A stretch of DNA of 38,391 nucleotides. It comes from Pyrinomonadaceae bacterium. GTDB taxonomy: Bacteria; Acidobacteriota; Blastocatellia; Pyrinomonadales; Pyrinomonadaceae. The notes beneath the pieces were generated by a model. It had not been told where the DNA came from and ran no database searches. It was given only the letters and a program-made list of their open reading frames with translations. The stretch lies in assembly GCA_013003295.1 (NCBI GenBank), contig JABDJV010000487.1, positions 1 through 38,391 of the forward strand, read 5' to 3'. Shown piece by piece: positions 1 to 38,391 of this stretch; within the stretch, counting starts at the first letter, position 1; each line of letters opens with the position of its first letter. The translations under genes and the position numbers were made by a program.

Positions 1-7
1 CATTTGA

Positions 8-27
8 CCACCCCGTTAACGGGGTGG
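8..27. repeat. 20-bp perfect palindrome (ccaccccgtt/aacggggtgg)
   Basis: Read directly; similar words (cggggtggttt, aaccacccc) occur in the duplicated repeat at 1758-1992. Confidence 0.8.
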
Positions 28-40
28 CTATACTCTCTGA

Positions 41-103
41 CTCCTGTCTCCTGTCTCCTGTCTCCTGCCTCCTGTCTCCCGTCTCCCGTCTCCTGCCTCC
101 CGG
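41..103. repeat. Heptanucleotide tandem repeat, nine degenerate units of CTCCTGT/CTCCTGC/CTCCCGT
   Basis: Nine consecutive 7-bp units read directly, immediately downstream of the minus-strand lpd stop codon. Confidence 0.9.
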
Positions 104-107
104 CAAA

Positions 108-1517
108 CTACATATGAATCGTCAGATCATGGACACCTTCGGCCGCTTCCATCATCGATTCGGAAACAGTCGGGTGAGCGTGGATGATCTTTCCAAGCTC
201 GTCAGCGGTTGTTTCAAGCGCCATTCCGACACAGGCCTCCGCAAGCAATTCCGTCGCGTGCGGGCCGATGATATGAACGCCGAGAACTTCGTCGTATTTT
301 GTCTCCGCAACAATCTTGATAAATCCATCGGTTTCGCCCAGGATTCTTGCTTTGCCAGATGCCGAGAACGGAAACTTACCAACCTTTACGTCGTAGCCGG
401 CTTCTTTCGCTTTTGCTTCAGTCATACCAACAGACGCAACCTCAGGGTCGCAATAGGTACAGTTTGGAACAATATTGTGGTTGATCGGCTCCACGGTTTT
501 ACCGGCGAGTCTTTCGACGACCAGGATTCCTTCTTTACTTGCAAGGTGCGCAAGCCAGGCCGTGTCGATCACATCGCCGATCGCAAACACGCCGGGTTCG
601 GCGGTTTCGCAATATTCGTTTACTTCGACAACTCCGCGGTCATTCACCACGACCTTTGTGTTTTCCAGCCCAAGGTTTTCCAAATACGGCATTCTACCGA
701 TCGCGACAAGGACCATTTCGGCTTCAAGAGCAACATCTTTGCCTTTCGAATCTTTACCCGACAGTTTTACGGAGTTTTTCAACTTTTTCATCGTATCGAG
801 TTTTACGCCGGTCATGCATTTGATCTTTTGCTTTCTGAAAGAGCGTTCGAGTTGTTTCGAAACATCGGCATCTTCGATCGGGACAATTCTGTCCAGTAAT
901 TCAACAACGGTCGTTTCGCAGCCAAACCGGGCATATACCGATGCGAATTCAACGCCGACCGCTCCCGAGCCGATCACTACCATCGATTTCGGAACCTTTT
1001 CGAGTTCGAGAATATGATCGGAATTCACGACCTGTTTACCGTCTGTCTCAAATCCCGGGATCGGGCGAACAACCGAACCCGTGGCAATGATGATGTTTTT
1101 TGTATCGATCGTTTCCTTTTTTCCGTCGTTTAGAGCTACTTCGACTTTGCCCTTTCCGGCAATTTTTCCAAACCCGTTAAAGACCTTAACCTTATTCTTC
1201 TTCATCAAATAGGAAACGCCGGCAGAGTTCTTTGATACTACGTCAGATTTATATTTTTGAACGCCCGGCCAATCGAAGCCCAGGTTTTCAACTTTCAAGC
1301 CAAAATCTTCGAAATGTCCCGCTTTCTGGTAAAGATGAGCCGCGTTTAGCAATGCTTTTGTTGGGATGCATCCCCGGAGGCCGCATGTGCCGCCCAGACT
1401 GCCGCCATCTTCCTTTTCTACTAAGGCGACTTTCAAACCCATCTGCGAACCCCTGATCGCGGCTACATATCCACCGGGACCGGAGCCGATTATTGTTACG
1501 TCAAATTGTTCTGCCAT
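108..1517 (-). CDS. lpdA: Dihydrolipoyl dehydrogenase (E3), FAD-dependent pyridine nucleotide-disulfide oxidoreductase
   Basis: 469 aa; N-terminal GSGPGGYVAAIRGSQMG, redox-active GGTCGLRGCIPTK, NAD-binding VVIGSGAVGVEFAS, FAIGDV and C-terminal HAHPTVSESMMEAA. Confidence 0.95.
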   Translation of the reverse strand: MAEQFDVTIIGSGPGGYVAAIRGSQMGLKVALVEKEDGGSLGGTCGLRGCIPTKALLNAAHLYQKAGHFEDFGLKVENLGFDWPGVQKYKSDVVSKNSAGVSYLMKKNKVKVFNGFGKIAGKGKVEVALNDGKKETIDTKNIIIATGSVVRPIPGFETDGKQVVNSDHILELEKVPKSMVVIGSGAVGVEFASVYARFGCETTVVELLDRIVPIEDADVSKQLERSFRKQKIKCMTGVKLDTMKKLKNSVKLSGKDSKGKDVALEAEMVLVAIGRMPYLENLGLENTKVVVNDRGVVEVNEYCETAEPGVFAIGDVIDTAWLAHLASKEGILVVERLAGKTVEPINHNIVPNCTYCDPEVASVGMTEAKAKEAGYDVKVGKFPFSASGKARILGETDGFIKIVAETKYDEVLGVHIIGPHATELLAEACVGMALETTADELGKIIHAHPTVSESMMEAAEGVHDLTIHM

Positions 1518-1757
1518 TTATATCCTCGTTTTATAGTTTTTTGGGTTGTTAGGCCGTCGGGTGTTTTGGTCGTCGGAGACAAAGCAATGGAATTTGCTTT
1601 TAACCCAGTTACTTACAAACATTCTGACTTAACAACTCATTTTCGATGCGAAACTATCATTATAGGAATTTGCGGGCAAAAGAAAAAGCGACCAAAATCA
1701 TTTTACTCGCTTTATTGTGTGAACATTTGAGAGATTTCTGTCGCGGCGCGAAAAACT

Positions 1758-1992
1758 CCCCTCCTTGGATAAGGAGGGGTGGCACGAAGTGACGGGGTGG
1801 TTTGTTCGGGGCGCGTTGATTGCGAAAGAGAACGGTGCGCAACCACCCCGCCCATGAATGGGCACCCTTCCTTGGATAAGGAGGGGTGGCACGAAGTGAG
1901 GGGGTGGTTTGTTCGGGGCGCGTTGATTACGAAAGAGAACGGGGCACAACCACCCCACCCATGAATGGGCACCCCTCCTTCGGAAGGAGGGG
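1758..1992. repeat. Tandem duplication of a ~107-bp intergenic repeat bounded by GC-rich hairpins (cccctccttggataaggagggg), plus a third terminal hairpin
   Basis: First unit about 1758-1864, second about 1865-1971, closing hairpin cccctcctt-cgg-aaggagggg 1972-1992; read directly. Confidence 0.85.
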
Positions 1993-2005
1993 AGTTTTTG
2001 TGTTG

Positions 2006-2386
2006 CTACATCTTAAATATATCCTGATATTCCTTGAGCAGGCTCTTCATATCGTTGGCGTTTCCGCCCTTCATCGCTCCTTTCATAACGGCGCCCGATA
2101 AAGCTGTGACATTCTTGGTGACACTCGCCATTAGCTTCTTCTTCGATTCCTCACTTACCTGGAATCCGCGTGCGCCCTTGATTCCATCCCAACTCGCTTT
2201 TAGCGATTCCTTCTTTTCGTCAAAAACTTTTTTTGCGCCCTCAGCGTCACCGGATTCGATCTTTGACGTCATCGTTTGGGTCACGGTCTCAAATTCGGTA
2301 ATAAACGACTCGATCTCGGCATCCTTGCTGCATCCGGCGAACGCCAGACAACTCAATAAAGCGATGGGTAATAGCAGTTTTTTCAT
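2006..2386 (-). CDS. Small putative lipoprotein of unknown function
   Basis: 126 aa; signal peptide with lipobox-like MKKLLLPIALLSCLAFAGCSKD. Confidence 0.7.
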   Translation of the reverse strand: MKKLLLPIALLSCLAFAGCSKDAEIESFITEFETVTQTMTSKIESGDAEGAKKVFDEKKESLKASWDGIKGARGFQVSEESKKKLMASVTKNVTALSGAVMKGAMKGGNANDMKSLLKEYQDIFKM

Positions 2387-2486
2387 AGTAATAAAAAGTC
2401 TCCTGTTTGTAATTTTTATGGTTTCGAACTTTAATGTTTAGAGAACGCGCGCGCCGAGTAATCTTGCAGGATATTGAAGAGATTTT

Positions 2487-3164
2487 ATGCATAAAATGGA
2501 AGAGTTTGATCCGAAAGAGAATGCCCACAAACTCGCAGAGTCTTTTTTGGAAAAAGGCGATGCAGTCGGCTGGTTTGAAGCACTCTACTCCGAGGCGTCG
2601 GGAGATCATGAACACGTGCCCTGGGCCGATCTGGAGCCAAATCGGTTTTTGGTCGAGTGGGCGGAAGGCGTTGGTCTGAACGGAAACGGACGAAGTGCCC
2701 TTGTAGTTGGTTGCGGCCTGGGTGACGATGCGAAATATCTATACGATTTGGGTTTTATAGTGACGGCGTTTGATATTTCTAAGAAGGCGATCGAATGGGC
2801 AAAGAAGATCCATGCCAAAACGGATATTGAGTTTGCTGTTGTGGATCTATTCGACCCGCCAAAGGAATGGGATAAAGCGTTTCAATTGGTTTTGGAGGTT
2901 TACACAATTCAGGCGTTGCCATTGGGCTTGCGGGAGAAAACGATCGACGCGATAAGCAGTTTTGTTGCGGAAAACGGGGAAATCGTGGTCGTGCAGAGGC
3001 ATCGGGAAAATAATGAAGAACCCGAGGGATTGCCATGGGCATTGTCGCCGAAAGATCTGTCGCGGTTCGAAGCGAATGGTCTGAAGCAAGTTTCTCGCGA
3101 TGAGTATTTTGGCGATGAAGAGGAGCCGGTCAAGAGATTTGTTGTGAAGTATAAGCCATCGTAG
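2487..3164 (+). CDS. Class I SAM-dependent methyltransferase
   Basis: 225 aa; motif I ALVVGCGLGDDAKYLYDLGFIVTAFDISKKAIEWAKK, similar in style to thiopurine methyltransferase/TehB-like proteins. Confidence 0.8.
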   Translation: MHKMEEFDPKENAHKLAESFLEKGDAVGWFEALYSEASGDHEHVPWADLEPNRFLVEWAEGVGLNGNGRSALVVGCGLGDDAKYLYDLGFIVTAFDISKKAIEWAKKIHAKTDIEFAVVDLFDPPKEWDKAFQLVLEVYTIQALPLGLREKTIDAISSFVAENGEIVVVQRHRENNEEPEGLPWALSPKDLSRFEANGLKQVSRDEYFGDEEEPVKRFVVKYKPS

Positions 3165-3181
3165 ATGGCGTCAGCGTTTAG

Positions 3182-3212
3182 CCCATAGCGAGGCCGAAGG
3201 CCGAGCTATGGG
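3182..3212. terminator. Hairpin (cccatagc...gctatggg) just downstream of the methyltransferase; possible terminator or repeat
   Basis: 8-bp perfect arms with inner ggcc-gaa-ggcc; no clear T tract. Confidence 0.4.
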
Positions 3213-3230
3213 TAATCGCAAAACCATTTT

Positions 3231-3318
3231 GAGCCCGCGTATGCGGGTGACAGATTCACTGGCGATCTACGCCGTCCCGATCTGGGCGAATTCGACTGTC
3301 ACCCGCATACGCGGGCTC
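3231..3318. repeat. REP/BIME-like inverted repeat with 23-bp perfect arms, each arm containing cccgcgtatgcggg or its complement
   Basis: gagcccgcgtatgcgggtgacag (3231-3253) and ctgtcacccgcatacgcgggctc (3296-3318) are exact reverse complements; a related cccgcattcgcggg lies about 50 bp further right. Confidence 0.9.
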
Positions 3319-3415
3319 CTGAATATTTCGTTATTGGTACCCAGACCTGTCGGTCTTGGCTACATGCTTTCCGCCCGCATTCGCGGGCCCGGGCTACACC
3401 GACCGCCGCCGCCGA

Positions 3416-4711
3416 TCAAATCTCCTTTTTTGCCATTCTTGCCCATTTTTGGAGCTCACTCCGCCGGTAGTACGCCGCCGTTTTGACAGCTTCGATCACG
3501 CGCTCAAACATCTCTCTGGCTTTTTCACTTTCGCCTTTTTTCTTATGAAGCGTGCCCAGATAATAAAGGCCCTCGGCGTCAAACGGACGCTTTAGCTCGA
3601 ATCTTTCCAGAGCCTCTTGAGCTTCATTAAACATCTCGGCTTCCAGATATGTAGCCCCGATCTCGCGCCATACCTCGTTTGAGGAATAGGTCTCGTCCTG
3701 CTCGACGACAACCGAGAAATGCTCGATCGCCTTTTGCAAGTCCTTGTTTGTCCGGGCGATCTTTCCGAGCTCATAATTCGCGTCGATCTCTTCGCCGTCG
3801 ATCTCGACCGCTTTGGTGAAATGCTCAAGAGCTTTCTCATGCTGCCGTCTTTTCTGGTAGATCAAACCGAGCTGGAGATGAGCGTCGGCGTCATTTGGAT
3901 TTATCGTTGCGTTTTCAAGAAATCGCTTGAGATTTCGTTTTTGCCGCATCGAATTTCCCAGTCCGCGCACCTCGCTGCCCAAATATCCACCCAAATAAAT
4001 GATCGCAAAGAAAAGCAGGAAGGGAGAAAACAGCCAGGGCGAAATAAACTGAAATACGTAACCGCCGAGGCTATAGAATATCCAAGAAATAGCGATGGTA
4101 AGTATCGCCGGACCGTATTCGACTCCAAAAACCGTTCGCAAGACAAAGATCATAAGCCCGCCAAAGATCAAACCGCTGGCCAGCCAAAAGCCCAGATAGA
4201 CCGATCCCGAAACATTCTTCAAAAGGAAGGCCACAACGGCAAAAGGAAGATGAGCAGCAACCCAGGCCATAAGCGAGCAGGTCGAAAGCGTGGCGTAATC
4301 ACGCCGCAAAACGGTTCCGGGAGTTCCTAAAGAGCCAAAAAGCGCAAGCAAAATGATCGTCGCCGGAAAGTAGAACACCGAAAGGGAAATCAGCGGCGTA
4401 AAGAAGCTTGAATCAAACCTAAACAACCATTGGATACTTTTCCCAAGGACAGGAAAATCGGCGCGATCATCAATTGTTGGATTCGAAACGGGTGCAATAT
4501 CTCCGTCAACATTGTATTCGTCCAATTGATAGTATGTGGGCTGGGAAACTTCGTAGCTTTTCATGATGCTGGAATTGACCGAATACTGAAAAGCAAATGA
4601 AACCAACAAGACAGCAATGGCTGCAAAGAGCCAGCTCCCTTGGTCCATGATCTCACTGAAGGCCGATGCCGGACGAAAGTATATTTGAAACAGAAGTTTG
4701 AGATTTTCCAT
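3416..4711 (-). CDS. Membrane protein with N-terminal Yip1-like multi-TM region and C-terminal TPR repeats
   Basis: 431 aa; multiple hydrophobic helices followed by TPR-like NPNDADAHLQLGLIYQKRRQHEKALEHFTKAVEID / DANYELGKIARTNKDLQKAIEHFSVVVEQD. Confidence 0.75.
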   Translation of the reverse strand: MENLKLLFQIYFRPASAFSEIMDQGSWLFAAIAVLLVSFAFQYSVNSSIMKSYEVSQPTYYQLDEYNVDGDIAPVSNPTIDDRADFPVLGKSIQWLFRFDSSFFTPLISLSVFYFPATIILLALFGSLGTPGTVLRRDYATLSTCSLMAWVAAHLPFAVVAFLLKNVSGSVYLGFWLASGLIFGGLMIFVLRTVFGVEYGPAILTIAISWIFYSLGGYVFQFISPWLFSPFLLFFAIIYLGGYLGSEVRGLGNSMRQKRNLKRFLENATINPNDADAHLQLGLIYQKRRQHEKALEHFTKAVEIDGEEIDANYELGKIARTNKDLQKAIEHFSVVVEQDETYSSNEVWREIGATYLEAEMFNEAQEALERFELKRPFDAEGLYYLGTLHKKKGESEKAREMFERVIEAVKTAAYYRRSELQKWARMAKKEI

Positions 4712-4845
4712 AAAAAGTTGGGATTTGCGGTTGGTCCCGCACTTAATAAGTTAATTCGAAATATGAAACCGTGTCAATACTTTTTTATTTTTGATTATCT
4801 TGTAAAATAAAGCGAATCAAAGAAATTAGAGTTGAATGGGCAATT

Positions 4846-6228
4846 ATGAATACAAGAATTGAAACGGATTCGATGGGTGAGATCGAGGTCCAGACGGACA
4901 AATACTGGGGAGCTCAGACACAGAGGAGTTTAAAAAACTTCGATATAGGATTTGATGTGATGCCGAGGGAGATGATCCGTGCGTTGGGGATTCTGAAAAA
5001 AGCTTGCGCGATCGTGAATACGGACCTGGGGAAACTACCTGAAGATAAGAGAGATCTGATCGTGCAGGCGGCGGACGAGGTGATCGAAGGCAAGCTTGAC
5101 GAACACTTTCCTTTAAGGGTCTGGCAGACGGGTTCGGGAACGCAGACGAATATGAATTCGAATGAGGTCATCTCAAATCGCGCGATCGAGATTGCGGGCG
5201 GCGAAATGGGTTCAAAAACGCCGATTCATCCCAATGATGACGTTAATAAATCGCAGAGTTCGAATGACACATTTCCGACGGCGATGTACATTGCTGCGGC
5301 CGAGCAGTTGACGAAGCTTATCCCGCAGGTGCAGAAAGTCCACGATGCGATCGATACCAAGGCAAAGGAATTTGCAGACGTGGTGAAGATCGGCCGGACA
5401 CATCTGCAGGATGCTACCCCACTGACCGTAGGCCAGGAATTCGGCGGTTGGGCAAGTTTGGTTGAGCGGGATATTGAGCGCCTGAACCAGGTGATGAGCG
5501 GTCTTCTCGACCTTGCGATCGGCGGAACCGCCGTTGGAACGGGACTAAATTCTCATCCGGAATACGCCGAGAGAGTTTCGGCAAAGATTGCTGAGTTAAC
5601 CGGACTGGAATTTAAGGCCCATCCAAACAAATTTGCCGCGCTTTCTGCTCACGATGAGCTCATTTTTGCTTCAGGTGCGGTGAAAACGCTGGCGGCATCA
5701 TTGATGAAGATCGCAAATGACATACGTTGGCTCGGGTCCGGACCCCGCTGCGGACTTGGTGAACTAAACCTGCCTGAAAATGAACCGGGCAGCTCGATCA
5801 TGCCCGGGAAGGTCAATCCGACACAAAGCGAGGCAATGACCATGGTTGCGGCACAGGTAATGGGAAATGATGCGGCGATCGGATTTGCCGGGTCGCAGGG
5901 GAATTTTGAACTAAATGTTTTCAAACCGGTGATGATCCATAATTTTCTGCATTCGGTACGTTTGATACACGATGTGTGCCACGGATTCGTTGATTATTGC
6001 ATCGCCGGGATCACACTCAACCGCGAACAGATCGACGAATATCTCAATGATTCGCTGATGCTCGTTACGGCACTTAATCAACACATCGGCTATGATGCTG
6101 CATCAAAGATCGCAAAGAATGCACACAAGAGGGGAATTAAACTGCGAGAATCTGCAATTGAACTGGGCATTTTGGACGGCGAGAAATTCGATGAGTTAGT
6201 GAAGCCCGAAGAAATGACCAAACCATAA
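4846..6228 (+). CDS. fumC: Class II fumarate hydratase
   Basis: 460 aa; [30 protein letters not shown] and signature [16 protein letters not shown]. Confidence 0.96.
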
Positions 6229-6245
6229 AGTTTCTTTTGTTCTTG

Positions 6246-6731
6246 CTAGCCTCCAATAATAACCGTTGGGCAACCCATTACAATCGGGTCTTCCCCCCCG
6301 AGTGCTTCTACGACCTTATCTCCTTGTCTCGCAGCAGGCATATGGTTTATCAAAACACTAGACGATCCCTGAAGTACAACTCCCGGACCGTGTGGTGCCG
6401 GGACCGGCGCAGCACAGGGTATCAAACAGTTGTGCATATCAAACGCCCCCAATAGCGACGTCATCGCGGCGGTAGCGGCAGCTTTAGCGGCGGTTTCAGC
6501 GGCGATTGCCGCGGTTTTTGAAACCGGATCGGGTGCCGCCTTTGAGGCTTCTTCTAGGACTTTAATTGATGTTTGCACACCTTGAAGAGTGGCTTGTAAT
6601 CCTGCTGCTGCGGCGGCTGGAACCGCGCGCCACGCAGGAAGAAATCCTATTAATACGTTTACACTCCCAGGCCCTGGCATCAAGGGTGTTCCGTGTCCGG
6701 TCGCATCCGTCGGTCGCGCTGCTGCTGGCAT
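6246..6731 (-). CDS. PAAR-like T6SS spike-tip protein
   Basis: 161 aa; MPAAARPTDATGHGTPLMPGPGSVNVLIGFLPAWRAVP ... PHGPGVVLQGSSSVLINHMPAARQGDKVVEALGGEDPIVMGCPTVIIGG. Confidence 0.85.
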   Translation of the reverse strand: MPAAARPTDATGHGTPLMPGPGSVNVLIGFLPAWRAVPAAAAAGLQATLQGVQTSIKVLEEASKAAPDPVSKTAAIAAETAAKAAATAAMTSLLGAFDMHNCLIPCAAPVPAPHGPGVVLQGSSSVLINHMPAARQGDKVVEALGGEDPIVMGCPTVIIGG

Positions 6732-6814
6732 TGTCTATTCTCCTTCTTTTTGTTTCACTATTTGAATCGCTTAATGAATTCGCAGGCGCGATGTGCATTC
6801 CTAAATATATTTAA

Positions 6815-6852
6815 TTGATTTAACCATCGATAATTATCGATGGTTAAATCAA
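6815..6852. terminator. 38-bp perfect palindrome between the two PAAR genes, overlapping the upstream PAAR stop codon; possible terminator/attenuator or processing hairpin
   Basis: ttgatttaaccatcgataattatcgatggttaaatcaa is its own reverse complement; read directly. Confidence 0.6.
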
Positions 6853-7337
6853 CCGATTAATACCGCTATTTCTCCCCTACTGATCGGGTTATTACCACCG
6901 AGTGTCTCAACGACCTTGTCGCCTTGTCTCGCCGCCGGTAAATTGTTAATTATCACCGTAGTCGAGGCCTTCAAGACAACCCCTGGTCCGTGAGGAACAA
7001 ACGAAGGTGAAGCAAATTTCGGACAAATATGGATATCAGCCCCGGTTTGCGCCATTACACTTGCCATTGTTGAGTTTGCTGCCGTTTTCGCCGCCGTTTC
7101 CACCGCCAATGCGGTCGACTTCGATGCCGGATCAGGAGCGGTTTTCGTCGCGGTTTCTAATGACGTCATAGTGGTTTCCACAGCGGTTAGTGCGGCCTGA
7201 AGGCCGGCTGCGGCGGCTACGGGAACGGCGCGCCAAGCGCGCAAAAATCCAATCATGACATTCGGACTACCCGGACCGGTATTTAACGGTAGGGAAAAGT
7301 GGCTGGTCCAATCTGATACTCTCGCTGCTGGTGGCAT
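6849..7337 (-). CDS. PAAR-like T6SS spike-tip protein (paralogue of 6246-6731)
   Basis: 162 aa; MPPAARVSDWTSHFSLPLNTGPGSPNVMIGFLRAWRAVPVAAAAGLQAAL ... PHGPGVVLKASTTVIINNLPAARQGDKVVETLGG. Confidence 0.85.
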   Translation of the reverse strand: MPPAARVSDWTSHFSLPLNTGPGSPNVMIGFLRAWRAVPVAAAAGLQAALTAVETTMTSLETATKTAPDPASKSTALAVETAAKTAANSTMASVMAQTGADIHICPKFASPSFVPHGPGVVLKASTTVIINNLPAARQGDKVVETLGGNNPISRGEIAVLIG

Positions 7338-7355
7338 TATTTTATTCTCCTTATA

Positions 7356-8483
7356 CTATTTCTTTTCTAACTCATCGATCAGCAGGCCTTCGTTGGCCAA
7401 AGTGTCAGCCTGCATTCCCCTAAAAAGCGCTACAAAGCCTTCCTCGTCTTCCGAAAGGGTTCCCTCAAAAAACTTAATCGCCCTTAAAAGCCGCAATTTT
7501 GATCCCTCTATCTGTTTTGGTGTTAAGTTATCAAAACTATCTAATTTCGGAATAATATCTCGAAAAACCGTTGTAACCTGTTTCTTAAACGGCTGTCGAT
7601 CTACCCGTTTGCTCTGCTCGGCAACATCCTTTGCCCATGTCTCCTGCCGAATTCGTCTTGCGGCCCACGGCTGCAGGAATTCCTGGTAGCCAAATCCAAC
7701 GGCGATATAAGCCTTTATTTCCTGTTCGATGCGTTCGTTTCTATCGGCGATTCCCACTATCTCGTCTTTGATCGACTGAACCTTCTCGGCACGGTCAAGT
7801 TTTCTCGAGACGTTTTCGACGAATTCCAGATACTCAAGACGGGCCTGGTAATCGGTTTCCTGTTTCGCTTTCAATGCCTCTGTTTTTGTTTTAACTTTTG
7901 CTCGGATGCTTGCGGAATTCGCGCCAAGATCAAGTGCTTCGTGGAGGAGGATCACCTCTTCAAATTCCGCCTGCGAATCAATCTTTGTTAACAGATGCTC
8001 GTAATACGATTTAGCGAACGCCTTATCTTCATTGTCGCCCAGCCTCGCAATTATCCGTGCCAGGACGGTGGACTTCAGATTATCTTTAGTCTCTGCCTCA
8101 CTCTTATCAAGAAATCCTTTCAGCTTCTCAACCAGTTCATTGCTGTCATAGAAAACCGCTACCTTTTCAGCCTGAATGTACGTTTTTAATTTTGCACCCT
8201 TTTCAATTTTTTCTACCAAGTACGCTGCCACATCAGCCGGCTTGAGTTTTCGGGGAACAACATTCCCGGTAAACTCATCCGGTTTAAATATGAATTCGTC
8301 AAGTTCCGGAATCTCCGGTGCTTCTGTCGGCGGCTCTTCGCCTTGTGAAATTTCCTCGTTTGATTTTTCTTGTTCTTCAGACATAACTTTCAATCCTCTA
8401 CATCCAACAAATAATAACAGCGACGAAATAACTACAAACCAGATTAAAAATCGAATTCGGCAAGTATTACTAACTGATCTCAT
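7356..8483 (-). CDS. Putative lipoprotein, charged and probably alpha-helical; candidate immunity/accessory protein for the adjacent metallopeptidase
   Basis: 375 aa; FLIWFVVISSLLLFVGCRG lipobox-like N-terminus, then a highly charged region; starts 9 bp after the metallopeptidase stop. An internal start (MSEEQEKSNEE) would remove the signal. Confidence 0.6.
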   Translation of the reverse strand: MRSVSNTCRIRFLIWFVVISSLLLFVGCRGLKVMSEEQEKSNEEISQGEEPPTEAPEIPELDEFIFKPDEFTGNVVPRKLKPADVAAYLVEKIEKGAKLKTYIQAEKVAVFYDSNELVEKLKGFLDKSEAETKDNLKSTVLARIIARLGDNEDKAFAKSYYEHLLTKIDSQAEFEEVILLHEALDLGANSASIRAKVKTKTEALKAKQETDYQARLEYLEFVENVSRKLDRAEKVQSIKDEIVGIADRNERIEQEIKAYIAVGFGYQEFLQPWAARRIRQETWAKDVAEQSKRVDRQPFKKQVTTVFRDIIPKLDSFDNLTPKQIEGSKLRLLRAIKFFEGTLSEDEEGFVALFRGMQADTLANEGLLIDELEKK

Positions 8484-8492
8484 CGTTTCATA

Positions 8493-10301
8493 TTACCATG
8501 GCTCCAGCAGCGGAGCTCCTTCCAACCGCATACGGTTTATCATATTGAAATCACCTCCGGCGGCACCACCATAGGCGACCGCTCCGTCACGAATTCGCTT
8601 GCAGCAGTTAACCGAGTTTGAAAAATCTGTTCCGCCTTGTTCCATGAATGAGACCTCGTCAGGCGGAGCCGCTGCCGGGGCGTGCAAGACCTCGCCCAAT
8701 ATGTGTCCGATCTCATGAGCAAGCACCACCGGGTTGTTATCTGTCGAATCCATGGTGTTTCCAACCAATAGGGCCGAATATTTGATCTGTGAAACCGCGG
8801 CGCGGGTCGGTGCAAAACGATGCCCCGAAAATGTTGCAGTTCCACGCAGCGCTGGCGACGTCATCTGGATCACGTAGAGATCGATGCGATCATCGCCCGT
8901 ATCAAAATTCCTGAACAAGGCCCTTTGCTGAATGCTTCCGATCAATCCACTTGGGATAAAAGGTGCCCGCGGCAGGCTGAGCGGGTTTACGCGTCCAACC
9001 GTCACTGATTGTCCGCTGTCATTTGAAACCGGTGGATCAATGGTTACGCGAGCTCCACCGGCCTCGATAATCAATATGTCGGCCGACTGGAGATCGTCTG
9101 AGATCGCATCCGTCCGCGCAGGATTAAGCGCGACGGTCGCTGAGTATGGGGCCGAAACCAACGCCGCAAGGGCCGCGGCGGTCGTCGCCGGCGTATCACC
9201 GGCTGTCGGCGTGATCGGTCCGATCGTTTGCGACGGATGTCCGGTCGCGTTGATAGTAAACCCGAGTGTGCCGTCACCAACCGCAGGTGTTCCAGTATCA
9301 TCCGAAACCGAAACCAGGTTTTCCGGAGGATCTATAGCCCTCACCGCGATCATAAGTTTCGGTGCAATTGCGGCCTGCGCGTAAACCCGACGTAACCATG
9401 TGTGAACCCTTCGCTCGGCATCTGCGAGGGAAACCGGCAGGGCTCCGCCTGGTGTCGAACGGACTACTGATAAAGCTATTCTTAAACGGCGCCGATCGGT
9501 TCCCACTGGAAGCTTTACGATGGCCTTGCATTTCGGATTCTGCGGGCAAGTGGGTATTTCGTAAGAGGCTTTTATCAATTGATCCAGGATCTCAACTTGT
9601 TTCGCTGCACCTGCTCCATTACCTTCATCTGCGACAAGAATTGTCTGCTTATCTGCCGCCGCCTTATCGTCAGCGTCAGTCACGAGGCGCAAATATCCCG
9701 TGCGGAACCGCTGTGTCGAACCCTGTTTTTCGGCCTTCGATGCTAGCTTCCGTTTCGCCGCATCGGTATCGGTAAATGAGCGGTGCCCGGTTACCACCCC
9801 GGCAGCATTGTAAATCGGGCGCAAGGCCTCGATCTCGACGTCAAGAAGCCCGCTCGCATTAATATCAAGCACCTCAACCTTAAAAGTATCCTGGTCTTTG
9901 TCCCCGTGGGAGTGAAATCGGCGAAAGTCAAAAGCCGGGAATGGATCGCTCCCGTCGGGATCGTTTCCGCGGTTGGTGACGTAGTTGCTGACGTTCAAGA
10001 CGGTTTCGGTTGGATCTTGCGCATAGGGCAGAGTCGGCGATCCGTGGGTGAATCTGATCGTGGCCATCGTTCCGCGTTTTACAAAGACGTGTTTTTTTTC
10101 GGTGCTTCCGTCTTCCTGCTTTTCCAGGAAATCCGGAATCGTAACGATGTCTCCCGGATTTACCTGAGCCGGGTCATCTGCTCGATTGATAATAAACGCG
10201 TTCGCCGCCTCGGCTCTTAGAGCCGTGCAATCGGGCAGCCCATTTACATGAGCTATGTTACATAGCGAGTCACCTGGTTCTGCTTTATGAGTTGTTGGCA
10301 T
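8493..10301 (-). CDS. LysM-like domain protein with C-terminal HExxH zinc-metallopeptidase motif; putative T6SS effector
   Basis: 602 aa; N-terminal LysM-like HKAEPGDSLCNIAHVNGLPD...NPGDIVTIPD; C-terminal VVLAHEIGHILGEVLH with downstream VSFMEQGG; located between vgrG and PAAR genes. Confidence 0.75.
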   Translation of the reverse strand: MPTTHKAEPGDSLCNIAHVNGLPDCTALRAEAANAFIINRADDPAQVNPGDIVTIPDFLEKQEDGSTEKKHVFVKRGTMATIRFTHGSPTLPYAQDPTETVLNVSNYVTNRGNDPDGSDPFPAFDFRRFHSHGDKDQDTFKVEVLDINASGLLDVEIEALRPIYNAAGVVTGHRSFTDTDAAKRKLASKAEKQGSTQRFRTGYLRLVTDADDKAAADKQTILVADEGNGAGAAKQVEILDQLIKASYEIPTCPQNPKCKAIVKLPVGTDRRRLRIALSVVRSTPGGALPVSLADAERRVHTWLRRVYAQAAIAPKLMIAVRAIDPPENLVSVSDDTGTPAVGDGTLGFTINATGHPSQTIGPITPTAGDTPATTAAALAALVSAPYSATVALNPARTDAISDDLQSADILIIEAGGARVTIDPPVSNDSGQSVTVGRVNPLSLPRAPFIPSGLIGSIQQRALFRNFDTGDDRIDLYVIQMTSPALRGTATFSGHRFAPTRAAVSQIKYSALLVGNTMDSTDNNPVVLAHEIGHILGEVLHAPAAAPPDEVSFMEQGGTDFSNSVNCCKRIRDGAVAYGGAAGGDFNMINRMRLEGAPLLEPW

Positions 10302-10321
10302 CTATGTTCTAAAGTCCTCCG

Positions 10322-12715
10322 TTATTTTTTCTCCCAACTTCTTCCGTCCATGTCAGGGAATGTGATCTGACAATTTCCGGGATCGATACTTTCGACTCTG
10401 GCTTCGCCTTTGCTGTCCAAAGTGCCGCTGGCAACAGTGCTTCCATCTGGCAAAGTCACTAGATATTTTTCACCCGGAACCGGATTTCCCTCATCGTCTT
10501 CCAGTTTTATTTCGATCCACGATTTCTTATCCTCATTCTTGCTCGAATTCGGATTGTGCGATGGAGAAGATCCGTACATCATTTTCTCAAATCGAGTTCG
10601 GTCTGCGATCTGATTCTTATATGTCGGCGATTTGCTGCCGGGATCTGCGTTATCAGCAATAAGAGCTTTTTCCGGTTCGGTCACGGGACATAAATTCGCG
10701 GAACTAGCCGAACCCGCAGCGCCTCCACTATTTATTTTGACCATTGATCCGACAATGTCTACGCCTCCCGGGTGTACTTTGATGAAGTTTCCTCCGCATT
10801 TAAGAGTGACTGCCGTTGATGCATCGAGAACGATTTCTCCAGCCGCAATCGATACTTTTTGGCCGACATCAATCGTGTAGTTTTTTATAATGGCCACATC
10901 CACATTTTCATAGTTTTGCTCGGTGACGTCTTTTTCGTGGAGCTTGTGATACGTATCCATTATCCGGGTATGTACTTTCTTTTCGTATTGGTGATAGGTA
11001 TCCCGTTCGACAATTTTATGTTCGTCGCGCTTAATATGCTCGCGCTTGTCACGCTGAATAAATGTGTGTCGATCGTTTGCAACAAGTTCACGGCGATCAT
11101 TCTTTATCCGCATATCGAGATCTTTTTGCGCGTGGACAAATACTTGCTCCTCACCCTTTTTATCTTCAAAGCGAATTTCATTGAATCCGCCTCCGCCTTT
11201 TGATGAATCGGATTTAACCCCGGATTTCGTTTTTTCATCCGGCAGCGGGTAGGGAGGGATCATGTCCGGATTGTAAACGCACCCGCCAACTATCGGCTGG
11301 TCCGGGTCTCCTTCGAGAAAATCGACTACCACTTCCATCCCGATCCTGGGTATGAACATCGAACCCCATCCGTTACCGGCCCAGGATTGCGTAACCCGCA
11401 TCCAGCAGGAGCTATCGGCATCCACCTGTCCCTGCCTGTCCCACGGAAACTGAACCTTTATCCGGCCAAATTCATCGGTAAAGATCTCCTCGCCCGCCGG
11501 TCCGACGACGACTGCCGTTTGACTGCCCTGGACGATCGGTTTTGGGGTAACCCTCTCCGGGCGGAAAGGGGGTGCACCCGCTCCATGGGGAATGCAGCTA
11601 AAGCTATTTAAGTAAGATTCTCCAAGGTCTTCATCGGAAACATAGGTCGGCGATTGCTCGGCACGATGACTTACCGAAGTCAATACATACTGCCGATTCC
11701 TATCCCTTTTCGGATGCTTTTCCAGGTTAAACCGATAACCACCTGTGAGGGCACAGCAATTCGACGCACCGCTTAAGACTTCAAACTGTGAATCGAGCGC
11801 TTCCATTGTATTCTGAAGTGTTCGGTCTTTATCGGGGAATATTCCATCCAAGCCGCTAGAATTGTCACCGCCCATTCGGTCTTTTCCGTCATACTTTCGG
11901 GCATAGCCTCCTGGAAATTCATAAACCTCAAGATTGTGATTGTCTCCGACCTTGTGCATCGACTGCACACTTGCAGAGAGCATGTTACCCGGAAGCTGAA
12001 AATTGCGATCCCGAAACGCGATGGCACCCGTCTGTAACTTAAAAGCGGCTTTTATGTCTCGGATCACTGAAACAAAGCCTTCCTCAGTCGACATGTCCAA
12101 CTGATAATCGATCTCATTTTTGCCCGGGTTGTCCTGGTGGGATTGGGGCGTGTTGGCGATTATCATTTTATGATTTCCTTCAGTATGTTCGAAGTAGTAG
12201 TAGAAACCCTCTTCTTCCATCAAGCGTGAGGCAAAATTAAAATCGGTTTCCCTGTATTGAACGCAGTAATTTCGCCGTTCGAAGTCTCCCTGAATCTGAA
12301 ATACAACCTCAAATCCATCAAAAACCTCTTCTAAGATCTCTTGAACACTTTTATGCTGAAAAATACGGCTTTGAGATTTTTGGGTAAGAAGCCAAACGTG
12401 CGGTACGATCGTGGCGGAGTAGTAAGTAAAACGAGTGCTCCGGTTTCCCTGTGAAAACTGATTTACCATGCCATTAAAATTTCTGGCGACCCCATCATCC
12501 TGTGTGACCGTGATCGAGACGCCTTTTCCAAGGATCGATTGAATGTCAACATCGGTAGGCTCATGACCCTCCTCTTCTTCTTCATGAAGGAGTTCGACGC
12601 TGATTTCAAAAAGCCCGGAAAGCTTTTCAGTAGCATAAAATTTGTTAAGTAATAGAAAGTCTTTTTCTAAAGGAGTCTCTATTTTTAGCAGCCTATCATC
12701 TTGTGTTGTCGCCAT
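10322..12715 (-). CDS. vgrG: VgrG (TssI) spike protein with C-terminal beta-rich extension
   Basis: 797 aa; FERRNYCVQYRETDFNFASRLMEEEGFYYYF, GRIKVQFPWDRQGQ...SCWMRVTQSWAGNGWGSMFIPRIGMEVVVDFLEGDPDQPIVGGCVYN; tail WIEIKLEDDEGNPVPGEKYLVTLPDGSTVASGTLDSKGEARV. Confidence 0.95.
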   Translation of the reverse strand: MATTQDDRLLKIETPLEKDFLLLNKFYATEKLSGLFEISVELLHEEEEEGHEPTDVDIQSILGKGVSITVTQDDGVARNFNGMVNQFSQGNRSTRFTYYSATIVPHVWLLTQKSQSRIFQHKSVQEILEEVFDGFEVVFQIQGDFERRNYCVQYRETDFNFASRLMEEEGFYYYFEHTEGNHKMIIANTPQSHQDNPGKNEIDYQLDMSTEEGFVSVIRDIKAAFKLQTGAIAFRDRNFQLPGNMLSASVQSMHKVGDNHNLEVYEFPGGYARKYDGKDRMGGDNSSGLDGIFPDKDRTLQNTMEALDSQFEVLSGASNCCALTGGYRFNLEKHPKRDRNRQYVLTSVSHRAEQSPTYVSDEDLGESYLNSFSCIPHGAGAPPFRPERVTPKPIVQGSQTAVVVGPAGEEIFTDEFGRIKVQFPWDRQGQVDADSSCWMRVTQSWAGNGWGSMFIPRIGMEVVVDFLEGDPDQPIVGGCVYNPDMIPPYPLPDEKTKSGVKSDSSKGGGGFNEIRFEDKKGEEQVFVHAQKDLDMRIKNDRRELVANDRHTFIQRDKREHIKRDEHKIVERDTYHQYEKKVHTRIMDTYHKLHEKDVTEQNYENVDVAIIKNYTIDVGQKVSIAAGEIVLDASTAVTLKCGGNFIKVHPGGVDIVGSMVKINSGGAAGSASSANLCPVTEPEKALIADNADPGSKSPTYKNQIADRTRFEKMMYGSSPSHNPNSSKNEDKKSWIEIKLEDDEGNPVPGEKYLVTLPDGSTVASGTLDSKGEARVESIDPGNCQITFPDMDGRSWEKK

Positions 12716-12912
12716 CTTTCTCCCTTCTAATTAACTCAAATCGCCCATTTGCCCGGAGCTTTATTCAGAAGTCGAAATTCACCCACAACCAAATAAACAG
12801 GGTGTAATGTCACCTCTATATCAATAGACGTTGGAAGTTTGAGAAATTGCGAAAAGATTTTTGCGGTTAGTGTTTGATGAGGCCTGTTTTTCTAGATCCT
12901 GCTTTTCAACGG

Positions 12913-13272
12913 TCATCCTGAAGCCTGTTTCAATCTATCGAGCCTGCTTGTAAGCTCTCGTTTTTCAGCGCCGATTTGATCTTTTATTTCGGTCGAATAA
13001 CAATAGTCTTCATTTGAAAGAACCATTTCGAGGGCATTGATCGCAATTTGCAGATCCTCTTTCAAACTGGCTATAGGCCAGATGTACACACGTCCCAACT
13101 GCAAAACGCAATAAGCGGCCGCACGCAATTCCGCGGTATTTTCACCGTATGGGTCGTCTTCTTTGGAAAGCAGTAATGTTTTACGAACATGTTTCGGCAA
13201 GTCCGTTTTGTCCAATAGTTTTCCAAACCAATCCGCAGCGGCGTCATTATCCCATGGTTCATTGCCCCACAT
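12913..13272 (-). CDS. Small protein, DUF4259-like; candidate immunity protein
   Basis: 119 aa; N-terminal MWGNEPWDNDAAADWFGKLLDK resembles the DUF4259 start motif; downstream of the Rhs toxin. Confidence 0.55.
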   Translation of the reverse strand: MWGNEPWDNDAAADWFGKLLDKTDLPKHVRKTLLLSKEDDPYGENTAELRAAAYCVLQLGRVYIWPIASLKEDLQIAINALEMVLSNEDYCYSTEIKDQIGAEKRELTSRLDRLKQASG

Positions 13273-13279
13273 GTTTTCG

Positions 13280-13636
13280 TCAAGAAGCGATCTCGTCCAA
13301 TTCTGCGAAGAGGCTATCGGCAGATGCTTTTATGCCCGTTCGAAATTTTGCCGGAATCTTTTTCTCAGCCCGTTCAAACCAATTGCCAAACGTTTCCCGC
13401 CAGTCGTTTACATCCTCGGATAATATAAGTAGTTCGGCGTCTTGTTCGAACTTTTTCGATAAATGAAGAAGAATGTCGATATGTGCCAGCATTATCTGAA
13501 TCGGCGTATCCACTCCTTTCAGACGGGCAGATTCCTCTTTGATCTTATCGATCGCCATATTCATATACAGGGCGTGCTCTAAGTCAGCAGCCTCATTCCC
13601 GTTTGGCTCGGTACTATAAATCTTCAAATTGCTCAT
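13280..13636 (-). CDS. Small acidic protein immediately downstream of the Rhs toxin; candidate cognate immunity protein
   Basis: 118 aa; no recognised family; starts 13 bp after the Rhs stop. Confidence 0.55.
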   Translation of the reverse strand: MSNLKIYSTEPNGNEAADLEHALYMNMAIDKIKEESARLKGVDTPIQIMLAHIDILLHLSKKFEQDAELLILSEDVNDWRETFGNWFERAEKKIPAKFRTGIKASADSLFAELDEIAS

Positions 13637-13649
13637 AATAAATAACCGC

Positions 13650-16600
13650 CTAGCACGCTTTGGTTTTTTGTCGTTTCTTCAATCCCTCAACATCTTCCGG
13701 AGTATCGAGCCGTTTTACCTTCTTCAACGGTTTATCGACCCATCTGTCAGGCGTTCGGCCCCGGTTCTTATTCAAAAGGCCCGATTTTTTAAGCTGGTCT
13801 TCGACCGAGTCGAAAGGACTGTATGATCCGCGCTTCTGAGCCAGCCTTTGACGTATCAGGGCTGCCTCAAGAGATCGAGCCTGATCATGGGTCAATCCCG
13901 ATGCGATCACTTGCATTTTTGCAAACCTTTTGCCGCTATCGATGTGTTCGTTTCCTCGCGTCAATGCGGTTCTTTCCGTAATTCCGTAATAGATAACGTT
14001 GCCTTTGGAATCGAGCAATTGATAGACGATCTCGTCAAGGCCGAGGGGGTCAAACCACATGACCGGGTTGGTGCAATACTCATAGAGGTTAAAATTACCA
14101 AACAAACCGATCGGATCCTGGTTTACATACCTGCAATCATCAGCCGAATAATATCGAAAACGATTATAAAACAGGCCCGTTTCCTCATCCTCATATTGTC
14201 CCTGAAAACGGATATTCTGCTCCGTTTTCTCGATAACCGGATTTACCTTTCCGTACTCATCGTAGTTTCCCTGCCAAATTATCTCGCCGGATTCATTGGT
14301 AACTTCTTTTGGCGTTCCAAGGTAATCGGTATGGTAAGTTTCAACCTCGCTATTGCTCACCTTGGCGACCGGGACAAATCCATCATGTATATAGTGAGTG
14401 TCGTTCTCCAGCAGAAGTACGTCACCGTCCCATAGAAATTGGGTTTCATTGTCTTTAGTTTTCTTTAAGGTTCGGCGGCCGAAAGCATCATATTCAAATT
14501 CGACTTTTTGGTTATCTTTGGTGATGGCAATCACCTGGTCGGCCGAATCATAGGTGAAAAGGGAAGTCGGGCCTTCCGCGGCTCGTTTTTCGACCAGATT
14601 TCCAACGGCATCATATATGTACGTTGTCTTACCTTGTTTTTTGAGCTTGTCACCTTTACTGTATTTGAATTTTCGTGAGCCGGATACATTGCTCTTCCGT
14701 TCAATGAGATTTCCATCGGCATCATATTGAAACTCTTCAATTTCCTTGACCTTGGCGTTATCCCATCTTGAGAGATTCGATTCTGCCTGCCACAAGCGCT
14801 TCTCGGGTGGGATCCAACCGCGTGGCTTATCTTTTGGAACATCTGGTGTTTTAGTGTCCGGTGTTCCGGCAACAAGGCGCTCGACGGTTTTTAAACGCTC
14901 AACCGCGTCATACTGATAACGCTTTCCGCCGCGAAGCGAATCGTGGATTCCAACTACGTTTCCCAGTGAATCCCACTCGTAATCTCGTTTAACGACCTCA
15001 CGGCCGCCCGCGCCAACTGTTACCTTTTCAACGCTCAAACGCCCGTTGATGTCATACTCAAACTGTTCTTGCAACCCATTGGCCGAGTCTTTCGCCGTAA
15101 GTCGCCCGACCTGGTCCCGCAAGTAATTTATCTCGTTTTCGGCTAATTTTATGGTTGAAAGGTTGCTGTCTTTGTCATAGCTGTATTCAACCTTGGCTTT
15201 TTCATGTAAATCCGAATCCAAATTGCGGGCCGTTCGTCTGCCTTCCAGATCGTATTCGAAGCTGACTGTCTTGCCATTTTGATTCTCTCTAATAACCTGC
15301 CACGCATCGTCGTATGTCAATTTAATTTCCGAATTGGAATTTCTCGCGCCGGTAATTCTTCCACATTCATCGTACTCGTAGTCGACCGTTTCTGCCTTTG
15401 GCATCAGCCGCCGGACGACGCGTCCCATCGCATCGCGTCGATAGTAGGTCTCTCGCTTTAGCGCATCTTTTTTATAAACGAGCTCGCCGGCTTGATTGTA
15501 TTTGTAGCTTGTTATTGCCCCGTCAAATCCGATTTCCTTAACGACGCGGTCGAGTAGATCGTATTCAAATCGGTAGTTTTCATTGTTTTCATTGACAATT
15601 TTCTCGAGGCGCCCCTCTTCGTCGTATTCAAACTGGCGTTCATGTCCCAGAGAATCCACCCGTCTCGCAAGTTTGTCGTAGCCGGAATACTTGTAGAGGG
15701 TTTTGTTTCCGTATGCATCGATAAGAAGCGTCATATTGTCCTGGCTATCATATTCATAGCGTTGGACATTGATCGTCTCCCTCTTCGGATTTATATCGGC
15801 AATTCTTTTGACCCGTCCAACATCGTCATATCGATAGCTGGTTTTTATATCCGTAACTTCATCAACAACTTCCTCAAGAAAACCGCGCTCATTGTAATTG
15901 TAAGAAACCTTTCCGCCCCCTGGTTTTTCGACGGATTTTATTTGTCCGGCGGTTGTCCAGGCAAATTGAGTTTCGTTGCCGAGCGCATCCCGGAAGATCT
16001 TTATGTCGCCGGATTTATCGTAGTCATATTCACGTCTGGCATCGAGCGGGTTAATAGTGGCGACAATATTTCCCGAATTATCGTATTCGCGGGTCCAAAC
16101 TGCTCCTGATTCGTCAGAAACCGCGATCGGTTGGCAGAAATCGTTGTATTTGACCGTGCGAACCGTGCCGTCTTCCTGCGTGGCTGCTGTACAGTTTAAT
16201 TGGTCGTCGTAAGCGTAAGTTCTGATTCGTCCGATCTCATCTTTTTCCTGGAGAAGTTCACCATTTAAGCCGTAATCAAATTCCGAAATTCCGCCCTCGG
16301 CGTCAAAAACTTTTGTTACGAGTTCGAGATCGTTGTAATGGTAGATCGTTTCGCCGCCGAGTCCGTCTTTCTCGCGGGTCATATTGTTTTTTGGCAGATA
16401 GGTCAACCAGCGCTCATAGATCCCGTCATCGCCCCACGTGTGAACACATCGTGCTTCCGTACCGGCCCCCTCGTATTCGAAATGAAAGCTGAGACCATTC
16501 CGATTGGTCTCCTTAGTCATCAGATGGTTTTCATATGAATATGTGTAGGGGACGTAGCTCCGATTCGTTGCTGAAGTCAATTCTGCGTCGCCGTTGTAAC

Positions 16601-18050
16601 CAAAACGCATCAAGCTTATATCCTGACCGTTGGTTAAATGATGACGAACTTCACCGAGGCGTTTCCTGCCTGCAACCCTTTGATAGTGGAGCGTGACGAA
16701 TCCAGCCGTATTGCCGTCGATCTCTACAAGACTTCTATCTTCGTATTTCAGGTCTAAGAAATTCTCGTTGCGATCAAAAACCTTCAGGAGGCGAAGAGCT
16801 TCTTTTTCAGATCGGAAATCTTCGGAATCCGTCTGCCCAAATGAGTAATAGAGCCCGTCTTTACAATCGAATAACTCGTATTCTGCTTCACTTTTTCTCT
16901 CCAGCCAGACACGTTCGAGCGGTTGAAATTGCCGATCGCCTATATTCAGCTTTTCAAATCTAACCTGGTGGTTTTCCTGATTTCTCCAAACTAAGCAGTT
17001 ATAACGCTTGCTCTGCCACAAATGCTGGTCATACGGATGCGTCCAACCCCAGCCAAGCGAACTTTCGTAATCGATTCCGGATGTGTCATAAACTCGCTCG
17101 AAGACAATTGGAATGCGGCCCCTGATCTCGAAATCGGTACTGGTCGTGTACATACGGCCGGTCGCCACCTCAACCGGGTGCCCGGTCACGCGGCATAAGG
17201 CGTTTCTGGTTCTTCCGGGGGGGAGTTTCAATTGGATTCGCCTTATTACGGGCTTGAGCATTTTGAACAAACCCTTCATTATAGTCATCCAACCCGGCAT
17301 CGGGAATCCGCCGACCAGGACGTTTGGGCTCCCCATGGTGATGATGCCAAACGGAAATCCTACGCCGGGGTCTTTGCCCATCAGTAAACCCATTGCCATA
17401 GCAGCGGCATCGGCGGCGAATTGTGCGGCGGCGGTTGCCGCGCCAACGCCCGCGGCAGCAGCTGCGGCTGCGGCCATTTGAGCGTCAGCCTCGCCCTGCT
17501 TTTCGCTTGCTTCATAGGTAGCCTCAACGGATTTTTCGACAGATGCGGCGACGTTCAGCGCACTCATCCCCATACCAAATCCGGCCATGGCAATATCCAG
17601 CTTGCCGATTCCCCATTTCCCTCCAAACGGCGAGGGCAGACAGTGGTAGGTCGGATCCATCAATTGCCTTGCGGCCCTGGAACCGCCTATGAAGACGTGC
17701 GATGAGCCCATGAAAATCTCGAAAATCGGAAAATAGCCGCCACACCAAACAGCAAATCCCATGTCGCCATTTCGTGCCGCCGGCAGGCCGTTGATCAAAA
17801 CGCTCATACATCCCGATGCGACCACCGGGCCCAAGCTTGGGATCGGAAAACCAAATGTAGGCGGGTGAGGGTGTGAATGGCCAAACTGGAACACGAGATC
17901 TGTATACAGTCTTGCGGCGGGCATTTTGGGAAGAAATTCGAGAGCTTTGAGCGTAGCTTTGGCAACCCCTAAGTTAAGGGCATCGATCGGCGCGGTAATG
18001 GTTTTCATTACCTCGCCTGTAAATTGCTGCACATTTTGAGCTGTTCCCAT
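13650..18050 (-). CDS. Rhs/YD-repeat polymorphic toxin with N-terminal PAAR-like region and C-terminal GIY-YIG-like nuclease
   Basis: 1466 aa; N-terminal PAAR-like FGHSHPHPPTFGFPIPSLGPVVASGCMSVLINGLPAARNGD; many YD repeats (YEYDSQDNMTLLIDAYGN etc.); Rhs core end YNRFRYYSADDCRYVNQDPIGLFGNFNLYEYCTNPVMWFDPLGL; C-terminus DEIVYQLLDSKGNVIYYGITERT...SLEAALIRQRL. Confidence 0.92.
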   Translation of the reverse strand: MGTAQNVQQFTGEVMKTITAPIDALNLGVAKATLKALEFLPKMPAARLYTDLVFQFGHSHPHPPTFGFPIPSLGPVVASGCMSVLINGLPAARNGDMGFAVWCGGYFPIFEIFMGSSHVFIGGSRAARQLMDPTYHCLPSPFGGKWGIGKLDIAMAGFGMGMSALNVAASVEKSVEATYEASEKQGEADAQMAAAAAAAAGVGAATAAAQFAADAAAMAMGLLMGKDPGVGFPFGIITMGSPNVLVGGFPMPGWMTIMKGLFKMLKPVIRRIQLKLPPGRTRNALCRVTGHPVEVATGRMYTTSTDFEIRGRIPIVFERVYDTSGIDYESSLGWGWTHPYDQHLWQSKRYNCLVWRNQENHQVRFEKLNIGDRQFQPLERVWLERKSEAEYELFDCKDGLYYSFGQTDSEDFRSEKEALRLLKVFDRNENFLDLKYEDRSLVEIDGNTAGFVTLHYQRVAGRKRLGEVRHHLTNGQDISLMRFGYNGDAELTSATNRSYVPYTYSYENHLMTKETNRNGLSFHFEYEGAGTEARCVHTWGDDGIYERWLTYLPKNNMTREKDGLGGETIYHYNDLELVTKVFDAEGGISEFDYGLNGELLQEKDEIGRIRTYAYDDQLNCTAATQEDGTVRTVKYNDFCQPIAVSDESGAVWTREYDNSGNIVATINPLDARREYDYDKSGDIKIFRDALGNETQFAWTTAGQIKSVEKPGGGKVSYNYNERGFLEEVVDEVTDIKTSYRYDDVGRVKRIADINPKRETINVQRYEYDSQDNMTLLIDAYGNKTLYKYSGYDKLARRVDSLGHERQFEYDEEGRLEKIVNENNENYRFEYDLLDRVVKEIGFDGAITSYKYNQAGELVYKKDALKRETYYRRDAMGRVVRRLMPKAETVDYEYDECGRITGARNSNSEIKLTYDDAWQVIRENQNGKTVSFEYDLEGRRTARNLDSDLHEKAKVEYSYDKDSNLSTIKLAENEINYLRDQVGRLTAKDSANGLQEQFEYDINGRLSVEKVTVGAGGREVVKRDYEWDSLGNVVGIHDSLRGGKRYQYDAVERLKTVERLVAGTPDTKTPDVPKDKPRGWIPPEKRLWQAESNLSRWDNAKVKEIEEFQYDADGNLIERKSNVSGSRKFKYSKGDKLKKQGKTTYIYDAVGNLVEKRAAEGPTSLFTYDSADQVIAITKDNQKVEFEYDAFGRRTLKKTKDNETQFLWDGDVLLLENDTHYIHDGFVPVAKVSNSEVETYHTDYLGTPKEVTNESGEIIWQGNYDEYGKVNPVIEKTEQNIRFQGQYEDEETGLFYNRFRYYSADDCRYVNQDPIGLFGNFNLYEYCTNPVMWFDPLGLDEIVYQLLDSKGNVIYYGITERTALTRGNEHIDSGKRFAKMQVIASGLTHDQARSLEAALIRQRLAQKRGSYSPFDSVEDQLKKSGLLNKNRGRTPDRWVDKPLKKVKRLDTPEDVEGLKKRQKTKAC

Positions 18051-18058
18051 CTCGTCGG

Positions 18059-19339
18059 TTACTGAGCACTAGCTTCTTTCACAAGGTTAGGCTCAATGTC
18101 TTCAAGCTCCTTGGTGATCCGGTTATATTCCTTTTCGCATTTCTTGTGGTTTTCAGTATCATTTTCGCCTTCGTGGAGCTCCATCAAACCATGTAAAATG
18201 CTTCGCAAACCCAGCTTAAATTCCTCTTTTCGGCAAATTTCCGCCGCCTTTTCATAAATTTCCCGGGCTTCATCTATCTCTTTAAGACAATGCTTGGTTT
18301 TTCCCATCCGCTCCATAGCGTGAATCCGCTGGGCGAGGATCTTGTTTGCATCCGCTAGTTTTTCGGCCGAATCGTAATAGATAAAGGCTTCTTCATATTC
18401 CTCCTGCATAAATAGCGAATTGCCCAAATTTATGCTTTGGTAAAGAACCATTGGCTGGGATTTTCTCTCAACGGAGATGTTTACCGCATCTTCATAGTGC
18501 TGCTGTGCGGTTGGAAAGTCACCCTGGAGATAATGGATATCACCGATGTTGTTCCGCACGATGGATTCATTCTCCTTCTGCTTCGTTTTTTTATAGTAGG
18601 ACAATACCCGCTCGTTTTTTTCAAGTGCCTGATCGTAGTTCTTTTCGGCGACGTCGACGCCGGCCATCAGCATCACGCTTTGCATCTTTTCATCTTCCGG
18701 AGCATTTTCGTTTTCCGACTGTTCTTCGAGCTTTTTCAGAACCGACTGAAAATCGAGCTCCGGACGGTAGAATGTTACCGCCGGATTCTTTTCTCCATAA
18801 CCTAAATGCTCTCTCAAAAAACCTGAGGGACAGTCCCTGATGATCAGCTTAGTATTGTCAAGATCACCTGCGAGCACCTTTTCCGATACGTACGAGAAAA
18901 GCTTCAAGTAAAACTCCTCCTTGCTTACATCGGAAAGCGGATAAAAGATCCAGATCACCTGACGTTCTGGATCGACGACCTTCCTGATATGGGCCATTAG
19001 CTCGAAAAATCTGATCTTGCTCGGTTTATTTCGTTCAAATAACTCTGAGGGAATCTGCCTGATAGTGTCCAGATTTTTCTTTTCAAGCTCAATATTGAGC
19101 TGCTCGATCTGCTCCTGTTGACGCTCCAGCACCAATTCAACATATTTACGTGTATCCTGAAACTCATCGCCGAACGACAAATAGATATCATGTGAAAGCT
19201 CGTTTTCCTCAACCATTCCAAACGTCTTCAGAAGCAGGGGTGCTTCTTCGGTTTCGGCTTCGATGAGCATTATCGATTGCTCCTCGTGGTCGACAAAGCT
19301 CTCCAGTGTGTCAACAATTTCCTGAATGATGTGCCGCAT
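18059..19339 (-). CDS. TPR-repeat protein between vgrG and rhs; candidate effector adaptor/chaperone
   Basis: 426 aa; TPR-like ESIVRNNIGDIHYLQGDFPTAQQHYEDAVNIS / LYQSINLGNSLFMQEEYEEAFIYYDSAEKLA; N-terminal region not recognised. Confidence 0.7.
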   Translation of the reverse strand: MRHIIQEIVDTLESFVDHEEQSIMLIEAETEEAPLLLKTFGMVEENELSHDIYLSFGDEFQDTRKYVELVLERQQEQIEQLNIELEKKNLDTIRQIPSELFERNKPSKIRFFELMAHIRKVVDPERQVIWIFYPLSDVSKEEFYLKLFSYVSEKVLAGDLDNTKLIIRDCPSGFLREHLGYGEKNPAVTFYRPELDFQSVLKKLEEQSENENAPEDEKMQSVMLMAGVDVAEKNYDQALEKNERVLSYYKKTKQKENESIVRNNIGDIHYLQGDFPTAQQHYEDAVNISVERKSQPMVLYQSINLGNSLFMQEEYEEAFIYYDSAEKLADANKILAQRIHAMERMGKTKHCLKEIDEAREIYEKAAEICRKEEFKLGLRSILHGLMELHEGENDTENHKKCEKEYNRITKELEDIEPNLVKEASAQ

Positions 19340-19355
19340 TTTTGATGAGTTCTAC

Positions 19356-21431
19356 TTAGTTGATCTTAACGAGAACGCCCGTGATCGTTACTCCGCCGGC
19401 GTCAATTTTGATTTGGCCGCCGGGGCCGCTTAAAACCAATTCCATCCCCGCGCTGATTTTTATCGTTTTTGACGATTCACTTATCTCATTTGTAGCGCTG
19501 ACCGTTAATTTATCGCCAATATTGTCGGTTTTGTTATTCGCTACTGAGGTCGTTTCACTTTTACCGACGCTCGTAGATTTTTCACCGCCGACGTCGTGAG
19601 TCATATTTTCGCCGATGGTTACGGTCTCATTTTTCGAAACCACTTCCTCTCGAAAACCCTTGATGGTGATCTTTTCCGTGTCTTCGCCGCTGCCGACCGT
19701 TTCGGTTCGGTTGTGGACAATTGTCGACGTTTCATCATTATCGACGGTTTTCGTCCGATCATTTTTTACGTGGAGAGTTTCATCATGACCGACGATCTGG
19801 TTTTTATCGTTTTCAACCATGATCGTCCAGTCTTTTTCAGCGTGGAGATAAACTTCTTCTTCTCCTTTCTTGTCCTCAAAACGAAATTCATTGAAGTTTT
19901 CGGGGCTTCCGCCTTTACTCGAACGGCTCTTAACACCGCTTTGTGTTTTGTTATCAGGAAGGGTGTAGGGAGGCATCGTATCCGGGTTATAAACAGAGCC
20001 GACAATTATCGGCCTGTCAGGATCGCCTTCAATGAAATCGACAATTACTTCTTGCCCGATTCGCGGGATGTGTATCACGCCCCATTGCTTGCCGGCCCAA
20101 AGGGTTCCGACTCGCATCCAGCAGGAGCTATCGGCATTTTCCTGACCTTCCCGATCCCAATGAAACTGGGCCTTTACACGGCCATATTTATCGGTAAAAA
20201 TTTCCTCGCCGGCCGGTCCGACGACAACGGCGGTTTGGCTTCCGCGGACAACCGGCTTTGGTGTCCGCTTTTTGGGCCGAAATGGAGGGGCTCCTGATCC
20301 ATGGGGAATACAGGTGAAATTGTTGCTGTACGGGTTATTTACTTCATCGCCCGATATATAGCTTGGCGATTGCTCGGCATGATGCACGACCGCTGTCACG
20401 ATGTATTGCCTGTTTAGTTTTTTTCCCGGGTGCTTCTTAAGCTTGAAGCGGTGCCCTCCCGTGAATCCACAGCAGTTTGACGATCCGCTGAGGACCTCGA
20501 ACTGCGAATCCAAAACCTGCATGGCATTTTCAACAGTACGGTCCTTGTCCGGAAATACACCTTTGAGGTCGCTTGGGCTTTCACCGCCGCCCCGATCAAT
20601 TCCATCATATTTTCGCGCATATCCGCCCGGGTAATCGTAAGATTCGAGATCCTGATTGCCACCCACCTTAAACAGGCTGGGAAGCGTGGATTCGAGCTTG
20701 TTCGTATTTAACTGAAAGTTGTAATCGCGATTCGCGATCTTGCCTGTTTGAAGGGTGAAGTCGACAACCAGATCATGTACGTAGGAGACGAAGTCTTCCT
20801 GTTCCATCTGTTCAACGTTATACGTGATCTCACTCTTGCCCGGATTATCCTGGTGGGACTGCGGCGTGTTGCCGACGATCATCTTATGACTTCCACCCTT
20901 TTGCTCGAAATAATAATAGAAACCCTCTTCTTCCATCAGACGCGAAGCAAAACCAAAATCGGATTCACGGTATTGAACACAGTAATTCCGCCGTTCGAAT
21001 TCTCCCTGAATTTCGAACGCCACTTCATATCCCTCGAAAACTTTTTCAAGTATCTCCTGAACACTTTTGTGCTGGAAGATGCGGCTTTGGCGTATTTGGG
21101 TCAATAGCCAAATTTTTGGCACGATCGTGGCGGTATAAAAAGAAAAGCGTGCATTTCGGTTTCGTTTCGAAAACGAATTTACAATACCGCTGAAGGTGCG
21201 GGAGACCCCATCCTTTTGGCTGATGGTAACGGTAACATCCTTGCCAAGGATTGAGTTTATGTCTACATCCGTAGGTTTATGCCCTTCTTTGTTTTCCTCA
21301 TGCCGAAGTGCGACCTCATATTGGTATAGGCTGGAAATCTCTTCGACACCGTAGAAGGAACCCAATAATAAGAAATCTTTTCCTAAAGGAGTTTCGATTT
21401 TCAACAATCGATCGTCTTGTGTTGTTGCCAT
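19356..21431 (-). CDS. vgrG: VgrG (TssI) spike protein, no C-terminal extension
   Basis: 691 aa; N-terminus MATTQDDRLLKIETPLGKDFLLL and FERRNYCVQYRESDFGFASRLMEEEGFYYYFE nearly shared with the other VgrG; ends in a repetitive beta-helix TVTIGENMTHDVGGEKSTSVGKSETTSV. Confidence 0.95.
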   Translation of the reverse strand: MATTQDDRLLKIETPLGKDFLLLGSFYGVEEISSLYQYEVALRHEENKEGHKPTDVDINSILGKDVTVTISQKDGVSRTFSGIVNSFSKRNRNARFSFYTATIVPKIWLLTQIRQSRIFQHKSVQEILEKVFEGYEVAFEIQGEFERRNYCVQYRESDFGFASRLMEEEGFYYYFEQKGGSHKMIVGNTPQSHQDNPGKSEITYNVEQMEQEDFVSYVHDLVVDFTLQTGKIANRDYNFQLNTNKLESTLPSLFKVGGNQDLESYDYPGGYARKYDGIDRGGGESPSDLKGVFPDKDRTVENAMQVLDSQFEVLSGSSNCCGFTGGHRFKLKKHPGKKLNRQYIVTAVVHHAEQSPSYISGDEVNNPYSNNFTCIPHGSGAPPFRPKKRTPKPVVRGSQTAVVVGPAGEEIFTDKYGRVKAQFHWDREGQENADSSCWMRVGTLWAGKQWGVIHIPRIGQEVIVDFIEGDPDRPIIVGSVYNPDTMPPYTLPDNKTQSGVKSRSSKGGSPENFNEFRFEDKKGEEEVYLHAEKDWTIMVENDKNQIVGHDETLHVKNDRTKTVDNDETSTIVHNRTETVGSGEDTEKITIKGFREEVVSKNETVTIGENMTHDVGGEKSTSVGKSETTSVANNKTDNIGDKLTVSATNEISESSKTIKISAGMELVLSGPGGQIKIDAGGVTITGVLVKIN

Positions 21432-21481
21432 GTATTACCCCTTAGACTTGAACCAGCCCGTGAGGCCGGGCTTATCCAAGC

Positions 21482-23020
21482 CTAACTAATTTCGTAAACA
21501 AAATTTTCGTCATCTCCAACCGAAACGTGTGCTTTCGAAATGCCCTCACCGGTGGCCATGCGTGATAAAACCTCACCACTCATTTCCGGCAGCAGCGTAC
21601 CCATTAGAATATTAATCACATTTCGGGCACCGCTATCGACGTCAGTGCAGCGGCTTGCAACCGTATCCACAACAGATTCGTCGTAGGTGAATTTGGCATC
21701 GTGATTGTTGGCAATACGTCTTTCGATCTTGCCTAATTGGAGTTTGACGATTTCTTTCAATACGTCATCTGAAATGGGGTAATAAGGAACTGTGACCATC
21801 CTTCCGAGCAGGGCCGGTTTAAAGGCCTTGACCAATTCCGGACGGATCGCTTCCTCAAGACCTTTCGGGTCAGGCCGCGTCTCCGGATCAGCGTTCAGCG
21901 ACATGATCAAATCAGTCGCAACGTTTGACGTGAGAAGAATAATGCAGTTTTTGAAGTCAATCTCACGACCCTCTCCATCCTCTAAAACTCCCTTATCGAA
22001 CACCTGGTAAAAGAGTTCCATTACGTCGGGGTGTGCCTTTTCAACTTCGTCGAGCAAAACGACCGAATAAGGCTTTCTGCGTACCGCTTCCGTCAAAACG
22101 CCGCCTTCTCCATAGCCGACATAGCCCGGAGGAGAACCCTTTAGAGATGAAACCGTATGGGCCTCCTGGTATTCGCTCATATTGATCGAAATCAGGTTCT
22201 TCTCGCCGCCGTAAAGCGTCTCTGCCAGGGCCAGAGCGGTTTCCGTTTTTCCTACGCCGGAAGTTCCGACGAGCAGGAATACACCGATCGGGCGCTTGGG
22301 GTCAGTAAGCCGGGCACGGGACGTCTTGATTCTTTCTGATATCTCAAGAAGTGCATGGTCTTGTCCAAGCACTCGCTCTCCAAGCGTTTCTTCAAGCTTC
22401 ATGATTGCAAGAATTTCATCGGCAACCATTTTTCCAACCGGGATTCCGGTCCAGCCCGAGATCACTTCTGCGATCGCCTGTGAATCTACGACCGGCGACA
22501 TTAGAGGCGTTTCACCTTGGAGCTCTTTGAGCTCATCGGCCGCCTTCCTAAGCTCGGTTTTTAGGGCCTCGGTATCAATTTGCTCGGTAGATTCGGTGGC
22601 CTTTGCAGTTGCTGTTGATTCGCCGCTGGGGTTTGAAGCTTCCGCACTGACTGCGTCAGAAGAATCTTCTGCGGTTGCTGCTGCTGTATCAGCAGGCGCT
22701 TGCGATTGCTCGACGACCGGCAGCGCTGCGTCCACGCGCGACATTTCAAGTTTAGTTCGGATGGTCCGGATCTTATCGGTAAGCTCCTTCTCTTTTTCCC
22801 ACTGCTCAGTAAGCGTTTTTAGTCTCTCCTCTGTTTCCGAGCGCTCCGCTTTCAGTTCTTCAAGTCGTTCGTTGTGGTCAGAACCAGTAACTTCCTCACG
22901 TTCGAGGGAATCGACCTCGTTGCTTAAATGCTCGATTCGCCTTGTTGCGTCTTCGACCGCCGCCGGCGTGGCTCCCTGCCCGATCGCAACCTTTGCGCAA
23001 GCAGTATCTAAAACACTCAC
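21482..23020 (-). pseudogene. tssH: ClpV/TssH AAA+ unfoldase, C-terminal part (downstream of an apparent frameshift)
   Basis: 512 aa; ISGWTGIPVGKM, second Walker A VGTSGVGKTETALALAETL, SEYQEAHTVSSLKGSPPGYVGYGEGGVLTEAVRRKPYSVVLLDEVEKAHPDV; the open frame begins at a GTG with no start of its own expected for the family. Confidence 0.85.
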
Positions 23021-24285
23021 GGACTTGTCGGGAAGCTGCCGACCGGAATATATCGATGCGAAAGTTTAACGCTGTCAACCACCGCTTCATCGAGAATTCG
23101 GACGCTGTGATGCTCTTCCATTTTTGCCGCTATCGCGCGCATCATTCCGATCGCCTGATCTTCATTTGGTTCTTCGATCTTGACAACCTGAAATCGTCTC
23201 GCAAGCGCCGCATCTTTTTCAAAATACTTTTTATACTCGGCCCACGTGGTAGCCGCAATTGTCCTTAGTTCTCCACGCGCGAGAGCAGGTTTCAGGAGGT
23301 TTGCGGCATCATTTTGCCCGGCCGCTCCGCCGGCACCGATCATCGTATGCGCCTCATCAATAAACATTATTATTGGCTGCGGCGATGACTTTACTTCATC
23401 GATCACCGACTTAAGCCGACTTTCAAATTCGCCTTTAACACCCGCACCGGCCTGAAGCAGACCGAGATCAAGCGATCTTACCGCAACATTCTTCAAGGGT
23501 TCCGGAACATCACCTTCGGCAATTCGTAGAGCGAAGCCTTCAACTACAGCCGTTTTACCAACACCAGCCTCACCGGTAAGGATCGGATTATTTTGACGAC
23601 GGCGTGTCAATATGTCGATTATCTGCCGAATCTCGAAATCCCGCCCGAGAATCGGGTCGATCATTCCATCACGCGCCTTGGCGGTAAGATCCTCAGCATA
23701 CTGATCCAATGCTTTTGTTTTTCCGGGAACTCCGGCCGCGACCTGTCCGTCACTTGAAACACCCGCGGTTTCGCCCAGCGCCGAAGCCTCGCGTTCTTCC
23801 GCCGAATCAGCCGTTATATCAGCAAGCTCTTTCTGCAATGATTCGACCGAAATGTGGCTAAATTCTTTGGAGATGTCCCGCGCGATTCGAGCCATACTTT
23901 CATCCTGCAGAAGCGATAAAACCATGTGTCCCGACCTAACCCGCGCCGCACCGAAATCGATGGATGCTTTTAGCCAGGAGTCTTGTACCCAGCGGGGAAC
24001 GCGCTCGCTTAACCCGGGTGTCCGCGTATTGCCTGTTTTTAAGCGATCGAGAGAGGTATTCACGTCCTTTGTCAGACGGTCAATATTTACTTCGTAATGA
24101 TTGCAAATCTTGTGTAAGTCGGTGTCGTCCCTTTCAAGAAACTTCATTAAAAGATGTTCAATTTCAACATCGTAATTTGTGCGCGAGAGGCATAATCCGG
24201 CAGCGTCTTCTAAAACACCGCGACAGGTATCGTTTAATCGTCCAACCAAAGACTTTAAATTTACATTCATTGTAATTTCTCCCAA
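23017..24285 (-). pseudogene. tssH: ClpV/TssH AAA+ unfoldase, N-terminal part (upstream of an apparent frameshift)
   Basis: 422 aa; N-domain VNLKSLVGRLNDTCRGVLEDAAGLCLSRTNYDVEIEHLLMKFLE, Walker A NPILTGEAGVGKTAVVEGFALRI, IIMFIDEAHTMIGAGG; ends ...DSVKLSHRYIPVGSFPTSP* where HRYIPGRQLPDKSVSVLDTACA is expected. Confidence 0.88.
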
Positions 24286-24288
24286 ATT

Positions 24289-25299
24289 TTAGCTTAACTC
24301 CAGTACTACTTGTTCATCATCCTTTTCAAAGGGTTTCGATTTCAACCACGACGTCCAGCCCAACATCGGACGGCGCTTTGCGCGCGTGGTTAAAATACAG
24401 CTTGGAACCTGCCTCGCCTCGAGCCTAAGCTGGATATCAAAATCAAACTCCAAACCGATCAAAAATCTAACAACCGACGTGAGCGGTTTGTGAGCCGATC
24501 CGTCCGGCAAAAATGCTCGAAACTTCTTAAAAGGCATCGGACCCAAAACAAGTCGAAATTTAGATTGTTGGTCCCAAACACGGGTGCCAATAATCGCATC
24601 TACACCAAGCCCGCTATTCGCCTGGCTTAATTTTGTAATACTTTCTTTGTCTAATTCTAACCATTGACCGAAAAACTGGCGGCTTTTTGCGTTAATTCCA
24701 AAATAATCAGAAACAATTTGACCCAGCGAAAGCGCTGAATGCGGCTTTTGGGAGATCAACCCGCCGTAAGGCAAAAGAGATTCATCCTCCAGATGCATTC
24801 TCTTACGAAGGCCTTTCGTGCCGAGTCCGACAAAATCAAAGAGATAGTCGGTAAAGTCATCCTCGCCCCTTTCGTACGAAACCGGAAAGCGGTATTTCTC
24901 CCAGGCCCGGAAGAACATAGAAACGGCACGATGGGTGAAAATATCCATAAAGGCCCACATCGCCGTGTCTCTACGCCGGATCCGATCGAGGATCATTTCG
25001 GTGTAATGGATCGGAAGAACTCCGTTCATTCCGACCATGCCCATGAAATTTATGAGCATTTCCAATCTTTCTTCTTCAATTCGTTCGTCAAAGGAAGTCT
25101 GAAACGCGTGTATCTGGCTGGCAGGGAAGTCGAGGCCAATACGAGAACGAAACTGAACGATCTCCTCGTCCGGCATTGCGTCGCGGCCGACCGTTTTCTT
25201 TTCCGGGTAGATCTTTTCGAGGAGCCTTACCGCCTGAAAAAACTCAAAACGGTACGGTTCATCCAAGAGTTCTTGTTTTAGGGGCTTAAATTTTGCCAT
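24289..25299 (-). CDS. tssG: T6SS baseplate subunit TssG
   Basis: 336 aa; EPYRFEFFQAVRLLEKIYP...VQFRSRIGLDFPASQIHAF; between tssF and clpV. Confidence 0.92.
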   Translation of the reverse strand: MAKFKPLKQELLDEPYRFEFFQAVRLLEKIYPEKKTVGRDAMPDEEIVQFRSRIGLDFPASQIHAFQTSFDERIEEERLEMLINFMGMVGMNGVLPIHYTEMILDRIRRRDTAMWAFMDIFTHRAVSMFFRAWEKYRFPVSYERGEDDFTDYLFDFVGLGTKGLRKRMHLEDESLLPYGGLISQKPHSALSLGQIVSDYFGINAKSRQFFGQWLELDKESITKLSQANSGLGVDAIIGTRVWDQQSKFRLVLGPMPFKKFRAFLPDGSAHKPLTSVVRFLIGLEFDFDIQLRLEARQVPSCILTTRAKRRPMLGWTSWLKSKPFEKDDEQVVLELS

Positions 25300-25338
25300 C
25301 TAAGATTATTGGCGCCAACTTACATTTGGAAATGGCGG

Positions 25339-27228
25339 CTAGAGCAGGATCTGCTCTCCCGTTCGCGGACGCCAACGCTTTATTTCTTCTTCTCGCTGCT
25401 CGGTTCTTAGCACCAGTTGGTTAAACGAATTAAGCGATGAGTACATTCCCAGAAACTTCTCTAAAATACTGGCAAACAAATAGACTCCGCTTCCTACGAA
25501 TTGTTCTTCATCAAAGGTGATCGTGGTTTCCAATCCGCGGACAAAACCCGCTCCTACCCGGTGACCGATCCTTCGAACGACGGGTTTTGCCTCAATACTC
25601 TTTAATCCTAATATTTGATTACGGGTCGCAGCCGAATCTTCGTGGTTGTAGAGATGCAGTATTTCCTGCAGAGCCTCCGGGGCCCCGTCTTCTCCGTTTA
25701 CAATCGATAAATAATTCAGATTGAGATGCGAGATCAAACGCCACTGTGCGGCGCGTCTTCGTTTCGGACGAATCGTCTCCGTCGGTTTGGTGAGGCACTT
25801 GACGCTTGAAAGAAGGGTTGTTCCTTCTACCTCAAAATCACTCTGCTTTCCTCCAAAGGGAAGCTTCGATGGAAGATCGCTGTTAGTGCAGGTCGTTTTA
25901 ACCGTGATCACCTCTGCAGCCGGGACGCTCGGGTTAAAATCACTGTCAACCAGCGTCATATACATTTCCGTGCCTTCGTCGTCCGGTCTTTGGGTATCCT
26001 GCCGCGTCGCATACCAGAAAGACTTTTCCATCTCCTCACCATAGGCGTGCCGAAGCGAGTAAAACGATGAAAATTGGCGAGATGAATTAGTTTTCGGATC
26101 CGTCGTGACGACATCGTCGATCGAATATATCTCGGTCGCGCTTTGCCGATGAACATCGGGAATTACATGATATTCATACTTTCGGCGGGACAAATAAATC
26201 GGATCGGCCGTTCGCGAAAAGAGATTTACGATCGGCGTACACCCCATCTTAAAAGTTTCGGATGTGATTGGGGATTTGGGCGGTGTAATGTCCTTTAGCC
26301 GAATCAAAATATCAAAATGACTTCCAAATTTCTTGTCGATCGCCTGGTCAAGCCCGTAGACATCAAAAAACAGGAATTTGTATGGAAATGCAAAGTATTC
26401 GCTGAGCAATCTGTAGCCTGCAAACGATCGTTTCGTATAGGGCAGTATTGCCTCGTCTTCTTTGAAGCCAACTTCTTTAATGACATCGTTTGTCAATACG
26501 ACCGGTTCGGCTACCTGAAGCTGAATATTTGTCAAAGTTTGCAAAGTCTTATTTCCGATCGGGGCTTCTTTTGCGGCAAATTCAACAGCCGAAACATGAT
26601 TGAAGATCATCTCATAAAGCTGATAGACCAATTGCGGGTCACCATTTAGGTAAAATCTCAAAAATTTGGGCGGTTCCCCGGTCGAACCGAGCCGCATCTC
26701 GCTCAAATTAGAATCGCCAAAACACCGCATACTAAGACGTATCGTGCTTTCCGCAAATTTTCCGCGACCGTCTTTTGGGGCCGGGGATTCGAGCGCTGCA
26801 TCTTCGATCTCGATCGGTACCAGCTGGGTGTCGTAGGCAGTTCGAAAACGGCAGGGAGTGCCCTCAACCGCACGAGAATTCAGCGTCGAGCCTCTGTCGA
26901 GGTTCTGAACGGCAGTCAATTTGTCGTTTGGTGAACCGTAAGTGGTTTGAGCGATCGCCATTGAGGGAATCGGCGCAAGATAATGAGGGTATAGGATGTT
27001 TAAAAACGACTCGGTGATCTCAGGAAGCTCGTCATCGAGTTTTAGGCTAACACGCCCCGTTAAGAACGAGAAGGCCTCGATCATCCGTTCTACGTGGGGA
27101 TCTTCAACTTTTTCTTCGTCGATCTCCAGACGCGCGGCAATCTTGGGGTATTTTCGAGCAAACTCTGCCCCCATTTTTCGCAAGAAGACAAGTTCTCGCT
27201 CATAATAGCCTAGCAATTCATCGCGCAT
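25339..27228 (-). CDS. tssF: T6SS baseplate subunit TssF
   Basis: 629 aa; MRDELLGYYERELVFLRKMGAEFARKYPKIAARL...DPHVERMIEAFSFLTGRV. Confidence 0.95.
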   Translation of the reverse strand: MRDELLGYYERELVFLRKMGAEFARKYPKIAARLEIDEEKVEDPHVERMIEAFSFLTGRVSLKLDDELPEITESFLNILYPHYLAPIPSMAIAQTTYGSPNDKLTAVQNLDRGSTLNSRAVEGTPCRFRTAYDTQLVPIEIEDAALESPAPKDGRGKFAESTIRLSMRCFGDSNLSEMRLGSTGEPPKFLRFYLNGDPQLVYQLYEMIFNHVSAVEFAAKEAPIGNKTLQTLTNIQLQVAEPVVLTNDVIKEVGFKEDEAILPYTKRSFAGYRLLSEYFAFPYKFLFFDVYGLDQAIDKKFGSHFDILIRLKDITPPKSPITSETFKMGCTPIVNLFSRTADPIYLSRRKYEYHVIPDVHRQSATEIYSIDDVVTTDPKTNSSRQFSSFYSLRHAYGEEMEKSFWYATRQDTQRPDDEGTEMYMTLVDSDFNPSVPAAEVITVKTTCTNSDLPSKLPFGGKQSDFEVEGTTLLSSVKCLTKPTETIRPKRRRAAQWRLISHLNLNYLSIVNGEDGAPEALQEILHLYNHEDSAATRNQILGLKSIEAKPVVRRIGHRVGAGFVRGLETTITFDEEQFVGSGVYLFASILEKFLGMYSSLNSFNQLVLRTEQREEEIKRWRPRTGEQILL

Positions 27229-27270
27229 TGATTAGTCTGCGAACAGTATATTATAGCTGGGATTTAATTT

Positions 27271-27756
27271 CTATCTTTGTTTTACGTCGAAATCTCCGCT
27301 TCCGAGCTCCAATACCGTGTCAAAAACTATTGGTTCGGGCGTAGGTTCAACATCAAGTCGGGCCTCGATCTTAAATCGGAGCTGTTTGTCCGTATTATCA
27401 AACGGCTCAAGTGAAATTTTGAGGTCCAGGAATCTTGGTTCGAACGTTTTGATCGTCTTTTCAACGTCTTCAATAAGCGCCTTCTGAATTTTCGGATTCT
27501 TTATACTTATGCCGGTGAGATCGTGCAAACCATACACGGCCAACGAGTTATTTACCTCTTCCAGGGTATCTGGAACGTCCATCACCGTTTTGCGAGTGTT
27601 CAATAACCATTCGAGATCCCTTCTAACCGATTGTTTAAGTTCCTGCAGCGATTTGGACCGAGACTTGGCAGGTTCGGTAGAAATCCTCGGTTCAAAATCA
27701 AGTAGTCGGTCGATTATCGATGGCGTAACTTTAATTTCCAGGTCTTTTCGCGACAT
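27271..27756 (-). CDS. tssE: T6SS baseplate subunit TssE (gp25-like)
   Basis: MSRKDLEIKVTPSIIDRLLDFEP...LKQSVRRDLEWLLNTRK; start placed at the internal Met because the upstream extension of the listed ORF (to 27876) does not look like TssE. Confidence 0.85.
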   Translation of the reverse strand: MSRKDLEIKVTPSIIDRLLDFEPRISTEPAKSRSKSLQELKQSVRRDLEWLLNTRKTVMDVPDTLEEVNNSLAVYGLHDLTGISIKNPKIQKALIEDVEKTIKTFEPRFLDLKISLEPFDNTDKQLRFKIEARLDVEPTPEPIVFDTVLELGSGDFDVKQR

Positions 27757-27898
27757 TTTTATATTTATCGGGTTAAAAGATATTGTGCGATATCCGGCGA
27801 AACGAGCATCATAGCTCGACAAGATTCGCAGGCTAAAAAAATTAGTTGCTCGCGGTTCCTCAGAACCGGCGAGCAACTGTTTATTTGGTTAGGCTCAA

Positions 27899-28384
27899 TT
27901 AAACTTTCTTATTGAGCTTCAGGTCGTATCCAGCTTTAATTGAAGACTCGAGACCACCTTTCGCATCCTGCATCTTATAATCAAATTCGATCTTCGTGTA
28001 GTTGAAGGAAATCTGATCCATAGGAACCAAGTCTCCATCCGATCCGCCCGTTTGATATGAACTGATCAAGAGATCGGTAAACTTGATGATAAAGAACTCT
28101 TCCTGTTTTCCACCTGCTTTACGGCAAGTTAATACAGCTGAAGGGATATGTTCACCGGTTGCACACGCCAACATTAATTTGGGCGATGCTTTATTGAATT
28201 TCGTTACAAAATTAAAATCCTGCATGGAAACTTTTCCTGCGCCGCCGCCGCCGCCGAAGTGTTGTGATCCGGCGTTCGTTTCGCCCCATGACCATGATAA
28301 AACATCTATTTCTTTTTTGTGTTTGTCGTCGGAAGACTCCCCTTCAACTCCTTCAATCTTCAAGAAAAAATCTGACTGTGCCAT
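27899..28384 (-). CDS. hcp: Hcp tube protein (TssD)
   Basis: 161 aa; DFFLKIEGVEGESSDDKHKKEIDVLSWSWGETN...KFNKASPKLMLACATGEH; good RBS (aaggag) upstream. Confidence 0.95.
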   Translation of the reverse strand: MAQSDFFLKIEGVEGESSDDKHKKEIDVLSWSWGETNAGSQHFGGGGGAGKVSMQDFNFVTKFNKASPKLMLACATGEHIPSAVLTCRKAGGKQEEFFIIKFTDLLISSYQTGGSDGDLVPMDQISFNYTKIEFDYKMQDAKGGLESSIKAGYDLKLNKKV

Positions 28385-28569
28385 TATTGTAATCTCCTTT
28401 TTGTTTGAACTCTTTGGTCAAACGTCTTAATTAGTTTTGATTTTCAAAGTAAAATCTCTATTTTAGAATCGCTCTTGAGTTTCTTTATTCTCATCGGCTA
28501 CAGTTTTAAGACGCTAACCCAAAAGTTTTTTGCGAAGGTTTCCAAAAAAAACTTTTACGGTCAAAAAAG

Positions 28570-28617
28570 TTGCAGAAAGCCTTACTCTTTATAGAAAAAA
28601 GCAGGGACTTTCTGCAA
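28570..28617 (-). terminator. Probable intrinsic terminator/attenuator between tssC and hcp (minus strand)
   Basis: 10-bp perfect arms ttgcagaaag / ctttctgcaa, followed in the minus direction by a T-rich run (acttttttga). Confidence 0.6.
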
Positions 28618-28651
28618 TCGATTCGAATCAACCAACTACGTGGCGTATCGT

Positions 28652-30139
28652 TTAGCCCTGTGCAGGCGGCGGAAGCTCAGCAACCAACCGTAATGAAACT
28701 GAAAGCTCATCCAATTGAAAATGAGGTCTCAGGAATGCTACCGCGCGATAACATCCGGGTTTGCCCGGAACCTCGGCGACATCTACCCGCGCTTCCCTCA
28801 GCGGATATTCGGCCTTAACCGATTGCGAAGCCGTGTCGTCTTCGGTCACATAATTCTTGATCCAGCGGTTCAAGAAATACTCTGCGTCTTTTCGCGACAT
28901 AAAACTACCGATCTTGTCCCGCATCATTGCCTTCAGGTAATGAGCGAAACGCGAAACGGCGAGTATATATTGCAGCTGCGAAGATAAGCGTGCATTTGCA
29001 TTCGCTTCATCGGTGTCGTATTTCTTCGGCTTGTTCGCCGATTGAGTTGCGAAGAACGCCGCATAATCGGTGTCCTTACAGTGCACCAGAGGGATGAAAC
29101 CATTGTCGGCAAATTCTTTCTCGCGCCTGTCCGTGATCGCAACCTCGGTCGGACATTTCATCGCTACTTCGCCTTCATCAGTTCTAAACGTGTGCGTCGG
29201 AAGTCCGTCAACCAATCCACCGCCTTCAACGCCGCGGATCGCAACACACCAACCGTGCATTGAGAACGCTTCTGTCAAACGGGTACCGAGAGCATATGCC
29301 GCGTTAGACCACAGGTATTTCTTGTGGTCGGTTCCGTCGACATCTTCTTCAAAACGAAATGTCTCTGTTGGCCTTGTCGCCTCACCGTAGGGTTCGCGTC
29401 CAAGGACATGAGGAAGTGTAAGACCGACATAGCGTGAATCCTCAGATTCTCTAAAACTTCGCCACTTCATATATTCCGTGCGGTCGAATATCTTCGAAAC
29501 ATCCCTGACTTCAGACATTTCAGAAAACTCATCCCAGCCAAATAGATCGGCTGAAGCAGCACTCAAGAAAGGAGCGTGGGCTGCTGCCGCTACTTGCGAC
29601 ATGTTTTCCAATAGGGCCATATCTTGCGGATGATTTCCAAATTCGAAGTCGCCTATAAGAGCTCCATAAGGTGCTCCACCGAAGGTTCCATATTCTTCTT
29701 CATAGATCTTCTTGAACATGTTCGACTGATCGAATTCGAGCGCTCGCTCAAAGTCCTTAAGAAGCTCTTTTTTCGTACACGAAATCACACGAAGCTTGAG
29801 CATGTTGTTGGTAAGGCTGTTTTTAACCAGATGGTGGATTCCGCGCCAGGAGCCTTCCAGCTTCTGGAAATCCTCGTGGTGCATGATTTCATTCATCTGC
29901 GCCGTAACTAACCGGTCGATCTCCGCGATGCGGGCATTAATGGTCGCGTCCATGTTTTTGGACATCGTCAATTCGCCGCTCATCACCTGACCGACAAATT
30001 CGCCGATCATGTCCTTTGCACGCTCTTTTTGGAAATCGTCACGTGCCAATTTCCCCTCGGTCAAGATTTGATCAAGAAGACCAACTTCCTGTTCCTGTTC
30101 TTCTACTTGAACTTCTTCTTGTTTCTTTTGTTTAGCCAT
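28652..30139 (-). CDS. tssC: T6SS contractile sheath large subunit TssC
   Basis: 495 aa; KLEGSWRGIHHLVKN, YEEEYGTFGGAPYGALIGDFEF, AAAAHAPFLSAAS, RNWIKNYV-like LNRWIKNYV. Confidence 0.97.
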   Translation of the reverse strand: MAKQKKQEEVQVEEQEQEVGLLDQILTEGKLARDDFQKERAKDMIGEFVGQVMSGELTMSKNMDATINARIAEIDRLVTAQMNEIMHHEDFQKLEGSWRGIHHLVKNSLTNNMLKLRVISCTKKELLKDFERALEFDQSNMFKKIYEEEYGTFGGAPYGALIGDFEFGNHPQDMALLENMSQVAAAAHAPFLSAASADLFGWDEFSEMSEVRDVSKIFDRTEYMKWRSFRESEDSRYVGLTLPHVLGREPYGEATRPTETFRFEEDVDGTDHKKYLWSNAAYALGTRLTEAFSMHGWCVAIRGVEGGGLVDGLPTHTFRTDEGEVAMKCPTEVAITDRREKEFADNGFIPLVHCKDTDYAAFFATQSANKPKKYDTDEANANARLSSQLQYILAVSRFAHYLKAMMRDKIGSFMSRKDAEYFLNRWIKNYVTEDDTASQSVKAEYPLREARVDVAEVPGKPGCYRAVAFLRPHFQLDELSVSLRLVAELPPPAQG

Positions 30140-30144
30140 TTAAT

Positions 30145-30669
30145 TTACTCCTCCTTTCCTGCGTCGTCATCCAAACCGAGTGTGTCGCTCAATTCTTTTT
30201 GCTTGTCAGCATCCGCAATGATGTCTTCCAACATAGTTTCCAATTTGTCGTTTCCATCCATTTTCGAACGCAGATCGGATAGTTTTTGACGTGCCTCAAC
30301 CAATTTCCGTAGCGGTTCTACCTGCTGTACGATTTGATCGGGCTCGAAATCTTCGATGTTGTTGAAATTAAGCTCGATTCCCATCTTGCTTCCATCATCC
30401 TGCAGTTTGTTTTCGATCGTGTAAGCCAGCCTCGGCTTCATACCGGCCATAACTGCGTTGAAGTTGTCCGGATCGATCTCAACAAACTTCCTGTTTTTCA
30501 GCGCTGGCAATGGATCTTCCGGTTTTCCAACAAAATCTCCCATTACGCCAAGAACAAATGGTAGCTCTTTCATTTCAATCGCATCACCGACTTCCACATC
30601 GTAAGTAATTTGGACCCGTGGAGGACGAACGCGATCTAATTTCTTCTGTAAACTTTCTCTTGTTGCCAT
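30145..30669 (-). CDS. tssB: T6SS contractile sheath small subunit TssB
   Basis: 174 aa; VRPPRVQITYDVEVGDAIEMKELPFVLGVMGDFVG...KNRKFVEIDPDNFNAVM. Confidence 0.96.
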   Translation of the reverse strand: MATRESLQKKLDRVRPPRVQITYDVEVGDAIEMKELPFVLGVMGDFVGKPEDPLPALKNRKFVEIDPDNFNAVMAGMKPRLAYTIENKLQDDGSKMGIELNFNNIEDFEPDQIVQQVEPLRKLVEARQKLSDLRSKMDGNDKLETMLEDIIADADKQKELSDTLGLDDDAGKEE

Positions 30670-30793
30670 CTTTTATCTCCTTTCAATTAATATTTACTCT
30701 TTTATTCCGATTTTTATGTTTCACATATCGTACATCAGCAGGCTGTCATCAATCAATTTTTTTAAAAAAGGCCGCCAATTGCTTTACTTAAAG

Positions 30794-32134
30794 TTACCAA
30801 TCCTCTTCCGCGGCAGCTTCTTGGGCTTCTTCACCGCCTTCATTGTTTTCTTCGCCCCAGGCGTCTTCAGCCCCTCCGGAGCCGAATCCTAAGGTTTCAC
30901 GGAGCTGGCCAAGTACGGTCTCATCCTTTATGACCTCGGTGAGCCAACTGTCGAGAGGCATCCTGCCCCATTTCACCGCCCGATTAACCAGGTACGAGAC
31001 CGGGCTATGGGGCTCGGTTTGTGAGAAGAATTTCGCCACCTCGGTCAAACGGCTCAATGCCTGGGCGCGATTTTTTATAGCACCACCGGCTGAAAATCCA
31101 CCTGCATTTCCGCCACGATTTTCTCCTTCCACGCCGTCCTCCATTTCTGCATACTCGTCAACGGGATCGGGCTCTTCGCCCCGTTTTTTGTCCAGAAGCT
31201 TATCCGCGCGAGTTTGAATATCTTCAAGAGCCTTTTTCAAATCATTCATACTCGCGGCCTGCTTCGGATCAAACCATTTTTCCGCGACCTTGTTCAGAGT
31301 TTCGTATTCTTCCCAACATTCCTTGAGTACAAAATCCAGTTCCTCGTAAAATGCCCTCTTTGAAGACGCGACGGCCACCTTCCATTTATCTGCGGTCGTT
31401 CTGTTTTGTTTTTCGGCTATCTCCTTCAGCTCTGTGAATTTTTCGCGTTCAGCCGTATCAAGTGCTTCAATATTATCGGGAATATCGAATGTTTTTGCGT
31501 CACGATAGTCCATTAGACCGTAACCCCTCTCGGTGATCGGGGCCTTTAATGTCGAAAACGCTGCTTCCCGGTCCATCCATTCGATCGCATTGGCACGTCC
31601 TTCTTCGTCGCCTTCATCGACTTCAGGGAATGCTGTTTCCCAAAAGTTATCGATCAGGCCCGACATGAGTTTCAGGCTATCCCGCAAGCCTGCAAAACCG
31701 TGTTCTCTTATCAAAGACTCCGAAAGCCAGGCAGCAATTTGTAAGTCTTTGGTTTCATTCGCAAGAGTATTTGTCGCGATCTCGATCACTTTTTTATAGT
31801 CCGCTACCTTTAACTCGTGCTCCCATTCACCGAGGTTGAGATCATCGTCGGCACGACGTGCTTCATTGATCTCATCGTATACGCCCGAGTAGCGAACGCT
31901 CTCGCCAGCCGGGTTTTCATCCGATATCGGCTTCAACAGAGTCTCCAGGTCGATGACCGGCGGCTTGGACCGTGGGTCCGGTTCTTTTTCCGGCTCAGTT
32001 TCCCCGGTATCGGTTTCTTCCGGATCGGCTTCTTCGGTCTTGGTTTCCTCAGCCTCAACCTCTGGGGTCTCCTCTGCTGCCTCTTCGACCGGCTCTTCAG
32101 CCTGTTCCTCTACGTTTTCTGTTTCATCGCTCAT
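30794..32134 (-). CDS. tssA: T6SS TssA (ImpA family) with long acidic N-terminal extension
   Basis: 446 aa; LLKPISDENPAGESVRYSGVYDEINEARRADDD; C-terminal SPVSYLVNRAVKWGRMPLDSWLTEVIKD; first ~58 aa Glu-rich. Confidence 0.9.
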   Translation of the reverse strand: MSDETENVEEQAEEPVEEAAEETPEVEAEETKTEEADPEETDTGETEPEKEPDPRSKPPVIDLETLLKPISDENPAGESVRYSGVYDEINEARRADDDLNLGEWEHELKVADYKKVIEIATNTLANETKDLQIAAWLSESLIREHGFAGLRDSLKLMSGLIDNFWETAFPEVDEGDEEGRANAIEWMDREAAFSTLKAPITERGYGLMDYRDAKTFDIPDNIEALDTAEREKFTELKEIAEKQNRTTADKWKVAVASSKRAFYEELDFVLKECWEEYETLNKVAEKWFDPKQAASMNDLKKALEDIQTRADKLLDKKRGEEPDPVDEYAEMEDGVEGENRGGNAGGFSAGGAIKNRAQALSRLTEVAKFFSQTEPHSPVSYLVNRAVKWGRMPLDSWLTEVIKDETVLGQLRETLGFGSGGAEDAWGEENNEGGEEAQEAAAEEDW

Positions 32135-32264
32135 TTATAGAAATCTCCGATGCCTCCGGCCCCGTCAATACTTCAAAAAAATCAACGGGATGCGGGTTTA
32201 TCAATAGACACAATCTGCTTGCTTAAACTATAAAAACCTTTAAAGCTCTAAGAATTCCTTTTAT

Positions 32265-32300
32265 TTGTACACCCTACGGTGGTTGTACACCCTACGGTGG
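32265..32300. repeat. Perfect 18-bp tandem duplication (ttgtacaccctacggtgg x2)
   Basis: Read directly in the tagJ-tssA intergenic gap. Confidence 0.9.
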
Positions 32301-32314
32301 ACGAAAGGCTATAT

Positions 32315-33163
32315 TTAGGCGCTTGTCGCCTCGTCCGCCAATTCTTCCCCGGCTTCTTCCTCGGATTCTTCCTCGCGAACAAACTCGATCGTTTTTAGTT
32401 CGGTCATCGGTATGTAGCCGCCCTCGTATTGAAACAGTCGAAGCCCTTCGCCGGCGAAGATGTCCTCTCCCAGTTCACGCCAGTCTGTGGCTTTTCCGAG
32501 CTTGATGTCCGCATTTTCATTCTTAAACGACTCTGCATACAGCGACGGCAAAAACATCTCTCCCTGGGTTCCGTTGGTCATCTCGATTTCGGCCTGTCGC
32601 CAGTAAACATCGCGCAGGCTGACAGCCGGCTCGAACTTAACGTTTTCGATTTGTTCGAATGGAAGCCAGGTGTACGAACCCTTGACGATCGCCTCAAATA
32701 CGCACATCGTCATATCGTTGTAATCGCGTAGGTCGCCGGATTCTTCACCATTAACCTTGCAGCCAAAAACCGGCCGGGTTTCCTCTACTTTATCGAGAGT
32801 TTCGCGTGCTTTTGCGAGATCGTTTTCGCGAATATAAGTCATCGCTTCGAGCAAGCCCTCGACATAGTTTGGCGGCTGCATAAGGCATTCAGGAATCAAT
32901 CCTTCCGTAAAGGCGCTGACGCGGTCACGCTCGGCCGAGAAATTTTGCTTGAAGATCTCAGATCCAACCATCGCGTTTATATCCTGCTGCCCGATCACCT
33001 CCAGCTGTTTTTCCGCCCTTTCCCAGTCTCCCGAGAAACAAGACAGCTCGAATAGAAATGTCCTTGCTTTCGTGTCCGTAGGCTTCGCTTTGACAAGATT
33101 TAAGGCTGCGTCGATCGCCCCGCTCAAATCTCCTTTATCAAGTAATGTTTTTGCTTCGTTCAT
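32315..33163 (-). CDS. tagJ: T6SS accessory protein TagJ/ImpE-like
   Basis: 282 aa; LLDKGDLSGAIDAALNLVKAKPTDTKARTFLFELSCFSGDWERAEKQLEVI, then LRDYNDMTMCVFEAIVKGSYTWLPFEQIENV. Confidence 0.88.
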   Translation of the reverse strand: MNEAKTLLDKGDLSGAIDAALNLVKAKPTDTKARTFLFELSCFSGDWERAEKQLEVIGQQDINAMVGSEIFKQNFSAERDRVSAFTEGLIPECLMQPPNYVEGLLEAMTYIRENDLAKARETLDKVEETRPVFGCKVNGEESGDLRDYNDMTMCVFEAIVKGSYTWLPFEQIENVKFEPAVSLRDVYWRQAEIEMTNGTQGEMFLPSLYAESFKNENADIKLGKATDWRELGEDIFAGEGLRLFQYEGGYIPMTELKTIEFVREEESEEEAGEELADEATSA

Positions 33164-33174
33164 AAATACCTTAT

Positions 33175-36100
33175 TTACTGGCCCAGATCTGCCGGAGCTT
33201 TCACGCTTCTGAACAAGCTCTTGTCAAACAGATCACCGCCAGTTGGTTTAACCGTTGCTTCAACCGTTTTATCGCCCAATTTATACGTCAATTTGTACTC
33301 ACCGGTGGGCAGTTTTTCCGGCGAACCTGCGTCGAAGAATTTAAATAGTCCCCAGGTGCCCTGGAATCTCAGCGGTTCAACGCTGCTGTCCTGCAGGAAG
33401 TTGCTCAGTGGTGCTCCCGGGTTTCCGGGCGGAACTGCAACATTAGCGTTCGGATTCGTGCCCGGAGTCGGAGTTGGGATCGGATTTCCTGATGTCGAGC
33501 TTTCCTCGCTTGTCGACGTATAGCGCATCACAACGCCGGTGCTTTGGCCTGCCGCTGCAGGGAATTTGAGTTTCACGGAGCCGGTCCCTTCGGATCTTAT
33601 ATTTTGACCGTCGATCACAATTTCGACGATCGCGTCCTTGACCGGAAGCAGTCTGAAATCATATTCAAAACTCGGACTCGCATTACCTGCAAACAGGGTT
33701 TTTTGTAGTCGGCGTGCATTGTTTAGATAGGTCACAAACTCACCGCTAAACTTGAGCGGACTTGACTCCTTGACGACCAGTTTTCCATCCTTCTCATCGA
33801 AATACTTCTGAATACCCCGATAGAACTGCTCAAAGGTACCGTTAACCGGATTTAAGTAGGCTTTCAGCTTTGTCATATCGGCCTCACCCTGATCATCAAA
33901 TGGGTAACCGCTTTCGATGTCTTTAGCCAGAGGCACGATCTTTTGTGCCCAATCTTTTCTGATGCGATCAAGTACGCCGCCGCCGAGAAGAGCTTCAACA
34001 TTAACGACCGGCTGCCGCAGAAGATTTGTCAACTCCTGGCCAGCCTGAGTGTCACCAAAAGCTTTTAGATAACTGGAAATAGTTCTGCTTGCCAGATTTA
34101 TTCGCTTGGCTTCATTGGATTTCGGCTGTTCGAGTTCCTTGCCGATTTCCTCCAGCGTGCCTTTACTCTTTCCATCAAGCGTTTGGGCAAGGACTTCCAT
34201 TTGATTGCCGTACTTATCGATCGGCAATGACTCGTTCCCGGCAGCCTCTTCTTTTCCGCTGCCGACAAATTTAAAGAGCGGACGGAAGTTCTTTTCAACC
34301 TCCGAAAGGTCAGCTTCTTCGCCGCTCGAACTACTCGACCAAAAACTCCTGATCCATTCCATCCACCCGACCTTTGCGGCTTCATCAGAAAGATTTGTGT
34401 TTCTCGCAATTTCCTCAAGTAGTTTTTTCATCGGGGAGTTTGCACTCGACAGGTCGTCAAGCGCGCTATTCATTTCATCAGCATTCTTAAACTCCTCAAT
34501 TTTCGCGCTCTTGACGAGATTCAACCAGTGGTCGGTATAGTCCCTGAAATACCGCTTTTCAAGTTTTTCCATTTCGACCTTCTGCGATTCCGCGTCGTTT
34601 GACTCCTCGCCCATTACCCAATCGTCTTTCCCGAGATCCTCATCCGCTGTCGAGATCTTTTCTTTCATGAATTTGCGATAACCATCGACGGTATAAGCAA
34701 ACGGAACCGGATAGGTTCCGGTTATTGTGGTTTGGCTTTCGCTGGCAAGGATCGTCTCAACTGATACCGGCGTTCCTTCATTGGAAACTTCGGCGGTGAT
34801 CCGCGTCAGATGGCGTATATAATTCGGGAAAGCGAGAAGCTTCTTTCTTGTCTCTTTGACAATAGTTTCGCTCTTTTCGATCTTCGGGAAAGCGCTGAAG
34901 TCCCCGGAATACTCACTCTTTCGATCGACCTGTTTGAAATAAAACTTAAGCAGCTCCTTGGCAGTCTCTTCCTGATCAGGCGGGAGTTTTGCTTCGCTGA
35001 CCCAGATTTTCTCGAGCGCGTTGGTCATCAGTGTAGCTTCAGCTACCTCTTCCCCGGCCTCGTTCTTCGCACCGGACCACATTAAATAAGCCTGAAACAA
35101 CCCGAATTTCTCCTGAAGAATCTTCTCCTGGTCGGCCGACAAATTGTCGCTCGAACCGGACTCCTGCGAGCGCGAGAAGTTTTGAAGCTCGGTGATCAAA
35201 CGATTTTCAGTTGGTTTGGCAAACCTTGGCGAGACCGCGTTGTAATACATGTTCATCAACCGTTCCCTTAATATGCGGTTTCCTGAATAAAACCCGAAAC
35301 GCATATACCAGGGTGCACCGTTGCGCTCATAATCATCCAATCTTGCCAGTACCTTCTGCAGATCTTCGATCGCGACAACTTCCTGCCGGCGTTCACCCGC
35401 CGATTTATCAAAAGGATTTCTATCGGTTCCGTCTGCCTGAAGAATCGTTCTGACCCGGTCACCCTTCGCCTCCGCGTCTTTGATCAGCTCGTTATTCTGG
35501 TAAAGCGAGTTGGCTGAAAGGGCCAATAGAACAAAGGTAAGAAACGCGCCGAATATCGTCGCCAGCCATCCAAGAATCGGCGGCTTTTGCCTTTGTTCCT
35601 GAAACGTCTTGACAAGGTCCTTATCCCGCAAAACGACGTCTTGAAAAAGTTTTTTCGTGAAGTAAGATTTTCCGACCGTTTGGCCGATCGCCGCTTTCTT
35701 GCCGCGCGCCTTTGATTTCTCCAAAGGAGACGCGGTGAAATAGAAGCCGCGCAGGAAAGGGCTTTCACTAAACGGGTTTGGTCTGAAAAGAGTCGTTACA
35801 AACGTCCCCAATTTTCGGCGCGCCGAGCTAAAATGCAGCGGAAAATTAAAAATCCTGAGCTGCCGGGTTGGCGAGAAAGGTGCGGAAAGACGAATCAGGC
35901 GCCGTTTCATTACCGAATCCTGCAGGATCTCGTATTCGCTATCAAAAAGAGCCTGGGCGTTGTCGGATTTCTCAAGCGGTATGGTCGTTCCCCAAACCAG
36001 ATTCTCCGCCTCTTTCTTCGATGTTGAAAATGAATCCCTGAATCCTTCGATCGCGTCGGCATTTGTAAATACAAGGTAAACAGGAAATTTGGTTTTGAGG

Positions 36101-36861
36101 GCTTCTGTCGTTTCGTCGAGCTTGGTCCGGACAGTCTTTGCTAATTCCTCGATCTCACGGCGATCAGATTTTAGTATTCTCTCCGTATTCACGGCTAACA
36201 GGAAACCATCGATCGGGCGCTTTTGCCGGTGCTTCTTTATGGTTTCCATGATCGAGGTCCATTCCTGCTCGTCGCCGCCCTCGGTTTGAAAACGCCCGGC
36301 GGTATCTACAAACACGGCCTCGCTGGTTACGCGCCAATCCACCTCACGGGTTGGACGAACCAATTTTTGTTCGGATTGTCTTTGGCTGGGGAGAGATTGA
36401 AAATTCAGTCCTGAGGATAGGATGAGGGATGATTTACCGCTTTTCGGCATCCCGGCAACGACATACCAGGGAAGGGAATATACCGATTCCTTTCCACTTG
36501 CGGCTAATTTCGAGCCTTTGAGAAATTCTACTACTTCCTGGGCGCCCTTATCGACATCCTGATTTGCTTCTACGCGCTTTGCCGCTTTTTCAGGTTTGCC
36601 ATCTTCCTCTACCTCACCTTCTTGCTCTTCAGCCTCGGCTTCGGCCGCCAGCCTTTTCTTTTTTCGCCGTCTGGCAACGTAGCTTCCGACTAAAGCAAAG
36701 GGCAGGGTCAGCAACACCATCGCTATGATCGCGATCCGGTAGGTCATACTGGCCCCAAACGTATCACCTAAAAAGTATACCGCGACCGTCACTACTCCAT
36801 AAAAGCCAAACATACCGCTTAGACCGAAGGCATATTGTAGCTGACTCATTTGGTAACCCAT
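33175..36861 (-). CDS. tssM: T6SS membrane complex protein TssM (IcmF family)
   Basis: 1228 aa; Walker A PWYVVAGMPKSGKSSLILSSGLNF, VDTAGRFQTEGG, GFLLAVNTERIL, PVYLVFTNADAIEGFRDSF. Confidence 0.95.
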   Translation of the reverse strand: MGYQMSQLQYAFGLSGMFGFYGVVTVAVYFLGDTFGASMTYRIAIIAMVLLTLPFALVGSYVARRRKKKRLAAEAEAEEQEGEVEEDGKPEKAAKRVEANQDVDKGAQEVVEFLKGSKLAASGKESVYSLPWYVVAGMPKSGKSSLILSSGLNFQSLPSQRQSEQKLVRPTREVDWRVTSEAVFVDTAGRFQTEGGDEQEWTSIMETIKKHRQKRPIDGFLLAVNTERILKSDRREIEELAKTVRTKLDETTEALKTKFPVYLVFTNADAIEGFRDSFSTSKKEAENLVWGTTIPLEKSDNAQALFDSEYEILQDSVMKRRLIRLSAPFSPTRQLRIFNFPLHFSSARRKLGTFVTTLFRPNPFSESPFLRGFYFTASPLEKSKARGKKAAIGQTVGKSYFTKKLFQDVVLRDKDLVKTFQEQRQKPPILGWLATIFGAFLTFVLLALSANSLYQNNELIKDAEAKGDRVRTILQADGTDRNPFDKSAGERRQEVVAIEDLQKVLARLDDYERNGAPWYMRFGFYSGNRILRERLMNMYYNAVSPRFAKPTENRLITELQNFSRSQESGSSDNLSADQEKILQEKFGLFQAYLMWSGAKNEAGEEVAEATLMTNALEKIWVSEAKLPPDQEETAKELLKFYFKQVDRKSEYSGDFSAFPKIEKSETIVKETRKKLLAFPNYIRHLTRITAEVSNEGTPVSVETILASESQTTITGTYPVPFAYTVDGYRKFMKEKISTADEDLGKDDWVMGEESNDAESQKVEMEKLEKRYFRDYTDHWLNLVKSAKIEEFKNADEMNSALDDLSSANSPMKKLLEEIARNTNLSDEAAKVGWMEWIRSFWSSSSSGEEADLSEVEKNFRPLFKFVGSGKEEAAGNESLPIDKYGNQMEVLAQTLDGKSKGTLEEIGKELEQPKSNEAKRINLASRTISSYLKAFGDTQAGQELTNLLRQPVVNVEALLGGGVLDRIRKDWAQKIVPLAKDIESGYPFDDQGEADMTKLKAYLNPVNGTFEQFYRGIQKYFDEKDGKLVVKESSPLKFSGEFVTYLNNARRLQKTLFAGNASPSFEYDFRLLPVKDAIVEIVIDGQNIRSEGTGSVKLKFPAAAGQSTGVVMRYTSTSEESSTSGNPIPTPTPGTNPNANVAVPPGNPGAPLSNFLQDSSVEPLRFQGTWGLFKFFDAGSPEKLPTGEYKLTYKLGDKTVEATVKPTGGDLFDKSLFRSVKAPADLGQ

Positions 36862-36924
36862 ATTTTACGAACCCACAATCTGCAAGACTTTTTTCTCTAC
36901 CAATCTCCCCGTTTAATCCAAAAC

Positions 36925-37611
36925 CTACATCTCTAAATTTCTCAGCGCCAGGCGTAGAAACTGCGATGACGCCAGGAACATAGCCAAATAAATAACTATC
37001 GCTAATGCTAGACCGCCAAACGCGCCAATTTTTGCCCAAGCCGGCATACCACGTTTTTTCGGAGGCTCGGGTTGATCATTTGCCAGCCAATTCGGAGACA
37101 GCTCCGTTGGAACAATTTTACCGGCTTTTACGAGGGCGTTCGCGGTTTTCTGCATGATCGAGAGGAATTTGTCCTGCTCATAGACCGCATATTTACCCTT
37201 AAATCCCAAAAGCATGCAGACGTAGTAAACTTCCACTGCATCAGCGGTTACTTTCATCTGTTTGAGCATCGCATCGAGCTTGTCGAAGAATTTATTGCCG
37301 GCAAGTTGTTCGCCAAAGTATTCGAGTTGGAGTGCATTCTTTTCCCATTCGTCTCGAAGTGGAAAATTGTTAGTCAGTACGGTTTCGTCAATAAACGCCG
37401 CCAGGGCAAATTTGGAAACGCGGACGATCTTATGGTTGATGCGGTAGCGTTCAGCGCGCTTTTCAAAGTCGTCGAGCATTTGAACGAACTTTGGGCGAAG
37501 GTTATTGGAAGGCTGCACAATTCCCGCACGCAATCTCAAGATCAAATCAAAGATCGGACCCGCAAACCGTATTAAATCGTTACTTGATGCACTCCTTGAT
37601 CGCTTGCTCAT
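36925..37611 (-). CDS. tssL: T6SS membrane complex protein TssL (DotU family), no OmpA domain
   Basis: 228 aa; KFALAAFIDETVLTN, EYFGEQLAGNKFFDKLDAMLKQ, VYYVCMLLGFKGKY; C-terminal TM helix. Confidence 0.95.
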   Translation of the reverse strand: MSKRSRSASSNDLIRFAGPIFDLILRLRAGIVQPSNNLRPKFVQMLDDFEKRAERYRINHKIVRVSKFALAAFIDETVLTNNFPLRDEWEKNALQLEYFGEQLAGNKFFDKLDAMLKQMKVTADAVEVYYVCMLLGFKGKYAVYEQDKFLSIMQKTANALVKAGKIVPTELSPNWLANDQPEPPKKRGMPAWAKIGAFGGLALAIVIYLAMFLASSQFLRLALRNLEM

Positions 37612-37628
37612 ACGCTCTTATCCCATAC

Positions 37629-38391
37629 TTATTTTGCCTTCACGGCGTAAAGTTCAAGTTTTTCGTCTGGTATCTCTTCGGGTACATAGATTGAAATGAC
37701 CTTCGAGCCCTTTATTCCATCCCAATACGGACCAACCGTGTCCAATGTAAAATACTGAAATCCAACCCTCGCCGGAATCGGTGCCGGCGGCGGACTCGCA
37801 TGCGTTAATACAACCCCTGGCAGCGCGGAACCGATGATCGTATCAATAACATCACGGGAACCGATCTTGACGACGCGCGGAACACCCTCCATCAATTTTG
37901 ATTCGGCCAATTTTGCTTTTACGCCGAGGTAGAAACCAGCATTCTTGAATAATCGCTCATCTTCAACCCGTCCCACATATAGCGTCTCTCTCGTTTTCTC
38001 AAGAGGAATCGGAACACACCGGCTTGGAATTACGGTTTCAAGCAGTTCCCTAAGCTGCGCGGACAAAGTGCTAAAGGTAAAATAAAGATCGTCGTGGTCA
38101 TATTTTACAATATCTTTTGGATGTTCTTCGATAGAAAAGGTCAAAAGCTGACCGACCAATCTGATCATCTCCTTATATAACTCTTCCGGATGCAATAGCG
38201 GAGAACGGAAATAATGCGACATCGCCGGTATCGAAGAATTAATCGTGTGAAGCAGCCAGAAAACAGCAACCTCCGAGGTTGTAAAATCGGCAAGCGAAGC
38301 ATTTTTTTGCCGCCTCTGTTCACCCAACGAGCTGCTCTTTGTGATCAACACCTCAACCAGCTGACGCAGCATATTCACAAGCCACGACGAT
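37629..38391 (-). CDS. tssK: T6SS baseplate subunit TssK, C-terminal part (truncated by window edge)
   Basis: LHTINSSIPAMSHYFRSPLLHPEELYKEMIRLVGQLLTFS, FYLGVKA; open reading continues toward the right edge. Confidence 0.92.
   Translation of the reverse strand, partial: SSWLVNMLRQLVEVLITKSSSLGEQRRQKNASLADFTTSEVAVFWLLHTINSSIPAMSHYFRSPLLHPEELYKEMIRLVGQLLTFSIEEHPKDIVKYDHDDLYFTFSTLSAQLRELLETVIPSRCVPIPLEKTRETLYVGRVEDERLFKNAGFYLGVKAKLAESKLMEGVPRVVKIGSRDVIDTIIGSALPGVVLTHASPPPAPIPARVGFQYFTLDTVGPYWDGIKGSKVISIYVPEEIPDEKLELYAVKAK

What the first reader, a model, noticed from the sequence alone, without database searches (positions are those of the whole stretch)
18059..19339. TPR protein in the adaptor/chaperone position between vgrG and rhs: candidate new T6SS effector adaptor
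Known T6SS cargo adaptors (DUF4123/Tap, DUF1795/EagR, DUF2169) are typically encoded between vgrG and the effector. Here that slot is filled by a 426-aa protein with an unrecognised N-terminal region (~200 aa) and C-terminal TPRs, with gaps of only 8-17 bp on either side. No DUF4123/EagR-like gene was seen elsewhere in the window. A TPR-based loader for an Rhs effector is a testable hypothesis; the function is inferred from position only.
Basis: partly seen in the sequence, partly recalled or inferred. Interest (0 to 1): 0.65.

Follow-up and report, generated by a model that had tools for sequence, protein, structure and literature searches.

The report
New T6SS spike-tip accessory protein family
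A small repeat-protein gene wedged between the spike and toxin genes of a bacterial "molecular crossbow" belongs to an undescribed, rare family that, wherever it was found, sits beside the same unusual kind of spike-tip protein, so it is probably a new kind of helper that mounts that tip and its toxin on the spike.

Summary
A 426-aa gene (18059-19339, minus strand) lies 16 bp after vgrG and 8 bp before a PAAR-Rhs gene. Residues about 224-371 are TPRs; residues 1-213 match no Pfam, NCBIfam or PDB sequence. The contig is Pyrinomonadaceae (Acidobacteriota).

I found four relatives: three in other Pyrinomonadaceae and one in Burkholderia arboris (19-56% identical). All five sit directly upstream of an unusual ~290-aa "long PAAR". 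In four, vgrG is the next gene upstream; in B. arboris a small spike-like gene intervenes. Among 119 family genomes, and in plasmid searches, the same genomes carry the TPR protein and the long PAAR.

In two loci PAAR and Rhs are separate genes, and the TPR gene stays beside PAAR. TPR divergence tracks VgrG (r 0.95) and PAAR (0.96) better than Rhs (0.73). G020 and G483 share 72% VgrG, 67% TPR and 77% PAAR but only 35% Rhs, with different toxin ends. That argues against immunity and for a chaperone/adaptor of the VgrG-PAAR tip.

Binding is unproven. I found no such adaptor described in the open papers searched.

The parts
18059..19339 (-). TPR protein, 426 aa; candidate chaperone/adaptor of the VgrG-PAAR tip
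18701..19339 (-). its N-terminal domain (residues 1-213), no recognised family; low-confidence alpha/beta layout in models
18227..18670 (-). its TPR region (about residues 224-371; the modelled helical array runs from about 197 to 415)
19356..21431 (-). VgrG, 691 aa, ending bluntly at the beta-prism with no C-terminal extension
17181..18050 (-). long PAAR module (first 290 residues of the PAAR-Rhs protein): N-terminal helix region, PAAR core, AARxxxDxxxH element, Ala-rich helical insert, final PAAR-like segment; proposed client
13650..17180 (-). Rhs cage and C-terminal end with a weak GIY-YIG nuclease match
13280..13636 (-). 118-aa ORF directly after the Rhs gene; candidate immunity gene by position only
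12913..13272 (-). 119-aa ORF with a DUF4259 match; second small gene after Rhs

Best explanation
The TPR protein is a dedicated cytoplasmic chaperone/adaptor for one kind of VgrG-PAAR spike tip. Shown here: it forms a conserved genetic module with a long PAAR domain and a VgrG. Inferred: its TPR groove and unknown N-terminal domain bind the long PAAR module (N-terminal helix region, prePAAR-like element, Ala-rich helical insert), keep it folded and soluble, and help to place it on the blunt VgrG tip, so that the Rhs cage and toxin, fused to PAAR or encoded as the next gene, are loaded with it; it would be released before or at firing. It would work like EagR/DUF1795 or DUF2169 (TvpA) chaperones while being an unrelated family.
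For: Five of five family members lie directly upstream of a long PAAR, in four of them with vgrG as the next gene upstream and in B. arboris with one small spike-like gene between. TPR and PAAR ORFs overlap by 4 bp in three loci and are 6-8 bp apart in two. Of 119 Pyrinomonadaceae genomes the same four have the TPR protein and the full-length long PAAR; four others match only the PAAR core. The phylum sample and plasmid collection give the same one-to-one picture. TPR distances track VgrG (0.95) and PAAR (0.96) more than Rhs (0.73); in G020-G483 VgrG, TPR and PAAR are 67-77% identical and Rhs 35%. In split loci TPR stays beside PAAR. DUF2169 was not found in the genome.
Against: No interaction, secretion or structural data. 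The N-terminal fold is unresolved. Co-occurrence partly reflects one operon inherited together, and only five loci were found. The distance correlations rest on ten non-independent pairs. EagR elsewhere in the genome was not excluded.
Confidence: 0.62

Rival explanations
1. It is an immunity protein (TPR-containing putative immunity proteins are described next to Rhs effectors) that protects the producer from the Rhs toxin.
For: TPR proteins are proposed as Rhs immunity proteins in E. coli and Salmonella (PMC7216683, PMC11669294). It lies beside a toxin gene.
Against: It lies upstream, not downstream, of the toxin. It is 67% conserved between G020 and G483, whose Rhs proteins are 35% identical with different toxin ends. 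G483 has an Imm26 gene after its Rhs gene.
Confidence: 0.06
2. It is a structural or assembly accessory factor of the spike or baseplate for this VgrG (as Tvp or TagJ-type proteins are), needed for any firing with that spike, and not a cargo chaperone.
For: It diverges with VgrG as well as with PAAR. In B. arboris a small OB/gp5-like gene precedes it, reminiscent of TvpC-type partners in Tvp complexes (PMC13373197).
Against: In the genomes surveyed it goes with one PAAR type only; other VgrGs of the same genome have no such neighbour. This overlaps with the preferred explanation and cannot be fully separated from it by sequence.
Confidence: 0.2
3. It is itself a secreted effector, or an unrelated passenger gene in the operon.
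For: TPR-repeat proteins are listed among genes flanking orphan VgrGs in a Xanthomonadales survey (PMC6653060).
Against: No toxin domain was found. Tight spacing and strict association with one PAAR type in two phyla argue against a passenger.
Confidence: 0.06

Closest known systems
EagR/EagT (DUF1795) chaperones of prePAAR effectors (PMC7773334)
   Same: Gene next to a PAAR-Rhs gene; client with a prePAAR-like element and hydrophobic or Ala-rich helices; client sometimes split into a PAAR ORF and an Rhs ORF
   Different: No DUF1795 match and a different fold (TPR plus unknown domain); the client's AARxxDxxxH-like element lies after a first PAAR core, is one residue longer in three of five, and its helices are only borderline hydrophobic
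DUF2169 (TvpA)/Tvp complexes (PMC13373197)
   Same: Encoded between vgrG and the PAAR gene; proposed to chaperone PAAR onto VgrG; the B. arboris locus also has a small OB/gp5-like gene after vgrG
   Different: No DUF2169; PAAR here matches PF05488, not the DUF4150 type; no TvpB- or TvpD-like gene recognised
DUF4123 (Tap/TEC) adaptors
   Same: Position between vgrG and effector gene
   Different: No DUF4123 match in the protein
TPR chaperones of type III secretion (LcrH/SycD family)
   Same: TPR fold (weak hit far below the family cut-off); would likewise cradle a secreted partner before export
   Different: Other secretion system; extra 213-residue N-terminal domain; no membership

Membership tests
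DUF4123 (Tap/TEC) adaptor | DUF4123 (PF13503) domain in the protein | tested here: not met
   Pfam scans of the whole protein and of the N-terminal part: no DUF4123
EagR/DUF1795 chaperone | DUF1795 (PF08786) domain in the protein | tested here: not met
EagR/DUF1795 chaperone | client with prePAAR motif AARxxDxxxH and hydrophobic helices | tested here: inconclusive
   Motif exact in G020 and G483, one residue longer in the other three, and placed after a first PAAR core; best 19-residue hydropathy in the insert about 1.3-2.0
DUF2169 (TvpA) chaperone | DUF2169 (PF09937) domain in the protein | tested here: not met
   also none in the genome
DUF2169 (TvpA) chaperone | binds PAAR and stabilises it for assembly on VgrG | not testable with these tools
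   needs complex prediction or pulldown
TPR superfamily | several TPR motifs above the curated cut-off, forming a helical array | tested here: met
   TPR_12 75.4 bits against a cut-off of 30.1; confident helical array in the model; Foldseek hits to LGN and kinesin light chain TPRs
Rhs immunity protein | varies with the toxin end | tested here: not met
   67% identity between loci whose Rhs proteins are 35% identical with different ends
P-loop NTPase (STAND/AAA_16) N-terminal domain | Walker A P-loop and profile similarity to AAA_16/STAND domains | tested here: not met
   No GxxxxGK[ST] in any of the five aligned proteins; profile comparison no better than unrelated controls

The most novel reading that the evidence does not exclude
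A previously undescribed family of T6SS chaperones, built from a new N-terminal domain plus TPRs and dedicated to a long, interrupted PAAR module, that takes the place of Eag or DUF2169 chaperones in some Acidobacteriota and Burkholderia.
Probability: 0.5. Interest if true: 0.65.

Novelty: new variant of a known kind. Interest (0 to 1): 0.5.

Why it matters
T6SS adaptors decide which toxin is loaded on which spike; the literature read here recognises DUF4123, DUF1795 and DUF2169 proteins with their partners. An unrelated TPR family that follows one PAAR type across two phyla would mean that tip chaperoning has arisen independently at least once more. It would also give a sequence marker for new PAAR and Rhs effectors in soil bacteria whose T6SS is little studied, and a simple test of what in a PAAR module demands a chaperone.

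Tried and rejected
Degenerate P-loop NTPase for residues 1-213: suggested by the alternating alpha/beta layout, but profile comparison with STAND/AAA_16 domains from related genomes scored no better than unrelated controls, so it is not claimed. PDB sequence search with a four-member N-terminal profile: no hit. Foldseek with two AlphaFold2 models: only TPR proteins in the listed hits; the N-terminal part is low confidence because only three sequences could be used. IMG/VR with the TPR proteins: nothing; with the long PAAR: two contigs with B. arboris-like Rhs proteins that begin at the Rhs gene, so the upstream gene is not in the record. The single genome-contig scan found only two members already known, because its peptide patterns came from the TPR part; phyla other than Acidobacteriota were therefore sampled only through plasmid and viral collections. 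Immunity role: rejected on divergence pattern and gene order.

Full report
What is there. The ORF at 18059-19339 (-) encodes 426 aa, 16 bp after vgrG and 8 bp before PAAR-Rhs. It sits near the 3' end of a T6SS cluster on the minus strand: TssK (cut by the contig end), TssL, TssM, an ImpE-type protein, TssA, TssB, TssC, Hcp, TssE, TssF, TssG, ClpV (in two frames), VgrG, TPR, PAAR-Rhs, two small ORFs, then a second VgrG with two proteins of unknown family and two PAAR proteins. Pfam places TPRs at about residues 224-371 and recognises nothing in residues 1-213; NCBIfam is equally silent there. AlphaFold2 gives a confident helical TPR array and a low-confidence alpha/beta N-terminal part. Foldseek lists only TPR proteins, led by LGN and including kinesin light chain, which are partner- or cargo-binding TPRs.

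Where the family occurs. Same-family genomes that the database names are Pyrinomonadaceae, so the window is Pyrinomonadaceae. A search of 60 relatives found two members, G028 (56% identical in the N-terminal part) and G020 (24%). A search of all 119 family genomes held, with a four-member profile, added G483. A tblastn of the G020 protein against 72,556 plasmid-type records found one more, in Burkholderia arboris; a search back with that protein found only itself. In a phylum sample of 396 genomes only the window genome and G028 have it. The family is therefore rare but present in two phyla.

Gene order. Window and G028: vgrG - TPR - PAAR-Rhs. G020 and G483: vgrG - TPR - PAAR - Rhs, with PAAR and Rhs as separate ORFs; in G020 there are undetermined bases between the two ORFs, so that split is less sure there. 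B. arboris: T6SS core genes - clpV - vgrG - small gp5/OB-like gene - TPR - PAAR-Rhs - a 268-aa downstream gene. The TPR stop and the PAAR start overlap by 4 bp in three loci and are 6-8 bp apart in the other two. Where PAAR and Rhs are split, the TPR gene stays next to PAAR.

Co-occurrence with one PAAR type. The PAAR modules of all five loci share an unusual layout: an N-terminal helix region, a PAAR core, an AARxxDxxxH-like element, an Ala-rich helical insert ending in a conserved AAQxAAD...MGKDP stretch, then a final PAAR-like segment. Among 119 family genomes, exactly the four with the TPR protein have the full-length module; four other genomes match only the core. The phylum sample and the plasmid collection give the same one-to-one picture. 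Simple counting (4 of 4 against 0 of 115) gives about 1e-7, but the two genes sit in one operon and can be inherited together, so this shows a module and not independent events. As a contrast, G036 has vgrG followed by a short PAAR fused to a Peptidase_M91 domain with no TPR gene between.

What it diverges with. Over the ten pairs of five loci, TPR distances correlate 0.95 with VgrG, 0.96 with PAAR and 0.73 with Rhs (few, non-independent points, and only the last 312 residues of the G020 VgrG are available). The clearest pair is G020-G483: VgrG 72%, TPR 67%, PAAR 77%, Rhs 35%, with different toxin ends. An immunity protein should follow the toxin end; this one does not. G483 has an Imm26 gene after its Rhs gene. 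The family therefore most likely serves the VgrG-PAAR tip.

The spike side. The VgrGs of the TPR loci end at the beta-prism, whereas the three other VgrGs seen in this genome carry C-terminal extensions, two of them with a prealbumin- or carboxypeptidase-regulatory-like segment. One reading, offered as inference, is that the same organism uses fused C-terminal domains for some payloads and a separate TPR protein for this tip.

Mechanism. PMC7773334 reports that effectors with the prePAAR motif AARxxDxxxH and N-terminal transmembrane helices almost always occur in genomes with Eag chaperones, and that some are split into a prePAAR-TMD-PAAR ORF and an Rhs ORF. The long PAAR here has a similar element (exact in G020 and G483, one residue longer in the others), placed after a first PAAR core, and its helices are borderline hydrophobic. 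PMC13373197 describes DUF2169-based Tvp complexes that chaperone DUF4150-type PAARs. The simplest explanation is a further, unrelated solution: a TPR protein that cradles the PAAR module or its helical insert and passes it to VgrG. Conserved linkage and co-divergence are shown; binding, chaperoning and release are inferred. A spike-assembly role for this VgrG, not specific to the PAAR cargo, is the main rival and cannot be separated from it by sequence.

Limits. EagR was not searched genome-wide, DUF4123 was searched without a working control, and the MAG is 85% complete. The papers searched are open-access only; a Xanthomonadales survey lists TPR proteins beside orphan VgrGs without analysing them, so other members may already have been seen as unnamed neighbours.

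Noticed in passing
21482-24285 (-): ClpV (TssH) is split over two overlapping frames, while G028 has one 926-aa ORF; a frameshift in the genome or an assembly error, near 23017-23060.
   Followed up: partly
6246-12715 (-): A second vgrG module: VgrG with a C-terminal extension (10322-12715), a 602-aa and a 375-aa protein of no recognised family, and two PAAR-domain proteins of about 161 aa; possibly another unrecognised effector or adaptor set.
   Followed up: partly
L017:11193-11984: In B. arboris a 263-aa protein with a weak gp5/OB-fold match lies between vgrG and the TPR gene, resembling the position of TvpC-type proteins in Tvp complexes.
   Followed up: partly
L028:1-4626 and L029:1-5734: Two contigs filed as viral in IMG/VR carry B. 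arboris-like long PAAR-Rhs genes cut exactly at the gene start, so they look like mis-bounded proviruses next to a T6SS locus.
   Followed up: no
L040:2960-3832: PAAR fused to a Peptidase_M91 effector domain directly behind vgrG in another Pyrinomonadaceae genome, with no adaptor gene between.
   Followed up: yes
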